Source: Acidobacteriota bacterium (GTDB lineage Bacteria > Acidobacteriota > Thermoanaerobaculia > Gp7-AA8 > JAHWKK01). Taken from it: DNA of 58,586 nucleotides. Below, one piece after another: positions 1 through 58,586 of this stretch. Both the position numbers and the translations under genes were made by a program. Positions within the stretch are counted from its first letter, which is position 1, and each line of letters begins with the position of its first letter. The DNA lies in assembly GCA_019347945.1 (NCBI GenBank), contig JAHWKK010000024.1:1-58586 (forward strand). Reading direction: 5' to 3'. Below the pieces are notes generated by a model, which did no database searches, was not told the origin of the DNA, and saw only the letters and a list, made by a program, of their open reading frames with translations.

Positions 1-39
1 CCTCGCGAGTTTCAACGCCTCGAAGAGCGCCGGTCGTTC

Positions 40-61
40 TGTCGCCCGCTGAAGCGGGCTC
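40..61 (-). repeat. REP-like palindrome, GACAG-tail family
   Basis: A palindrome GCCCGCTGAAGCGGGC flanked by TGTC, which read on the minus strand is the same box as the GAGCCCGCTTCAGCGGGCGACAG copies further right. It has inverted orientation relative to the pair at 186-260, so the left edge carries a head-to-head set. Positions 62-185 show no gene or recognisable element. Confidence 0.7.
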
Positions 62-185
62 TCAGAAGTTATGCGTTGGACGCAGAGTCCGAGAAAGGGG
101 TCAGAATGCAGACGAGTAGGAGATCGTCGCAGGCTCGCTCAAATCGATGAAGCCGACAAAGCCGCCGAAGGCGGCGCCAGAACTT

Positions 186-260
186 AGCCCCCGGCTTCAG
201 CCGGGGGACAGAATGCGCTCGTGCTAAAAAATACCGAGCCCGCTTCAGCGGGCGACAGAA
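186..260 (+). repeat. Two REP-like palindromes with GACAGAA tail
   Basis: Two boxes in tandem: a longer one built on CCCCCGGCTTCAGCCGGGGG followed by ACAGAAT (186-214), and a shorter one, CCCGCTTCAGCGGG followed by CGACAGAA (236-260). Both share the central CTTCAG and the ACAGAA tail. The same ordered pair recurs at 37906-37980, so this is a dispersed composite unit rather than a chance hairpin. Copies of this kind can act as RNA hairpins; no function is shown here. Confidence 0.8.
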
Positions 261-287
261 ACGTCAGGCGAGCGTAAATCACACTTA

Positions 288-336
288 TCCTGAATCCTGA
301 TCCCTGATCCCTGATCCCTGATCCCTGACCCCTGCC
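288..336 (+). repeat. C-rich heptamer array (TGATCCC units)
   Basis: About six near-identical 7-nt units of the type TGATCCC run up to 10 nt before the proposed -10 of selD. The unit gives TGA in every reading frame because 7 is not divisible by 3. No matching inverted arm lies to the left within the window, unlike most other arrays here. It is the pyrimidine-rich arm, upstream of a start codon, as in the other spacers. Confidence 0.8.
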
Positions 337-345
337 CCGCTGCGA

Positions 346-351
346 TATGAT
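346..351 (+). promoter_or_regulatory. Putative -10 (TATGAT) of a leaderless selD transcript
   Basis: TATGAT is followed by CCGGCC and then the ATG at 358, a spacing of 6 nt. There is no Shine-Dalgarno sequence. The same TANNAT-CCGGnn-ATG arrangement precedes the genes starting at 2066 (+) and 24098 (-). No convincing TTGACA-like -35 is visible. Leaderless use is inference. Confidence 0.45.
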
Positions 352-357
352 CCGGCC

Positions 358-1437
358 ATGAAGGCGAAGCTGCGGCGTCATCCGCCGCTGTCGTCGTTCG
401 CCACATCCGGAGGGTGAGCCTGCAAGCTGGGTCAGGATGACCTGCGCACGGTTCTCGCCGGATTGTCCGGCCATGAACATCCTCAGGAAGCGCTGCTGAT
501 CGGATATCACAGCTCCGACGATGCGGCTGCCCTGGAGGTCGAGGGGAGCTTCGTCCTCGTGCAGACGGTGGATTTCTTCACGCCGATCGTCGACGACCCG
601 GAAACGTTCGGCGCTATTGCAGCAGCAAACTCGATCTCGGACATCTACGCGATGGGAGCGACGCCGATTCTCGGTCTCGCAATCGCCGGGTTCCCCTCCG
701 ACGTGCTTCCGATCGAAGTGCTGCAGGCGATCTTCCGGGGTGGGATCAGGAAGGCCACGGAGGCGGGCTTTCCCGTCGCCGGTGGCCACACGATCATCGA
801 CGACGTTCCGAAATACGGGCTGGCCGTCACGGGGAGAGTCGCGAAGGACAAGCTCGTGCGCAACTCGACTGCGCGTCCCGGTGATGCGGTTTATCTCACC
901 AAGCCCATCGGGACGGGCATTCTGATCGCCGCCCATCGCTCGATGAACACGCGCCTCCGCCGGCTCTTCTCGCGAACGCTTCCGGCGCTCGACGAGGTCG
1001 TGAGCTGGATGATGCTGCTGAACAGGAGATCCTCTCAGCTGATGACGCAGATCGGCGCCACCGCGGCGACGGACGTGACCGGCTACGGGCTGGTGGGACA
1101 TCTGCGGGAGATGTGTCGTGGCGCCGGAATCGGTGTCGACGTCGACATGACGAAGGTCACGGCCATGGCTGGTGCGATCGAGCTCATCGAGGATGGTTAT
1201 CTTCCCGAAGGTACGGCTCGCAACATGGCCGAATTCCGTTCGTCGGTCGAAAATGAAGCAACCGAGTTGGACTACACGCTCGCGTGCGATGCGCAGACCA
1301 ATGGGGGCCTGCTGATCGCGGTGGCACCGGAGCAGGAACTGCACCTGGAAGGGGCGTTCGAGCGCGAGGGCCTTTACCTTGCAAAGATTGGACGTTTCAA
1401 CGACCGGAAGGAAATCATCCGGTTGCACCGCGGCTGA
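358..1437 (+). CDS. selD: Selenide, water dikinase SelD, selenocysteine-containing (UGA at 415-417)
   Basis: SelD makes selenophosphate from selenide and ATP, the selenium donor for selenocysteine and selenouridine. The frame is open from ATG 358 to TGA 1435-1437 except for one in-frame TGA at 415-417. Around it the protein reads SGG-U-ACK, aligning with the catalytic GAGCGCK of E. coli SelD: Sec20, Cys22 and Lys23 match Cys17, Cys19 and Lys20. The rest is typical: SDDAAAL, an Asn/Asp-rich AAANSISDIYAMG segment, GGHTI, and a DVTGYGLVGHL motif. At 359 residues it has the family's length, whereas starting at TTG 463 would remove the active site. A hairpin 17 nt after the TGA fits a bacterial SECIS. 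No selA, selB or selC is visible nearby. Sec reading is inference, but a strong one because both neighbouring catalytic residues are preserved. Confidence 0.92.
418..442 (+). promoter_or_regulatory. Candidate bacterial SECIS hairpin in selD
   Basis: Directly downstream of the in-frame TGA, GGTCA (430-434) pairs perfectly with TGACC (438-442) around a GGA loop. The first loop base lies 17 nt after the TGA, and the loop begins with G. Known bacterial SECIS elements have a small apical loop with an early G about 16-37 nt after the UGA, so the geometry fits. The stem is only 5 bp, plus a possible outer TGC/GCA pairing. Confidence 0.6.
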
Positions 1438-1459
1438 GCCGACGGGAGGAGAAGAGCTG

Positions 1460-1855
1460 ATGCCGATTTGCACGGTTTGTCGAAAAGAGTTCGAAGACGA
1501 CAGTCTGAAGGTCTGCCCTGACGACGGCGGGGAGCTTGTCGAGGAACTGCCCTACCAGACGATTCAGGGTCCTGACGGAAATGTCTGGGTGGAGATCGCC
1601 AGCGTCGGGACCTCCGATGAAGCGAGGCTCATGCAGGGTTATCTCGATTCGGAAGGCATCCCGGCGGAGATCGAATCATTGAAGTTTGACGAGATGCCGG
1701 CGAACTTCGGACAGCTCGGCGATATCCGGATCTACGTCAATTCGGAGAACGAAAAACGCGCGCTCCAGCTGCTCCAGGACCGGGAGGATGAAGCCGACGA
1801 TCTCAGGGAGGGCGAGCTCGAGACCGACGACGGCCCGGTTCGGATCGATGAGTGA
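1460..1855 (+). CDS. Zinc-ribbon plus DUF2007 protein
   Basis: A 131-residue cytoplasmic acidic protein. Residues 1-30 are a small zinc ribbon with Cys4, Cys7 and Cys19 in a CxxC...CPDDG pattern, the incomplete 'CPxDG' type. Residues about 40-107 match the DUF2007 fold, with EIASVGTSDEARLMQGYL at its start; DUF2007 is annotated as a putative signal-transducing or degradation-linked domain of unknown biochemical role. The tail is Asp/Glu-rich. ATG 1460 follows GGGAGGA at 1444-1450, a good ribosome binding site, 22 nt after selD. The stop overlaps the start of the next small gene by 4 nt, so the two are probably co-translated. The function is not known. Confidence 0.85.
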   Translation: MPICTVCRKEFEDDSLKVCPDDGGELVEELPYQTIQGPDGNVWVEIASVGTSDEARLMQGYLDSEGIPAEIESLKFDEMPANFGQLGDIRIYVNSENEKRALQLLQDREDEADDLREGELETDDGPVRIDE

Positions 1856-2019
1856 GTGAGGGTAGCGACCGCCCGCAAGCGGTTCCGGAAGCCTCCTCCG
1901 GCGGTCACGAGGACGACTTTCCGCACGAGAGTCTGGTCCTGCCGGCCTGGGTTCCGCTGCTGACCGGGCTGATCCTGCTCGCTTTGCTGGCGGGCGCGAT
2001 CTGGAAAGCGTTGAATTAA
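1852..2019 (+). CDS. Small single-span membrane protein (55 aa)
   Basis: GTG at 1852 overlaps the preceding stop as GTGA, the usual coupling arrangement, and the frame stays open to TAA at 2017-2019. The product has a polar, acidic N-terminal half (about 30 residues) and then one clear hydrophobic helix, WVPLLTGLILLALLAGAIW, ending WKALN. This predicts a single membrane segment near the C-terminus, tail-anchored style. No homolog is recognised. Support comes from the 4-nt overlap and the continuous transmembrane stretch; the size is below most gene-finder cut-offs. Confidence 0.65.
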   Translation: MSEGSDRPQAVPEASSGGHEDDFPHESLVLPAWVPLLTGLILLALLAGAIWKALN

Positions 2020-2053
2020 CTTTCGACCGTTTCCCCACCCGACCCCGGTCCAA

Positions 2054-2059
2054 TAGAAT
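2054..2059 (+). promoter_or_regulatory. Putative -10 (TAGAAT) of a leaderless transcript
   Basis: TAGAAT is followed by CCGGCG and the ATG at 2066, a spacing of 6 nt. No Shine-Dalgarno sequence is present. It matches the selD and ruvX arrangements in both the hexamer and the CCGG spacer. The -35 region is not convincing. Confidence 0.45.
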
Positions 2060-2065
2060 CCGGCG

Positions 2066-4324
2066 ATGCCTCGCAGCCTCGTCTCGTATCTCGCCAGCCA
2101 GAAGCCGCGGTGGGATCCGATTCCCGAATCGGAGATGATGGCTGTGCTCGAGGAACGGTTCGAGGGAGGATGGCTGCTTCCGAGCCCCTACAAGATCTAT
2201 TCGCTCGACGAGGAAGCTCCTCCCCAGCTCGGATTTCCGGTCTCGCGCAGCGGCGTATTCGCCGGTCTCGCGGAACAGCTCGACGAGTGGGTGGACGTCT
2301 GGATCGCCGAACGGAGCGGCGAGCGGGTGTCCGGATCGGCGAATCTTCTCGAAGCGTACGCGAATCGCGTCGGCTCGATTTGCGAGAATGCGCTGCTCTC
2401 CAACTTTCTGGCCGACTACCACGGGATCTTCTGGCTCGCTCACTCCATCGACGTTTCGGCGGTGTTCTCGTCCATGACCCGAAAACTTGCGCGAGCGAGA
2501 GGAACCCTCGGCTCGACCGTCGGGAGGCTGCAGAGCGTCCTTTTCACCGAATGGTGCTCGGCCGTCCGCTCGAGTCTGAAACAGGCCGGTGAAAAACTCG
2601 ACGAGGTTCTCGGTGGTGAACAGCTTCGGGGAGTGGAGCTGTTCAATGTGCTCGCCGAGAATCAGCTGATCTTCACGACGCCGCGCCTCGAGCCGGATTT
2701 GAAGGGCGCGCGACTCCTGCTCGAGGGAGAGCGCGTGCGCAAGCCGGAGGCGGTCTTCGCGATGATGACCACTCTCGCCGAGCGGACCCGGAAACTGGCC
2801 GAGTCCGAGCCCGGTTTCGCCTGGTCGCTCGAAGCCCTCGGCTGGAAAGCCGCCGAGATCGGCGACTTTGCGATCCTCGACCGGCGGCTGAGGCGATTCG
2901 TCACAGGTCATCCCTCCTTCGGCAAAGCCCCCGATCGCGCGACGATGGCGACGCTCGAAAGGCTCGCCGATCGTCTCGTCTGCTTCGAGATTCTCGACCG
3001 GCTGCGCCGCGGCATCGTCTGGATGGAGGAAGCTCCCTCGGGAAAGATCCTCGCGGCCGGCGACGAAAACGAGTTCTTCTCCCGCTCGACGCGTCCCCTT
3101 CACTTCGAGCGAGCGGGGATCCTCGATCCCCTCGTCCATCGCTTCGGGATGGTCTACGACCTCACCGAATTCACACGAACTCTCGGGGAAATCGCCAAAG
3201 CGGGAGTTCGAAAAGAGATCCTTTCCTATCGCCAGATGTTTCTGTTTCAGAGGCGGCTCGATCGGATCACCACGGGGCACAGGCTCAACTTCGAGAAGTT
3301 TCTCGGCGACGGTGCGTTTTACACGACCCGGCGCGCTCTTCGTCTGATTCTCGCGGCGCTCGACCTGCAGAAGTTTTACGATCAGATGGCGGACCGCGGC
3401 TTCGTCTTCAATCGTGGGATCCGGATTGCGCTGAACTACGGCTACTACCGCCTTCTTCCGCTGAACGTAGGGACGGCAGAGCGCGAATCTCTGGTCGAGT
3501 TCTACGGACCCGGAATCGTCGAGCTGTCCCGGCTGACGACCGGGAAGGTCTCGCGCGACCTCGATGAACTGCATCAGTATCTGGTCAATCACGGTTACGA
3601 TCCCGATGAGGTTCGTCGATTCTTCGCGCCGCTTGAAAAAGCGACCCGGGCTCCCGCGCGGCAGCCTCGTCGTCATTTTGCGCACATCGACGAGCACGGC
3701 CAGCTGATCAACGAGGGGATCACCGCAACCTTTTCGCTCATGGAACAGCTCGATGAGGAGCTCGTCTCCGGCGGATCCGGCATCATGGAGTTCGATATGG
3801 CGGGAGCGAGGTGGGCAGGATTCGAGAGTGCTGGTCGTGTGATCGGGCTGCGTCCTCTCGGCAGGCTCAATCTCAAAGGGCTATCGAGCGTGGACGTTCT
3901 CGAGGTTGCGGGATTCGGCCAGGACGAAATCTCGAATACCACTCCCCGAACCGATACGCTTGCGGCCTCGATTCGGGAGATGACACTTCCGGTCACGCCC
4001 GCGGCAATCGAACAGACCGAGGATCTCGCGATCTGTGCCTTCTCGACCTCCGATGACAGAATGGTCGTGATCGGGCGCGTCTCGGATTCTTCGGATTCGA
4101 TTCTTCGTCCGGTCCGGCTGCCGGGTTCCCAGCTCGAGAGGCTGCTCGGGCTCGAATTTCCGCTCGGTCCCGAAGTGCTCGAATCGCGGCGAAGCTCGCT
4201 CGTACAACTCTACGCGAGCCTGTCGGATACCGACGAGAGATCGGATCTGCCGCTGGGACCGTTGCGCCTTCGCGAGGATTTCCACGCGTTCGTCCTCGGC
4301 TCTCCGGTCAGGGAGCTCCATTGA
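2066..4324 (+). CDS. Large protein with divergent class III nucleotidyl-cyclase-like segment
   Basis: A 752-residue soluble protein without signal peptide or membrane segment. The family is not recognised by name. The middle (about 355-510) resembles a class III cyclase catalytic domain: VYDLTEFT holds Asp365 where the first metal-binding Asp sits, FEKFLGDGAF holds Asp415 as the second, and a later RIALNYGYYR segment resembles the 'GIHxG' strand, followed by EFYGPGIVELSRL in place of the usual GxxVNxAARL. The 50-residue Asp-Asp spacing is close to that of real cyclases (about 44). The adenine-selecting Lys/Asp pair is not evident, so catalysis is doubtful. The N-terminal 340 residues are helical-looking, and the C-terminal 200 (about 555-752) read as a separate domain of beta-type sequence. 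The stop overlaps the purC start by 4 nt. Confidence 0.6.
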   Translation: MPRSLVSYLASQKPRWDPIPESEMMAVLEERFEGGWLLPSPYKIYSLDEEAPPQLGFPVSRSGVFAGLAEQLDEWVDVWIAERSGERVSGSANLLEAYANRVGSICENALLSNFLADYHGIFWLAHSIDVSAVFSSMTRKLARARGTLGSTVGRLQSVLFTEWCSAVRSSLKQAGEKLDEVLGGEQLRGVELFNVLAENQLIFTTPRLEPDLKGARLLLEGERVRKPEAVFAMMTTLAERTRKLAESEPGFAWSLEALGWKAAEIGDFAILDRRLRRFVTGHPSFGKAPDRATMATLERLADRLVCFEILDRLRRGIVWMEEAPSGKILAAGDENEFFSRSTRPLHFERAGILDPLVHRFGMVYDLTEFTRTLGEIAKAGVRKEILSYRQMFLFQRRLDRITTGHRLNFEKFLGDGAFYTTRRALRLILAALDLQKFYDQMADRGFVFNRGIRIALNYGYYRLLPLNVGTAERESLVEFYGPGIVELSRLTTGKVSRDLDELHQYLVNHGYDPDEVRRFFAPLEKATRAPARQPRRHFAHIDEHGQLINEGITATFSLMEQLDEELVSGGSGIMEFDMAGARWAGFESAGRVIGLRPLGRLNLKGLSSVDVLEVAGFGQDEISNTTPRTDTLAASIREMTLPVTPAAIEQTEDLAICAFSTSDDRMVVIGRVSDSSDSILRPVRLPGSQLERLLGLEFPLGPEVLESRRSSLVQLYASLSDTDERSDLPLGPLRLREDFHAFVLGSPVRELH

Positions 4325-5220
4325 GCTCACGTGCTCCGAGCGCGCTCACGTCGACGTCGCTCCCGCTGCGAATGCTTCGGCGAGGAAAGGTTCGCGACGT
4401 CTATGACATCGGCGAGGATCTGCTGCTCATCGTCGCGACCGACAGGATCTCGGCATTCGACACGATTCTCGAGCCGGGGATTCCGGGGAAGGGAATCATC
4501 CTGACGCAGATGTCGAACTTCTGGTTCGAGCGCTTTTCCGATACGTGGGTCAACCATCTCGTCGAAACCGACTTCGAGCAATTTCCTCCCGAGCTTCGAC
4601 GATTTCCCGAGCTGCGAGACCGGAGCGTCATCGCGAAGAAATGCGATGTGATTCCGGTCGAGTGCGTCGCGAGGGGTTACCTGATCGGCTCCGGCTGGAA
4701 GGACTACCAGGCCGAGGGCACGGTCTGCGGGATCGAATTGCCGAAGGGTCTTCGGATGGCGGATGCGCTTCCTGAGCCGATTTTCACACCGGCGACGAAG
4801 GCCGAGACCGGGCACGACGAGAACATCGATTTCGAAACGGTTGCAAATCTCGTCGGCGAGGAGACTGCGACGACGCTGCGCGACATGACGCTTTCGCTTT
4901 ACTCGCGCGCGTCGAAGCTCGCGCTCGAGCGAGGCATCATCATCGCGGATACGAAGATCGAGGTCGGGCTGTTGGACGGCCGGCTCGTCTGGATCGACGA
5001 AGCGCTCACGCCCGATTCGTCACGCTTCTGGCCCCTCGAGAGCTATCGCCCCGGCGTGTCTCCCCCTTCATTCGACAAGCAATACGTCCGCGATTATCTC
5101 GAAACGACCGGCTGGGACAAAGTATCTCCCGCTCCGCCCCTCCCCGAAGACGTCGTTGCCGGAACCGCGGCCCGATATCGCGAGGCGTGGGAAAGGCTGA
5201 CGAAGAGGTTGGAGGTTTGA
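4321..5220 (+). CDS. purC: SAICAR synthase (phosphoribosylaminoimidazole-succinocarboxamide synthase)
   Basis: PurC joins aspartate to CAIR in de novo purine synthesis using ATP. The 299 residues match the long, yeast Ade1-like form rather than the roughly 240-residue E. coli form. Visible motifs are RGKVRDVYDIG near the N-terminus, ATDRISAFD, GYLIGSGWKDYQ, and SFDKQYVRDYLETTGWDK near the C-terminus. The start is TTG 4321, overlapping the upstream stop as TTGA; a leader of about 15 residues precedes the conserved core. The last codons and stop lie inside the first arm of an AGGTTGG/AGGTTTG array, so the terminal residues (RLEV) come from repeat DNA. Confidence 0.95.
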   Translation: MSSRAPSALTSTSLPLRMLRRGKVRDVYDIGEDLLLIVATDRISAFDTILEPGIPGKGIILTQMSNFWFERFSDTWVNHLVETDFEQFPPELRRFPELRDRSVIAKKCDVIPVECVARGYLIGSGWKDYQAEGTVCGIELPKGLRMADALPEPIFTPATKAETGHDENIDFETVANLVGEETATTLRDMTLSLYSRASKLALERGIIIADTKIEVGLLDGRLVWIDEALTPDSSRFWPLESYRPGVSPPSFDKQYVRDYLETTGWDKVSPAPPLPEDVVAGTAARYREAWERLTKRLEV

Positions 5221-5360
5221 GGTTGGAGGAGGGGGACAATGTGGACGATGTGGACGTCGTGGACGATGAAAGACGACAGAACCTCAGGACGTCGATCTCG
5301 TCATTCGCAAACCATCCCAGCTCCAACCTCAAACCTCCAACTTCCAACCTCCAACCTCTT
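5208..5360 (+). repeat. Inverted heptamer arrays with GTGGAC triplet repeat between them
   Basis: GTTGGAGGTTTGAGGTTGGA at 5208-5227 is repeated exactly as its reverse complement at 5322-5341, giving a 20-nt perfect inverted pair about 94 nt apart. Each arm is made of 7-nt units (AGGTTGG, AGGTTTG). Between them, GTGGACGAT/GTC units of 9 nt occur three times at 5241-5267. The left arm covers the purC stop codon, and the right arm ends about 20 nt before the aldo/keto reductase start. No gene is present in the spacer. Confidence 0.85.
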
Positions 5361-5378
5361 CCATCATAAGATTCCCCG

Positions 5379-6341
5379 GTGAGACGAATCAGATTCGGGC
5401 GGACGGGGGAAGACGTTTCGGCCATCGGCCTCGGGACCTGGGCGTACAGCGGCGCCACGATGGCCGGAGGATCTCCGGTCGGATGGAGCGGTCACGACGA
5501 CGATGCTGCCATCGCGGCGATCGTCACCGCGTTCGAGAACGGCATCACTCACTGGGACACCGCCGACGTCTACGGGAACGGGCGGGCAGAGCGCCTGATC
5601 GGCAGCGTGTGGGACCGCGTCTCGCGTGAGCAGGTCTTTCTTGCGACCAAAGTCGGCTGGGACACCGGCGGGGCCGATCACTTCTATGAGCCGGGTGTTG
5701 TCCGTCGCAAGCTCGACGAATCACTCGAGAACCTGAACGTCGACGTGATCGACCTCTACTACTTTCATCATTGTGACTTCGGAGAGGGCGATCACGCGCT
5801 CGACGGAGCTCTGGAGGTCGTCCTCGAGGCGAAAGAGGCGGGGAAGATTCGCTTCATCGGCCTTTCCGATTGGGATGCCTCGAAAATTGTCAGGCTGGTC
5901 GATCGGATCGATCCCGACGTCGTCCAGCCCTACCGCAACGTCGTCGACGATCAGTACGTCACCAGCGGGCTGCGCGAGATCGTCGAGGAGCGGGATCTCG
6001 GAGTCGCCTTCTTCTCCCCCCTCAAGCATGGACTCCTTCTCGGCAAATACGATTTGCCGGTGACGTTTCCCGACGGCGACTTCAGGAGCGGGATCGAGGA
6101 CTTTCGACACGCTCCGACCCTCGAGCGGTACCGGATCGCGGCCGGTGAGATCGCAACGCGGTTCGAAAGGGAAGAGGCGGTTCTTCACGCCCTCACCGGT
6201 GCGCTCCTGGCGGACTCACCGACCGGAAGCGTTCTGCTGGGTCAGCGCAACGAGGCGCAGGCTCTGGCTGCATCGAAAGTGGGGGAGCCGCTTTCGAAGC
6301 CGGACGCCGCATGGGTTCGCCACGTCTATCGCGAGCGCTGA
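5379..6341 (+). CDS. Aldo/keto reductase
   Basis: A 320-residue NAD(P)H-dependent oxidoreductase with a TIM-barrel fold. The catalytic tetrad is visible: Asp and Tyr in HWDTADVYGNG, Lys in FLATKVGWD, and His in DLYYFHHCD. A GLGTW stretch near the N-terminus and SPTGSVLLGQRN near the C-terminus fit the AKR family. The substrate cannot be told from sequence. The start is GTG 5379; no strong ribosome binding site precedes it, the upstream 20 nt being the end of a C-rich repeat arm. The stop TGA (6339-6341) is the first three bases of a TGAGGATA array. Confidence 0.9.
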   Translation: MRRIRFGRTGEDVSAIGLGTWAYSGATMAGGSPVGWSGHDDDAAIAAIVTAFENGITHWDTADVYGNGRAERLIGSVWDRVSREQVFLATKVGWDTGGADHFYEPGVVRRKLDESLENLNVDVIDLYYFHHCDFGEGDHALDGALEVVLEAKEAGKIRFIGLSDWDASKIVRLVDRIDPDVVQPYRNVVDDQYVTSGLREIVEERDLGVAFFSPLKHGLLLGKYDLPVTFPDGDFRSGIEDFRHAPTLERYRIAAGEIATRFEREEAVLHALTGALLADSPTGSVLLGQRNEAQALAASKVGEPLSKPDAAWVRHVYRER

Positions 6342-6386
6342 GGATATGAGGATATGAGGATATGAGGATGTGAGGATATGAGGATT
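6339..6386 (+). repeat. 8-nt tandem repeat TGAGGATA (six units)
   Basis: Six tandem copies of TGAGGATA, two with one change, start exactly at the stop codon of the aldo/keto reductase and decay into GGATTTGGG and GAGGATTCGAG. No inverted partner is present before the convergent gene ending at 6473. The remaining 6400-6472 has no feature. Confidence 0.85.
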
Positions 6387-6472
6387 TGGGCATGGGAGCA
6401 TTTGAGGATTCGAGAGTCAGTCGTCGCTCGCCCGCCCGCCTGAGGTTCTTCGCGGCCGAGAATCGCCGAGGT

Positions 6473-7471
6473 CTACCGGTTCAACGCGACGACGACGCGA
6501 CCGAGGGCATGGCCAGCGACGATGCCGCGGCATTCGCCGGGGACCTCTTCGAGCTCGACCGTGCGCGAATGGATGCGGCTCAGCACGTCCCGATCGCAGA
6601 TGCTCGCGAGCCGTTTCCAGGCGACGCGCCGTCTCGGATTGGGACAGGTGTTCGAGTCGACACCGGCGAGTGTCACTCCTCGCAGAATGAAGGGGAGGAC
6701 GGTGGTGCGGAGCTCCATCCCGGCGGCATTGCCGCAGGCGGCGATCGTGCCATGCGTTTCGGTCTGGGCGAGCAGTCTCGCGAGCGGCTCGCCTCCGACG
6801 GTGTCGACACCGGCGCTCCACTTCGCCTTTTCCAGCGGCTGCTCGCGGCCGCTCGTGAGATGTTCCCGTGGTTCGACGCTTGCGGCGCCGAGCTCGGTCA
6901 GGTAGGTGATGGCGGTCTTCTTGCCAGAGATTGCGGTGACTTCATATCCGAGTCTCGAGAGGATTGCGACGGCGAAACTGCCGACACCGCCGCTGGCGCC
7001 GGTGACGACGACATCCCGGGCGGTGCCTGGATTGAGCCCGTGCTCTTCGAGGGTCATCACGGCGAGCATCGCGGTATAGCCGGCGGTTCCGATGATCATC
7101 GCATCGAGAGGTGACAGACTCTCGGGTAACGGGAGGAGCCAGTCGCTGCGGACGCGGGCGCGCTCGGAGAATCCTCCCCAGTGCGACTCCCCGAGACCCC
7201 ATCCCGTCTGAAGGACGCGATCTCCGTCGCGGAAGCGGGGAGAACTGCTCTGTGCGACCGTTCCGGCGAGATCGATTCCGGGTACGAACGGGAAGTCTCC
7301 ACGAATCACCCGCCCCGCGCCGGTGACCGCCAGCCCATCCTTGTAGTTGATGCTCGAGTAAGCGACGTCGATCGTCACGTCTCCCTCGGGGAGCTGGTCG
7401 TCGTCGATTTTCACGACTCCGGCACTCATTCCTTCGGGTTCGGCGGGCTCGATCATGAGGGCTCGAAACAT
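6473..7471 (-). CDS. acuI: AcuI/YhdH-type quinone oxidoreductase (acrylyl-CoA reductase family)
   Basis: A 332-residue medium-chain dehydrogenase/reductase without structural zinc. YSSINYKDGLAVTG, PGIDLAGTV and GWGLGESHWGGFSE are signatures of the AcuI/YhdH branch, whose characterised members reduce acrylyl-CoA with NADPH. VVVTGASGGVGS (about residues 153-164) is the Rossmann nucleotide-binding loop. The length is normal for the family. The stop faces the aldo/keto reductase gene. The start ATG at 7471 has no Shine-Dalgarno sequence but has TAGAAT 7 nt upstream, suggesting a leaderless message. The exact substrate is inferred from family membership only. Confidence 0.88.
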   Translation of the reverse strand: MFRALMIEPAEPEGMSAGVVKIDDDQLPEGDVTIDVAYSSINYKDGLAVTGAGRVIRGDFPFVPGIDLAGTVAQSSSPRFRDGDRVLQTGWGLGESHWGGFSERARVRSDWLLPLPESLSPLDAMIIGTAGYTAMLAVMTLEEHGLNPGTARDVVVTGASGGVGSFAVAILSRLGYEVTAISGKKTAITYLTELGAASVEPREHLTSGREQPLEKAKWSAGVDTVGGEPLARLLAQTETHGTIAACGNAAGMELRTTVLPFILRGVTLAGVDSNTCPNPRRRVAWKRLASICDRDVLSRIHSRTVELEEVPGECRGIVAGHALGRVVVALNR

Positions 7472-7478
7472 GAGCGGG

Positions 7479-7484
7479 ATTCTA
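7479..7484 (-). promoter_or_regulatory. Putative -10 (TAGAAT) of a leaderless acuI transcript
   Basis: On the minus strand TAGAAT is followed by CCCGCTC and then ATG, 7 nt apart. No Shine-Dalgarno sequence is seen. It belongs to the same pattern as at selD, 2066, 24098 and others. Confidence 0.4.
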
Positions 7485-7516
7485 TCGTCGAAATGACTTC
7501 ATAAAAGATCCGGCAG

Positions 7517-8371
7517 TCATGTTCCTGAATGACCCTCCGGGGAGTGTGGCCGAGCTCGGAGCTGCGCCACGATTAGATCCTGATAGCTGACAGTGTCCGG
7601 CGTGCAGTCCCAGGCGCCGTCGCGGATCTCGAATCGAGCGAATCGGCCGCGTATCGTCGCTTCGAGAGTATCGCGATGCACGCCGATGGCGGATTCCGGT
7701 ACCCGGTCATTGGTCGAACGATGGCTGTCGTCTAGCCGGTAGCGAAATTGGGGGGCGTTCGGGCAGGACTTCGCCTTCTCGATTCGGTCTTCCGTCAGCA
7801 GGTAGTGCGTCATGACCAGCCGGCCCCCCGGTCGAAGGACTCGTCGAATCTCGTCGAGACATGCGATGGCATCGTGCGGTCTGAGATGGGTGAAGAGGCT
7901 GAATGCGAGAACGACGTCGACCGATTCGTCGAGAACGGGAATCGAGAACGACTCAGAATTGCCAGTAGCGTCGGGATGGTAGTACGCATTCGGAACATCC
8001 AGGTGGAAGAAGTCGAATCGCGGATTGATGGCTCCGATCGAGCTGCGGCACCATCGGATGGCTTCCGAATCTACGTCGACACCGAGGTAGCTACCATCGG
8101 TGATGATCCGGGCGAGAGGGATCGTGGCCCGTCCCCAGCCGCATCCCCAGTCGACAACGTGGCTTCCTGAATCGACCTCGCCGAAACGCACCGCAAGATC
8201 GGCGAGCTTCCGGCCTACCGGCTCGAAATCTCCAGCTCCGACGATGGCTCTCTTTCGACGAGGAGGCAGTCCGTACTCGGGGCGCGCACGAAACAGGTCT
8301 GCCGCGTCAGAGAACCACGCTCTTCCGTAAAGCCGAAGCCATCGAATACGGTCGCGTATCCGGCTGATCAT
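7517..8371 (-). CDS. Class I SAM-dependent methyltransferase
   Basis: A 284-residue protein with a Methyltransf_11/25-type core. Motif I is VVDWGCGWGRATIPLA, followed by YLGVDVDSEAIRWC with the acidic residue that binds the SAM ribose, and the post-II segment VDVVLAFSLFTHL. LDEIRRVLRPGGRLVMTHY matches motif III. The N-terminal 60 residues are basic and likely a substrate or lid region. The gene begins 10 nt after the oligopeptidase B stop on the same strand, so co-transcription is likely. The substrate is not predictable from sequence. Confidence 0.85.
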   Translation of the reverse strand: MISRIRDRIRWLRLYGRAWFSDAADLFRARPEYGLPPRRKRAIVGAGDFEPVGRKLADLAVRFGEVDSGSHVVDWGCGWGRATIPLARIITDGSYLGVDVDSEAIRWCRSSIGAINPRFDFFHLDVPNAYYHPDATGNSESFSIPVLDESVDVVLAFSLFTHLRPHDAIACLDEIRRVLRPGGRLVMTHYLLTEDRIEKAKSCPNAPQFRYRLDDSHRSTNDRVPESAIGVHRDTLEATIRGRFARFEIRDGAWDCTPDTVSYQDLIVAQLRARPHSPEGHSGT

Positions 8372-8381
8372 GCCGAACCTC

Positions 8382-10478
8382 TCACGCCAGACCGGCCTGA
8401 TCGAGGAGGAACGCGTACATCAGCGCCGTTTCGCGATGACGCCTGAAGCGTCCCGTCGTGCCGCTGTGCCCCGCCTCCATGTTCGTGTGAAGGAGCACGT
8501 CGTTCTCGTCCGTCTTCAGATCTCGCAATCGAAGCACCCACTTGGTGGGCTCCCAGAACTGCACCTGCGAGTCGTGCAGGCCCGACATCACCAGCATTGC
8601 CGGATAGTCCTGCGGCCGGACGTTGTCGTACGGCGAGTAGGAGAGGATGTAGTCGAAGAAGGCTCGCTCGTTCGGATTTCCCCACTCGTCGTACTCGCCC
8701 GTGGTCAGCGGAATCGACGGATCGAGCATCGTCGTCACGACGTCGACGAACGGTACCGAAGCGACCGCTCCCTTCCAGAGATCAGGCCGCATGTTGACGA
8801 CTGCACCGACCAGAAGCCCCCCGGCGCTGCCGCCGAAGGCGAACAGCCGCTCCGGATCGGCCCACCTCTCCGCGACGAGAAACTCGGCAACGTCGATGAA
8901 GTCGGTGAAGGTGTTCTTCTTCGAGAGCAGCTTTCCCGACTCATACCATTCGCGGCCGAGCTCTTGCCCTCCTCGTATGTGCGCGATCGCATAGACGAAC
9001 CCGCGATCGACGAGGCTCAGCCGCGGCGAGGCGAAGTCGGGGTCCATCGAAAGCCCGTACGAGCCGTAGCCGTACAGAAGCAGCGGGTTCGTACCGTCCG
9101 GCTCGACCCCTTCACGGTAGAGGATCGAGACCGGAATCCGCGTGCCGTCGCGCGCGGTCGCCCAGAGCCTTTCGGTCGCGTAGCGGTTGCAGTCGAATCC
9201 GCCACCCACCTCGTCGCGTTTCAGCAGCGTCTTCGTCCGCGCGTTCATGTCCCACTCGTAGACCGACCATGGAGTCGTCATCGAGCTGTAGTTGAATCGC
9301 AGGTTTTCGGTGTCGAGCTCGGGATTCTCTCCGAGGAAGGCGACGTAGGCCGGCTCGTCGAGCTCGATCTCGTGATCCTGGTCGCCCTCCCAGCGGCGAA
9401 CGCGAAGCCGCGTCAGCCCGGCGGTCCGCTCGGCGATCACCAGATGATCGCGGAAAACCTCGATGTCCTCGACGAGCGTCTCGTCGCGATGGGGGATCAC
9501 TTCGACCCAGTTCTCCCGGCCGGGCGCCGCGACGGGTGCCTTCATCACCCGGAAGTTTCGCGCATCCCAGTTTGTGCGGATGTAGAAATGATCCCCGAAG
9601 TGCTCGACTGAATACTCGTGGCCGCGATCGCGCGGCTCGAGAATCCGGAGCGGTCCCGTCGGATTGCTCGCATCGAGATAGCGGTATTCGTCGGTCAGGG
9701 TCTGCGAAGAGCCGATGACGATGAAGCTTCGCGAGCGCGTCGTGAAGACGAAGGTCGAGAAGGTCTCGTCGGTCTCCTCGTACACGAGAAGGTCTTCTGC
9801 GGCGTCCGTACCGAGGGTGTGGCGGTAGATTCGATCCCACCGGAGCGTGTCGGGATTCTGCCGGCTGTAGAAGAGGGACCGGTTGTCGGTGGCCCACGCG
9901 ATGTTGCCGGTGGTGGCGGGGATCACCTCGTCGAGAAATTCGCCGGTCTCGAGATTCCGGAAACGAATCTCGTAGAAGCGTCGGCCGACAGTGTCCACAG
10001 CGAAGGCGAGGGTGTCGTTCCCGGAGCTGACCGCGAGCGCTCCGACCGAATAGTACTCGTGGCCGGCAGCCAGCACGTTGACGTCGAGCATGACCTGTTC
10101 GGGCGCATCGGGCAAATCGAGGCGCCGGAGGTGGACCGGATACTCGCGTCCCGTTTCGAATCGGTGGTGGTACCAGTAGCCGTTGAGCCGCCAGGGTACT
10201 GACTGGTCCTGCTGGGGGATGCGCGCCACGATCTCGTCGAAGATCGTCTGCTGGAGATCCTCGGTGTGGCGGAGCTTTTCCTTCGTGTAGGCATTTTCCG
10301 CATGGAGGTGGGCGATGACGGCCGGATCGTCGCGATCGCGCAGCCAGTAGTAGTCATCCGCTCGGACGGAATCGTGTATTTCGAGCCGGTGAGAACGCTT
10401 ATCGGGTCTCGGCGGGGCCGGGATTGGAAGTGTTTCGGTCGCTTGATTCAAACTCGGCGTCGTACCTTTCGGGTTCAT
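8382..10478 (-). CDS. ptrB: Oligopeptidase B (S9A serine peptidase)
   Basis: A 698-residue prolyl-oligopeptidase-family enzyme that cleaves short peptides after basic residues. The N-terminal part (to about 410) is the seven-bladed propeller, starting with the conserved RADDYYWLRDR. The C-terminal alpha/beta-hydrolase domain has the nucleophile in FAFGGSAGGLLVGAV, the Asp in SGLHDSQVQFWEP and the His in EAGHSG. YGYGSYGLSMDPDF is also diagnostic. No signal peptide is apparent, so it is cytoplasmic. The ATG at 10478 lies inside the upstream lipoprotein gene (80-nt overlap); the only other early in-frame start is TTG at about 10451, which would still overlap. Confidence 0.95.
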   Translation of the reverse strand: MNPKGTTPSLNQATETLPIPAPPRPDKRSHRLEIHDSVRADDYYWLRDRDDPAVIAHLHAENAYTKEKLRHTEDLQQTIFDEIVARIPQQDQSVPWRLNGYWYHHRFETGREYPVHLRRLDLPDAPEQVMLDVNVLAAGHEYYSVGALAVSSGNDTLAFAVDTVGRRFYEIRFRNLETGEFLDEVIPATTGNIAWATDNRSLFYSRQNPDTLRWDRIYRHTLGTDAAEDLLVYEETDETFSTFVFTTRSRSFIVIGSSQTLTDEYRYLDASNPTGPLRILEPRDRGHEYSVEHFGDHFYIRTNWDARNFRVMKAPVAAPGRENWVEVIPHRDETLVEDIEVFRDHLVIAERTAGLTRLRVRRWEGDQDHEIELDEPAYVAFLGENPELDTENLRFNYSSMTTPWSVYEWDMNARTKTLLKRDEVGGGFDCNRYATERLWATARDGTRIPVSILYREGVEPDGTNPLLLYGYGSYGLSMDPDFASPRLSLVDRGFVYAIAHIRGGQELGREWYESGKLLSKKNTFTDFIDVAEFLVAERWADPERLFAFGGSAGGLLVGAVVNMRPDLWKGAVASVPFVDVVTTMLDPSIPLTTGEYDEWGNPNERAFFDYILSYSPYDNVRPQDYPAMLVMSGLHDSQVQFWEPTKWVLRLRDLKTDENDVLLHTNMEAGHSGTTGRFRRHRETALMYAFLLDQAGLA

Positions 10479-10644
10479 CGATGTCGATACTCGTCACCGG
10501 CGGCGGCTCCGAGACTTCGGGGTTGATGATCGTCGTCTGGCCATCCACGGCCACCCGCATCCCCTCGGCATCCGTGGCGGTGATGCAACCGGTCAGGAGG
10601 ACCAGCACCAACGCTGCACCCAATGTGGTTCCGAAACTCTTCAT
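10399..10644 (-). CDS. Small lipoprotein
   Basis: An 81-residue protein with a clear lipoprotein signal: MKS, a hydrophobic run AALVLVLLTG and then Cys19 of the lipobox LTGC. The mature part is short, acidic and proline-rich (VSEPPPVTSIDIDEPERYD), with no recognised domain. AAGGAG 7 nt before ATG 10644 is a good ribosome binding site. It overlaps the oligopeptidase B start by 80 nt in another frame, a larger overlap than elsewhere in the window. Function unknown. Confidence 0.75.
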   Translation of the reverse strand: MKSFGTTLGAALVLVLLTGCITATDAEGMRVAVDGQTTIINPEVSEPPPVTSIDIDEPERYDAEFESSDRNTSNPGPAETR

Positions 10645-10808
10645 TCCCGTACTCCTTCCGTCTCTTCCGGAAAAGTCTACGCAACAACAGGGCCCGGGTT
10701 TCGTCGAAACCCGCTTCCAGAAGGTAGAATCACGCGCGTTCTCGACACCGAGACGAAACCTGAAGGCGGCTGCGTCGTATCAGGCGTTGACGAGGAGGTT
10801 ATCACCCG

Positions 10809-12443
10809 ATGAAGACGAGGATCATTGCGATCGCGCTGACGATGGTGTCGGCGGCGGCCGCCGGACAGGCCCAGGAGATACCGGAACCATCGGGGGAGGG
10901 CCCCGCGATCCAGCTTTCGCTCGACGAGGCAATCAGCCGGGCCGCCCGGGCGAATCTGGGAGTCCAGATCCAGGATTTCCAGTACATGGAAGCCCGGCAG
11001 CGACTGAAAGGATCGGAAGGTCCGTTCGACTGGTTCACGACTGCTCTGGTTCAGACGAGTACGGACGAAACGATTCCTCAGTCCGAATTCGACGCCTCCC
11101 TCGAAGAGCAGGATCTTTTGCGTCTCGGAGTGTCGCAACTGCTCCCGACGGGTGGAAGTTACAACGTGGGATTCACGACTGTCGAACGATCGACCAACAG
11201 CCGGTTCTCACGGTTCGATCCGGTCTTTTTCAGCGGGCTCGACTTCAACTTCACACAACCGCTGTTTCGTGATTTCGGGGTCGACGTCACGACGCGCAAT
11301 ATCCGCATCGCCCGGAACAACCTCGGCATCAGCCGCGAGGAGTTTCGGAGGGCGATGATCGAGACCGTTCTGAGCGTGGAGCAGGCTTACTACGATCTGA
11401 TCTTCGCCAGACAGAATCTCGAAGTCCGGCGTCAGTCGCTCGGGCTCGCTCGTGACCAGGAGCGGATTACCCAGATCCGGATCGACGTCGGGGCCTCGGC
11501 TCCGCTCGACATCCTGCAGCCTAGGGTTGCCGTCGCCACCCGGCAGGAGGAGATCATCGTCGCCGAGGCCTCCGTTCGTGATGCCGAGGACCGGTTGCGG
11601 ACCCTGATGAACCTGCCGGCCGACCAGTGGGCCAGCGAGATCATCCCCACCGAGGAGCTCGAAGTTCACGACGTCGATCTCGATACGGTCAGCGCAGTCG
11701 CTCTCGCCTGGGAGCTCAGGCCGGAGGTGCGGCAGTCCGAGCTGCAGACCGCGAGCAGCGAGATCGGATATCGATTCGCCCGGAATCAGGTATTGCCGCA
11801 GGTCGACCTTCAGATCGACTACGGACTCACCGGCGTGTCGGGTACCGAGCTCGAACGCGATCCCGTTACCGGAGAGGTCATCAACAGGCTTCCCGGCGGA
11901 GGGCTCGGAGATGCCGTGGACCAGGTACTCGGATTCGATCTTCCCGGGTGGACCGTGGGGGTGAACTTCGCGATGCCGGTCCGGAACATCGGAGCTCGGG
12001 CGGAAGCGCGACGGGCCGAGCTGGAAATGCGAAGACTCGCTCAGTCGGAGGAGCAGCTGCGGCAGGACATCGCGGTCGAGGTGAGACAGGCTCTTCGCGA
12101 CATCGAGCGCTTCGAGAGGCAGATCGAGGCGGCGCGTGCGGCCCGGGAAGCGGCCGAGCAGAACGTCGATGCCGAAAGGAAGCGCTTCGACAACGGCATG
12201 ACGACGAACTTCAACGTCCTCGAGGTCCAGCAGGAGCTCGCCGATGCGCGCAGTCGCGAGATCGCCGCGCAGGTGAACTTCCAGAAGGCAGTCTCGTTTT
12301 TCCATCGCTCCGTGGGTAATCTGCTCCAGTATCATGGGATCGAAGTCGATGAGCCCGAACTGGAAAAGGCACCGTTCTCGAGCTGGCAGCGGGTGAAGAT
12401 GCTCAATTACGGATTCTGGTCAGACGACTTCCAGGACGAGTAA
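10809..12443 (+). CDS. tolC: TolC-family outer membrane efflux protein
   Basis: A 544-residue outer-membrane channel. A signal peptide (MKTRIIAIALTMVSAAAAGQA) is followed by two OEP repeats with long amphipathic coiled-coil helices, for example about residues 180-270 (VLSVEQAYYDLIFARQNLEV) and 395-500 (AEARRAELEMRRLAQSEEQL). The LRPEVRQSELQ and LEVQQELADARS stretches are typical of the family. GAGGAGG ends 9 nt before the ATG. It heads an operon with a YIP1 protein, an adaptor and a MacB-type ABC transporter, so it is the exit duct of that pump. The substrate is unknown. Confidence 0.92.
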   Translation: MKTRIIAIALTMVSAAAAGQAQEIPEPSGEGPAIQLSLDEAISRAARANLGVQIQDFQYMEARQRLKGSEGPFDWFTTALVQTSTDETIPQSEFDASLEEQDLLRLGVSQLLPTGGSYNVGFTTVERSTNSRFSRFDPVFFSGLDFNFTQPLFRDFGVDVTTRNIRIARNNLGISREEFRRAMIETVLSVEQAYYDLIFARQNLEVRRQSLGLARDQERITQIRIDVGASAPLDILQPRVAVATRQEEIIVAEASVRDAEDRLRTLMNLPADQWASEIIPTEELEVHDVDLDTVSAVALAWELRPEVRQSELQTASSEIGYRFARNQVLPQVDLQIDYGLTGVSGTELERDPVTGEVINRLPGGGLGDAVDQVLGFDLPGWTVGVNFAMPVRNIGARAEARRAELEMRRLAQSEEQLRQDIAVEVRQALRDIERFERQIEAARAAREAAEQNVDAERKRFDNGMTTNFNVLEVQQELADARSREIAAQVNFQKAVSFFHRSVGNLLQYHGIEVDEPELEKAPFSSWQRVKMLNYGFWSDDFQDE

Positions 12444-12467
12444 GATCCTGACCGCTGGAGGCACCCC

Positions 12468-13283
12468 ATGAATTCGGATGACCCGAAAATCCGTGAGAAC
12501 GAGTCCGTTTCTCGACCCGACGCCGATGCAGGTGGGGCGGTCGAGGACGATATTCAACCCCGCTCGACACCGGTGGCCGATGCGGCCCGCGTCGGAACGG
12601 TGCTGTACGAGCCGGAGGCGACGTTCGAGAGCGTCCGGCAGAAGCCCGACTGGCTGATTCCGCTGCTGCTGCTCATCGGTATCGCGCTGCTGTTCAACTT
12701 CCTCGTCCAGCCCAAAATCGACATGGGACCGTATTTCGAGGACCTGACCGACCGGATGGCCGATCGGATCGGGATGACGGAGGAGCAGCGGCGGGCGCAG
12801 CTGGACCAGATGCTGGAGCGCGCCAGCGGCGGACAGAACATATTGATCGTCCTCTTCTCCGTGCCGGCCGTTCTGGCGATCGTCAGTCTGATCCTCTGGG
12901 GCTCGATGAGAGCCGCAGGGGGGAGCACGTCGTTCATGCAGACCTTCTCGGTGACTCTCTACAGCTGGATGCCGCAGCTGATCAAATCGCTGGTCCTGAT
13001 GGCTCTGATGATTCCGAGAAGCTCGGTCGACATGCGACTCATGGGGACGATCCTGAAATCGCATCCCGGCGCCTTCGTCGATCCGATCACCTCTCCGGTT
13101 CTCAGCTCCGCGCTCTCGTGGTTCGAGATCTTCAACATCTGGACGATCGTCCTGCTGGTGATCGGGCTGTCGGTCATCAACCGTTTCTCCAAAGCCAAAG
13201 TGGGAGTATTCGTCGTGCTGCTCTATCTCATCGCGGCGGCCATCGGAGTCGGGCTGGTCATCCTTCAGCAGAAATTCATGTGA
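12468..13283 (+). CDS. YIP1-family integral membrane protein
   Basis: 271 residues: an acidic, disordered N-terminus of about 45, then a five-helix membrane domain. Hydrophobic segments fall near residues 62-80, 125-145, 165-185, 215-240 and 247-267. The pattern VLYEPEATFESVRQKPDWLIP before the first helix is characteristic of bacterial YIP1 domain proteins. The role is unknown. It lies 24 nt after tolC, and its stop overlaps the adaptor start (TGATG), so it belongs to the efflux operon, where it could help assemble or regulate the pump; that role is inference. Confidence 0.85.
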   Translation: MNSDDPKIRENESVSRPDADAGGAVEDDIQPRSTPVADAARVGTVLYEPEATFESVRQKPDWLIPLLLLIGIALLFNFLVQPKIDMGPYFEDLTDRMADRIGMTEEQRRAQLDQMLERASGGQNILIVLFSVPAVLAIVSLILWGSMRAAGGSTSFMQTFSVTLYSWMPQLIKSLVLMALMIPRSSVDMRLMGTILKSHPGAFVDPITSPVLSSALSWFEIFNIWTIVLLVIGLSVINRFSKAKVGVFVVLLYLIAAAIGVGLVILQQKFM

Positions 13284-14557
13284 TGAGTGTTACTGCCCCT
13301 CCAGGAGAGTCCGGTCCGCGCAGGAAAAAACCGAAAGTCATCGCGGTCATCGGCGGGCTCGCACTGCTGGCCGTTATCGTGATCGCGAGCCTGATGGGCG
13401 ATCGCGAGCATGGTGAGAAGGTCTACGCGACGACCGCCGAAACGGGTGAGATCGAATCGGTCGTCTCCGCGACGGGCGCCATCGACCCGAAGGTGAAGCT
13501 GAACATCAGCGCCCACGTCATCGGGAAGATCGAGAAGCTCTACTTCAACGAGGGGGACTGGGTCGAGAAGGGGCAGAAGCTGGTCGAGCTCGAGAGGGTC
13601 GCGATCGAGGCGGTTCGCGACCGCACCTCCGCCCAGCTCCGAAACGCGCAGATCGAGGTACGGCGGGCACAGGTCAACCTCGACCAGAGGAAGCTCGAGC
13701 TCGACAGGGCCCGGCAACTTCACAAGGAGGGTGTGCTCACCGAGGAGGCGTACGAGCGAGCGCGACTCGACTACGAGAATGCGGCAGCGGCGGTGGCTTC
13801 GGCGAATGAAGGGGTCCGGCAGGCGCAGGCCGCACTCGATTCAGCGCAGGACGACCTGAACCGGACCACGCTCGTCGCCCCCATCTCCGGCCGTGTCGTT
13901 TCGCTGAATGCACGGGAGGGAGAGGTCGTCGTCACGGGAACCATGAACAATCCCGGGTCGGTGATCGCCACGATCGCCGATCTCTCCGATATTCTCGTCG
14001 AGGCCCTCGTCTCCGAGACGGAAGTCGTCGAGGTCAGCCTCGGACAGCGCGCCCGCGTCGAGGTCGATGCGATTCGCGACCATACCTACGAAGGGCAGGT
14101 CGCCGAGATCGGAAGCTCGGCCGAAGCTTCCGCCGCCGCCGGCGCCGGACTCCGCTTCTTCAACGTCAAAGTGCTGCTGAACGAGCAGGACGACCGCCTC
14201 CGGCCGGGAATGACGGCAAACGTCGAGATCGTGACCAACAGCGTGAGCGGTTCGATCCGGATTCCGGTGCAGAGCGTGGTGGAACGAGGGCCCGCTGGGG
14301 AACCGATCGCCAGCGGATCGCCGACCGACGAGCGGATCTCGATGGTGCCCGTCGTCGTCGATGGCGTGATCGAGCTCAAAGAGGTCGAGACCGGAATCAG
14401 CGATGCCACTCACGTCCAGATCGTTTCGGGAATCGATCAGGGAGATCTGGTGGTGACCGGACCCTTCCGGACTCTGCGTACGCTCCGATCGGGTGATCGT
14501 GTCGTCGTGACTGCCGAGAGCTCCGACGAGGACGACGGCGAAAGCGAGGACGCGTGA
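13283..14557 (+). CDS. macA: MacA-like periplasmic adaptor (membrane fusion protein)
   Basis: A 424-residue HlyD/MacA-type adaptor that links an inner-membrane ABC transporter to TolC. One N-terminal membrane helix ([20 protein letters not shown]) anchors it. Then come the barrel-sandwich halves (about 60-95 and 185-215, the latter [22 protein letters not shown]) around a long coiled-coil hairpin (about 100-190). The [10 protein letters not shown] motif marks the beta-barrel region. An Asp/Glu-rich tail is unusual. ATG 13283 is favoured over upstream in-frame codons because the longer frame would run far back into the YIP1 gene. The stop overlaps the next start by 4 nt. Confidence 0.92.
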
Positions 14558-15231
14558 GCGAGCTGATATCGATGCGGGGCGTTACGCGCGTCTATGATCT
14601 CGGGCCGCAGAAAATCTACGCGCTCAACGGCGTGGACGTCGAGATCGGGCACGGGGAGTATGTTGCGGTCATGGGACCATCCGGGTCGGGGAAATCGACG
14701 TTCATGAACCTCGTCGGCTGCCTCGATACCCCGACCGAGGGCTCCTATCATCTGGACGGAGTTCCGGTGCAGAGCATGACGGACGACCAGCTTGCGGAGA
14801 TTCGCAACCGGAAGATCGGATTCGTGTTCCAGACCTTCAATCTCCTCTCGAGAACTTCGGCACTCGCGAATGTCGAGCTGCCCCTGATCTACTCCAAGGT
14901 CTCGAAAGCCGAGCGCCACGAGCGCGCGATGGAAGCACTTCGGCGGGTCGGGCTCGAGGATCGTGTCAATCATCAGCCGAACGAGCTTTCGGGGGGGCAA
15001 CGCCAGCGTGTCGCCGTCGCACGCGCTCTGGTCAATAAGCCCTCGCTCCTGCTCGCCGACGAGCCGACCGGTAACCTCGACTCGAAGACCGGCCGGGAGA
15101 TCCTCGATCTCTTCAGGGATCTCCACGAGGCCGGCAACTCGATCATCCTGGTCACGCACGAAGATGACGTCGCACAGGAAGCGAAACGCGTGATTCGAAT
15201 CCGGGACGGGAAGGTCGAGAGCCAGGGCTGA
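14554..15231 (+). CDS. MacB/LolD-type ABC transporter ATP-binding protein
   Basis: A 225-residue ATPase. Walker A is [10 protein letters not shown] (about 43-52), Q-loop [20 protein letters not shown], signature [17 protein letters not shown], Walker [14 protein letters not shown], and H-loop LVTHEDD. The 'QTFNLL...NVELPL' wording places it in the MacB/LolD/FtsE class, which powers mechanotransmission rather than classical substrate import. It starts at GTG 14554, overlapping the adaptor stop, and is followed 3 nt later by its permease. Unlike E. coli MacB, the ATPase and permease are separate proteins. Confidence 0.95.
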
Positions 15232-15234
15232 GCC

Positions 15235-16458
<1,224 letters not shown>

Positions 16459-16462
16459 AGCA

Positions 16463-17476
16463 TCAGCGCAGATCGACCACGATCCGCTTGTGATCCGAGA
16501 TTTGCGACGATTCGAGCCGGGTCCGGCACGGCTCGAGGCCTCGTATCCAGACGTGATCGAGCGCCATCACCGGCACCGGCACAGGCCAGGTCGAACGGTT
16601 CCCGGTACCGGCCACGTCGAAGGCATGCTCCAAGCCGGCATCTTCGAAGCGGTCGAACAGCACCGAGTCGCGCGGCAGATTGAAGTCACCCATGATCACG
16701 ACCGGTTCATCCGGCGCTTTCGCCTCTGCGAGGAGTGAATCGATCACAGGCGCTCTCGACAGCAGAGGGTTCGCGTCGACGTCGGCGAGCAGCACCCGGA
16801 CCACTCCTCGTGAAGTGGCGACGTGCACAGCGGCGAACTGCGTCTTTTCCGCGATCTCGTTCCACCCGATGAGGCGGATCGGGTGCTTAGCGGCGACGAT
16901 CATCCCCTCCGGAAGCACGCGGATCTCCCATCCCGGGAGCAGATCCCTCCACGTCGCCCGGAAGGTTTCCCCGAGCCGCACCGCCTCGTTGTACGACCGC
17001 CGGCGGTTCGTCCCCACTTGCGTCGTACCCTCCACGATTCCGATGATGTCCGGTCTCGCCGCGAGGATCTCGGCGACGCGCGGCGTGATTTCCGTTGGCG
17101 ATCCGGGACGTGCGACGTTCCAGAAGACGACTCTCAGGCTCTCTTCCGCCCCGCATTCAGGCAGGTCCGTTCTGATGAAATCCGACCGAAACCAGAGGAC
17201 GGCGAACATCACCGAGGCGAGCCCGCACGCGATCCCGAGAGAAATGCGGTTCTGACCGATCCACCACGCCGCGAGAATCATCATCAGGAGTGCGAGCACC
17301 GGTCGGGGGAGCGCGTACCAGATCGTTCGGAAGAGCGGAAAACGGTCCAGCAGAAAGAAATGAGCGATGACGGCGAAGAACGCGACGAGAGTCACGAGCA
17401 CGCTCGCCCGATAGACCCATCGTTCCGCGGCTCCGGCTAAACGGAGGAAACGATCGTGACCGGTTTCGGCTTTCAC
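16463..17476 (-). CDS. Membrane-anchored endonuclease/exonuclease/phosphatase-family protein
   Basis: 337 residues. Three N-terminal hydrophobic helices (about 22-45, 55-75, 80-97) precede an EEP catalytic domain (about 110-337). Visible EEP motifs are FWNVARPG, IVEG (the metal-binding Glu), GDFNLPRDS (catalytic Asp and Asn) and SSQISDHKRI (C-terminal Asp-His). ALDHVWI precedes the last. The domain faces the periplasm if the helices are arranged as usual for such proteins. The substrate could be a phosphodiester, phospholipid or nucleic acid and cannot be told from sequence. The GTG start lacks a Shine-Dalgarno sequence but has GATAAT 8 nt upstream. Confidence 0.85.
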   Translation of the reverse strand: MKAETGHDRFLRLAGAAERWVYRASVLVTLVAFFAVIAHFFLLDRFPLFRTIWYALPRPVLALLMMILAAWWIGQNRISLGIACGLASVMFAVLWFRSDFIRTDLPECGAEESLRVVFWNVARPGSPTEITPRVAEILAARPDIIGIVEGTTQVGTNRRRSYNEAVRLGETFRATWRDLLPGWEIRVLPEGMIVAAKHPIRLIGWNEIAEKTQFAAVHVATSRGVVRVLLADVDANPLLSRAPVIDSLLAEAKAPDEPVVIMGDFNLPRDSVLFDRFEDAGLEHAFDVAGTGNRSTWPVPVPVMALDHVWIRGLEPCRTRLESSQISDHKRIVVDLR

Positions 17477-17484
17477 GGTCGTGG

Positions 17485-17490
17485 ATTATC
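17485..17490 (-). promoter_or_regulatory. Putative -10 (GATAAT) near the start of the EEP gene
   Basis: Minus-strand GATAAT lies 8 nt before the GTG start at 17476, and no Shine-Dalgarno sequence is present. It is the weakest-matching member (first base G) of the leaderless pattern in this window. Confidence 0.35.
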
Positions 17491-17556
17491 CCTTTTTGCG
17501 GACGAGCCGGCTTGCCATGGCAGGGAACTTGTTGAGCGAGAAACGCGGAGGTCCTC

Positions 17557-19242
17557 GTGATCTGTATTCTTCATGGCTATCTGCTCGAGGGATCGGGCAG
17601 CAATCTCTGGACGAGATCGGTCATCGAAGCGCTCGTTCGGCAGGGAAGGACCGTGCATCTCCTGGCGCAGGAGAACCACCCCGAGATCTATCCGTTCATC
17701 CGGAAGGCGATCCGCTATCGTCCCGACGGTTCGGTCGAGACGTTTCACGAAGCTCCCGCGGGCGAGGGGGGATGTGTCCTTCACAAGCCTGTGCTCGGCG
17801 ACCTCCTCCCCGTGTATGTCCGCGATCGATACGAAGAATTCGACCGCGTGATTCCGCTCGTCGAGCTCGAGACATACGAGATCGAGAAGTACGTCGAAAC
17901 GAATGTCGAGGTGCTGAGACGCGTCGTGCGCGAGCACAAAATCTCGGCAATGCATGCGAACCACGCTGTGATGATGTCCGTCGTGGCGGAACGGGTGAGC
18001 GGCGAGACCGGTGTTCCCTTCGCGATCATGCCGCACGGCTCGGGGCTCGAGTATGCCGTGAGACCCGATCCCCGAATGAAGCGCTACGCGGAAAGCGCGT
18101 TCGCGGCCGCCTCACGTGTCTTCGTCATCGGGGACGAGATGCAGGGGCGGGTTCTCGAGCTGCTCGGAAATGTCGAGGGGCTCGAGGAAAAACTCACCCG
18201 TCTGCCTCTCGGCGTCGATACGTCGAAATTCGAGCCGGTAGAGCCGTCGGAACGAAAGGCGTCGATTCGACGGCTCTACGAGGGACTTCAGACGGTTGTG
18301 CGGGGCCGGCCCGCCGACGCAGCGGAGAGGATGCGCCACGCGGTCGCTTCCGCGACGAGCGCCGAGGAGATCGCGCGGTCCGCGTCTGCGATCGCGACTT
18401 ACGAGCTCAAGAAGCCCGACGAAGACATCGAGGCCCGGCTCGAGTCGATAGACTGGACAAGGGACGAAGTCGCCCTCTTCGTCGGACGGCTCATCGCGGC
18501 GAAGGGGCCGCAGAACGTGATCGCCGCACTCCCTTTCGTTTTTCGGGACCATCCCGGTTTGCGGCTCATCCTGATCGGTCACGGTCCGCTGCGCGAGCCG
18601 CTCGAAGCGATGGTCCTCGCGATGCATCAGGGGAGGCGCGACCTTTTCGGTTCGATCGTCGAGATGGGCCGGCGGTTCGAAGAGCATCCCGAAGGTTCCG
18701 GAGGCGATCTCACATTTCACGAGATCGCGTCATACCTGCGAAGCCTCGAGGAGGAGGGAAGGCTCGAGGAGTGGTGGGACGCGTGTCGCGAGCATCTCTT
18801 GCCCGAACGAATCATTTTTGGTGGCTATCTCACGCATGCCGAGCTCCGGTACCTCTTCGGATGCGCGGACGTAGCCATTTTCCCCTCGCTCGTGAAGGAA
18901 GCCGGACCGCTCGTTTTCCTCGAGGCGATGGCCTCGGGGATTTTCCCCCTCGGTACCTACTTCGGAGGGATGAAGGCGAGCATCGACGCGACCCGGGAGC
19001 TCATTGGCGACGATGGCTGGAAAAGGATGCAGATCGACCCGGAACCATCGCGCGTCGTCGGCTCGATCGCGTCCCAGCTTCCGCTCGCCCTCGAGTGCAG
19101 CCGCCACTACAGCCGCGATCTCCGCTCGATTGCCGTCGAGCACCACGACTGGCGGAACGTTGCCGAGACTCTTAGCGAGACGCTGGGAGAAGCAGGAATC
19201 AGGAAACAGGATTCAGGATCCAGGGGGTGTGAAGAAGAGTGA
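17557..19242 (+). CDS. GT4-family glycosyltransferase
   Basis: A 561-residue GT-B retaining glycosyltransferase, probably acting on exopolysaccharide, LPS or glycolipid acceptors; donor unknown. MICILHGYLLEGSGSN at the N-terminus holds the Gly-rich loop of the first Rossmann half. The second half has VALFVGRLIAAKGPQNVIAAL, LILIGHGPL and the EX7E motif in KEAGPLVFLEAMASG. An insertion of roughly 80 residues (about 240-300) between the halves makes it longer than usual. The GTG start at 17557 has GGAGG 5 nt upstream. The last 14 residues (IRKQDSGSRGCEEE) are encoded by a CAGGATT array, so the native C-terminus has been replaced or extended by repeat DNA. Confidence 0.88.
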   Translation: MICILHGYLLEGSGSNLWTRSVIEALVRQGRTVHLLAQENHPEIYPFIRKAIRYRPDGSVETFHEAPAGEGGCVLHKPVLGDLLPVYVRDRYEEFDRVIPLVELETYEIEKYVETNVEVLRRVVREHKISAMHANHAVMMSVVAERVSGETGVPFAIMPHGSGLEYAVRPDPRMKRYAESAFAAASRVFVIGDEMQGRVLELLGNVEGLEEKLTRLPLGVDTSKFEPVEPSERKASIRRLYEGLQTVVRGRPADAAERMRHAVASATSAEEIARSASAIATYELKKPDEDIEARLESIDWTRDEVALFVGRLIAAKGPQNVIAALPFVFRDHPGLRLILIGHGPLREPLEAMVLAMHQGRRDLFGSIVEMGRRFEEHPEGSGGDLTFHEIASYLRSLEEEGRLEEWWDACREHLLPERIIFGGYLTHAELRYLFGCADVAIFPSLVKEAGPLVFLEAMASGIFPLGTYFGGMKASIDATRELIGDDGWKRMQIDPEPSRVVGSIASQLPLALECSRHYSRDLRSIAVEHHDWRNVAETLSETLGEAGIRKQDSGSRGCEEE

Positions 19243-19422
19243 AGAGTGAAGAGGTGAATCGGATAATTTCCCCGTTCCACGACCCGCTGCTCCTGTCCTA
19301 AATCCTAAATCCTACAATCCTAGAATCCTGGCTCCTGCATCCTGGCTCCTGCATCCTGGCTCCTGCATCCTGGCTCCTGAATCCTGACGCCTGGATCCTG
19401 ACCCCTGAATCCTGCTTCCTAG
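19192..19422 (+). repeat. Inverted heptamer arrays (CAGGATT arm, TCCTGGC arm)
   Basis: The left arm, 19192-19224, has about five CAGGAAT/CAGGATC units and lies inside the 3' end of the glycosyltransferase gene. The right arm, 19290-19422, has about eighteen C-rich units (CCTAAAT, CCTGGCT, CCTGCAT, CCTGAAT) and stops about 25 nt before the topoisomerase start. Within the right arm the 14-nt pair CCTGGCTCCTGCAT is repeated in tandem. No gene lies in 19243-19448. Confidence 0.88.
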
Positions 19423-19448
19423 CACTGTTCTCGCAGTTGGCCTTCGTG

Positions 19449-20504
19449 ATGAAGATGTGGAGCGAAGGGAGGGAGATTCTCGAGACGAAGGGCATCCGCC
19501 GTCGTGGATCGAAGAAGAGTGGCTTCCGTTACGAATGGCCGGACGGCAGGTCCGTCGGGCGGAGCCACATCGAGCGGATCGACGCTCTGGTCATTCCGCC
19601 AGCCTGGAAGAACGTCCGCATTGCCCCGGAGGAGGACGCGGATCTGCAGGCCGTCGGGACCGATGCCCGCGGCAGGACGCAGTATCTGTATCGCGAGGCG
19701 TATCGCCAGCAGCGTGAAATGGAGAAATTCGTCCGGATCGTGGAGTTTGCCGAGACGCTCCCCCGGCTCCGCCGCCGGGTATCGAAGGATCTTGGTGGAG
19801 AAGGGCTTTCCTGGGATCGCGTCGTGGCGGGCTCGGTGCGGCTGCTGGATCAGGCGTTCTTTCGAGTCGGCAACGAGAGAAGCGCCCGGGAGGACGAGAC
19901 ATTCGGGCTGACCACCTTTCGGCCCGAGCACGTGAGGATCGAGGGGGATGAGGTCCACTTCGAGTTCACCGGCAAGTGGAAAAAAACACAGCAGCGAGGA
20001 GTTCGCGATCCGAAGCTCGCCAGACTGATCGAAGAGATGATGTCGGTGGCCGGCGGCGAGGTCTTCAAATACGAGCGGGACGGGAACGTTTACGATCTGA
20101 AAGGCCGGCACGTGAACGACTACATCCAGCAGGTCGCGGGCCCCGACTTCTCGGCCAAGGATTTTCGTACGTGGGCAGGAACGCTGGTCGCGTCGACGGT
20201 TCTCGCGATGATCGAGCCGGCTGAGACCGAAAGCAAACGAAAACGGCAGATCACTCAGGCGGTGAAATCGACCGCCGAGATTCTCGGCAACACGCCCGCG
20301 GTCTGCCGCTCGTCCTACATCTGCCCGCGACTGCTGGTCGAATTTTCCGAGGGGCGGTCGTTCGAGGGGATGCGATTGCCATCGCGTCGAAGGGTCGTGG
20401 CGATGACGAAGCTGTCGGTTCAGGAGCGGGCGCTGGTGACATTCCTTCGTGAGACGATCGCGGATCGCCGCAGCGAGCCGCGTGAGGATGCCGAGGCCAG
20501 CTAA
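19449..20504 (+). CDS. DNA topoisomerase IB (poxvirus/bacterial type)
   Basis: Relaxes supercoils by transient 3'-phosphotyrosine linkage. With the ATG start there are 351 residues. The N-terminal domain has GFRYEWPDGRSVGR and IDALVIPPAWKNVRIAP, typical of bacterial TopIB. The catalytic domain has VGNERSA with a conserved Arg context, FEFTGKWKK with the catalytic Lys, FRTWAGTLVA, and the nucleophile Tyr290 in AVCRSSYICP. Starts at TTG 19437, GTG 19446 and ATG 19449 are all possible; no ribosome binding site separates them, and ATG was chosen. The stop overlaps the convergent TonB-domain gene by 4 nt. Confidence 0.93.
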   Translation: MKMWSEGREILETKGIRRRGSKKSGFRYEWPDGRSVGRSHIERIDALVIPPAWKNVRIAPEEDADLQAVGTDARGRTQYLYREAYRQQREMEKFVRIVEFAETLPRLRRRVSKDLGGEGLSWDRVVAGSVRLLDQAFFRVGNERSAREDETFGLTTFRPEHVRIEGDEVHFEFTGKWKKTQQRGVRDPKLARLIEEMMSVAGGEVFKYERDGNVYDLKGRHVNDYIQQVAGPDFSAKDFRTWAGTLVASTVLAMIEPAETESKRKRQITQAVKSTAEILGNTPAVCRSSYICPRLLVEFSEGRSFEGMRLPSRRRVVAMTKLSVQERALVTFLRETIADRRSEPREDAEAS

Positions 20505-22525
20505 TTGCTGAGTCGGAAGCTGACGGGTACGACCCACCAGGTCCGGACCCGCTTGCCATCCTTGATGCCGGGATTGAACGTGGAACCTTCGAGGGCCCGG
20601 ATGGCCGACCCGTCGAACCCGAGGCGCCGGCTTTCACCCTTGACGATCTTCGTTTCGAGAACTTTCCCCGTCTCGGAGATCAGGACACTGACGAGAATGG
20701 TTTCCTCGATCTTCTGACGCCGTGCGATGGCGGGGTACTCGGTCCGTGCCCGTCGCGCGAAGGTCGGCTTCGTGTCGAGCTCATTGAATCCGACGAGGTC
20801 CCCCTCCTGGACCGCAGGCTCGGGCGGGGGCTGGACCGGCGCGGTCTCGCGGGCCGGGGGCGGGGCAGTGGTCGTCGCGGTCGTCGTGGTGGCGGGGGCG
20901 GTCGTTGTCGCCGGGGGCTGCTGCCGGGAAGATTCAGGCGTGGCGCGGTCGAGCTCCTCGGCTGGTGACGGGCGGAGCTCCCTTTCGGCGGTCCCGGTTG
21001 CGGGCGGATTCTCTTCCGGGGTTTGCGGCTGAGCCTGCCGCGGCGCGCTCGGTTCGGGCTGATTCTGCTCCGCCAGCCGCGCACGCTCCGCCGCGAGTGC
21101 GGCACGGTCGGACGCGAGCTGCCGGTCGAGCTCGCGCTGGTACTCATCCAGCTCCGCCTGAACACGCCGCTCGATCTCCGCGCGGATCATTGCTTCCCGC
21201 TCCTCCTCGACCGTGTCGGTCGGCTCCGGCTCGGCCGTGTCGGTCTGTTCGATTTCCGACGGCGTCGGACCGGTATCTGTGATTGCAACTAGGCCGATGT
21301 CTTCGGAGGGCTCCGGAGGTGTGGCTTCGGCGATGGCAGGGACACTTTCGGTCGCAGGGGACTCTTTCGTGGTGGCACCCGGGCCGGCCACGAAGTACCA
21401 GCCCGCGGCCCCTGCGGCGAGGAGTAGTGCGAGCAGTGCGACGGCGACGAGCGCGGTCCTGCGTCCTTTGCTCGCGTTTTCTGCCGCGTCGGCGTGAGCG
21501 GCGAACGGCCCGCGAACTTCGTCTCCGGTTTTTCTGGAGGCGCCGGGTAATGGTCGGGGTGTCGTCGCTTTGAAAGGTGGTACCAGCTTCGGGTCGAGGC
21601 CCTTCTCCCTCTCGAGCTCAGCGGCCTCCCTGTCGAGCTCTTCCCGGAAGACACTGTGGAAGTAGAACGCCAGATTGAACGTCGTCGGTGCATAGGCCCC
21701 ACCGTGGGTCAATTTGCCGATCGCCTTCTTCAGCTGCTCGGGCGAGCCGTAGCGGTCCGACGGGGTCGTCGCCAGACTCCGTTCGAGAATTTCGCGCACG
21801 TCTTCCGGAATCGCCTCGCCGTTAGCCGTCATCGTCGAGCCGAGCGTCTCGACCGCTACGGGGGCGGGGTCTTTTCCGGTGAGCATCGTCAGGAGGATGG
21901 CTCCCACGGCATAAACCTCGGAGGAGGGGGTCGGTTCGCCCGACTCGACGAGCTCCGGCGCGAAGAAACCGCCGATGGAATCCCGGATCAGAGGATCGGC
22001 AAGCGAGCCGAGGATGCCGGCGTGAAGGCCGTGCCCCACGATGTGGAGGCCGCCATCGTCGTCCATCCAGACGAAAGAAGGAAGCAGGGCGCCATGGCGT
22101 GTTCCTTTGCGGGAGGAAGCCTCGAGCGCCTGCGCCAGACGCTCCGCGATGGCGAGGGCCTGGTCGATCGGAATCGGATTCGGATGGTTGCTCTGATCGC
22201 CGCCGGCGATCCTGAGAAGATGACGGAGGGAGCGACCTCCGGTGTAATTCCAGGTGATGACCGGATCGAAACCGATGACGTCGTAGCGCTGGCCCCCGGC
22301 GACCGCCGCTTCGGCGACTTCCCCTGCCGGAGGCTGCGTTGCCTTCATCGCGTGAGCGAGACCCTCGAGGTCGCCGTGATTGAAGCGGAGAAGCGTGACG
22401 TTCTCTTCGAGGTTCTGGTTGACCAGACGGCCGGCGCGCCAGGTCTGAGTCCAAACCGACTCCTCCAGCATCCTCAGAAGGATGTAGGGACCGTACCTCG
22501 CGTAAGGCTTGTCTGGTGAAGCCAT
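20501..22525 (-). CDS. Pseudokinase - transmembrane - TonB C-terminal domain fusion
   Basis: 674 residues. Residues about 10-275 have a protein-kinase fold: APELV (189-193), EVYAVGAILLTMLTG and SDRYGSPEQLKKAI are standard C-lobe features. The catalytic loop reads HGALLPSF (144-151) in place of HRDLKPxN, and the DFG position reads VGHG (163-166), so the catalytic and Mg-binding Asp are absent and no phosphotransfer is expected. One membrane helix spans 357-380. A Glu/Ala-rich coiled-coil-like stretch (about 430-490) and a Pro/Thr/Ala-rich linker lead to a TonB C-terminal domain (about 580-674, with YPAIARRQKIEETILVSVLI). GGGGGAGGTGGG precedes the ATG. It probably transmits a cytoplasmic signal to the periplasm or outer membrane; that is inference. 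No ExbB or ExbD genes are nearby. Confidence 0.85.
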   Translation of the reverse strand: MASPDKPYARYGPYILLRMLEESVWTQTWRAGRLVNQNLEENVTLLRFNHGDLEGLAHAMKATQPPAGEVAEAAVAGGQRYDVIGFDPVITWNYTGGRSLRHLLRIAGGDQSNHPNPIPIDQALAIAERLAQALEASSRKGTRHGALLPSFVWMDDDGGLHIVGHGLHAGILGSLADPLIRDSIGGFFAPELVESGEPTPSSEVYAVGAILLTMLTGKDPAPVAVETLGSTMTANGEAIPEDVREILERSLATTPSDRYGSPEQLKKAIGKLTHGGAYAPTTFNLAFYFHSVFREELDREAAELEREKGLDPKLVPPFKATTPRPLPGASRKTGDEVRGPFAAHADAAENASKGRRTALVAVALLALLLAAGAAGWYFVAGPGATTKESPATESVPAIAEATPPEPSEDIGLVAITDTGPTPSEIEQTDTAEPEPTDTVEEEREAMIRAEIERRVQAELDEYQRELDRQLASDRAALAAERARLAEQNQPEPSAPRQAQPQTPEENPPATGTAERELRPSPAEELDRATPESSRQQPPATTTAPATTTTATTTAPPPARETAPVQPPPEPAVQEGDLVGFNELDTKPTFARRARTEYPAIARRQKIEETILVSVLISETGKVLETKIVKGESRRLGFDGSAIRALEGSTFNPGIKDGKRVRTWWVVPVSFRLSN

Positions 22526-22609
22526 CCCACCTCCCCCGGTTCTCCGCGGTGCTCCGCGAGCCTCGACAACATACCAAATTACATCATCGAGCGGGCTGGC
22601 GCCAGATGC

Positions 22610-23719
22610 TCACCGGGTCGAGGTCGTCGTCTCGCTCTCGCTTTCGGCGAGTCGGCGATCCCGCCAGTAGTCGCGCTGATACACCTGCACATTCCGGTTG
22701 TGCTCGTCGAGAGTCTTCGAAAAGACGTGGGATCCGTCATTTCTCGAGACGAAGTAGTAATACTCGGTCTCTTCCGGGTGGGCGGCTGCGGTGAGACTGG
22801 CGAGTCCGGGATTACCTATTGGTCCGGGGGGGAGGCCCGCTGTCCGATAGGTGTTGTACGGCGAGTCCATCGACAGATCGGGTTTTCGAATATTGCCGTC
22901 CCAGCGCTGATCGAGCTTGAGCGCATAGATCACGGACGGGTCGGCCTGCAGGCGCATCCCCCGGTTGATCCGGTTGTAATAGACCCCCGCGATGAGAGAT
23001 CGCTCTTCGGGGAGGCGTGCCTCCAGCTCGACGATCGACGCCAGGGTCACGGTCTCGTGAACCGAGAGATCTGTCGAGATGAAGGCGAGCTCCTGGCCGA
23101 ACTGAGATCGGAAGTTGTCGATCATGAGACCGACGATGGTAGCGACGGAGGTCCCGGGATCGAGATTGTAGGTGTCCGGAAAGAGGTAGCCTTCGAGCGA
23201 TTCAGCCTCGGGGGCGAGGTCCCGGATGGCGGTTGGATCGTCGGTTGCCGCAATCCACTCGTCTCGCGTTCCAAAACCTGCGTTCTCCATGATCTCGGCG
23301 ATGGCGTAGCGGTCGAGGCCCTCGCGGATGGTGATCGAATCGAGCAGGGTATCGCCTCGTACGAGTTTGTCGACCACGGCGAGAGGCGTCGCGGGTTCGG
23401 TGAAAGCGTACCGGCCAGCCTTGATTGATGCATTCGGTCGGACGACAGTCATGTAGATCAGCGGAACGAAATGATCGCGCAGCAGCCCCTCGGTCTCCAG
23501 CCGGGCGAGCGCGGCTCGGGTGGACGACCCCTTTTCGATCTCGACGATCGTGCGATCGCCTTCCCACCCCTTCCACGGAGTGGTCAGCGCACGTTGAATG
23601 AAGATCCCACCTGCGATTGCGAAGATCGCGAGTGCGATGAACAGAGTGAGGCCCAGCCTGAAAATGCGTGAGCAACCACTTCTGGCTTTCTTCTTAGCGA
23701 TCCGACCCTCCCTTTTCAT
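22610..23719 (-). CDS. mltG: Endolytic peptidoglycan transglycosylase MltG
   Basis: A 369-residue YceG-family lytic transglycosylase that cleaves nascent glycan strands and sets their length. One N-terminal helix (RLGLTLFIALAIFAIAGGIF) anchors it. A LysM-like domain follows (about 55-125), then the catalytic domain with EGYLFPDTYNL, the catalytic Glu in LASIVELEARLPEE, VYYNRINRGMRLQADPSVIY and TAGLPPGPIGNPG. All are family hallmarks. The start overlaps the ruvX stop by 26 nt, the common ruvX-mltG order seen in many bacteria. Confidence 0.95.
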   Translation of the reverse strand: MKREGRIAKKKARSGCSRIFRLGLTLFIALAIFAIAGGIFIQRALTTPWKGWEGDRTIVEIEKGSSTRAALARLETEGLLRDHFVPLIYMTVVRPNASIKAGRYAFTEPATPLAVVDKLVRGDTLLDSITIREGLDRYAIAEIMENAGFGTRDEWIAATDDPTAIRDLAPEAESLEGYLFPDTYNLDPGTSVATIVGLMIDNFRSQFGQELAFISTDLSVHETVTLASIVELEARLPEERSLIAGVYYNRINRGMRLQADPSVIYALKLDQRWDGNIRKPDLSMDSPYNTYRTAGLPPGPIGNPGLASLTAAAHPEETEYYYFVSRNDGSHVFSKTLDEHNRNVQVYQRDYWRDRRLAESESETTTSTR

Positions 23720-24098
23720 CGAGCCATGCCTGAAGCATGATCGCAGCCGCCTCGTCGTCCAGGTGCCGTTTTTTCCGGTGCGACGCCCCTCTCGACCTGC
23801 GACGGGATTCGGCCTCGACCGTCGAGTACGACTCGTCCCAGACGAGGACCTCCTTGCAGGACCGTTGCCGCAGCTCGTCCACCATCCTCGTAATTCGCCG
23901 GGTCTCGGGAGTCTCGGCGATCACGCGGGGGATCCCGACGACGAACCGGTCGACCGATTCGCGCTCGCCGATCTCGATCAGCGTGGCCACCAGATCGCCG
24001 GCGTTGGGGAGGATTCCGAGTGGAGTTGCGAGCATGTCGGAGGAGCTGAGCGCGATTCCGACTCGCTTCGCACCCCAGTCCACACCAAGGGTCGGCAT
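23694..24098 (-). CDS. ruvX: Putative pre-16S rRNA nuclease / Holliday junction resolvase RuvX (YqgF)
   Basis: 134 residues with an RNase H-like fold. The catalytic Asp is in LGVDWGAKRVGIALS, the Glu-containing strand is VLVWDESYSTVEAE, and the last Asp is in DDEAAAIMLQAWLDE. The family processes the 5' end of 16S rRNA and was earlier named for Holliday junction resolution. The start at 24098 (MPTLGVDWG) is chosen because the domain begins at once; the frame extends upstream but without family similarity. TACAAT lies 6 nt upstream and no Shine-Dalgarno sequence is present. Confidence 0.93.
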   Translation of the reverse strand: MPTLGVDWGAKRVGIALSSSDMLATPLGILPNAGDLVATLIEIGERESVDRFVVGIPRVIAETPETRRITRMVDELRQRSCKEVLVWDESYSTVEAESRRRSRGASHRKKRHLDDEAAAIMLQAWLDEKGGSDR

Positions 24099-24104
24099 GC
24101 CCGG

Positions 24105-24110
24105 ATTGTA
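24105..24110 (-). promoter_or_regulatory. Putative -10 (TACAAT) of a leaderless ruvX-mltG transcript
   Basis: On the minus strand TACAAT is followed by CCGGGC and the ATG of ruvX, 6 nt apart. Hexamer, spacing and CCGG spacer match those at selD and at 2066. Confidence 0.45.
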
Positions 24111-24189
24111 GCGCGGGGGAGGATCGCCGCACTTCGCCGAACATGAAAATGACGTTCGGATACAATGGCGGCCGCACAGGAACGGCACG

Positions 24190-25353
24190 ATGAAAAATTT
24201 CAATCTCGATGCGATTCTCGAAGCGATGCTGAAGGTCTCTGACCGGGTCTCGGACCTCAATTTCTCGGTCGGAAGACCGCCTCAGGTCGAGGTCGACGGC
24301 AAGCTGGTTCCGGTCAACTTTCCGGGCCTGCCGCGTCTGACTCCCTTCCAGACCGAGACGATCGCTTTTCACATGTTGCGGAGCGACCGCGAGCTCATCA
24401 GGACGCTGGTCGACAGCGGGTCGACCGACCTTTCCTACTCGATCTCCGGCAAGACGCGCTTTCGCGTGAATATCTTCTCGCAGCGGGGAAGTTACGCGAT
24501 CGTTCTGCGGGCCATCCCGGAGGGAATCCCGAGTCTCGAACAGCTCGGCCTTCCAAAGGAGCTGCTCAACGTTTCCAAATTGAAGAACGGAATCGTGCTG
24601 GTGACCGGGCCGACCGGTTCGGGCAAGTCGACCACCCTGGCCGCGATCATCAATCAGATCAACCAGGAGCACGCATACCACATCGTCACGATCGAGGATC
24701 CGATCGAGTACATGCACCGCCATCAGAAATCGACGGTGAATCAGCGTGAGGTCGGCGCAGACACGAAAACCTTCGCGCTGGCGCTCCGCGCGGCTCTCCG
24801 CCAGGCTCCGAAAGTGATTCTCATCGGAGAGATGCGCGACGTCGAGACGATCGAGATCGCGATGGAAGCGGCCGAAACGGGGCATCTCGTTCTCTCGACC
24901 CTCCATACGATCGATGCATCGAAGACGATCGATCGAATCATCGGCGTGTTCCCGAAGGATGAAGAACAGCAGGTCAGGACCCGGTTCTCGCAATCGTTCC
25001 GCTACGTCGTTTCGCAGCGACTGATTCCGAAGATCGGAGGGGGGCGCGTCGCCGTTCTGGAGATTCTGAAGTCGACCATGCGGACGCGCGACTACGTCAT
25101 GAAGGGCGAAAGCGAAGGGCGCTCGCTGACCGATGCAATGCACGACGGAAGCGTCGACGGTATGCAGACGTTCGACGACGAGCTCGAAAAACTCTGGAAC
25201 AATGGAGTGATCGACAAGGACACGGCTCTGGTATACGCAACCAATCCGACGAATCTGGCTCTGCGGTTGACCGATGAGCCATCGAACGCACCGAAAAAGG
25301 GGAAGAGCTCGGACGAGTCAGACAGCGGATCGATGCTCTCGATGCTGGAGTAG
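24190..25353 (+). CDS. pilT: Type IV pilus retraction ATPase (PilT/PilU family)
   Basis: A 387-residue secretion-type hexameric ATPase that drives pilus disassembly and twitching. An N-terminal PAS-like domain (about 1-110) precedes the RecA-like core: Walker A GPTGSGKSTT, Asp box TIEDPIEYMH, Walker B VILIGEMRDVETI, and His box TGHLVLSTLHT. These are the PilT wording rather than that of PilB or GspE, which would add a tetracysteine zinc motif. The usual C-terminal AIRNLI motif of PilT is not visible, and the end is Ser/Lys-rich, so it may be a PilT-like paralog such as PilU. TACAAT at 24161-24166 is a possible -10. A zinc-ribbon gene follows 4 nt later. Confidence 0.92.
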   Translation: MKNFNLDAILEAMLKVSDRVSDLNFSVGRPPQVEVDGKLVPVNFPGLPRLTPFQTETIAFHMLRSDRELIRTLVDSGSTDLSYSISGKTRFRVNIFSQRGSYAIVLRAIPEGIPSLEQLGLPKELLNVSKLKNGIVLVTGPTGSGKSTTLAAIINQINQEHAYHIVTIEDPIEYMHRHQKSTVNQREVGADTKTFALALRAALRQAPKVILIGEMRDVETIEIAMEAAETGHLVLSTLHTIDASKTIDRIIGVFPKDEEQQVRTRFSQSFRYVVSQRLIPKIGGGRVAVLEILKSTMRTRDYVMKGESEGRSLTDAMHDGSVDGMQTFDDELEKLWNNGVIDKDTALVYATNPTNLALRLTDEPSNAPKKGKSSDESDSGSMLSMLE

Positions 25354-25357
25354 AACG

Positions 25358-25993
25358 ATGGTGAAGATCACGTGTGGGGCGTGCGAGAAACCTCTCTCGA
25401 TCGACGAGAACAAATTGCCGATGAAAGAGGTGGCATTTCCCTGCCCCCTCTGCAAGACCAAGGTCGAGATCGACCGTAGAAAGCTCGATCCCGCCAGGCC
25501 CGAGACGATGAGGGCGACTCCCGCGAGAGGGGCCGCGACTCCCACCGGGGAAACACGCCTCCCGGCTGAAGCTCAGGGAATCATTCAGGGTGGCGGAGGC
25601 GATCGCGCTCTGGTCGCCGGGGTGGCGAGCGATGCAATCGCCTCCGCCGCCCGCGCGATCGGTTTCGACCCATTTCATCTCGAAGATCTCTCACAGGCGA
25701 GGGACTACTATCTGCAGGAGTTCCCCGAGCTGATCCTGATCAATCCTCCCAACCTCGCTCAGCCCCCCGACGAACGGGTAGCCGCCCTCCTTTCTATGAA
25801 CTCGGTCGATCGCCGACGCGGCTTTGCCGTTCTCGTGGGCGACTCGCTCCGTACGATGGACGGGAACGCTGCGTTTCTCTACCAGGTGAACCTGACCGTT
25901 GCGACCAAGGACCTCGGCCAGTTTGCGAAGATCTACAAGGAAGCACGCCGGGACCATGACCGTCTCGCCGCGGGATTTCCAGGAGCCGACTGA
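25358..25993 (+). CDS. Zinc-ribbon protein with receiver-like C-terminal domain
   Basis: 211 residues. The N-terminus is an MJ0042-type zinc ribbon with two CxxC pairs: CGAC (residues 6-9) and CPLC, spaced by about 21. A disordered Ala/Thr/Pro linker follows. Residues about 85-205 alternate strands and helices like a response-regulator receiver (ALVAGVASDAIASAARAIGF, PELILINPP, GFAVLVGDSLRTMDG, VNLTVATKDLGQF), but the acidic pocket and phospho-Asp are not evident. It is 4 nt behind pilT, so it is probably a regulator of pilus function; that role is inference. ATG 25358 was chosen because the zinc ribbon begins right there. Confidence 0.75.
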   Translation: MVKITCGACEKPLSIDENKLPMKEVAFPCPLCKTKVEIDRRKLDPARPETMRATPARGAATPTGETRLPAEAQGIIQGGGGDRALVAGVASDAIASAARAIGFDPFHLEDLSQARDYYLQEFPELILINPPNLAQPPDERVAALLSMNSVDRRRGFAVLVGDSLRTMDGNAAFLYQVNLTVATKDLGQFAKIYKEARRDHDRLAAGFPGAD

Positions 25994-26065
25994 CGAACCT
26001 CGTGGAGCCAGGTGCCACCCCAACCCCGGCGGTTTGGGTAGGGGATGAGCACCGATCGGACCGCT

Positions 26066-26680
26066 CTAGCTCTTTTGCTTCTCTGGGCGGGGGCCGAACT
26101 TCAACTGGACCGGCTCGGGCTCGTTTTTCGGCACATATCGCTCGTAGCAGACCCTGCATCTAGGTTCGTAGGAGCTGTCTCCGACCTCGACCTGGGATTC
26201 TCCTCCCGCAATCCGCTGGGAGTAGTGCGCCACACCGCCGCACCGGACGCAAACGGCGTGGACTTTCGTGACGAGCTCGGCGACCGAGAGGAGCCCGGCC
26301 ATCGGCCCGAAGGGACGGCGAAGGTAGTCCTGGTCGAGCCCGGCTGCAATCACCCGGATTCCGGCGTCGGCGAGCTCCATGGCAACATCGATGATCCCCT
26401 GGTCGAAGAACTGGACTTCGTCGACTCCAACGACCTGCACTCCGAGCTCGATGCGGCCACGAAGCTCCTCGGAGCTCGCCACGGGGGCTGCCTTGAGGCG
26501 GCGCTCATCCCGTGACACCACTTCCTCGAGGCTGAACCGGTCGTCGATCAGGGGCTTGAAGACCTGGACTTTCTGGCGGGCGATGAGCGCGCGCCGAAGC
26601 CGGCGGATCAATTCCTCCGATTTTCCGGAGAACATACCGCCGGTAATGATCTCGATCCTTCCCCCTCGATGGCTCTCCAT
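26066..26680 (-). CDS. tdk: Thymidine kinase
   Basis: A 204-residue type II thymidine kinase that salvages thymidine to dTMP. The P-loop is ITGGMFSGKSEE at the N-terminus, the Walker B-like segment is GVDEVQFFDQGI with the catalytic Glu nearby, and zinc is held by CVRCGG and CRVCYERY. The length is standard. The start ATG 26680 has GAGGAGG about 10 nt upstream; an in-frame ATG at 26722 would add 14 residues with no family match. A bidirectional terminator lies upstream, isolating it from ompA. Confidence 0.95.
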   Translation of the reverse strand: MESHRGGRIEIITGGMFSGKSEELIRRLRRALIARQKVQVFKPLIDDRFSLEEVVSRDERRLKAAPVASSEELRGRIELGVQVVGVDEVQFFDQGIIDVAMELADAGIRVIAAGLDQDYLRRPFGPMAGLLSVAELVTKVHAVCVRCGGVAHYSQRIAGGESQVEVGDSSYEPRCRVCYERYVPKNEPEPVQLKFGPRPEKQKS

Positions 26681-26775
26681 CAGGGCCGACCTCCTCGATG
26701 TTCGTGATTTCCGACGGGTCAATCCGTCAGGGGCTCGTGCGGAGCCGAAGGATATCCCAATGGTGTGCGGGCACG

Positions 26776-26811
26776 AAAAAAGCCCCCGCTGTTTGCAGCG
26801 GGGGCTTTTTG
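26776..26811 (-). terminator. Intrinsic terminator, bidirectional
   Basis: A 10-bp perfect GC-rich stem (GCCCCCGCTG / CAGCGGGGGC) with a TTTG loop, flanked by an A-run on the left and a T-run on the right. It ends the minus-strand ompA transcript and can also act on the plus strand. It is one of only two canonical terminators visible in the window. Confidence 0.92.
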
Positions 26812-26831
26812 TTGATTCGATTGTTCGTGGC

Positions 26832-28253
26832 TTACGGCACGATCAGCCTGATCACGACGCGGCGGTTTTGCTGACGTCCCTGCTCGGTCGAGTTGTCGCC
26901 GACCGGGTCGCTGGTACCGCGTGCTTCGATCGTGATGCGCGACGGGTCGATGCCGTGGCGGCTGACCAGGTAGTCGCGTGCTGCTTCGGCGCGACGGCGG
27001 GCCAGGTCACGGTTCGGACCGGTGTCCTCACGATTGTCGGTATAGCCGATCACGATTGCGGTTGCGGCCGGTTCCTGCCTCATCCGGAGGGCAACGTCGT
27101 CGAGGATCGCCTTGGCAATGTTGGTGACTCGGGCCGAACCCGGCTCGAAGTGAATCTCGTCCACTCGCAGTTCGACCGGTTCCTGTGGCTCGACGACGGG
27201 TGGCGGCGGAGGAACGACCCTGGGTCGCGGCGGCGGCGGCGGCGGAACAATGGCCGGTGGCGGCGGTGGCGGTGTCAGATACATCGGGGCGAATGAAAGC
27301 CCGAGAAGGCCGCCGATCGGGCAGCTCCCGTTGTCGCTTCCAAGCATGGTCAGGTTCGTCCTGAGCCCCGCGTTGAGCGCCCAGCCGCTGTCACCGAACC
27401 AGTGGCGAAGGCCGGTGACCCAGTAGACGATGTCGTCGGGCGATCCGATGTCGTCGCCTCCGGTGTAGAGAATCGTGTTGATCTCGTTGATCCAGTTCGT
27501 CGTTTCCCAGAAGTTCAAAGGTGTGTTCAGACCGACGTTGACGCGAAGCTCGTCCGCGACGTCGACGTCGCTCACCAGTCCTACGTTCGTAAGAGCGGCG
27601 TCGAGATCTCGATCGGCCGTGATCTCGTACTGCCCTCCGACGAACCACATCCCGCGATTCCAGTGAAGACCGAGCCCGTAATCGACACCGTCGGTGGCGA
27701 TGCCGCTGTCATCGTCGCCTGTCGGAAGATCGGCGAAGATCGAAAGGGCGAGGTTCGAATCGCTGGTGTCGGGATCGAGGAGAGCGATCTTGGTTCCTAC
27801 GTGAAGCTTTCCGAGGCCGTTGTCATCGAATTTGCCCGCGTACGGGAAACCGTTGACGAAACCCGAAAGATCTCCCGCGTTGTTCTCGATGATGTGATAC
27901 GGCAGCGAGAACGCGATCTCCCAGCGATCCGTGAGACCATATCCGAACGACAGACTGACCACGTCCTCTTCGATGTCCATCTCCCGGAAGGATCGCCGAC
28001 TCGGAATGATCATCGAATCGAGTGGAGGGGCGGCGAGATAGTCATAGTTGTTCCAATAGATGCTGAACGACCAGTCTCCCTGCTCGAGCGTAGTCCCGGC
28101 GATCGTGGTGAAAAGTCCGAGCTCGCCGGTTGCGGTCGGATGGACCAGAGAAACCTGGTCGTCATAGGTGATGGTCATCTGCGCGCTCAACATCGGAGCT
28201 GCGAGAATGACGGCTGCAAACAACAGAAGTGATTTCTTGCGTGGACCCAACAT
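26832..28253 (-). CDS. OmpA-family outer membrane protein with eight-stranded-type N-terminal barrel
   Basis: 473 residues. A signal peptide (LLLFAAVILAAPMLSA) precedes an aromatic-rich beta-barrel region (about 25-340, with many alternating strands such as WSFSIYWNNYDY). A proline linker with runs of PPPPPP follows (about 340-375). The OmpA C-terminal peptidoglycan-binding domain (about 385-473) has IHFEPGSARVTNIAKAIL, VIGYTDNREDTGPNRDLARR with the meso-DAP-contacting Asp and Arg, and RRAEAARDYLV. The start at ATG 28253 is set by GAGGAGG just upstream and by the signal peptide. The barrel is larger than the classic OmpA barrel. Confidence 0.92.
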   Translation of the reverse strand: MLGPRKKSLLLFAAVILAAPMLSAQMTITYDDQVSLVHPTATGELGLFTTIAGTTLEQGDWSFSIYWNNYDYLAAPPLDSMIIPSRRSFREMDIEEDVVSLSFGYGLTDRWEIAFSLPYHIIENNAGDLSGFVNGFPYAGKFDDNGLGKLHVGTKIALLDPDTSDSNLALSIFADLPTGDDDSGIATDGVDYGLGLHWNRGMWFVGGQYEITADRDLDAALTNVGLVSDVDVADELRVNVGLNTPLNFWETTNWINEINTILYTGGDDIGSPDDIVYWVTGLRHWFGDSGWALNAGLRTNLTMLGSDNGSCPIGGLLGLSFAPMYLTPPPPPPAIVPPPPPPRPRVVPPPPPVVEPQEPVELRVDEIHFEPGSARVTNIAKAILDDVALRMRQEPAATAIVIGYTDNREDTGPNRDLARRRAEAARDYLVSRHGIDPSRITIEARGTSDPVGDNSTEQGRQQNRRVVIRLIVP

Positions 28254-28396
28254 CTCTCTCCTCCTCACTAACACACCGCGAGAATCTGGAATGGGTATAA
28301 TCGCCGGTGCATCGCGAAGGATCGCGGTACAAGCGACGTGCCACATTCGGATCCCAGTCGGTTCCAGACGCTAATCTAGCATAGGGAGGCCCCCGT

Positions 28397-29590
28397 TTGC
28401 GAACATCCAGGGCGATATCTGCAGCGCTGCGGATGCTCGCCATCTCCCTTTTCACCCTCTTCACGGTCGCGGTTCCTCTGTCCGCGCAGACCGGGACTGA
28501 CCGGGGGGCCGAGGGGGACGAACGGGGGGATGCCTTTCCCGACCTCAATCTCTACCTCCCCGAGGGGGAATTCGACATCCGGGTGCGCAAGCTCATCAAG
28601 AACGTGCTCTTCGAAGGGCAGGTCAATTACAACTTCGTCGATGGGGACGTCTCGACCTTTCTTCGCTACAAGTACTACGCGCGGAACTTCGCCTACAAGA
28701 TCGGCGTGTTCGACACGATCGAGTTCGATTCGATCGACTCGGGAAGTGACGATTTCGACCGGGTTCGGGGGACGCTGCTGCTCTTCGATGTGCCGCGAGA
28801 GTACAACCGACGCTGGGTCTTCCTGCTGCAGGGCGACTCGCTCTCTTTTGGCGACGTGACCAATGTCGATCACGATCAGAACAACGTCTACCTGAAGATC
28901 GGCTATCAGCGCGGAACCCCTTTCGACGAGCGACTGAACTCGATCGCGGGTGAGACGCGCGGCAGAATCACTCCCGTCCTGACCGCCTACCGCGAGATCG
29001 GTCCGGACCGGCTCGGTTTTGCGGGCGCGATCACCCAGGGCCTCGATACCATCGGCGGAGATTACACCTACACCAAAGTCGAGGCCGAAGCGCTCAAGCG
29101 ATACGACTTCGGCGAGACATTTCTGATCTCCCGTGTCCACGTCGGGTCGGTTCTGGTCAAGGACGAGGTCGCGGGGCGCGAAGATCACAGGGAAGTCGAG
29201 AAATTCAGCGTTCCGCGCTACGAGTACTTCAGGCTCGGCGGACGCGATGCCCTCAAGGGAGTCGACGACGGGATGCGCGGCAGCGACGAGATCCACTGGA
29301 GCAACGAGTATTTCTTCCCGATTTTCAGAGACCGTGATTACGACACGTGGAGGCTTTCCTGGAATGACCTCTATGGGATCGGCTACGTCGGGACCGGCAA
29401 TCTCGGTTTCGATTCCGACGTGTTCACTGCGATCGGGGACTGGAGCGTCGATGCGGGGCTCGGATTCGAGGCCGGACTCACCTTTCGCAACTACGAGATT
29501 TTCCTCACCGCGATCTATGCCAGAGTGGTCACTGGACCCGAGGAGTTCGAGAATGACGAATTCCGCGTTGCGGCGCGCACGCGCCGCTGA
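28397..29590 (+). CDS. Outer-membrane beta-barrel protein, Omp85/BamA-like C-terminal half
   Basis: 397 residues. A signal peptide (about 1-30) is followed by a charged stretch and about 300 residues of alternating aromatic strands. The segment RLGGRDALKGVDDGMRGSDE followed by NEYFFPIFRD resembles the BamA surface-antigen motif (GG..slRGy, then E.R.Pi). No POTRA domains precede it, so it is a barrel-only member of the superfamily. The TTG start at 28397 is supported by GGGAGG with 7-nt spacing. TATAAT at 28296-28301 is a possible -10. Role unknown; likely a passive barrel or lipid/protein-insertion accessory. Confidence 0.72.
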   Translation: MRTSRAISAALRMLAISLFTLFTVAVPLSAQTGTDRGAEGDERGDAFPDLNLYLPEGEFDIRVRKLIKNVLFEGQVNYNFVDGDVSTFLRYKYYARNFAYKIGVFDTIEFDSIDSGSDDFDRVRGTLLLFDVPREYNRRWVFLLQGDSLSFGDVTNVDHDQNNVYLKIGYQRGTPFDERLNSIAGETRGRITPVLTAYREIGPDRLGFAGAITQGLDTIGGDYTYTKVEAEALKRYDFGETFLISRVHVGSVLVKDEVAGREDHREVEKFSVPRYEYFRLGGRDALKGVDDGMRGSDEIHWSNEYFFPIFRDRDYDTWRLSWNDLYGIGYVGTGNLGFDSDVFTAIGDWSVDAGLGFEAGLTFRNYEIFLTAIYARVVTGPEEFENDEFRVAARTRR

Positions 29591-29592
29591 GC

Positions 29593-30078
29593 TCACGACC
29601 TCAGCCGCAGAAGGTTCCGGATACTGAGCACTTCTCTGACCGTTCCAGCCGTGTCCTCTGCTGCGAGGATCTGAAGCTCATTTTCGACCGTGCCGGTCAG
29701 CTCGACGACTCCGTCGACCGCCGCGACCGAGATGGAGGCATTCTCGAGATTCTCGTTGAGATGGAGGGCGCGCTCGACTCGCCTTTCGATCGTGGCGTCA
29801 TCGACCTTCTCGACGATCTCAATCGCCGAGATCACGGGACGTTCCGACCGCGCCCGTACGAACGCCAGCGCAGCTTCAATCACACTCTCTTCGGCGGCCC
29901 GCCCTCGTACGATCGTGATTCCTTCGACTTCCACGACCTGGAGCTCGTCGATGATCAGGGGAGAGCTCGCGAGCTCTTCCTCGATCTGTTCCGGCGTGGC
30001 TCCGATGGCCGGCAGCGCGATGCACATCGAGAGGATCCCGATGGCAATTCCGAGACGGGTGCGGATCTGGTCTTTCAT
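29593..30078 (-). CDS. BON-domain periplasmic protein
   Basis: 161 residues. A signal peptide (LGIAIGILSMCIALPAIGA) is followed by two BON-like units: about 27-80 (ELASSPLIIDELQVVEVEGITIVRGRA) and about 100-161 (RRVERALHLNENLENASISVAAVDGVVELTGTV, shown here in part of the fold). BON domains bind phospholipid or envelope surfaces, as in OsmY and BamE-linked proteins. The start ATG 30078 was chosen because the signal peptide begins there; upstream frame is unrelated. TAACAT 5 nt before the ATG may be another leaderless -10. It is convergent with the barrel gene, 2 nt apart. Confidence 0.82.
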   Translation of the reverse strand: MKDQIRTRLGIAIGILSMCIALPAIGATPEQIEEELASSPLIIDELQVVEVEGITIVRGRAAEESVIEAALAFVRARSERPVISAIEIVEKVDDATIERRVERALHLNENLENASISVAAVDGVVELTGTVENELQILAAEDTAGTVREVLSIRNLLRLRS

Positions 30079-30240
30079 CACCAATGTTATTAAGCCAAAT
30101 CGATGCCATTTTTGGAAAGTCCGCGGACTCGCCAGGTTTTCCGTAACCAGCGGTGGAATTCCATCCGTGCGGTTACCACGGCGTTGCTCCGTTTCGCTCC
30201 GTTCTATGATTGGAGTCATGAACTCTCATCGGAGCGGTCA

Positions 30241-31311
30241 GTGATCGAAGATCCCCGCCACTACCCCGACATCCGGACGATGCTCGAGCAGATCGAGACG
30301 GAAACGCTGGCGCCCCGGGCGGCCCGGAGCCGGGAGACTCGCGGAAGGGATCGCGAGGAGCCGAACGACGATTTCCGTCCCTCTTATGCAAGGGATCGCG
30401 ACCGGATCGTTCACTGCAAGGCATTTCGCCGGCTCAAACACAAGACCCAGGTGTTTCTCGCTCCGGAGGGGGACCACTACCGGACGCGGCTGACTCATGT
30501 ACTCGAGGTGACCCAGGTCGCGAGGACGATCGCCCGATCGCTGAGACTCAACGAGACCCTCACCGAGGCGATCGGACTCGGCCACGATCTCGGTCACTCG
30601 CCGTTCGGCCATGCGGGCGAGGCTGCGCTCAACAAACTGATCCGCGGGGGATTCGATCACTACCGGCAGAGCGTCCGGGTGGTCGAGAAGCTGGAGAACG
30701 ATGGCGCGGGGCTCAACCTCACGATTGAAGTGCGCGACGGGATCCTGAAACATTCGAAAGGGCAGCATGGGGAGCTTCTCCGCTCCCGCCCGAAGTCGCG
30801 AGCCCTGACCCTCGAGGGGGACGTGGTACGGATCTCCGACATCATCGCCTACGTCAACCACGACATCGACGACGGGATCAGGGCCGGGCTCCTCGGACCC
30901 GAAGACATTCCGAAGGAAATCCGCTCGGTGCTCGGCAATACCGGGGCGGAACGGATCGACCGGATGGTTCGCGACGTGGTATCGCGGTCGCTCGCCGTGG
31001 AGCTCGAGTCGATCGACATGTCTCCCGAAGTTTACGAAGCGCTGGAAACGCTCAGGAAGTACATGTTCGAGAACCTCTATCTGACGCCGACCGTCCGCGA
31101 GCAGTTCATCAAGGCGCAGGGTCTTCTGCAGGCTCTGTTCGAAGCGGTCACCAATGATCCGGAACGTTTTCTCGAGGTCGAAGAGGGCGAAACCGTCGAG
31201 CGTCTGACGATCGACTTCATCGCCGGCATGACCGACCGGTACGCGATCAACCTCTACGAGGAGCTGTTCGTCCCGTCGCGCTGGCAGGCCGGGCGGCCGG
31301 CGGCGGGGTGA
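30241..31311 (+). CDS. dgt: Deoxyguanosinetriphosphate triphosphohydrolase-like protein
   Basis: A 356-residue HD-domain dNTPase that splits dNTPs to deoxynucleosides and triphosphate. Family motifs are RDRDRIVHCKAFRRLKHKTQVF, RTRLTHVLEVTQVARTI and the HD pair in GLGHDLGHSPFGHAGE; DIIAYVNHDIDDGIRAG supplies the last metal ligand. The length fits the shorter Dgt-like class 2 proteins. GTG 30241 is favoured by GGAG 6 nt upstream; ATG 30280 is the alternative, and the longer upstream frame has no family match. The stop overlaps the next start by 4 nt. Confidence 0.93.
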   Translation: MIEDPRHYPDIRTMLEQIETETLAPRAARSRETRGRDREEPNDDFRPSYARDRDRIVHCKAFRRLKHKTQVFLAPEGDHYRTRLTHVLEVTQVARTIARSLRLNETLTEAIGLGHDLGHSPFGHAGEAALNKLIRGGFDHYRQSVRVVEKLENDGAGLNLTIEVRDGILKHSKGQHGELLRSRPKSRALTLEGDVVRISDIIAYVNHDIDDGIRAGLLGPEDIPKEIRSVLGNTGAERIDRMVRDVVSRSLAVELESIDMSPEVYEALETLRKYMFENLYLTPTVREQFIKAQGLLQALFEAVTNDPERFLEVEEGETVERLTIDFIAGMTDRYAINLYEELFVPSRWQAGRPAAG

Positions 31312-31742
31312 GGTCCGAACATCGCTCCTGGCACGGCTGGCTCGGTGCCCTCGTCTTCGCTCTGCTCGTACTGACCGGAATCCAGCCGTTCTTTGCAGGC
31401 GTATGGGGTCTCGACAGGTTGCGTCTCGAAGCGACCCTGAACCGCCACCTCGAAACGAGATCGCCGGACCTCGAGCCGTTCCTCGGATCTGTGCTCAGTG
31501 AGACCGCGGCTGGAGAGCGCCTCCTCTTCGTCGCGGATCCCGAGTCGGATCAGGGGTGGCCGCGAATGCGGGCGGTCTACCGGCTGCACGACCGCAACCT
31601 GACGCTGGCCGACCCGGGAGGCGAGCCGGGGAGAGCCGACGCAATCGCGACGTGGAAGACGTCGTGGCGACCTTCCGGGTACCGGCTCGTCTTCAGTCAC
31701 GGCGAAGGGAGGATCTACCGCCCGGAGGATTCGAGCCGATGA
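31308..31742 (+). CDS. Hypothetical single-span envelope protein
   Basis: 144 residues. One N-terminal hydrophobic helix (LGALVFALLVLTGIQPFFAG, about 12-31) is followed by a soluble periplasmic-looking domain of about 110 residues with no Cys and no recognised motif. The GTG start overlaps the dgt stop by 4 nt and its own stop overlaps the next gene by 4 nt, so it is translated within the dgt operon. The family is not recognised. Confidence 0.72.
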   Translation: MRSEHRSWHGWLGALVFALLVLTGIQPFFAGVWGLDRLRLEATLNRHLETRSPDLEPFLGSVLSETAAGERLLFVADPESDQGWPRMRAVYRLHDRNLTLADPGGEPGRADAIATWKTSWRPSGYRLVFSHGEGRIYRPEDSSR

Positions 31743-33073
31743 CCGCCGTCGCTCTCGCGCTCACGGCAGCCGCGCTCGCCGGGCTTCCCGTCGCGATCAG
31801 GGCGTTTCGTCCCCGAGGCTGGGTGATGGTCGTTGCGGGAAGCATCCTGACCGGGCTCGGCTTCGCCGGGATGGCGATGCTTCTCCTCTCGCTCGCCGGC
31901 CTGGCCTGGACCCTCGGGTCGACGATCGCGGGGACGGCTGTCGTCGCTGTCATTGCCGCTCTCTTCATCCCTCCGGAGATCCCGTCCGAGAATAGCGCGG
32001 AGACCGGCACCTCTACGCGAAGCGAGCGGGCGCTCGCAATCGCCCTCGACGTCGGTGCGGCGTTTCTCATCGGCGGCCAGCTTCTCTACGTAACGGCTGC
32101 GCCGCCGTGGGAGTGGGATTTCACCGCGATATGGGGATTGAAAGGGGCGATGTTCACGAGTGCCGGAGGGATCGACTTCGGAGCGCTTTCCGATCCCGAG
32201 CTCGCGTTTGCTCATCCCGACTACCCTCCGCTCCTTCCGCTGATTTACGCGTGGGTCGCCTTGTGGGGAGGGGGCTGGTCGGATCGCCACCTGGCTCTGA
32301 TCGTGTCGGTCGTCGCGATTGCCGCTCTGCTGGTCGTTCGTTCTCATCTGAAGCGCCGGCTCGGTCGTCCGCTTCTGGTCTCGATGGGAACGCTCGCGCT
32401 GACGAGGGCGCTGTTCGATACGCCGCCGGCTCTCGCGGACGGGCTTCTTCTCTGCTTTCTCACCGTAGCGGTGCTCGCAATCTTCGACAACGATGGAGAG
32501 AATCAAAACGTCGTTCCCTGGCTCTGGCTCGGTTTTGCGGCTCTCACGAAGAATGAGGGAATCGCCGCGGTCGTGAGCGTCACGCTGGCGCTGCTGCTCG
32601 TGAGAAGGCGCGCCTTTTCGAGCGCGCTCGCGGGGAGAGCGCTCATCGCCGCCACGATTGCGATGTGCTGGATCATTCCTCGCGCGATTTTCGATCTGGA
32701 GTCCGATCTCGGCGCCGGGAGTCCATTTTCGAGGGTGCCGGAGAATGTCGGGGATCTCCTGAGCGCGCTCGCCGCCGTTCCGCCAGCCCACGCGCTGCAA
32801 TGGGGCACGGTGCTGGCGGCGATCATCCTCGCGCGGCGATTGGCTGGCCGCGATCTCGGCATTTTGTGCTTCGCAGCGGCTCAGCTGGCGTTCTATCTCG
32901 GCGGATATCTGGTGACGCCTCACGAGGTCGCGTGGCATGTGGCGACATCCTGGCCGAGGCTCACGATGCATCTTCTGCCGTTGATGATCGTCGTGGCGAC
33001 GAGCGCGCTGGCCCTGACCTTCGGATGGGTGGCGGTGCCCGGCTCGAGGCAGAAGGTTACTCGAACCGAATGA
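31739..33073 (+). CDS. Polytopic membrane protein, probable GT-C glycosyltransferase
   Basis: 444 residues with about eleven hydrophobic helices. After three N-terminal helices and a loop comes [17 protein letters not shown] and then [21 protein letters not shown]; the acidic residue in the first luminal loop and the 'HPDYPPL' segment are typical of GT39/GT83-like, polyprenyl-phosphate-sugar-dependent transferases. [10 protein letters not shown] later also fits. ATG 31739 overlaps the preceding stop as ATGA. The 3' end overlaps the convergent tyrS by 17 nt. The sugar and acceptor are unknown. Confidence 0.72.
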
Positions 33074-34307
33074 TGCCGAACCGTCTTTTTCCGACTTTGA
33101 AGGAGTAGGATTTTCCCGGCGAGGCGTCGATGGTGCCGCGGACGTCGTCGAACCGCTCGTCGTCGATCGAGACGCCCCCCTGAGCGATCAGCCGTCTCGC
33201 GTCGGTGTTGCTCGAAGCGAGTCCCGAGGCGGTGAGAACTTTCGCGATGGAGAGTGGTTCGTCGGAGCCGTCGAGAACGAATTCCTCGATCTCTTCCGGT
33301 TTTTCGCCGCGGCTGAAGACTCGCGTGAATTCCGCGAGTGCCGCATCCGCCGCGGCCTCACCGTGAAAGTCGCGGACGATCGAGTGGGCGAGCGCCTTCT
33401 TGACTTCCATCGGGTGTCGCTTTCCCGACTCGACCTCGGCGCGCAAGCTTTCGATACTCGCGGGTGTCGCATCGGTGCAGAGCTCCTGGTATTTCCACAT
33501 GAGCTCATCGGAGATCGACATCGTCTTCCCGAAAATCGACCCGGGCTCCTCGTCGATACCGATGTAGTTGTCGAGTGATTTCGACATCTTCTCGACGCCG
33601 TCCAGTCCTTCGAGCAGCGGCATCGTCATGACGATCTGGGGCTCCTGTCCATACTCTTTCATCAGGTCGCGACCGACGAGAAGGTTGAAAAGCTGGTCCG
33701 TGCCCCCGAGCTCGACGTCGCACTCGAGCGCAACGCTGTCGTACCCCTGTGCGATCGGATAGAGAAGCTCGTGAAGCGAGATCGGCTGATGCGATTCGTA
33801 TCGCTTCCGGAAATCGTCGCGCTCCAGGATCCGTGCAACCGTATATTTCCCCGCGAGCCGGACCATACCGTCCGCTCCCAGTTTCATCAGCCACTCCGAG
33901 TTGAAAACGATTTCGGTCTTTTCGGGATCGAGAAGTTTGAAAATCTGGCGCCGGTAGGTCTCGGCGTTGCGGAGGATCTGGTCCCGGCTCAGCTCCGGAC
34001 GGGTCGACTTCTTTCCGGACGGGTCGCCGATAATCCCGGTGAAGTCGCCGATGAGAAAGGCGACACGGTGCCCGAGTTGCTGAAACTGGCGCATCTTACG
34101 GATGACGACGGTGTGTCCGAGGTGGATGTCGGGCGCGGTCGGATCGAAGCCCGCCTTGATCAGCAGGGGTTTTCCTTCACGCCCGCTGCGCTCGAGTTTT
34201 CTCCGGAGCTCGGGACGTTCGATTACATCGACCGTGCCCTTGGTGAGGTAGCCGAGCTGATCGTCGATCGACCCGGAAACGGTCAGGGGTATTTCGTCGA
34301 ATGCCAT
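33057..34307 (-). CDS. tyrS: Tyrosyl-tRNA synthetase
   Basis: A 416-residue class I aminoacyl-tRNA synthetase. The HIGH-equivalent is HLGHT in [19 protein letters not shown], and the KMSKS motif is intact in [13 protein letters not shown]. The catalytic domain includes [18 protein letters not shown] and [19 protein letters not shown], followed by an S4-like RNA-binding tail (about 350-416). The wording fits the TyrZ/TyrRS subgroup with about 410-420 residues. The ATG at 34307 follows TATAAT at a distance of 10 nt and lacks a Shine-Dalgarno sequence. Confidence 0.96.
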
Positions 34308-34317
34308 GCGGGTGGCG

Positions 34318-34323
34318 ATTATA
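34318..34323 (-). promoter_or_regulatory. Putative -10 (TATAAT) of tyrS
   Basis: A perfect TATAAT on the minus strand, 10 nt before the tyrS ATG. Transcription would begin within a few bases of the start codon, giving a leaderless or nearly leaderless message. Confidence 0.5.
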
Positions 34324-34373
34324 GCGAGCGAGGCCCGAAGCTTGCTCCGGAGAGTGCCGAGGGGGAGGCAATC

Positions 34374-34760
34374 ATGAGAAAACCACATCTGCTGTCATTG
34401 ATCGGAATTGCAGTGCTCGTTGCCGCCTGTGGCGGTGGGTTCGATCTCGGTGGGATCGACCTCGGGGAGATTCTCGGCTCGACGGGTCCCGGTGACGGGT
34501 CTGTCGTCGAAGGCTCCGTTCTGACCGTCGACACGGCCGAGCGGAGGATCGATCTCGACGTCAACTACATCAACAACCTGCGGGACGATCGGGCGAACAG
34601 CTCGATCTGGTACCGGGAAGGCGTGCAAGTCGAGTATCAGAACGAGATGTATCCGGTGAGCGCGCTCGAGCGCGGTGACGTGATCCGCGTGGAGGGCGAG
34701 AATCAGAATGGCCGGTTCCTCGCGAGTGCAATTACACTCGTACGCAACGTGAGAGGGTGA
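34374..34760 (+). CDS. Small lipoprotein with OB-like domain
   Basis: 128 residues. The lipobox is VAAC, with Cys19 after a hydrophobic stretch ([13 protein letters not shown]). A Gly/Asp-rich linker is followed by about 85 residues of beta-type sequence ([17 protein letters not shown] ... [20 protein letters not shown]) resembling the OB-fold DUF5666-type lipoproteins. GGGGGAGG about 7 nt before the ATG is a good ribosome binding site. Divergent from tyrS. Function unknown. Confidence 0.8.
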
Positions 34761-34807
34761 TCCCTGACCGAACGAAGCCGGCGGGGATTCACGGCCGGGA
34801 TCGCTGA

Positions 34808-35956
34808 ATGGTCAGACTGAGGGAAGACGCGTCGCGGCGATTCCGCCCGACGAGGGTGGAGCTCGATGCGTCCGCGCTGTCTCACAACATCGCGAGGATG
34901 AGGAACCGGCTTCCGCCCGGATCCAGACTCGTGGTGGTCGTCAAGGCGAACGCCTACGGTCACGGGGCGATCGAGACTGCCCGTGTCGCCGAGAGGGAAG
35001 GCGTCGCGATGCTCGCCGTTGCGATTCTCGAGGAAGCGATTATTCTGCGGGAGGCTGAAATCCGCCTTCCGATCCTATGCTTCGGGCCAATCGGAATCGA
35101 TGGCACCCGGGAGGCCGTCGACCGGGACATCACGCCCGGAATCACCGGACTCGAAAATCTCAATGCGGTCGCAAGCGCAGCCTCGAGTCTGGGGAAGTCG
35201 GTCGGAGTCCATCTGAAGCTCGATTCGGGTATGGGGAGGATGGGTCTCGTCGACGAGGATCTGGAGCCCGCGGCTGCCCTGATTCTCGATACGGAGTCGG
35301 TGCGCGTCGAAGGGATCTACACGCATTTTTCGAACGCTTCGACACCAGAGGACCCCTTGAATGAGGAGCAGCAACGGAGGTTCGGCGAGATGGTCGCGAA
35401 GCTGGCGAAGCTCGGAATCGAGGCTCCGCTGCATCATACGGCCAACAGCGCGGCAGCCGAGGCGGGACTGGTTCGCGATGGAGACTGGGCGCGCTGCGGC
35501 ATCGCGCTGTACGGCGGCAATCCGATGGATGACAATCGCGAAATGGATCTTCTGCCGGTGATGCGCTGGATCACTGCAATCGCACGTGTCAAATGGCTCG
35601 ATGAGGGCGAAGTGGTCGGGTACGGCAAGGCATACGTGACCTCGCGCAGGACGCGCGTCGCCACGCTGCCGGTCGGCTACGCGGACGGGTACCACCGCGC
35701 GCTTTCCGGACGGTCGCGCGTGCTCGTCCACGGCCAGAGCGCACCGGTGATCGGTCGCGTCTCGATGGATCTGATCACCATTGACGTCACCGACATCGAG
35801 GGAGCCACGACGGGAGACGAGGTCGTTCTCCTCGGACGACAGGGGGACGCGGTCATCACTGCCGAAGAGCTCGCCGGACTCGCGGGTACGATCAACTACG
35901 AAATCTTCACCTCTGTATCATCCAGAGTTCCGCGAGTGTGGAACCTTCCCCGATAG
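34808..35956 (+). CDS. alr: Alanine racemase
   Basis: A 382-residue PLP enzyme that makes D-alanine for peptidoglycan. Lys46 in VVVVKANAYGHG binds PLP, and the second catalytic base Tyr is in TLPVGYADGYHRAL. KLDSGMGRMGL, THFSNAS and IGRVSMDLITIDVTD are family hallmarks. The length is normal. ATG 34808 lacks an evident Shine-Dalgarno sequence. It is likely a separate unit from the lipoprotein 47 nt upstream. Confidence 0.96.
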   Translation: MVRLREDASRRFRPTRVELDASALSHNIARMRNRLPPGSRLVVVVKANAYGHGAIETARVAEREGVAMLAVAILEEAIILREAEIRLPILCFGPIGIDGTREAVDRDITPGITGLENLNAVASAASSLGKSVGVHLKLDSGMGRMGLVDEDLEPAAALILDTESVRVEGIYTHFSNASTPEDPLNEEQQRRFGEMVAKLAKLGIEAPLHHTANSAAAEAGLVRDGDWARCGIALYGGNPMDDNREMDLLPVMRWITAIARVKWLDEGEVVGYGKAYVTSRRTRVATLPVGYADGYHRALSGRSRVLVHGQSAPVIGRVSMDLITIDVTDIEGATTGDEVVLLGRQGDAVITAEELAGLAGTINYEIFTSVSSRVPRVWNLPR

Positions 35957-35963
35957 ACCGCGA

Positions 35964-35969
35964 TAAAAT
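35964..35969 (+). promoter_or_regulatory. Putative -10 (TAAAAT) before the enoyl-CoA hydratase gene
   Basis: TAAAAT lies 8 nt before ATG 35978; no Shine-Dalgarno sequence is visible. It sits 8 nt after the alr stop and fits the leaderless pattern. Confidence 0.4.
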
Positions 35970-35977
35970 TCTGATCC

Positions 35978-36769
35978 ATGACCGAATTCATTCGAAGCGA
36001 AATCGACGGCGGCATTGCGACCGTCACACTCAACCGTCCGGGGAAGCTGAACTCGTTCACTGGCTCGATGCGACAGGATCTGGCCGAGGCGCTGCGAACT
36101 CTGGAAGAGGGGAAGTCGAAGATCCGAGTCGTCATCCTGACCGGCGAGGGGCGGGGTTTTTCCGCCGGAGGTGACGTCGACACGATGAGCGAGCTCCAGG
36201 AGCGCCGCGACGTGGTCGGCTTCACCAGGCTGCTCAACGCCGGCATGGAAGTCGTGACGACGATTCGGGACTCGCCGCTGATCTTCATCGCTGCCGTCAA
36301 CGGTGTCGCCGCGGGGGCCGGGCTCAATCTCGCGCTTGCCTGCGATTACAGGATCGCCTCGGATGCGTCCAGTTTCGGTTCGACCTTCGTCAGGATCGGC
36401 ATGCACCCCGACTGGGGCGGAACCTGGCTTCTGCCGCGGCTGATCGGCACGAGCCGGGCGCTCGAGCTGATGCTGACCGGACGGATTGTGGATCCGACCG
36501 AAGCAATGGATCTCGGACTGGTCGACAGGGTCGTCCCCGCCGCAGATCTGATGGAAGAAGCGAGGAAGCTCGCCACAGCGATCGCAGAGGGTCCTCCGAT
36601 TCCCGTTCGCGACATCAAGCAGGCGGTTTACGAAGCATTCCGCAACGATCTCCGGATGCAGATTCGTCTCGAGACCGAAAACCAGCTCCGCGCTTTTCTC
36701 TCCGACGACGCACGTGAAGGGATGGAAGGCTTCCGTGAAAAGCGCAAGCCGGAGTTCCGTGGTGAGTGA
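35978..36769 (+). CDS. Enoyl-CoA hydratase/isomerase family protein
   Basis: A 263-residue crotonase-fold protein. The oxyanion-hole segments are RGFSAGGDVDTM and AAVNGVAAGAGLNLALACDYRIA. The hydratase Glu pair is not complete: the second position reads MHPDWGGTWLLPRLIG, with Asp/Trp rather than the Glu of classic hydratases, as in PaaG-type isomerases, so isomerase activity is as likely. A C-terminal trimerisation helix is present. It heads an operon with a Rieske ferredoxin and an alpha/beta hydrolase. Confidence 0.9.
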   Translation: MTEFIRSEIDGGIATVTLNRPGKLNSFTGSMRQDLAEALRTLEEGKSKIRVVILTGEGRGFSAGGDVDTMSELQERRDVVGFTRLLNAGMEVVTTIRDSPLIFIAAVNGVAAGAGLNLALACDYRIASDASSFGSTFVRIGMHPDWGGTWLLPRLIGTSRALELMLTGRIVDPTEAMDLGLVDRVVPAADLMEEARKLATAIAEGPPIPVRDIKQAVYEAFRNDLRMQIRLETENQLRAFLSDDAREGMEGFREKRKPEFRGE

Positions 36770-37097
36770 TGGCGGTGAATCGTTCAGAGTGTTGAACGCC
36801 ACTTCGATGCCGGTCGGAACGAGCCGGTGCATTGCGCTGGCCGATCGTCGAATTGCGTTATTCCGGACCGAGAAGGGTTTTTTCGCGGTCGACGACCAAT
36901 GCCCGCACCGGGGCGGATCCCTCAGCGAGGGCGATGTGATCGATGGCGAAGTGGTCTGTCCCTGGCATTTCTGGCCTTTCGACCTCGAGACGGGCAGGCA
37001 CAGGCCGAGCGGCGGAAGATTCGCAGTGACTTCCTACGCTACGCGGCTCGAGGGAGATGACCTGATGATCGAGATTTCAACAGAAGGAGAACGATGA
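36762..37097 (+). CDS. Rieske [2Fe-2S] ferredoxin-like protein
   Basis: 111 residues forming one small Rieske domain. The cluster ligands are CPHRGG and CPWHFWPFD, the C-x-H and C-x2-H pairs about 17 residues apart. No oxygenase alpha-subunit domain is attached, so it is a stand-alone electron carrier like NirD or the ferredoxins of dioxygenases. GTG 36762 is supported by GGAG 7 nt upstream, and it overlaps the hydratase stop by 8 nt; the stop overlaps the next ATG by 4 nt. No oxygenase gene is nearby, so its partner is unknown. Confidence 0.88.
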   Translation: MSDGGESFRVLNATSMPVGTSRCIALADRRIALFRTEKGFFAVDDQCPHRGGSLSEGDVIDGEVVCPWHFWPFDLETGRHRPSGGRFAVTSYATRLEGDDLMIEISTEGER

Positions 37098-37726
37098 ACC
37101 CCCGTCCACTCAGACACGTCGATCTTTTCAGCGACGCAGGCAGGCTGGAGGCGCTCTACCGGGACATTCCCGACGCGCGCGCTTCGGCGGTCGTCTGCCA
37201 TCCGCATCCCCTTCACGGGGGGACGCTGCACAACAAGGTCGTTTTCCGTGCCGCACGAGGGCTCGAGAGCGCGGGAGTCGCAACGGTGAGGTTCAATTTC
37301 CGGGGTGTCGGGACGAGCCAGGGCCGTCACGATTCGGGGGAGGGAGAGCAGCGCGATTTCGAAGCGGCAATGCGATGGATCAGAAAGCATCACCCGAACG
37401 TCCCGTTCATAGCAGGTGGTTTCTCCTTCGGATCGTGGGTCGCGAGTCGCTACGCGTGCGACGCGCCGGAAGTTGCAGCCATTTTCATGATCGGCGCACC
37501 GGTCAACAAGTACTCTCTTTCCTATCTGAACGGTTGCAACAAGCGGAAGCTGATCCTTCAGGGTTCGGAGGACGAGTTCGGCGATCCGGAAAAGCTCGGC
37601 GAGATGGTGTCGTCGTGGCCGGACGCGGAGCTGATCGTCGTCGACGGTGCCGATCATTTCTTCGCGCGGCAGATCGACGTCGTCGAACAGACGATGAAAT
37701 TGTGGGCCGACGAGCTTCTGGACTGA
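37094..37726 (+). CDS. Alpha/beta hydrolase
   Basis: 210 residues, a compact dienelactone-hydrolase-like fold. AVVCHPHPLHGGTLHNKVV carries the oxyanion loop, GGFSFGSWVA the nucleophile Ser, SEDEFGD the Asp and DGADHFFA the His. FNFRGVGTSQG is typical of the small acyl- or carboxyesterase family sometimes called KdtA/YcjY-like. No signal peptide. It ends the three-gene operon; the substrate is unknown. Confidence 0.88.
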   Translation: MNPRPLRHVDLFSDAGRLEALYRDIPDARASAVVCHPHPLHGGTLHNKVVFRAARGLESAGVATVRFNFRGVGTSQGRHDSGEGEQRDFEAAMRWIRKHHPNVPFIAGGFSFGSWVASRYACDAPEVAAIFMIGAPVNKYSLSYLNGCNKRKLILQGSEDEFGDPEKLGEMVSSWPDAELIVVDGADHFFARQIDVVEQTMKLWADELLD

Positions 37727-37735
37727 GGATCGGCG

Positions 37736-37775
37736 GCCAGTTGCCAGTTGCCGGTTGCCGGTTGGGAGTTGCGAG
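37736..37775 (+). repeat. Heptamer array (CCAGTTG/CCGGTTG), left arm
   Basis: About five 7-nt units starting 10 nt after the hydrolase stop. Its reverse complement appears at 38028-38083, giving an inverted pair in this convergent spacer. Confidence 0.82.
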
Positions 37776-37878
37776 TGGCCCGGATGATCCTTTCTACCCT
37801 TCCGTAGGCTCATCCTTTCCAGTCGGGTCGGTGATCGGAGTGGAAAAGCGACTTCGAGGAAGTATCGTTTTTCCGGTC

Positions 37879-37980
37879 AGCCCGCGTCCGCGGGCGACAG
37901 ATCTTAGCCCCCGGCTTCAGCCGGGGGACAGGAGCTTGTTCCCAAGATCGTGTCGAGCCCGCTTCAGCGGGCGACAGAAT
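37879..37980 (+). repeat. Three REP-like palindromes with GACAG tail
   Basis: Boxes at 37879-37902 (CCCGCGTCCGCGGG, CGACAG), 37906-37931 (CCCCCGGCTTCAGCCGGGGG, ACAG) and 37955-37980 (CCCGCTTCAGCGGG, CGACAGAAT). The last two repeat the order and sequence of the pair at 186-260. The 356-nt spacer 37727-38082 holds only these and the heptamer arrays; no gene is seen. Confidence 0.82.
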
Positions 37981-38027
37981 GGCGATTTCAAGTATGCGGA
38001 CCAGGCTCGAAGAAGCCGCAACTCGAA

Positions 38028-38083
38028 AGCTGGCAACTGGCAACTGGCAACCGGCAACTGGCACCGGCCACCGGGCAACTGGT
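38028..38083 (-). repeat. Heptamer array (CAACTGG units), right arm
   Basis: About seven units of CAACTGG/CAACCGG/CACCGGC, the reverse complement of the 37736-37775 array. It runs into the stop codon of the minus-strand glycosyltransferase ending at 38083. Confidence 0.82.
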
Positions 38084-39459
38084 CAGTTCCCGGACGCGGG
38101 TGCGAGCAGCAGCCGTCGGCCGCACTGTCGGACGATCGCCCGCCCTTCCGGGACGTCGCCTTGCTGAACCAGCACCCATGCCTCCGGCGGAGGGGTGTCA
38201 TCCGGGGCCGGGTGAAGAAGAGTCGCGTGGCGCGCGTAGAAGCGAGCAGTCGGCACCGGTACCGGCTGCATGACTGCCACGACGGGCGCTTCGGAAGATG
38301 GCGGAAGCGCATCGAGTGCGCACCGCGTGTCGTCCGCGACGCTCCGCCGATTGCGGACGACTCCATAAATTGCGCACTGCAGCAGGGTAAGGACGATCAT
38401 CATCGCCACGACGTGGCGAAGCCAGCGCCTGCGCGCGACCTCCGGCGCAAGCCACTCGGCCGTGAGGATTGCGAGCGGCGGATAGACGGGAACGGCATAC
38501 CAGATGAGCTTCGTACCGGCCAGACTGAAGACGAACAGCGGAATCCAGAACCAGAGCGCGATCCAACGCTCGCCGGTCCGTTCGCGGAATGCCCGCCAGG
38601 TGATCACCGGTATGGCGATGATCGCGATCCAGTGCCACGGATTGAATTCCGAGGCGAAAATCGCCTCCAGGTAGTACCACCACGGCCCGGCGTGACCTTC
38701 GATGGGTGAGGTCATACGCTCGACTAAATTGACGCCGAAGTAATATCCGGCGAAATCCGATCCGTGAGCAGCGATCTGATGGAGGTGCCACGGCAGTGCG
38801 ATTGCGACTGCGACGGCACCTGCCCTGACCACGAGCCGCGCGAGGTCACCTCGTTCGATCAGCGCGATCACAGCGGCAACCGCAAGTGCCAGGATCGGAA
38901 GATGGGGCTTGATCATCGCCGCGGCGCCGAGCGCCACCCCGCACCACAGCCATGATCTTCGGTTCGCCGCGAGCGCCGCGAGAGTGAGCATCGTGGCGAG
39001 CGGAACCTCGAGCATCGCCTGACGCGCGAACTCGAGCCACTGGGGCGCGGCGAGAAGGACCAGGGTCGCCAGCAGGGCCGGAGCGCGGCCCGCCCGCTCG
39101 AACGTCAGCCGCCAGACCCCCCACAGCCCCGCCAGTGCGAACGAGGCAGTCGGAAGGCGCGTTGCGAGCTCGCCAACTCCAATGAGCTGGTAGAACGCCG
39201 CGATCAGCCAGAAGAAAAGCGGCGGCTTGTGCTGGAAGTATTCACCGGCCCGGGTGAGCGAAAGCCATTGGCCCTTTTCCGCGACGTCGAGCGCGACCGA
39301 CGCGTAGATCGCCTCGTCCCAGTCGCGCAACGCCTCCGAGCCGAGACCATAGAAAATTACGACGACTGCGAATCCGGCCAGCAGTAGCTCCGGCACGGGA
39401 TATCGACGCCATCGAGATTCCGGCGGCTTGCTGGAATCAACGGTGCCGGGCGCAGTCAT
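38083..39459 (-). CDS. ArnT-like GT-C glycosyltransferase (PMT family)
   Basis: 458 residues with about ten membrane helices. The catalytic-loop acid is in RDWDEAIYASVALD after the first helix, followed by HKPPLFFWLIAAFYQLIG, the standard ArnT/PMT signature that uses polyprenyl-phosphate sugars. FNPWHWIAIIAIPVI and LIWYAVPVYPPLAI follow. The soluble C-terminal tail is short. ATG 39459 is the first start with the transmembrane domain close by; the longer upstream frame is Arg-rich and not family-like. The stop is inside a CAACTGG array. Substrate unknown. Confidence 0.85.
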   Translation of the reverse strand: MTAPGTVDSSKPPESRWRRYPVPELLLAGFAVVVIFYGLGSEALRDWDEAIYASVALDVAEKGQWLSLTRAGEYFQHKPPLFFWLIAAFYQLIGVGELATRLPTASFALAGLWGVWRLTFERAGRAPALLATLVLLAAPQWLEFARQAMLEVPLATMLTLAALAANRRSWLWCGVALGAAAMIKPHLPILALAVAAVIALIERGDLARLVVRAGAVAVAIALPWHLHQIAAHGSDFAGYYFGVNLVERMTSPIEGHAGPWWYYLEAIFASEFNPWHWIAIIAIPVITWRAFRERTGERWIALWFWIPLFVFSLAGTKLIWYAVPVYPPLAILTAEWLAPEVARRRWLRHVVAMMIVLTLLQCAIYGVVRNRRSVADDTRCALDALPPSSEAPVVAVMQPVPVPTARFYARHATLLHPAPDDTPPPEAWVLVQQGDVPEGRAIVRQCGRRLLLAPASGN

Positions 39460-39524
39460 CGGAGGTTTGTACGAGCTCGTTCGTGTCACGTGCGCTCGTC
39501 GGATTCTACGCTGCGCCGGCGGCG

Positions 39525-40964
39525 CTACTTCTTCCCCTCTTTGGCAGCGAGTCGCTTCATCCTCGACTTCGCGAGCTCGTTGCTCGCGTCGATCCGGAGG
39601 ACGTCCTCGTAATGGTGTTTCGCTCGCGTGAACATGTTCTGTTCGAGATAGAGGTCGCCCAGAGCAATGATCGTCTCGATCCGGTTGGGGTCGATCGAAA
39701 GGGCGCGGGCGAGACTTTCCGCGGCAGTTTGCTTCCACTTGGGATTCTGCATCTGACACATTCCGAGCAGGTGCCACGCTTTGGCGTTGTCCGGCTCGAA
39801 CTTGACTGCCTGCTGAAGAAGAACGATCGCAGTGTAGTTATCCCCTGAGAGGCTGAGGTTCTCCGCTTTCTTGTAGTTCTGAATCGCGAGTGAACGGCGA
39901 GCGGTCTGCTGTGCAATGGTTCTGTGGGTGGCCGCCCTTCGGGTTTTCAGAAGATTGTCGTACGCCTCCCGCTGATCGGCATCGAGGAGTACCTGTCTGG
40001 CTTCGTTGATGCGAGCCTGGATTTCGCGGACCGCGGGATGGACCGGCGCCGGGTACGTCGCTGTCTCGTACTTCTGTTTCATAGCATCGATTCGCATTCC
40101 GATCTGGGCGCGCGTCGCGGCCAGAGGAACGTCGAGGAACCTGTAATGATCGAGCTTGTCGAGCCGCTTCGAGAGCGAGAGGACTTCGAGCGCCTTGGTG
40201 TCGCCCCCGATCGAAGCGAGGATCGACAGGTCCCGCTCCGTTTCGTCGAACGATGTCTGTGACTGGGGGGTCGCGCTCCGCACACGAAAAATGCCGAAAG
40301 TCGTCATCGCGATCACGGAGCGCGCCGCCACCGTGGAGCCCTTCGGAAAGTTTCGCAAGTACTCCTGGAGTGTCTTGCTCTCGTCGAGTTTCTCGATAGC
40401 TTCGCGCTCCTGATCGTTCAGCGGGAGGCTTTCGAGGCCGAAGGGCGGCTCAGGCGCAGGCTCGATCCGCTGGGCAAGGTCACCGAGTGCATTTCGGAGG
40501 ATCAGTCCGCTCTGGATCGAGCGAATCCCATCCATCACGAGAGCCGTGGTGGGCACCATTGCCCGCTTTTCGTGCGGAAGTAGCTCGCTGTCTTCGAAGG
40601 TGATGGTTCCCTGTTCGAGAGAAAACATCGGGATGAAGAGATTGCGGATCCAATCGCGAAGATGGGAGAGCGGATTCTTCAGCTGGATCGAGTCGCTCTC
40701 GGAGAAATGTAAAGCGACGTCGGTGGGATCGAACTCCGCGAGCTGCGCCGCCTGATCGTCGTCGATCAGGTCGTGCTGTCGCAGATAGGCGGGAAGCTGC
40801 TCGACTTCCCGAGACGACTCCACCAGTCCGATGTCACCGTAGGCCCAGTGGACCCGGCGGCGCGCTCCGTCCGACACGACCGTGAGGATTCCGCTTCGCC
40901 GATCCCGCAGAATCTCCCCCAGAATCCTGGTGAGGGGAGTAACTTCCAGTCGATGCAGTTCCAT
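39525..40964 (-). CDS. DUF4388 - DnaJ-like - TPR multidomain protein
   Basis: 479 residues. Residues about 10-110 match DUF4388 (PATAN-type), with ILGEILRDRRSGILTVVSDGARRRVHWAYGD (seen as several short blocks) and a Leu-rich Pro segment. Residues about 285-355 resemble a J-domain (LDHYRFLDVPLAATRAQI, YNNLLK-like YDNLLKTRR) but the HPD tripeptide is replaced by AAT, so Hsp70 stimulation is doubtful. TPR units follow from about 380 to 470 (AVKFEPDNAKAWHLLGMCQ, ALSIDPNRIETIIALGDLY). It is soluble. The role is probably scaffolding or regulation; unknown. Confidence 0.75.
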   Translation of the reverse strand: MELHRLEVTPLTRILGEILRDRRSGILTVVSDGARRRVHWAYGDIGLVESSREVEQLPAYLRQHDLIDDDQAAQLAEFDPTDVALHFSESDSIQLKNPLSHLRDWIRNLFIPMFSLEQGTITFEDSELLPHEKRAMVPTTALVMDGIRSIQSGLILRNALGDLAQRIEPAPEPPFGLESLPLNDQEREAIEKLDESKTLQEYLRNFPKGSTVAARSVIAMTTFGIFRVRSATPQSQTSFDETERDLSILASIGGDTKALEVLSLSKRLDKLDHYRFLDVPLAATRAQIGMRIDAMKQKYETATYPAPVHPAVREIQARINEARQVLLDADQREAYDNLLKTRRAATHRTIAQQTARRSLAIQNYKKAENLSLSGDNYTAIVLLQQAVKFEPDNAKAWHLLGMCQMQNPKWKQTAAESLARALSIDPNRIETIIALGDLYLEQNMFTRAKHHYEDVLRIDASNELAKSRMKRLAAKEGKK

Positions 40965-41033
40965 GTCGAATCTCGAATCCTACACGAAACGGTTACGCGG
41001 AACAGCCGGCATTCGAGCAGTGTTAGCGGGGGC

Positions 41034-42962
41034 ATGTCGAATCGGCTCAGCTCTTTCGTAGCGACTCTCGCCATCCTGGCCCCGCTGGCTCTTGCCCAGG
41101 CTCCGACCACCGAACACCTCGATCAGAAGCCGACGAGCGAGCAGCTCGCGAAATTCCTCGAGGCTCGTCTGGCCGCGTCTGAGGGCGACGCCGCCGTCGC
41201 TCTGGAGCTCTTCGATGAGTTGATCAGGAACGAGCCGGAAGATCCGGTCCTCCGCCTCGAGCGAGCTCAGGTGCTCTCGTCGATCGGCCGGCTCCGCGAC
41301 GCCGAGCGCGATCTCGAGGTTGCCATCCGGATCGATCCGGCGTTCGCCGACGCCCGTAAACTCTACGGAAGGATTCTTCTCGATCGATCGAACAACGACC
41401 GGAGCAGGGTGGAGAAGGCGCTCGAACAGCTTTCGATCGCCTGGCAGACCAACCCCAACGACGTCTCCACCGGTCTGACCGTCGCCCAGATTCTCGGCGG
41501 ACTCGGACGGGGAGAACAGGCGCTCGCGGTGCTCGAGGGGATCCTCGAACGCCTTCCGGACAATCGCACGGTCAACTACCAGTACGCGCAGGCGCTCCTC
41601 CAGCTCGACCGCGGAGCAGAGGCGATCGGTGCCCTCGAAATCGTCGTTCAACAGGATCCGCTCTACCCGCCCGCCGCCTACCAGCTGGTCGAGATCTACC
41701 AGCACGAGGGCCGCTGGAGTGAGGCGGCGGACCTCCTGACGAAGCTCACCGAGCTCGAGCCGGCCAACCAGGAGCTCGCGACCAGACGCGCACTCGCGCT
41801 TCTGCGCGCCAATCGAGCAGACGAAGCCAGGGCCGAGCTCGAGGCTCTCTCGTCCGAGAATCCGGAGGATCTCCGTCTCCGATTCCTGTTCGCCGAAGCG
41901 CTGTCCGACGTAGGAGAGCACCAGGAAGCGGAGAAAATCTACGGGGATCTGGTCCGGCTCCGAGGCGGTGATCCGGACTTCATGATCAGCTATGGCTTCA
42001 ACCAGCTCAGGCTCGGCAAGCTCGATTCCGCGGAACGCCAGTTCGAGCGCGTCCTCAGTCTCCGAAACCTTCCTCCCGGCGTGCGGAATGTCGCCGCCAC
42101 GCAGCTCGCATCGATCGCGCTCGAGCGAGGCGATGAAGAGGACGCACTCCGGAGAGCGCGCGGCGCGGTCTCGTCCGAAGGATCGACCAACCGCCAGGCA
42201 CTCGCGATCGCTCTCGAGGTTTTCAGGAATCGGGAGAACTGGCAGGAAGCCATCGAGCTGATCCGTTCGAGAATGCGCGAGGAGCCCGACGCCGTCCACC
42301 TCACCGCGCGGCTCCTGCAGTTTCAGATTCTCTCGGGCGATGAGCGAGGCGCCGCGAAAACGGCGAATGAGCTCGTCGAGCACAGCGCCGATGCGTCGCT
42401 CTTTCCCGGGCAGATCTACGGCGAGCTCGAACGATGGGACGACGTCGTCGAGGCGGCGCGTCGCTCGGTCGAAAAATGGGGCGACACCGTCAGCGGATTG
42501 TTTCAGCTCGCCTCCGGTCTGGAGCGCGCCGGCAAGTTCGACGAATCCGTCGCGACGTTCCAGCGACTTCTCGCTTCGTATCCCGACCACAGCCCCTCGC
42601 AGAATTACCTCGGTTACATGTGGGCTGACAAAGGGGTTCACCTCGAGGAAGCGCTCGCGCTGATCCAGAAGGCTGTGGACAAGTACCCGCGCAATGGTGC
42701 GTACGTCGATTCTCTCGGATGGGTGCATTACCGGCTCGGGAATCTCGATCTCGCCGAGCGCTACATGCTCGACGCCGTCGAGCTCGTCGGTGATGATCCG
42801 GTTGTCCATCACCACCTCGCTGACGTCTTTTCGGCTCTCGGGAAGCTCGACCGCGCCGTCGATTCCTATCAGCATGCTCTCACCCTGGATCCGGAGGACC
42901 CGGCAGAGCTCCGCCAGAAGATCGAACGGCTGCGTGAAAAGATCGCCGCGAGGGAGCGATGA
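41034..42962 (+). CDS. Secreted TPR-repeat protein
   Basis: 642 residues. A signal peptide (LSSFVATLAILAPLALAQA) precedes at least ten tetratricopeptide repeats, such as DPVLRLERAQVLSSIGRLRDAERDL, AIRIDPAFADARKLYGRIL and HHHLADVFSALGKLDRAV. A periplasmic scaffold or assembly factor is likely. ATG 41034 was chosen at the signal peptide; the upstream frame is not family-like. The stop overlaps the lipoprotein start by 4 nt, so it is the first gene of a TPR-lipoprotein-ispE operon. Confidence 0.86.
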   Translation: MSNRLSSFVATLAILAPLALAQAPTTEHLDQKPTSEQLAKFLEARLAASEGDAAVALELFDELIRNEPEDPVLRLERAQVLSSIGRLRDAERDLEVAIRIDPAFADARKLYGRILLDRSNNDRSRVEKALEQLSIAWQTNPNDVSTGLTVAQILGGLGRGEQALAVLEGILERLPDNRTVNYQYAQALLQLDRGAEAIGALEIVVQQDPLYPPAAYQLVEIYQHEGRWSEAADLLTKLTELEPANQELATRRALALLRANRADEARAELEALSSENPEDLRLRFLFAEALSDVGEHQEAEKIYGDLVRLRGGDPDFMISYGFNQLRLGKLDSAERQFERVLSLRNLPPGVRNVAATQLASIALERGDEEDALRRARGAVSSEGSTNRQALAIALEVFRNRENWQEAIELIRSRMREEPDAVHLTARLLQFQILSGDERGAAKTANELVEHSADASLFPGQIYGELERWDDVVEAARRSVEKWGDTVSGLFQLASGLERAGKFDESVATFQRLLASYPDHSPSQNYLGYMWADKGVHLEEALALIQKAVDKYPRNGAYVDSLGWVHYRLGNLDLAERYMLDAVELVGDDPVVHHHLADVFSALGKLDRAVDSYQHALTLDPEDPAELRQKIERLREKIAARER

Positions 42963-43690
42963 GCCGAACGCGACCGTCCCGGCCGCTCACACTTCTCCCC
43001 CTCGCCCTGCTCCTGGTCTCCGGCTGTGCTTCGGCTCCGCCATCATCGACGGCTGCGCGCACCTGGGAGGAATTGCTCTCCCGGCGCGAGACCTTCGAAG
43101 GGGCGCGCGGCCTGTCGGAGTTGACGCTGATCCAGCAACAGCGGCGGCGTCTCGACGTCACGTTCCTGCTCGATCCGCGCGGCCGGCTCGAGCTCTCCGT
43201 CATCTCCCCGTTCGGCACCCGCGTCGGAACGATCTTTCTCGAGAGTGGCGAGCTCGTCGTGGTGAATCGCGCCGCACGTCTCTACTGGGAAGGACGAGTG
43301 GACGAGCTCGGCGAGATCCTTCCGCTCGGAGGACTGCAGATTGAAGGGATCGGATTTCTCCTCGTGGGGCTCCCTCCGGAACCCAGCGGATGGACCACCT
43401 CGATTCCCGCGGAAGGCTTTCTCGAAGCGAGGCGTGGCGATCGGCGACTGCTCATTCATCCCGACGGAATTGCGAGCGCCGACATCGGCAATCCTCATAC
43501 GGTCAAAGCACGCTTGAGTCTTCCCTCGAATCCGCCAACCCGCATCTCGATTCTCGACCCGGAAGACTCTGAGACCGCCATTGTCCAGCATGATCGGATC
43601 GAGTTCGCGCCGGTCGTCGTCGAGCGCCCCGCCATCGAGGATGGCTTCAGGCGAACGGCCAACTGGCTGGAAGTCATCGCCAGCAGATGA
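42959..43690 (+). CDS. LolB-like outer membrane lipoprotein
   Basis: 243 residues. The lipobox LVSGC gives a lipoprotein signal with Cys23. The mature part has the beta-rich half-barrel look of LolB/DUF4292 (RRRLDVTFLLDPRGRLELSV, YWEGRVDELGEILPLGG), but sequence identity to LolB cannot be judged by eye. LolB inserts lipoproteins into the outer membrane, and its linkage to ispE is also seen in Proteobacteria, which supports the call. Overlaps both neighbours by 4 nt. Confidence 0.75.
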   Translation: MSRTRPSRPLTLLPLALLLVSGCASAPPSSTAARTWEELLSRRETFEGARGLSELTLIQQQRRRLDVTFLLDPRGRLELSVISPFGTRVGTIFLESGELVVVNRAARLYWEGRVDELGEILPLGGLQIEGIGFLLVGLPPEPSGWTTSIPAEGFLEARRGDRRLLIHPDGIASADIGNPHTVKARLSLPSNPPTRISILDPEDSETAIVQHDRIEFAPVVVERPAIEDGFRRTANWLEVIASR

Positions 43691-44532
43691 GGGTTGCATC
43701 ACCGGCCAAGATCAACTGGCTCCTCAATGTTCTCGGGAGGAGAGCTGACGGTTTTCACGAGATCGAGACAATCTTTCAGACAATCGATCTGACGGATCAT
43801 CTCGAATTCGAGCGGGCGGATTCCTTCAGTCTGAGCTCCGATGATCCCTCGCTGCCGATGGGGGAGAGAAACCTCATCTACCGGGCATGGAAAGAGGTTC
43901 ACGATGTGACAGGCTGTCCTCCGGTTCGCGTGCACATCGAAAAGAGGATTCCTGCTGGCGGCGGCCTCGGCGGAGGCTCCTCCAACGCGGCCGCGACTAT
44001 CCGGACGCTCGAGCAGATGTTCTCACTCGGCTTACGCTCCCACGAGTACCACGAGATCGCCGCGAGGCTCGGTTCCGACGTCCCTTTCTTTCTCGAGGGA
44101 GGAACCTGCTATGGACGCGGGCGGGGTGAAATCCTGGAGCGGCTTCCTTCGATGACCGACGGAACGCTTCTCCTCGTGATTCCCGACGAGAGAATCTCGA
44201 CCGCCGAGGCGTACGAACGGCTCGCCCGGCCCATCGGAGAAATTCCTGCGATCGGCTTTTCCCGTGCAAATGAGATCGCCACGCGAGGCGTCGGCCCCTC
44301 TGCCGAAGAGCTGACCAACGATTTCGATGCCGTCGTGTTCGCCGAGCTCCCGGTGCTTCGTGACTACCGCGATCGTCTGCTCGATTGCGGAGCCGGCTGG
44401 GCGGGGATGTCCGGATCGGGATCGACGATCGTCGGGTGGTTTGCCGAAGAGTCGGTTCGCGAATCGGCGGAGTCGGTGATGGGCTCGGTGGTGAGAGTGG
44501 AAGCGGCGGCTCCCTCCGATGCTCGAGAATGA
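43687..44532 (+). CDS. ispE: 4-diphosphocytidyl-2-C-methyl-D-erythritol kinase
   Basis: A 281-residue GHMP kinase of the MEP isoprenoid pathway that phosphorylates CDP-ME at the 2-position. The N-terminal ASPAKINWLLNVLGRRADGFHE, the ATP loop RIPAGGGLGGGSSNAAA and LGSDVPFFLEGGT are all present. MSGSGSTIVG is the C-terminal glycine motif. The length is normal. ATG 43687 overlaps the lipoprotein stop. A terminator that points the other way (44532-44557) begins right at its stop. Confidence 0.96.
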   Translation: MRVASPAKINWLLNVLGRRADGFHEIETIFQTIDLTDHLEFERADSFSLSSDDPSLPMGERNLIYRAWKEVHDVTGCPPVRVHIEKRIPAGGGLGGGSSNAAATIRTLEQMFSLGLRSHEYHEIAARLGSDVPFFLEGGTCYGRGRGEILERLPSMTDGTLLLVIPDERISTAEAYERLARPIGEIPAIGFSRANEIATRGVGPSAEELTNDFDAVVFAELPVLRDYRDRLLDCGAGWAGMSGSGSTIVGWFAEESVRESAESVMGSVVRVEAAAPSDARE

Positions 44533-44557
44533 AAAAAGGACCGCCTTGCGGCGGTCC
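44532..44557 (-). terminator. Intrinsic terminator after tRNA-Gly
   Basis: GGACCGCC and GGCGGTCC form an 8-bp stem around TTGC; on the minus strand a T-run follows (A-run at 44532-44537). It sits 15 nt downstream of the tRNA gene on that strand. Confidence 0.88.
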
Positions 44558-44572
44558 GGGTGATCGATCGGA

Positions 44573-44648
<76 letters not shown>

Positions 44649-44707
44649 GCAGGAGCGGACGATTTTCGCCCGCCAGCGAACCCCGAGAACCCGGCGCTCG
44701 CGGGAAA

Positions 44708-46069
44708 CTATTCCTGCCGGAAACGATCCGTCGAGATGCCGAGCTGAGACATTTTCCGGTACAGATGCGTGCGCTCCAACCCGAGGCTTTCGGCGGTCTT
44801 GCTGACGTTTCCGTCGTGCAGGCCGAGGCGCGCTTCGATCATCTCCCGCTCGAACCGATCGCGAGCATCTCGAAGGGTGAGGCCGTCGACCGAGCTGGGG
44901 GAGAGTGCCGAACGCATCGAGCCGAGATCGAGATCGCGGGCACGAATCTCCGAGGCGGGCACGAGGATGGTCAACCGCTCGATCAGATTGCGCAGCTCTC
45001 GCACGTTGCCCGGCCAGGAGTGGCGCTTCAGCGCATCGATCGCGTCGCTTGTGAGCGTCTTCGGCCGCTGTCCGGTCTCGGCTGCGAACCGTTCGAGAAA
45101 ATGGCGGGCCAGAAGAACGATGTCGTCGCCGCGATCGCGCAGCGGCGGGACCTGCAGAGGCACGACGTTGACCCGGAAATAGAGATCCTGTCGGAAGCGG
45201 CCCTCCTCGATCTCCTTTTCGAGATTCTTGTTCGTCGCAGCGATGACCCTGACGTCGGTGCGGATGACGTCCTGGCCGCCGATCCGAAGGAACTCCTGCT
45301 CCTGAAGGACGCGGAGAACCTTCGCCTGTGTCTTCAGGCTCATGTCGCCGATCTCGTCGAGGAAGAGCGTTCCGCCGTCGGCGAGCTCGAACTTCCCCTT
45401 CCGGTCCTCGATCGCACCCGTGAACGAGCCCTTCCGGTGTCCGAACAGCTCCGACTCGATCAGCTCCTCGGGGATCGCGGCGCAATTGACGTCGATGAAC
45501 GGCTCGTCGGACCGTTTCGATTCGCGATGCAGCGTCCGCGCGACGACTTCCTTGCCGCTGCCGTTCTCGCCGGTGATCAGAACGCGTGAGGACGTCGGGG
45601 CAGCCGCGTGCATCTGTTCGCGAAGCTTCCTGACCGGTGCGCTCTCGCCGATGAGAACCTCGTCGAGCGAGAGGTTCTGCTGCAGATGCGCCACCCGGTC
45701 GCGAAGCTTTCGAGTCGACAGCGCGTGCTGCACCGTCAGAATGACCCGGTCGAGCGAGAGCGGCTTCTCGAGAAAGTCGTAGGCTCCGAGACGCGTCGCC
45801 CGCACTGCCGTCTCGATCGTTCCGTGTCCGGAGATCACGATCACTGGCGGTGCCCCCTTCCGCGAGGAGATCTGCTCGAGAAGCGACAGCCCGTCGGCCC
45901 CGGGGAGCCAGACGTCGAGCATCAGGAGATCGAACATCCCCTTTCGGTACATCTGCAACCCTTCCTCCGCGGAGCCGGCCGTCTCGACGCTGTGTCCCTC
46001 GTCCTCGAGAATGTTGCCGAGCGTCGTCCGGATCGAGGGCTCGTCGTCGATGACCAGAATCTTTCCCAT
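44708..46069 (-). CDS. NtrC-family sigma-54-dependent response regulator
   Basis: 453 residues. The receiver domain (1-120) has the acidic pair Asp8/Asp9, phospho-acceptor Asp52 in LMLDVWLPG and Lys102 in FLEKPLS. The AAA+ domain (about 140-365) has Walker A GENGSGKE, GSFTGA for sigma-54 contact and Walker B FLDEIGDMS. A FIS-type helix-turn-helix (TAESLGLERTHLYRKMSQLG) ends it. The wording is nearest NtrX/ZraR. No sensor kinase is adjacent, so the partner and the target promoters are unknown. A C-rich array lies directly upstream of the start. Confidence 0.93.
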   Translation of the reverse strand: MGKILVIDDEPSIRTTLGNILEDEGHSVETAGSAEEGLQMYRKGMFDLLMLDVWLPGADGLSLLEQISSRKGAPPVIVISGHGTIETAVRATRLGAYDFLEKPLSLDRVILTVQHALSTRKLRDRVAHLQQNLSLDEVLIGESAPVRKLREQMHAAAPTSSRVLITGENGSGKEVVARTLHRESKRSDEPFIDVNCAAIPEELIESELFGHRKGSFTGAIEDRKGKFELADGGTLFLDEIGDMSLKTQAKVLRVLQEQEFLRIGGQDVIRTDVRVIAATNKNLEKEIEEGRFRQDLYFRVNVVPLQVPPLRDRGDDIVLLARHFLERFAAETGQRPKTLTSDAIDALKRHSWPGNVRELRNLIERLTILVPASEIRARDLDLGSMRSALSPSSVDGLTLRDARDRFEREMIEARLGLHDGNVSKTAESLGLERTHLYRKMSQLGISTDRFRQE

Positions 46070-46073
46070 CTCT

Positions 46074-46242
46074 TGAAGAAGGATATAAGGATTTGAGGAT
46101 GTAAGGATTTGAGGTGTGGACGAGGTGGACGACGTGGACCAAGTGGACGAGGTGGACGAGGTGGACGAGGTGGACGTGGACCAGTGGACGATGTGGACCT
46201 TTCAGCTCCACGCCGTCCTCAAACCTCAAACCTCAAACCTCC
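46074..46242 (+). repeat. Composite spacer repeats: GGATTTGA array, GTGGAC array, CCTCAAA array
   Basis: 46074-46114 has four GGAT(A/T)T(A/G)A(G) units of about 8-9 nt. 46115-46198 has about nine GTGGACGAG-type 9-nt units. 46217-46242 has four 7-nt CCTCAAA units. The GTGGAC class also occurs at 5241-5267. The last array ends 2 nt before the uvrD stop (46244-46246 on the plus strand). No gene lies here. Confidence 0.85.
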
Positions 46243-46243
46243 G

Positions 46244-48331
46244 TCAGCTCAGTCGCCACTCCTCCATCAGCTCAGCCGGAAGCTCTTTGAGGAACCGAGA
46301 GGGCTCGAGGATGACGTCCATCTGCCACCGGTCCTTGGTGAATCGCGGAAAGACGAGATGGAGCTCCTGCTTCGCCCGAGTGAGGCAGACGTAGAAGAGG
46401 CGGCGTTCCTCCTCGACTCCCGGGATCTCGAGCTCCACCGTGTCGCCGGGCTCGACGTCTGCCGGTACGAGCGCAGCGACCTCCGTCGAGACCGGCGAGC
46501 TCTTCGGTTTTTCGATCGTGACGAACTGGCTTTCCCTCATCGACCTGGCCGAAGGGAAGCGGCTCTCGTTGAGCCCGATCACGAATACGTTGCGCCACTC
46601 GAGCCCCTTCGCCTGATGAGCCGATGAGAGCACGACGCGCTCGTCCTCGTTTCCGGTGATCGCGCTGTCCTCGCCGGCGAGCGCCGTGCCGTCGAGAGTC
46701 AGCGATTCGAGGAAGATCCTGACGTCGTCCCACCCGGCAGCGTACTGCGCGAGCTGCTCGAGATCGTCGAGTCGCGCCGAGAAGTTCGCGAATTTCGATC
46801 GAACATAGTCCCTGTAGTCCTCCTCGACGATTTTCCGGATCGCGGCGGCGGGGTCGCTCTGCAGCCCGGAAGATGCGAGGGCGCCCAGGAGACGGCCTGC
46901 GCGCTCGAGGCTTCGTTTCGCGCCGCCGGAGCCGAGCGAGCCGGCCGAGGAAGTGAACTTCGAGATCGGGTCGCTGGCGGTCCCGATCTTGGACCAGACC
47001 GCCGACGCCGTTCGTTTTCCTACTTTCGGATAGAGCTCGAGCACCCGCCGCCAGGAGAGCTCGTCTCGCGGATTCACCGTGATCCGCAGATGTGCGACGA
47101 CGTCCTTGATGTGCGCCTGTTCGAAGAACCGCACACCCGAGCGGATCTCGAACGGAATGTTTCGCCGCTGAAGCTCCATCTGAAGCTCCATCGCCTGGTA
47201 GTGCGACCGGTAGAGCACGGCGATCTCCGAGAGATCCTCTCCCTCGTCGCGCAGCTCGAGAATCCTCTGACCGACGAATCGAGCCTGCTCGAAAACATCC
47301 TCCGCCGGCACGAGTGCCGGAAGAGGTCCCTCTCCGCGGACCGCGATCAGCTCTTTCGGAAACTGATGGCGATTCATCGACAGTGATGCATTCGCAAGCT
47401 CGAGAATCTGCGGCGAGGAGCGATAGTTCTTCTCGAGTTTCAGCACCGCAGCGTCAGGATACCGAACCGGAAACGTGATCACGTTCTCGAACGATGCGCC
47501 TCGGAACGAGTAGATCGACTGGGCATCGTCGCCGACGACGACGAGGTTCCTTCGGACTGCGACCATCTCGTCGACGATTTTCGCCTGCAGCCGGTTGGTG
47601 TCCTGATACTCGTCGACGAGAACGTGCTCGAAGAGTCCCTGAAGCTCGAGAGTCCTTTCGTCGCCTCGTGCGAGAAGGTGCCACCAGTTGAGGAGAAGAT
47701 CGTCGAAGTCCATCACGTTCGACTCCTTCTTCTTCTCCCGGTAGCGGCGAAAAACCGTGGCGATCTCCTCGGCATAGGAGAGAAAGTGTTCGTGATTCTT
47801 CGCAAGCTCGTCTTCGAGAAGGACTCCAGTGTTGATCATCCTCGAGTGGATCGCGTGGAGCACTTCTCCTTTCGGAAAGCGCCGCTCCAGCGTCGACACG
47901 CCCGCCTCCTCCACGACTGAGTCCATCAGTGTGCGGGCATCGTCCTCGTCGAGGATCGAGAAGTTCGAGCCGTAGCCGAGCGACTCGGCTCTCGGTCGGA
48001 TGATCCGGTTGCCCATGGAGTGAAACGTTCCGCCCTGGATCTGGCGGCCGTCACCGCCGACGAGATCCTCGACCCGACGCAGCATCTCCCGTGCTGCCTT
48101 GTTCGTGAAGGTGAGGAGGAGGATGGAGGAAGGCCGGGTGCCGTCCTCGATCAGCCTGGAGACGCGGTAGGTGAGGGCGCGCGTTTTGCCGCTGCCGGCA
48201 CCCGCGATGACGAGAACCGGGCCCCGTCCCGCCTCGACCACCGCGAGCTGCTCCTCGTTGAGCTCCTCGTGGTATCGGACGAGATATTCGCCGCGCCGGG
48301 GTGTCTTGTCGAGCTTGTACGTGCGGACCAT
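46244..48331 (-). CDS. uvrD: UvrD/PcrA-type ATP-dependent DNA helicase
   Basis: A 695-residue SF1A 3'-5' helicase. Motif I GAGSGKTRALTYR, motif II DEYQDTNRLQ, motif III VGDDAQSIYSFRGA, motif IV EKNYRSSPQILELAN and motif VI RRLFYVCLTRAKQEL are all intact. The N-terminal YHEELNEEQLAVVEAG is the Q-motif. No RecB-like nuclease is fused. It acts in excision repair and replication restart. A CAGGATT array lies 10 nt upstream of the start. Whether it is the main UvrD or a PcrA/Rep-type paralog cannot be resolved by eye. Confidence 0.95.
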   Translation of the reverse strand: MVRTYKLDKTPRRGEYLVRYHEELNEEQLAVVEAGRGPVLVIAGAGSGKTRALTYRVSRLIEDGTRPSSILLLTFTNKAAREMLRRVEDLVGGDGRQIQGGTFHSMGNRIIRPRAESLGYGSNFSILDEDDARTLMDSVVEEAGVSTLERRFPKGEVLHAIHSRMINTGVLLEDELAKNHEHFLSYAEEIATVFRRYREKKKESNVMDFDDLLLNWWHLLARGDERTLELQGLFEHVLVDEYQDTNRLQAKIVDEMVAVRRNLVVVGDDAQSIYSFRGASFENVITFPVRYPDAAVLKLEKNYRSSPQILELANASLSMNRHQFPKELIAVRGEGPLPALVPAEDVFEQARFVGQRILELRDEGEDLSEIAVLYRSHYQAMELQMELQRRNIPFEIRSGVRFFEQAHIKDVVAHLRITVNPRDELSWRRVLELYPKVGKRTASAVWSKIGTASDPISKFTSSAGSLGSGGAKRSLERAGRLLGALASSGLQSDPAAAIRKIVEEDYRDYVRSKFANFSARLDDLEQLAQYAAGWDDVRIFLESLTLDGTALAGEDSAITGNEDERVVLSSAHQAKGLEWRNVFVIGLNESRFPSARSMRESQFVTIEKPKSSPVSTEVAALVPADVEPGDTVELEIPGVEEERRLFYVCLTRAKQELHLVFPRFTKDRWQMDVILEPSRFLKELPAELMEEWRLS

Positions 48332-48341
48332 GGTCGGAAAA

Positions 48342-48634
48342 GCAGGATTCAGGATTCAGGATCCAGGATCCAGGAAAAGCAGGAGCCAGGATTCAGGATC
48401 CAGGATTCAGGAAAAGCAGGATTCAGGATACTGAATTCTGTCCCTCCATAATGACCGCGATCGTCCTCATGACGCTGTTTCCCGAGGGCACAGGAACCGG
48501 AGAGTCGGAAGCCGGTGACGGCGTCGGTGATTTCAAAACCAAGCCTCGCCTCGCGGCGCGGTGCATGGAGTTTCGGTCCGTTCGAGCCGCCGCTTCTCGC
48601 TGGATCCTGGCTCCTGAATCCTGGCTCCTGCTTC
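48342..48634 (+). repeat. Inverted heptamer arrays between uvrD and a membrane-protein gene
   Basis: 48342-48430 has about a dozen CAGGATT/CAGGATC/CAGGAGC units with AAAAG interruptions. 48599-48634 has about five CCTGGCT/CCTGAAT units in reverse. The right array runs into the stop codon of the gene at 48633-48893. The 160 nt between them have no gene or terminator that I can see. Confidence 0.88.
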
Positions 48635-48893
48635 ACTCGGGCTGCGGCGCGTGCCCGCGCCGGCGCGCAAAGCCGAGGATCGCGAATGCGGTCGCGAGCG
48701 CGAACAGACCGGCCCGGACATCGAACACCGCCCACCCGCCGAAGTCGAGCGCGGTCGCCACGATGCCGGCGAGAATGGCCGGGCAGAGGGCGAGCATCAG
48801 CTCGACCGGAACCGCCCGGACCCGGCCGCGCTTCACCAGCCGCGACAGCCCGAACGCGATCAACCCCGCGGCAACCCAGGTGAGGAAACCCAT
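48633..48893 (-). CDS. Small membrane protein, GlsB/YeaQ/YmgE-like
   Basis: 86 residues with three hydrophobic helices (about 3-20, 32-50 and 57-75). The layout resembles transglycosylase-associated (YeaQ/GlsB/YmgE) stress proteins, but the GxIxGW signature is not clear; a tentative placement. A C-rich array lies upstream of the start and a CAGG-type array overlaps the stop, as is usual in this window. No ribosome binding site stands out. Confidence 0.55.
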   Translation of the reverse strand: MGFLTWVAAGLIAFGLSRLVKRGRVRAVPVELMLALCPAILAGIVATALDFGGWAVFDVRAGLFALATAFAILGFARRRGHAPQPE

Positions 48894-48910
48894 GCGGCCA
48901 ATTGTATGAG

Positions 48911-49138
48911 AAGCAGGATTCAGGAAGCAGGATTCAGGAGCCAGGGATGTGAGATTTGAGGAGAGGATATGAGGATGTGAGGTTGGAAAGCTTCACCCCC
49001 GTGTCATCCTTGAGGATGACGAGGTGAGAGATCGAGCGTACCGACTCGAATCTACCCTCTTCTTGCCCTGACCCCTGGATCCTGGCTCCTGAACCCTGCT
49101 TCTCCTGGATCCTGGCTCCTGAATCCTGGCTCCTGCTT
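48911..49138 (+). repeat. Inverted heptamer arrays between the membrane gene and dacA
   Basis: 48911-48947 has about five CAGGATT/CAGGAGC units, then a GATTTGAG/GGATATGA patch. 49065-49138 has about eight CCTGACC/CCTGGAT/CCTGGCT units whose last unit touches the dacA stop. A 7-bp GTCATCC/GGATGAC hairpin lies at 49003-49020. No gene is present. Confidence 0.85.
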
Positions 49139-50260
49139 CTAAAACGGCCAGATCCGGTCCCACGTCCTCGCGAACCATCCGGCGCGTTCGACGTCGCTGG
49201 CCGCGAGCGCGGGGGCCTTTGCCACAGGCTGACCGTCTTTCTTCACGATGATCCAGCCGACCTGTTGCCCCTTCCGGATCGGTGCGGTCGGGGTCGAGCC
49301 ACTCACCGAGACCTTGTAGCCGCTCCTGCCGTTTCGTTCGCTCAGGATTTTCACGTCCTCACCGGCGATCACTCCGACGACGTCGCGCGTTCCTCCGCGC
49401 ACCGGCACATTCGCGGCCATCGACTTTCCATTTGCCACCAGCGTTCGCTTTTCGTACTTGCGAAACGCCTCGTTGAAGAGTGCGGCCGCGCTGTCGAAGT
49501 TGTCCGCTTTGATCTTCGAGCCGACGACGACGGCGACGAGCTCGAGGTCTCCGCGCTTTGCGGAGGCAGTCACGCAGAATCCGGCCTTGTCGTGGAATCC
49601 GGTCTTGATGCCGGTCGCCTCGGGGTAATTGCGAATGAGGTGATTCGGGTTGTACATGATGAATTTGCCGTCGCGGAAGGGCATCTCCTGGGTCACGGCG
49701 AGCTTTTGCATCCTCGGATGCTTCATCAACTCCGCGCCGAGAATCGCCAGATCCCAGGGGCTGCTCATGTCGTCCTTCTCGCCACGGTCGGGAAGCCCGT
49801 GCGGGCTGTGAAACTCCGTTTCCTCGAGCCCCATCTCCTTCGCCTTGTCATTCATCATCTGGACGAAGTGCTCGCGACTGCCGCCGATTTTCTCGGCCAG
49901 AGCCATCGCGGCGTCATTGGCCGAGTGAACCATCGTCGCCGCGACGAGATCCTCGACGGAAAAGGTTTCGTTGTGCGCCAGGTAGACCTGCGAGCCTCCC
50001 ATCTTCGAGGCGTTCGCGCTCACGGTGACGGGAGTCGTCCAGTCGAGCCGGCCCGCCTCGATCTCCTCGAGAGTGATCAGGAGGGTCATCATCTTGGTCA
50101 TCGACGCGATCGGGACCATCGTGTGCGCGTTCTCCTCGAGCAGGACGGTCCGCGTTTCCGGTTCCATGACGATTGCGCCGGTGTAGGGGGGCGGCGCCTG
50201 CGCGAAGGCAGCTACCGCGGATATACAACTCACCACAAACGAGGTTAATCGCTTGATCAT
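49139..50260 (-). CDS. dacA: D-alanyl-D-alanine carboxypeptidase (PBP5/6 type)
   Basis: A 373-residue S11 peptidase that trims the pentapeptide D-Ala. A signal peptide (SFVVSCISAVAAFAQA) leads to the catalytic domain with SxxK as SMTK, SxN as SAN and KTG as ATGIKTGFHDKAGFC. A C-terminal beta domain (about 265-345) and an amphipathic end (FARTWDRIWPF) for membrane association fit PBP5. GGGAGG before the ATG is a ribosome binding site. The stop (TAG) is immediately followed on the coding strand by CAGGAGC repeat units. Confidence 0.95.
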   Translation of the reverse strand: MIKRLTSFVVSCISAVAAFAQAPPPYTGAIVMEPETRTVLLEENAHTMVPIASMTKMMTLLITLEEIEAGRLDWTTPVTVSANASKMGGSQVYLAHNETFSVEDLVAATMVHSANDAAMALAEKIGGSREHFVQMMNDKAKEMGLEETEFHSPHGLPDRGEKDDMSSPWDLAILGAELMKHPRMQKLAVTQEMPFRDGKFIMYNPNHLIRNYPEATGIKTGFHDKAGFCVTASAKRGDLELVAVVVGSKIKADNFDSAAALFNEAFRKYEKRTLVANGKSMAANVPVRGGTRDVVGVIAGEDVKILSERNGRSGYKVSVSGSTPTAPIRKGQQVGWIIVKKDGQPVAKAPALAASDVERAGWFARTWDRIWPF

Positions 50261-50279
50261 GTCGACCTCCCGGTCTCGG

Positions 50280-50558
50280 TCAGGCTTGCCGGCTACGTTT
50301 GGAAGCTCTGGAGACCGATGTCATGGTCGTCCACTCGAGCTGATTGAGGACGACGCTTTCCTGATCTTCAGGCCACAGATTCTCGGGAACGTAATAGAAG
50401 CCATCACCGAGTACCCGGGCTTTCGAGGCGAGGTCGCGCATGCTCTTGCACAGTCCTTTTCGTCCCCGGAGCGCCTTTCGCTCGATGGTCGTTCCTGTCC
50501 GTTCCCCGATTCCCTGAAAGATATTCACTTCCGCGCACATCGAATTTACGAGGCTCAT
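50280..50558 (-). CDS. Hypothetical basic protein (92 aa)
   Basis: 92 residues from ATG 50558 (or ATG 50540) to TGA 50280. The composition is protein-like: MSLVNSMCAEVNIFQGIGER near the start, a basic stretch, then LGDGFYYVPENLWPEDQESV and a Ser/Arg-rich tail. No domain, signal peptide or ribosome binding site is seen. It lies between dacA (same strand, 19 nt away) and yihY. The opposite-strand frame is less protein-like. Not recognised. Confidence 0.4.
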   Translation of the reverse strand: MSLVNSMCAEVNIFQGIGERTGTTIERKALRGRKGLCKSMRDLASKARVLGDGFYYVPENLWPEDQESVVLNQLEWTTMTSVSRASKRSRQA

Positions 50559-50621
50559 CGCCGTTTGACAGACGCAAGATCGTTGCCGACGGCATGACGG
50601 TTGAACCGGACGGGCCCCTGA

Positions 50622-51746
50622 ATGGAACCGAAACTCACGCAGAGGCTCGACTGGAAAAGTCTCTGGAGACTCATCAGAGAGGCGTGGGCCGACTTCCGGG
50701 ACGACAACGCCCAGCAGTTCGCCGCTGCCGTGGCATTCTTCACGATTCTCTCGCTCGCTCCGCTCCTGATTCTCGCGATCGCCCTTGCCGGCATCTTCTA
50801 CGGACGGGAAGCCGCGCGAGGTGGAATCGTTGCCGAGCTCTCCCAGTACGTCGGGAATGAAGCTGCACGCGCGATCCAGTCTCTCGTGGCCAACGCCGGA
50901 AGCGGTGACGGCAGCGTTTTCGCCAGCGTCCTCGGGTTCGCTGCCCTCGCCTGGGGCGCCTCCCGGATCTTTCATCAGCTCCGGATCGCACTGAACGAGA
51001 TCCTCGACATCGAGGAGAAACAGCGAACCGGATTCGTTGCGGCAATTCGAGACAGGCTCGTCGCGATCGCCGGCGTGGTGGTGATCGGTCTGATTCTCCT
51101 TTCCGCCGTGGTGATCAATGCCGCGCTGTCCCGACTGAAAGACATCATCCCTTTCGATATCCCCGGCGGACCCTACCTCTGGCAGACGGTCAGCTTCGTT
51201 CTTTCGCTCGCTCTCGTCCTCCTGACCTTCACTCTCATCTTCCGCTACCTTCCGGACGAGCGGATTCCCTGGCGAGTCGCGGGGATCGGCGCGGCGTTCA
51301 CGACGGTTCTCTTCGTTCTCGGGCAGGTGCTGATCACCCTCTACCTCAGCATCAGCGACATCGGCTCGAGCTTTGGGGCCGGCGGTTCCCTGATCGTCCT
51401 CATCCTCTGGATCTACTACTCCTCTTCGATCTTTTTCTTCGGCGCTGAGCTGATGGAAGTCATCCAGAAGGGGGGCCCGGGGGCGAGCCGTATCAGGAGT
51501 CAGGAACCAGGAGCCAGGAGCCAGGAGCCAGGATTCAGGAGCCAGGAGACAGGAGACAAGGATTCAGGATCCAGCGAAAAACAGGATCGTGCGCCAGACC
51601 GCTCCTCCTCCGGACGAGTCGCGACTTTTGGCATCGCCGGAGCCACCGGCTGCCTCGGGCTCATCCTGGGCGGCGTCGCGACCGTCACCGGTGGGGCTTT
51701 GATGGCGATCCGTTCAATTCTCCGGCGCTTCTGGCGGCCCCGATGA
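50622..51746 (+). CDS. yihY: YihY/BrkB-family membrane protein with repeat-encoded insertion
   Basis: 374 residues. Six helices form the YihY core (about 1-290): FRDDNAQQFAAAVAFFTILSL is the signature N-terminal segment and WIYYSSSIFFFGAELMEVIQ the conserved last one. After residue 290 an array of CAGGAGC units is translated in frame (residues about 291-318) as 7-residue repeats RSQEPGA. It is followed by a Ser/Asp stretch and a further hydrophobic segment (about 335-362, GATGCLGLILGGVATVTGGALM). The array lacks stops, so the tail is still joined. The family was once misnamed RNase BN; its role is unresolved. No ribosome binding site is strong. Confidence 0.9.
   Translation: MEPKLTQRLDWKSLWRLIREAWADFRDDNAQQFAAAVAFFTILSLAPLLILAIALAGIFYGREAARGGIVAELSQYVGNEAARAIQSLVANAGSGDGSVFASVLGFAALAWGASRIFHQLRIALNEILDIEEKQRTGFVAAIRDRLVAIAGVVVIGLILLSAVVINAALSRLKDIIPFDIPGGPYLWQTVSFVLSLALVLLTFTLIFRYLPDERIPWRVAGIGAAFTTVLFVLGQVLITLYLSISDIGSSFGAGGSLIVLILWIYYSSSIFFFGAELMEVIQKGGPGASRIRSQEPGARSQEPGFRSQETGDKDSGSSEKQDRAPDRSSSGRVATFGIAGATGCLGLILGGVATVTGGALMAIRSILRRFWRPR
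51493..51575 (+). repeat. Heptamer array inside the yihY coding sequence
   Basis: About eleven CAGGAGC/CAGGAGT/CAGGAAC/CAGGATT units in frame. The unit is 7 nt, so three units make 21 nt and encode seven residues, giving the repeated RSQEPGA in the protein. It is the same family as the intergenic arrays, in the purine-rich orientation on the coding strand. Confidence 0.92.
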
Positions 51747-51934
51747 CGTTCACTCGTCATCCCCAACGATGCGGGCGATGTGCATTCCAGGATACGAGTC
51801 GTCAGGCTTTTGAACAGGTCGGCACAATGAATAAAAATCAATCCTCCGTTTCGCCGCTGCGACGCGCGCCAGAGTCATTTCCGGCGATCGCACGTGGCAC
51901 TTAAACTCTTTGGATTCAGTGATCTAAGTAAATC

Positions 51935-51950
51935 GCACACGACCGTGTGC
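51935..51950. other. Perfect palindrome GCACACG-AC-CGTGTGC in the spacer
   Basis: A 7-bp inverted repeat with a 2-nt centre in the 246-nt spacer 51747-51992, which is lower in GC than its neighbours. It could be an operator or a terminator remnant; there is no T-run. The spacer holds no gene, terminator or heptamer array. Confidence 0.3.
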
Positions 51951-51992
51951 AGATCGCTCCGGAGGGCCACCTCGCAGCACTTCAGCCATTTT

Positions 51993-52619
51993 TCACAACG
52001 AATTCCACAGTTTTTTCCACAGTTTCTGTGTAAACTCGAACGCACCCTTCCGGAGTACTTCCGGTGAACTTTTTGTAAAGTCCACAACGGTCGAAGGTTG
52101 TCCTTCGAGTCGCCCCGCATCGACGACCAGATCCGCCTCCGACAGAAGCGGATCGCCATCGTCCGGAAGAACGAGACTCGGTGGTTCGGCGCGTCGATTG
52201 AGGCTGGTCGAAGCGAGCGGTCCGGTCCGCCGCAGAAGCTTGCGGAGCCAGGCGAGGTCAGGGATGCGGACCCCGAGCGAAAATCCGCCGCCGGATACGG
52301 GCAGCGGTCTGGAGATCGGGAGGATCGCTGTAAGGGGAGCGGGCCAGATCGTGTCGAGCGCGGCGAGAGTCCGCGCGTCGGCCCTGACGCCGAGGCGATC
52401 GAGATCGGCCAGCGATTCACCCAGGACGAGCAGCGGCTGGCGCTCGTCGCGACTCTTCATTCTGTAGATCCTTTCGACCGCCTCGCCATCCCACGGCACC
52501 GCGTGATAGCCGTACACAGTATCGGTGGGAAGGACCCCGACACTCGAGCGGTCGAAGACCGCGGCGACTTCTTCGATCCAGTCATCCGGTGGCGGATCGA
52601 CGAGTCGAACGCGTTTCAT
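51993..52619 (-). CDS. tsaC: L-threonylcarbamoyladenylate synthase (Sua5/YciO/YrdC family)
   Basis: 208 residues. Makes threonylcarbamoyl-AMP for the t6A tRNA modification. PTDTVYGYHAVPWDGEAVERIY is the family opening, the KxR motif is RMKSRDERQPL and the S-x-N motif STSLN. It is of the short type lacking the Sua5 extra domain. The C-terminus KLWKKLWNSL is encoded by a near-perfect repeat AAACTGTGGAA, so it may be degenerate there. The start ATG overlaps the recN stop by 4 nt. Confidence 0.9.
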   Translation of the reverse strand: MKRVRLVDPPPDDWIEEVAAVFDRSSVGVLPTDTVYGYHAVPWDGEAVERIYRMKSRDERQPLLVLGESLADLDRLGVRADARTLAALDTIWPAPLTAILPISRPLPVSGGGFSLGVRIPDLAWLRKLLRRTGPLASTSLNRRAEPPSLVLPDDGDPLLSEADLVVDAGRLEGQPSTVVDFTKSSPEVLRKGAFEFTQKLWKKLWNSL

Positions 52620-54397
52620 CGGTTTGCCGGAGCGGCCGGCCGGGAAGATCGCCTGGTTTTCGGTGTGGCAAGTCCGAGCAGCTCTCGCGCGTGAGTGCGC
52701 GCGGACTCGGTGATCGATTCTCCGGCGAGCATTCGTGCGACTTCTTCGACCCGCTCGGCCTCGTCGTCGAGGACTCGGATCGTCGCGCGCGTTCGCGATC
52801 CTTCGATCTCCTTCGCAACCGAGAAGTGCCTCGAACCTGCCGCGGCGATCTGGGGAAGATGGGTCACGCAGATGACCTGGAAACGGTGGCTCAACCGCGC
52901 GAGCTTTTTTGCGACGACGTCGGCGACGCGTCCGCCGACGCCGGCGTCGATCTCGTCGAAGATGAGGGTCGTCGAGGTGGCACCGCTCTGTCGTTCCGCG
53001 AGCGCGGCGGCCACGGCGAGCTGGATTCTCGCGAGCTCGCCGCCCGATGCGGTCTTCTCTATCGTCTTGAACGGCTCGCCGGGATTCGGCGCGACGAACA
53101 TGGTGACCTGGTCATAGCCCTCCGGACCGAACGCCACCGGCTCGTCCTCGATCGAGAGCCGTGAATCTTTCCGTGAGCTGGTGGACACTTCGAGCTTCAC
53201 GCGTGTGGACGCCATGGCGAGCTCGTGGAGCTGCGTTTCGATCGCGCGGCTCAGCTCGCCGGCGGCGGCCTTCCGCCGTGCCGAAATCTCCGCGGCGACC
53301 GCTTGCCACTCTTCGAATGCCTTCTTCTCTCGCTGGGCCCCGGAGTCGACCGAGGCTTCCCAGTCCTCGAGCTCGGCAAGCTCGCTGCGGAGCGTCGAAA
53401 GATGTGCCACGAGCTCGCTCGAGCTCATCGCGTACTTCCGCTCGAGCCGCTCGATCAGAGCGAGCCGGCTTTCGACTTCCTCGAGCCGTTCGGGGTCGTT
53501 GCGAAGATCGGAAGAGATCGATGCGATCTCGCGAGCGAGCTCCTCGAGCCTGATGAGAAGCTCGTTCAGCTCGCGGTCGATCGGATCGAGCAGCTCGACC
53601 TTTCGCGCGAGCGGCGCGATGCGCTCGTTTGAGCGCCCGAGCAGCGAAACGGCCGAATCATCCCCCTCGGAGATCCACTCGAGCGCGAGATTGGTCGCCT
53701 CCGCGAGATCGTTCGAATGCGCGAGGATCGAGCGCTCCGATACGAGCTGTTCCTTCTCGTCCTCGCTGATCGACGCCTGCTCGAGCTCCCGTATCTGGAA
53801 CTGCAGCATGTCGGTCCTCTGCGCCCGGTTGCTCGCCGCCGCGCGGATCCGGTCGAGCTCGTCCCGGCTTCGGGTCCATTCGTCGTACAGTTCGCGGCTT
53901 TGCGCGAGCAGGCGCTGATTGCCGGCCCACTCGTCGAGCATCTCCCGGTGCGAACGGCCGCCGACCTTCGAGATCGACTGATTCTGGCCATGGACCTCCA
54001 TCAGATCCTCGAGCGTGCGCACGAGATCGCGAATCGTCACGATCGTCCCGTTGACCTGTGCGCGGCCGCGGCCATTGGTCGAGATCTCCCGCCGGATCAC
54101 GAGCTCGACCGGTTCGCCCTCGCTCCCTTCCGCCTCGATCGACAGCTCTTCGAGTAGTGGGCGGATCGACGCCGGTGCGAAAACGATCGCCTGAACCGTG
54201 AGCTTCTCCTCCCCCGATCGAATCAGCTCGGTCGAGCCGCGGGCGCCCGAGAGAAACTGGAGCGAATCGATCAGAAGGCTCTTTCCCGCTCCCGTCTCGC
54301 CGGTGAGGACGTTGAGCCCCTCTCCCGGTTCGATTTCCGCCCGGTCGACGATCGCGAGATTGCCGATTCGAAGATAACTGATCACCGCTCGAAGCAT
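52616..54397 (-). CDS. recN: DNA repair protein RecN
   Basis: A 593-residue SMC-like ATPase for double-strand break repair. Walker A is LTGETGAGKSLLIDSLQFL near residue 31, and Walker B is TLIFDEIDAGVGGRVADVV. The long middle (about 150-430) is coiled-coil, rich in Leu/Glu/Arg. SGGELARIQLAVAAALAE is the ABC signature and VTHLPQIAA the H-loop. No Shine-Dalgarno sequence is clear; a C-rich array lies just upstream on its coding strand. Confidence 0.95.
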   Translation of the reverse strand: MLRAVISYLRIGNLAIVDRAEIEPGEGLNVLTGETGAGKSLLIDSLQFLSGARGSTELIRSGEEKLTVQAIVFAPASIRPLLEELSIEAEGSEGEPVELVIRREISTNGRGRAQVNGTIVTIRDLVRTLEDLMEVHGQNQSISKVGGRSHREMLDEWAGNQRLLAQSRELYDEWTRSRDELDRIRAAASNRAQRTDMLQFQIRELEQASISEDEKEQLVSERSILAHSNDLAEATNLALEWISEGDDSAVSLLGRSNERIAPLARKVELLDPIDRELNELLIRLEELAREIASISSDLRNDPERLEEVESRLALIERLERKYAMSSSELVAHLSTLRSELAELEDWEASVDSGAQREKKAFEEWQAVAAEISARRKAAAGELSRAIETQLHELAMASTRVKLEVSTSSRKDSRLSIEDEPVAFGPEGYDQVTMFVAPNPGEPFKTIEKTASGGELARIQLAVAAALAERQSGATSTTLIFDEIDAGVGGRVADVVAKKLARLSHRFQVICVTHLPQIAAAGSRHFSVAKEIEGSRTRATIRVLDDEAERVEEVARMLAGESITESARTHARELLGLATPKTRRSSRPAAPANR

Positions 54398-54408
54398 AGC
54401 GGATGACG

Positions 54409-54637
54409 CAGGGATCAGGGATCAGGGATTAGGGATTAGGGATCAGGGATCAGGGATCAGGAGCCAGGATTCAGGATCCAGGAGCCAGGGTCTCCGGTCT
54501 GATGTAAAGGATGTCTCCGGCTGTTACCCCCTGACCCCTGATTCCTGCTTTTCCTGATCCCTAATGCCTGACCCGTGATCCCTGTCTCCTGGCTCCTGTC
54601 TCCTGAATCCTGTCTCCTGACCCCTAATCCCTGCTTC
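54409..54637 (+). repeat. Inverted heptamer arrays in the recN/yceD divergent spacer
   Basis: 54409-54491 has about eleven CAGGGAT/TAGGGAT/CAGGAGC/CAGGATT units. 54528-54637 has about fourteen CCTGATT/CCTGACC/CCTGGCT/CCTGTCT units in the opposite sense. The whole is a loose palindrome of about 230 nt between the two start codons. The 307-nt spacer has nothing else visible. Confidence 0.88.
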
Positions 54638-54704
54638 TAATCGAAATACCTCCCGCTCCCGAGGCGTTGAACGGGCTCGCGGGCGGAGCCGGAAAGGCGG
54701 AGTC

Positions 54705-55244
54705 ATGAGCTTCATCAATTTCGAAGAGATCGCCGAGAAGGGCCCCCAGCGCTACCACGAGACCATCACCATTCCTCCCGACCGGCTCGATGCCGACGAG
54801 GTGGAAGGGCCGGTCGAGGTCGTCGCCGAGCTGGAGGGGAAGCGGTCCGACTATCCGGACGAGTTCCTCGTCAGCGGGGTGCTCGAGATCAAGGGCGAGC
54901 TGGTATGCGCGCGCTGTCTCGATCCGATCCCGTTGAAGGGGAAGTCGGAGTTCGAGGTACGATACGCACCGCGACCCGAGGCGGAAGGCCATCATGACGA
55001 GGTCGAGATCGCCCAGGGGGACCTCGACGTCGAGTATTACGCGGAGCCCAGGATCGAGATCGAAGACCTGGTCGCCGAGCAGATCGGGCTGGCATTGCCG
55101 ATGAAGCCGCTTTGCCGCGAGGAATGTCGCGGCCTCTGCGGCAGTTGCGGTGCGAGCCTCAATGACGAGGAATGTGCCTGCGAGTCCGAAACGATGGACG
55201 CGCGTTGGGAAGCACTCAGGAAGATTCGAGAAACCCTCGAATGA
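54705..55244 (+). CDS. yceD: YceD/DUF177 family protein
   Basis: 179 residues. The family is a conserved partner of rpmF, proposed to act in 23S rRNA or ribosome metabolism. Conserved Cys motifs CARCLDPI and CREECRGLCGSCG are visible; the N-terminal 70 residues are beta-rich and acidic. The GGAG before the ATG (GGCGGAGTC) is a fair ribosome binding site. It opens a five-gene operon leading into fatty-acid synthesis; the adjacency to rpmF supports the name. Confidence 0.92.
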   Translation: MSFINFEEIAEKGPQRYHETITIPPDRLDADEVEGPVEVVAELEGKRSDYPDEFLVSGVLEIKGELVCARCLDPIPLKGKSEFEVRYAPRPEAEGHHDEVEIAQGDLDVEYYAEPRIEIEDLVAEQIGLALPMKPLCREECRGLCGSCGASLNDEECACESETMDARWEALRKIRETLE

Positions 55245-55259
55245 ACAGGGAGTAAGGAA

Positions 55260-55448
55260 ATGCCGAATCCGAAACGAAGACATTCGAAAGCCCGGACACG
55301 CTCGCGCCGTGCGCACGACGCGCTGACCACCAGGTCGCTGTCGACCTGCCCGAACTGCCACGAGGCGAAGCTGCCGCATCGCGTCTGCCCGAAGTGCGGG
55401 TTCTACAAGGGCCGTGAAGTCATCGAGGTCAAGGACGCGCAGTTTTAA
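55260..55448 (+). CDS. rpmF: 50S ribosomal protein L32
   Basis: 62 residues. MPNPKRRHSKARTRSRRAHD is the conserved basic N-terminus, and the four-cysteine zinc motif (CPNC, CPKCG) is present. It starts at ATG 55260 after AAGGA. The length is standard. Confidence 0.97.
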   Translation: MPNPKRRHSKARTRSRRAHDALTTRSLSTCPNCHEAKLPHRVCPKCGFYKGREVIEVKDAQF

Positions 55449-55472
55449 CCCCCGGTCAGGAAACCTCAACCG

Positions 55473-56540
55473 GTGACCGCCTCAGTTTCTCAGGTTCGAC
55501 CGATTGCCATCGATGCGATGGGTGGCGATCACGCACCTGAAGAAATCGTCCACGGCGCGATCCTCGCCGCGACCACCGATCAGATCCCCGTCATCCTGAC
55601 CGGCGACGAAGCGAAGCTCCGCAGCATCGCCGGATCCAGGCTTTCCCCGCTCATCGAGATCGTCCACGCCGACGAGGTCATCGCCATGGACGACTCCTCC
55701 ATCCGTTCGATTCTCCGCAAGCGCGGCTCGTCGATTCACGTCGCCGCCGGACTGGTCACCGAAGGCCGCGCGGGAGCGTTCGTTTCCGCCGGCAACACCC
55801 CCGCGATCTGGACCATTGCACGCCGCCTCCTTCGAATGGTCGAAGGGGTCGACCGGCCCGCGCTCGTCGCGGTCATCCCCCGTCTGGAGGGATTCACCGT
55901 CTTTCTCGACGTCGGCGCGAATGTCGACTCACGCCCTCACAATCTCCGGGAGTTCGCAGTCATGGGTGACCTCTATGCCCAGACGCTGATGGGGATCGAC
56001 AATCCGCGGATCGGCCTTCTCTCCAACGGCGAGGAGTCAGGCAAGGGGAACGTCCTCACCAAGGAGACCTTCCACGTCCTCGGTGCCACCGGAATCAATT
56101 TCGCGGGCAATGCCGAGGGAAACGATCTGTTCAGCGGGGACTTTGACGTGATCGTCACGGACGGTTTCATCGGCAACGTCGTCCTCAAGGCGTGCGAGTC
56201 GCTTGCCGAGTCGATGATCTCTGCGATCCGGCAGGAGCTCGAACGCTCGCTGCGCGGACAGATCGGAGGGCTTCTCGCGAAGCCGGCCTTGAAGGGTCTC
56301 AAGAAACGGATCGACTACGCCGAGTACGGCGGTGCACCTCTTCTCGGAGTTCAGGGCGGCTGCATCATCTGTCACGGCCGGTCGGATCGTCGGGCGATCC
56401 GGAACGCGATCCGTGTCGCGCACGACTTCGTCGCGCTCCGCGTCAACGAAAAAATCCGTGAGCGGATCGGAACGCTTCACACCGAGGAGCGCGCCGAGGG
56501 TCTCGACGACGGGTCCGGAAAGGTCGCAGCGGTCGAATGA
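55473..56540 (+). CDS. plsX: Phosphate acyltransferase PlsX
   Basis: 355 residues. Converts acyl-ACP to acyl-phosphate for the first step of phospholipid synthesis. IAIDAMGGDHAPEEIVHGA, SAGNTPA, VGANVDSRP and GNVVLKACES are typical. The GTG start at 55473 is 24 nt after rpmF and lacks a clear ribosome binding site. The stop overlaps fabD by 4 nt. Confidence 0.96.
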   Translation: MTASVSQVRPIAIDAMGGDHAPEEIVHGAILAATTDQIPVILTGDEAKLRSIAGSRLSPLIEIVHADEVIAMDDSSIRSILRKRGSSIHVAAGLVTEGRAGAFVSAGNTPAIWTIARRLLRMVEGVDRPALVAVIPRLEGFTVFLDVGANVDSRPHNLREFAVMGDLYAQTLMGIDNPRIGLLSNGEESGKGNVLTKETFHVLGATGINFAGNAEGNDLFSGDFDVIVTDGFIGNVVLKACESLAESMISAIRQELERSLRGQIGGLLAKPALKGLKKRIDYAEYGGAPLLGVQGGCIICHGRSDRRAIRNAIRVAHDFVALRVNEKIRERIGTLHTEERAEGLDDGSGKVAAVE

Positions 56541-57484
56541 AAACGTACGCGTTCGTCTTCCCGGGACAGGGAAGCCAGAAGCCGGGCATGGGGAAAGATC
56601 TCCATGACGAATTCAGCGAGGCGCGGGAGGTCTTCGAAGAAGCGGACGAAGCGCTCGGCCGCTCGATCAGCGACATCTGTTTCGACGGGAGCGAATCGGA
56701 TCTCGCGCTGACCGAGAATACGCAGCCGGCGATCCTGACGGTGTCGAGTGCCTTCATGGCCGTCATCGCGAAACGGTCCGAAGTCCGGCCCTCACTCGTC
56801 GCCGGCCACTCGCTCGGCGAGTACAGCGCGGTCTGCGCCGCGGGCGGACTCCACCCGGCAGAGGCGGCGGCGATCGTCCAGCTTCGCGGCCGGTTCATGC
56901 AGAAAGCCGTTCCCCCGGGCGAGGGCGCCATGGCCGCGATCCTCGGAGCCGAGCCGGACGCCGTCGAGCGTCTCTGCGAAGCCGCTTCGGGCGGAGATGT
57001 CCTCTCGCCGGCCAACATGAACGCCCCCGGCCAGATCGTGATCGCCGGGACGAAGGAAGCAGTCGATCGCGCGGTGGCCATCGCGCGGGACTTCGGCGCG
57101 CGACGAGCCGTCACCCTTCCGGTATCCGCTCCGTTCCATTGCGGGCTGATGGCTCCCGCGGAAGAACAGCTCGTGCCGGTCCTTCGCGACGCCGGGTTCA
57201 CGGATCTCGAGGTTCCACTCGTCCGCAACTACGACGCCCGCGAGGTTCGAAAAGCGGAGGACGTTCGCGAAGGTCTCGTGCATCAGGTGGTCGCTCCGGT
57301 TCGGTGGATCGAATCGGTCCGCGCGATGATCGCCGCCGGTGCGACGACCTTCGTCGAGATCGGGCCGGGGAACGTACTGACCGGTCTGATCAAGAAAATC
57401 GACCCCTCGATCGATACGATCACAGTCAACGACGCGGAGAGCCTTCGAGCATTCATCGGCCAGGAAACGGGAGGAGCGGAATGA
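56537..57484 (+). CDS. fabD: Malonyl-CoA:ACP transacylase
   Basis: 315 residues. Loads malonyl onto ACP. The N-terminal FVFPGQGSQKPGMGKDL, the nucleophile Ser in AGHSLGEYSAV, and the catalytic His in PVSAPFHCGLM are all intact. IGPGNVLTGLIKKI is the family's end motif. The ATG overlaps the plsX stop, and its own stop overlaps fabG by 4 nt. Confidence 0.96.
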   Translation: MKTYAFVFPGQGSQKPGMGKDLHDEFSEAREVFEEADEALGRSISDICFDGSESDLALTENTQPAILTVSSAFMAVIAKRSEVRPSLVAGHSLGEYSAVCAAGGLHPAEAAAIVQLRGRFMQKAVPPGEGAMAAILGAEPDAVERLCEAASGGDVLSPANMNAPGQIVIAGTKEAVDRAVAIARDFGARRAVTLPVSAPFHCGLMAPAEEQLVPVLRDAGFTDLEVPLVRNYDAREVRKAEDVREGLVHQVVAPVRWIESVRAMIAAGATTFVEIGPGNVLTGLIKKIDPSIDTITVNDAESLRAFIGQETGGAE

Positions 57485-58227
57485 AAATCGATCTCAGCGG
57501 AAAGACGGCGCTCGTGACGGGCGCTTCACGCGGCATCGGCGAAGCGATCGCATTGCGGCTCGGCGAAGCGGGCGCGAACGTACTCTGCGCGGCGCGAACC
57601 ATCGATGCCGTCAAGAAGGTCGCGGAGTCGATTCGCGGCGCCGGTGGAAAGGCGAGCGGAGTCGAGCTCGACATCTCCGCTGACGACGCTCAGGCGAAAG
57701 TCGAGAAGCTGATCGAGGAAAACACGAGCATCGACATTCTCGTCAACAACGCCGGGGTCACGGCCGACAATCTCTTTCTCCGGATGACGGCGGAGCAGTG
57801 GGATCAGGTGATGGACGTCAACGTCGACTCGCTCTTCTCGATCACGCAGGCGGTCGTGAAGAAGATGATCCGGACGCGCTGGGGACGCATCATCAACATC
57901 TCGTCGGTCGTCGGTCTGACGGGCAACCCGGGGCAGGTCAATTACGCGGCGTCGAAGTCGGCGATCATAGGATTCACCAAAGCGCTCGCGCTCGAGATCG
58001 CGAGCCGCAACATCACGGTCAATGCAATCGCGCCCGGTTTCATCCGGACGGCGATGACGGATCAGATGACCGAGGACGCTCGCAAGGGGATGGAGGGGCG
58101 GATCGCCTCCCGCCGCCTCGGAGAAGTCGACGACATCGCTTTCGCGACCGTCTTTCTCGCTTCGGAACAGGCGTCCTACATTACCGGCACGGTGTTGAAT
58201 GTGAGTGGCGGGCTGGCGACGGTGTGA
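57481..58227 (+). CDS. fabG: 3-oxoacyl-ACP reductase
   Basis: A 248-residue short-chain dehydrogenase that reduces beta-ketoacyl-ACP with NADPH. GASRGIG is the cofactor loop, ILVNNAGVTADNL the next core motif, and the Ser-Tyr-Lys triad is ISSVVG...YAASK. The C-terminal ITGTVLNVSGGLATV is standard. It is the last gene of the operon in the window; acpP, which often follows, is not present in the next 359 nt. Confidence 0.96.
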   Translation: MKIDLSGKTALVTGASRGIGEAIALRLGEAGANVLCAARTIDAVKKVAESIRGAGGKASGVELDISADDAQAKVEKLIEENTSIDILVNNAGVTADNLFLRMTAEQWDQVMDVNVDSLFSITQAVVKKMIRTRWGRIINISSVVGLTGNPGQVNYAASKSAIIGFTKALALEIASRNITVNAIAPGFIRTAMTDQMTEDARKGMEGRIASRRLGEVDDIAFATVFLASEQASYITGTVLNVSGGLATV

Positions 58228-58230
58228 GAG

Positions 58231-58284
58231 AAGCAGGGATCAGGGAAAGAAGCAGGGATCAGGGGTCAGGAATCAGGGATCAGG
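58231..58284 (+). repeat. G-rich heptamer array after fabG
   Basis: About six CAGGGAT/CAGGGGT/CAGGAAT units starting 3 nt after the fabG stop, in the same orientation on the coding strand as the arrays after other stop codons. Any C-rich partner would lie beyond the window. Confidence 0.85.
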
Positions 58285-58304
58285 TAAGGCGTGCTGACTC
58301 GCCT

Positions 58305-58430
58305 GCACCGTCCCCGAACTTGCGCGATGACGCACATCACCGGGAGGGCGAGGCGCCTGCCGAGCCGCCCCGTCACGAGCTCCCGCAATGTCGCCCTCCC
58401 GGCGCACCGTCACAAACTTGGGCGATTCGA
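58305..58430. repeat. Composite spacer element: direct repeat around an inverted repeat
   Basis: GCACCGTCCCCGAACTTG (58305) recurs with a few changes at 58404 (GCACCGTCACAAACTTG). Between them CCGGGAGGGCGA (58340-58351) pairs perfectly with TCGCCCTCCCGG (58391-58402). The layout suggests a non-autonomous hairpin element with repeat ends. No gene is seen. Confidence 0.55.
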
Positions 58431-58432
58431 AC

Positions 58433-58586
58433 ACTCGTCATCCTGAGCCCGGCGAAGCGCGGGCGAAGGATCTTCTATGAGTAGGCCATGTCAAGCCCCC
58501 CGGGTTTTGTCTTTGTTTTTTTGTCAGCTCAACGAGCCGTCTCGGCTTCTTCTATACGCACTCGAGGTGCAGAGGGAGATCCTGAA
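58433..58586. other. Spacer with a widespread CGTCATCCTGAGC-type motif and a T-rich tract
   Basis: CGTCATCCTGAGCCCGGCGA ... GCGAAGGATCTTCT (58436-58476) resembles a short interspersed motif common to many bacterial genomes. After it, CATGTCAAGCCCCCCGGG is followed by a T-rich stretch, which could be the end of a mobile element continuing past the edge. No gene can be supported. Confidence 0.35.

Follow-up and report, generated by a model that had tools for sequence, protein, structure and literature searches.

An in-frame UGA codon at the active-site position of a Thermoanaerobaculia selD gene, predicted to encode selenocysteine

Does the TGA that interrupts a selD reading frame near the beginning of a 58,586-nt stretch of Acidobacteriota DNA (the whole stretch analysed, hereafter the window) end a gene, or does it encode selenocysteine (Sec) at the active site of the enzyme? 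A preliminary description of this DNA had favoured the second answer, with the caveat that SelD selenoproteins are already known; they are indeed common and well described (PMC1794560, PMC4561486, PMC13188914). Taken together, the gene, its relatives, the rest of the genome and the RNA hairpin next to the codon indicate that the product is almost certainly a Sec-containing SelD, with a predicted Sec in place of the catalytic Cys. The features of the locus are collected in Table 1.

Table 1. Features at and around selD, with positions in the window
Feature	Position	Strand	Basis or remark
Perfect inverted repeat, 25 nt	37-61 / 236-260		Core TTCTGTCGCCCGCTGAAGCGGGC
Acido-Lenti-1 RNA match	160-207	-	43.3 bits
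Short tandem CCTGATC-type repeats	289-337		Just 5' of the selD promoter
Probable -10 box TATGAT	346-351	+	6 nt before the start codon; TANNNT in 25/25 genes
selD, Sec-containing selenide, water dikinase (predicted)	358-1437	+	359 aa, Sec at codon 20; matches to TIGR00476 and 3u0o
Start codon ATG of selD (placed by comparison)	358-360	+	Conserved N-terminus, starts of relatives, -10 box
UGA codon for predicted Sec20 (= Cys17 of E. coli SelD)	415-417	+	Aligned codon TGA or TGC/TGT in 110/110 loci
bSECIS hairpin (predicted)	428-444	+	Within published limits; codons invariant in UGA-type genes
Hairpin stem GGTCA / TGACC	430-434 / 438-442	+
Hairpin loop GGA	435-437	+
Closing TGA of selD	1435-1437	+
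Second copy of the repeat, with another Acido-Lenti-1 match	37879-37979

The selD frame across the order and class

When the internal TGA was translated as Sec (entered as C), the product matched the family models TIGR00476 (359 bits against a cut-off of 125, residues 11-326) and NF002098 (319 bits, cut-off 299), as well as the solved SelD 3u0o (E 3e-65, residues 11-346), which we take to be the E. coli enzyme. The two proteins are homologous over nearly their full length and share the Lys of a G-x-C-K context: K23 falls on Lys20, A-C-K follows codon 20 directly, and codon 20 falls on Cys17, so that E. coli SelD differs in having Cys where Sec is predicted here. This alignment bears out the position that the preliminary description had assigned to the TGA. 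Its claim of a missed start also held, as TTG 463 is the first start after the TGA in a mechanical list of open reading frames, and a protein beginning there loses the residues equivalent to C17 and K20. Across the order, residues encoded before the UGA (SSFAT and GG among them) are retained despite variation at the third positions of their codons, indicating that the codons upstream of the UGA are translated.

The two best named relatives were an Acidobacteria gp7 MAG and a Thermoanaerobaculia MAG. Across 110 alignable homologous loci (a set that includes our own and a few near-duplicates between two collections), the Sec codon position held TGA in 56, TGC or TGT in 54, and nothing else. Within the order, TGA was found in 18 of the 19 selD genes sampled (our own included) and TGC in the remaining one, from genome G074; the same TGA thus recurs, in frames that are otherwise open, in 17 of 18 other genomes. 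SelA matched in all 19 sampled genomes of the order (the match in G046 was partial), and class-wide we found a SelD-like match in 141 and a SelA match in 139 of 148 genomes. Two Cys-type genes, L111 in G074 and L119 in G019 (another family of the class), have relaxed hairpin codons in genomes that still contain SelA, and are probable Sec-to-Cys changes. As of 2006, no selenoproteins were more widespread than FdhA and SelD, and both showed conversions of Sec to Cys (PMC1794560).

Selenocysteine machinery and a second predicted selenoprotein

The genome that contains the window (3.72 Mb, 49 contigs, 99.65% complete) was searched for the components of Sec decoding, as the preliminary description had proposed, and the search was positive. 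It encodes one copy each of selD, selA (453 bits against a cut-off of 268) and selB (355 bits, cut-off 242, with the model covered from 1 to 578 of 581). A single tRNA-Sec (selC) exceeded the Rfam threshold (68.9 bits), and ARAGORN called the same tRNA as tRNA-SeC with a TCA (UCA) anticodon.

An alpha subunit of the formate dehydrogenase-N (FDH-N) type was identified in the genome by TIGR01553 (949 bits, cut-off 814) and NF041513 (1532 bits, cut-off 1400). Its sole internal TGA lies within NQARI-U-HSST, the known Sec site, and is followed by a bSECIS hairpin of textbook form (GGTGCCC-GGTCT-GGGCACC) whose loop lies 18 nt downstream of the UGA. This is an independent second gene with the sequence hallmarks of a selenoprotein. 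The AhpD-like family (PF02627) had no in-frame TGA. We found no tRNA-2-selenouridine synthase (TIGR03167) in the genome, leaving Sec as the only SelD-dependent use found in a search that covered the genes for Sec and for 2-selenouridine. Overall, this gene content supports the proposal that UGA is decoded as Sec, and the genome is predicted to do so in at least two selenoprotein genes. No relative carried an ordinary stop at the SelD site, and neither selA, selB nor selC was missing, the two observations that would have spoken against the proposal.

A candidate bSECIS hairpin and the rival readings

The hairpin noted in the preliminary description, with five base pairs and a G-starting loop, is present as described, and its apical loop starts 17 nt after the UGA. 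Additional wobble pairs at 429-443 and 428-444 bring the count to seven pairs (five without wobble). Published limits for a bSECIS are a loop of 3-9 nt, a stem of 4-16 bp, a G in the first two loop positions, a distance of 16-37 nt from the UGA and an MFE of at most -7.5 kcal/mol (PMC13188914). The selD hairpin falls within every one of them, with an MFE of -8.6 kcal/mol for a 23-nt piece. A 44-nt stretch folded with z = -1.8 relative to dinucleotide shuffles. Taken on its own sequence, the hairpin lies within chance, as 28% of synonymous recodings score as well, and we rejected it as a stand-alone statistical signal (p = 0.28).

Comparison between genes gave a different kind of evidence. Among the 110 loci, bSECIS-type hairpins matched by no more than 5% of recodings occurred in 45% of UGA genes versus 2% of Cys genes. 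Codons 25-28 read GGT-CAG-GAT-GAC in each of the order's 18 sampled UGA-type genes, in which GGT and GAT make up only 19% and 38% of the codons for their respective residues. Averaged over 128 invariant residues, codon identity was 0.68; only 10 codon columns were frozen, and four of these are the consecutive hairpin codons. In the Cys genes the same codons read GGG-CAG-GAC-GAT (G074) and GGA-CAG-TTC-GAC (G019). The pair formed by alignment columns 18-26 is present in every UGA row, and the rows of these two Cys genes are the only ones without it. Such freezing of codons in UGA genes, with relaxation in Cys relatives, amounts to a natural test of selection on the hairpin, and in these alignments the codon-level conservation of the predicted hairpin is not a product of chance. 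No compensatory (two-sided) base changes occurred in 19 distinct rows, where the core pairs are almost invariant; the case for the structure is therefore built on the frozen codons and their release, not on covariation.

These data bear on other readings of the TGA. Were UGA read as Cys or Trp here, by means of a suppressor tRNA or an altered genetic code, the locus would have parallels, since UGA reassignment exists elsewhere; such a reading is nevertheless highly improbable given a complete Sec pathway in the genome, a selD gene that itself closes with TGA (as the FDH frame appears to), and frozen hairpin codons that it would leave unexplained. That the TGA is an ordinary stop, with the real protein starting at TTG 463 or later and lacking the active-site Cys or Sec, agrees with the first mechanical start. 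Against this, the pre-TGA codons are conserved as protein throughout the order while their third positions are free, the TGA is exchanged only for Cys codons, and the enzyme would have to do without its C17 and K20 equivalents; we regard this reading as extremely improbable. A single base converts a Cys codon to a stop, so an error in sequencing or decay of the gene could in principle have given the same picture in this assembly; the recurrence of the TGA in otherwise open frames of nearly all sampled genomes of the order refutes this explanation, whose probability is practically negligible. Sec at codon 20 is thus the reading we adopt.

A probable leaderless start and comparison with known systems

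ATG 358 was placed by the conserved N-terminus, the starts of relatives and the -10 box. In the relatives, selD begins with ATG or GTG at this position or next to it, the UGA lying 16-20 codons further on. All 25 genes compared (our own included) have a TANNNT box upstream of the selD start, at a distance of 6 nt in 17 genes, 7 nt in 7 and 8 nt in 1; none of the other offsets between 0 and 19 nt showed it. The position of the box supports ATG 358 on grounds that do not depend on protein similarity. Among the genes with upstream sequence, a Shine-Dalgarno-like motif was flagged in L111 only. Such a box some 12 nt ahead of the start codon, with no Shine-Dalgarno sequence, is the published signature of leaderless genes in bacteria, which were reported to make up 9.7-19.4% of the genes in each of three genomes of Acidobacteria (PMC3160421). 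Given a box in every gene compared and almost none with a Shine-Dalgarno motif, the selD mRNA is probably leaderless. Boxes 6-7 nt upstream were also seen at starts 2066, 5379 and 7471 (minus) of the window, which suggests that in this genome leaderless genes are no rarity. The conserved box is an aid to placing starts in the class. Short repeats similar to those just 5' of the promoter precede selD in some relatives (L103, L110).

We propose the following sequence of events. Transcription would probably start at or beside the ATG, yielding an mRNA without a leader, on which the ribosome would soon meet the UGA at codon 20. SelB carrying Sec-tRNA(Sec) would then bind the hairpin, and Sec would be inserted at the catalytic-cysteine position. 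The resulting SelD would make selenophosphate, which SelA would use to form Sec-tRNA(Sec); SelD would accordingly be needed for its own synthesis. If selD is leaderless throughout the class, its UGA coming after 16-20 codons and its bSECIS falling within the first 90 nt, Sec recoding would take place close to initiation, and selenium supply could gate the expression of the single selD copy in a self-limiting or self-starting loop. We consider this extension unlikely.

The locus resembles bacterial Sec-SelD (TIGR00476; 2yye/2zod) closely: the family and the Sec/Cys site are the same, a bSECIS lies just 3' of the codon, and SelA, SelB and tRNA-Sec are present. The solved relative 2yye/2zod is presumably the Aquifex protein. 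Nothing substantial sets our gene apart, although its hairpin is short (five Watson-Crick pairs, 3-nt loop), its loop spacing is near the lower limit and its mRNA looks leaderless. In a published reference set, 19% of the SelD genes detected were of the Sec type, with Sec at one constant position, and structure-based screening picked up their bSECIS (PMC4561486). Against that background the present case is a textbook one. In the literature library searched, no paper named Thermoanaerobaculia together with selenocysteine. The value of the locus lies in repairing a gene call that deletes the active site, in the natural experiment that the U/C contrast offers, and in the probable leaderless start.

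NifS-SPS fusions are known (PMC4561486), and one occurs in another family of the class, where L124 (319-2526) encodes a NifS-like cysteine desulfurase fused to a Cys-type SelD (735 aa). In that family, long Cys-type and UGA-type SelD occur together in G011, G023, G055 and G059. Such fusions share the SelD domain with its T-H-G-x-G-C-A-C-K motif and differ from our gene in their length (about 735 aa) and Cys codon; they are absent from the genome of the window.

Upstream of selD, the inverted repeat listed in Table 1 flanks the Acido-Lenti-1 RNA match, and the same repeat accompanies a further match far downstream. This recurrence suggests that Acido-Lenti-1 is here part of a dispersed REP/MITE-like element and not a stand-alone sRNA.

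Follow-up and report, generated by a model that had tools for sequence, protein, structure and literature searches.

The window, that is, the whole 58,586-nt stretch of an Acidobacteriota contig (JAHWKK010000024.1) analysed here, contains a yihY/brkB-type gene in which a 7-nt tandem repeat is read in frame. This raises the question of how repeat DNA came to lie inside a coding sequence, and whether the strand on which it reads has anything to do with being translated. The gene and its parts are arranged as follows.

50622-51746, plus strand: yihY/brkB-type gene, 374 aa, open ORF (PF03631, E 3.4e-49; TIGR00765 over cut-off)
50700-51470, plus strand: PF03631 core, residues 27-283 (family model match; 11 relatives align at 34-39% identity)
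51494-51575, plus strand: degenerate CAGGANN heptamer array, in frame, residues ~291-318, within the YihY linker (TRF, lag-7)
51606-51743, plus strand: hydrophobic Gly-rich tail at the C-terminus, residues 329-374 (11 relatives have tails that align with it)

The array-bearing protein is a member of the YihY/BrkB family by both models, scoring 168.3 bits with PF03631 (cut-off 33.7) and 84.4 with TIGR00765 (cut-off 73.15), and the model-matched stretch stops before the linker and the tail. The first-pass annotation had described an intact core followed by a hydrophobic tail behind the array, and both parts of this description were borne out: PF03631 covers the core, TIGR00765 lies above its cut-off, the tail frame is open, and the tail reaches Kyte-Doolittle 19-mer values of up to 1.9.

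The array itself was detected by TRF at 51494-51574 (period 7, 11.4 copies, 78% matches, consensus CAGGAGC). The lag-7 self-identity of 51493-51575 was 0.79, whereas 10,000 base shuffles reached 0.49 at most and 10,000 codon shuffles 0.52 at most. Together with the open ORF, this confirms that a heptamer array is read in frame within yihY. The in-frame reading of the CAGGANN array is IRSQEPGARSQEPGFRSQETG, and the array-encoded residues 291-318 are IRSQEPGARSQEPGFRSQETGDKDSGSS. The repeat is degenerate, and its longest pure run consists of three CAGGAGC units. Its mean ln relative codon usage against the genome is -1.37, while the worst 28-codon window of the core has -1.25; such a poor fit is expected for repeat DNA, not for a selected coding segment.

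A search of genome contigs with the YihY protein found no named close relative, and the nearest relatives compared belong to the same order at 34-39% protein identity, with no same-family genome among them. Of 26 aligned relatives, the 11 that continue past the linker with a C-terminal block of 30 aa or more were used for the comparison of linker and tail. Their linkers measure 32-63 aa (52 aa here), have common sequence only in the first residues after the core, and are polar, like the RSQEPGA peptide; none of the 11 contains a heptamer peptide. Among the relative matches listed, nine extend beyond residue 355, crossing the linker to reach the tail. In a tail profile built from relatives, a weak test, this tail scored 7.5 bits and ranked third in a set of 1001 that contained 1000 shuffles, the best of which scored 8.5. 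We conclude that the repeat DNA occupies a freely evolving, already hypervariable linker segment between core and tail. The array had been called an insertion, which is unsupported, because the linker is hypervariable and within the length range of the relatives, and replacement or local growth fits equally.

The yihY array is probably ordinary repeat DNA of the heptamer family, now placed in frame within this hypervariable core-tail linker, where the protein seems to put up with it without needing it. Heptamer units may have been copied locally or have slipped to produce it, and it would have survived since CAGGANN lacks a sense-strand stop and the reading frame of the tail was preserved overall. 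The disordered linker would tolerate any mixture of Arg, Ser, Gln, Glu, Pro, Gly and Ala, and the array would be translated within the protein while serving no separate purpose. No sign of function of the RSQEPGA peptide was found in this analysis.

Other readings of the yihY array were weighed against this one. Heptanucleotide repeats are known contingency repeats in other systems, and since 7 is not a multiple of 3, a one-unit change in the yihY array would swap the tail; the other two frames after the array lose the hydrophobic helix and run to stops ~136 and ~68 codons past 51494. A phase-variation switch, in which gain or loss of one 7-nt unit toggles the hydrophobic tail while the YihY core is kept, is nevertheless unlikely, because at most three identical units are adjacent, which lowers slippage, because the arrays of this genome lie mostly in gaps, and because the authors who described GGGNATC heptamers judged phase variation unlikely for them in the available part of their text (PMC4692102). 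The peptide might instead be selected, for example as a linker spacer or a binding segment, as its frame, its polar character and the occurrence of RSQEPGA-type peptides inside ORFs of Moorena, Scytolyngbya and Nocardia loci (among the matches listed in a scan of other bacteria) would suggest; the poor codon usage of the array, its absence from the linkers of the 11 relatives, and the mostly non-coding nature of CAGGANN-family DNA in this genome make such selection highly improbable. Several genes here do end in or beside 3'-edge arrays, such as a desaturase-like ORF with the C-terminus RLEVGGWRLEVGGW, and yihY could likewise truly end in its array, the downstream tail being left untranslated by a frameshift or an assembly error. 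This is most improbable, given that the frame is open to 51746, that a hydrophobic Gly-rich tail occupies the corresponding position in relatives, and that the alignments reach the tail.

As proposed in the first-pass annotation, the yihY array is a member of a genome-wide repeat family. The pattern CAGGANNCAGGANNCAGGA gave 324 forward and 268 reverse matches in the genome (at most one mismatch), and the backwards control gave 0/0; the CAGGAGC-family unit lies mostly in gaps between genes. In a blind sample of 800,000 bases of the same genome, picked regardless of arrays, 24 CAGG-core arrays and 86 period-7 arrays of any unit were found, and 45 of the 237 gaps of at least 100 bp contain arrays. 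The commonest unit types in this sample are GTGAAGA, GGAGGTT, CAGGGAT, GCCGGTT, and GCCAGTT, with the GTGAAGA-type first. The G-rich strand of CAGGAGC, CAGGATT and CAGGGAT had been described as free of stop codons in all frames, which holds for these three units; as a general statement it fails in this genome, where the GTGAAGA-type and GAGGTTT families carry TGA on the G-rich strand.

Single heptamer arrays were observed near both ends of the contig (286-334 and 58234-58287 of the window); their expected partner arms would lie beyond the contig. A CGTCATCCTGAGCC...GAAGGATCTGG-type sequence recurs, partly as inverted copies, in gaps between heptamer arms (7329-7440 of locus L057, 7074-7200 of locus L053, and ~58440-58480 of the window), and looks like a putative small dispersed element. 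A reverse-transcriptase origin of the arrays was considered and rejected: PF00078 is absent from this 99.65%-complete genome, and was present in 6 of the 20 genomes searched. As the search covered PF00078 alone among polymerase families, this absence makes a template-copying mechanism less likely.

Within the stretches of this genome, 29 arrays were called inside genes, mostly as 3'-end overlaps, and only seven were flanked on each side by over 60 bp of ORF. The seven consist of two in a false 5' extension, three in C-rich sense in one ORF of locus L055, one near the end of a desaturase-like ORF, and the one in yihY. A candidate internal pair in a predicted gene (stretch C16, locus L093) was discarded, since it lies in a false 5' extension of what we take to be a thioredoxin-reductase-like ORF and hence is not internal. 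The L055 arrays (7136-7171, 7364-7404, and 9297-9325) belong to a giant ORF that spans 2563 codons or more, and the first two encode SWLLAPGS and DWLLAPGSWLLP. At 7035-8024 of locus L080 (stretch C11), a GGAGGTT array encodes the C-terminal part RLEVGGWRLEVGGWRS of an ORF presumed, from its motifs, to be desaturase-like. To persist inside a gene, an array needs a unit that is stop-free on the sense strand, and stop-free units act solely as a filter on which arrays survive there. In-gene arrays at 3' ends are G-sense. The yihY array lies close to the 3' end of yihY and is read with its G-rich strand as coding sense, and in polarity it matches the 3'-edge arrays.

This polarity was followed in arrays within 70 bp of a gene edge, using one gene caller trained on all stretches of this genome; the caller is home-made, so its 5' edges are approximate. 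In all 90 edge arrays (50 from the blind sample, 34 from targeted stretches, and six from the window), the G-rich strand reads away from the gene, at 59 3' edges and 31 5' edges alike. When the 70-bp limit was dropped, the G-rich strand of the blind sample read away from the nearest gene in 57 arrays and toward it in five. Of the CAGG-core arrays, 15/17 blind and 42/46 targeted ones lay nearer the outer edge. Array-free gap edges of the blind sample lacked this bias (3' edges, G>C 95 and C>G 69; 5' edges, G>C 93 and C>G 127).

One array (8702-8832 of locus L048) starts right where a tRNA-Leu gene ends at its 3' side, a gene that the caller does not recognise, and RNA gene edges are thus bordered too; this locus is one of the four targeted CAGG-core exceptions.

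The first-pass annotation had linked the polarity to coding tolerance, in that G-rich orientation would exist because it keeps frames open. CAGGAGC, CAGGATT and CAGGGAT are indeed stop-free on that strand and the in-gene arrays at 3' ends are G-sense, but the link is contradicted on three sides. All 23 edge arrays that carry stop codons on the G-rich strand point away from the gene just the same; at the 31 5' edges the gene-sense strand is the C-rich one, so that an open G-rich frame cannot help there; and arrays in C-rich sense lie within ORFs. An open-frame origin of the polarity is accordingly extremely improbable, and the polarity is a property of how arrays sit in gaps, separate from coding tolerance.

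Because the G-rich strand reads into the gap from each gene edge, a gap with two arms holds them as an inverted pair. Where neighbouring arrays of a gap lie on opposite strands, a G arm is followed by a C arm in 25/25 cases within the stretches of this genome, and all 11 gaps of the blind sample with both orientations start with the G-rich arm on the plus strand. Four such pairs lie in the window.

19193-19414, no strand assigned: inverted heptamer pair, its left arm overlapping the 3' end of the plus-strand ORF 17557-19242
48343-48630, no strand assigned: inverted heptamer pair between genes, with the G-rich (CAGG) arm on the left and the C-rich (CCTG) arm on the right, the usual arrangement
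48914-49135, no strand assigned: inverted heptamer pair in a gap, its right arm adjoining the stop codon of the minus-strand gene 49139-50260
54409-54619, no strand assigned: inverted heptamer pair between divergent genes, CAGGGAT/CAGGAGC left and CCTGTCT right

The pairs often span the gap from edge to edge, whatever the orientation of the genes (the four window pairs and loci L044-L060 of this genome). Arms of the same gap had a mean similarity of 0.65, compared with 0.55 between gaps, and 2 of 40 inverted pairs reached a similarity of at least 0.9; in the sister family, the values were 0.81 within and 0.65 between gaps.

We also considered a directional process in this lineage that writes heptamers of any unit, with the G-rich strand always growing away from the conserved gene edge. 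It might work, for example, through repeat addition at the 3' ends on both sides of a break, followed by joining. Were this true, inverted arms would be expected wherever a gap had been repaired, and the yihY array would represent an event of this type that survived inside a gene; we hold this process to be very unlikely.

Beyond this genome, four-unit arrays were found in 31 of the 396 genomes of a phylum sample, with a patchy distribution and most matches in the present genome. A pattern scan of other bacteria gave at least 120 stretches from many phyla, for which gene calls are rough. Among the matches listed (120 of at least 120 loci), six arrays are internal to coding sequences, three G-sense and three C-sense, and edge arrays point with the G-rich strand away from the gene in 30 cases and toward it in 14. 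Arrays of genome G001 within 70 bp of an edge, read inward, had G>C in 22, C>G in nine, and a tie in three, and edge arrays from targeted stretches of the sister family had G>C in 44, C>G in 13, and a tie in two. The G-rich-strand rule is weaker in the sister family. The orientation of the CAGG motif was rejected as the polarity rule, since CAGGACT pairs of the sister family (genomes G010 and G003) are reversed in 6/6 in-gap pairs; CAGGACT has G and C in equal number (2:2), and the reversed pairs therefore do not contradict the G-rich-strand rule. In locus L104 of genome G010, which belongs to the sister family, compact inverted heptamer arms separated by loops of 2-13 bases occupy many of the gaps (e.g., 4268-4355, 7664-7725, and 11729-11813), and these arms look like hairpins directly after genes.

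A literature search in a limited collection recognised no description of CAGGANN arrays, and the string RSQEPGA was absent from it. Other heptamer systems have been described. The TAACTGA heptamers of marine Beggiatoaceae are direct repeats of patchy taxonomy, reported for the most part from sites upstream of start codons; a single indirect repeat is on record. Their author argues that where copies can lie depends on the stops in the translated repeat, and that rare coding copies may be tolerated in places (MacGregor 2015, PMC4679880, in the portion available). Both these and the present arrays are patchy heptamer direct repeats. The unit differs, and the polarity rule found here is absent from that portion of the paper.

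Closer are the GGGNATC heptamers of Xanthomonas and Nostoc (Rehm et al. 2015, PMC4692102), for which the following refers to the accessible part of the article. They occur genome-wide and are mostly intergenic, as are the arrays here, and 7-11% of them at least partly overlap ORFs in two xanthomonads. Their G-rich strand is the coding strand downstream of stops and the non-coding strand upstream of starts, and they form convergent (inverted) pairs; the same edge placement and polarity were found in our 90/90 edge arrays, and the same convergence in our 25/25 pairs. A preference for four units and G-quadruplex formation are further marks of that class. The present arrays differ from the GGGNATC system, as far as that text describes it, in having several unit families (CAGGANN, GTGAAGA, GGAGGTT, GCCGGTT, and others) with one polarity, and in the internal in-frame copy in yihY. 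The intact GGG tract of GGGNATC is absent from most of these units, including CAGGANN in yihY and in most CAGG arrays, although CAGGGAT arrays do exist in the window; a canonical G-quadruplex is thus not expected for most arrays here.

The yihY array joins this published kind of edge-placed, polar, inverted-pair heptamers, with a rare internal coding copy. Alone, that copy is a small curiosity, a 7-nt repeat living in frame within a protein linker. The polarity in this genome is independent of both unit translatability and the GGG tract, and is the same at gene starts and ends. The polarity that was published but, in the part of PMC4692102 available, left unexplained is thereby narrowed to a gap-symmetric cause, such as the formation of inverted pairs, over translation or quadruplexes alone.
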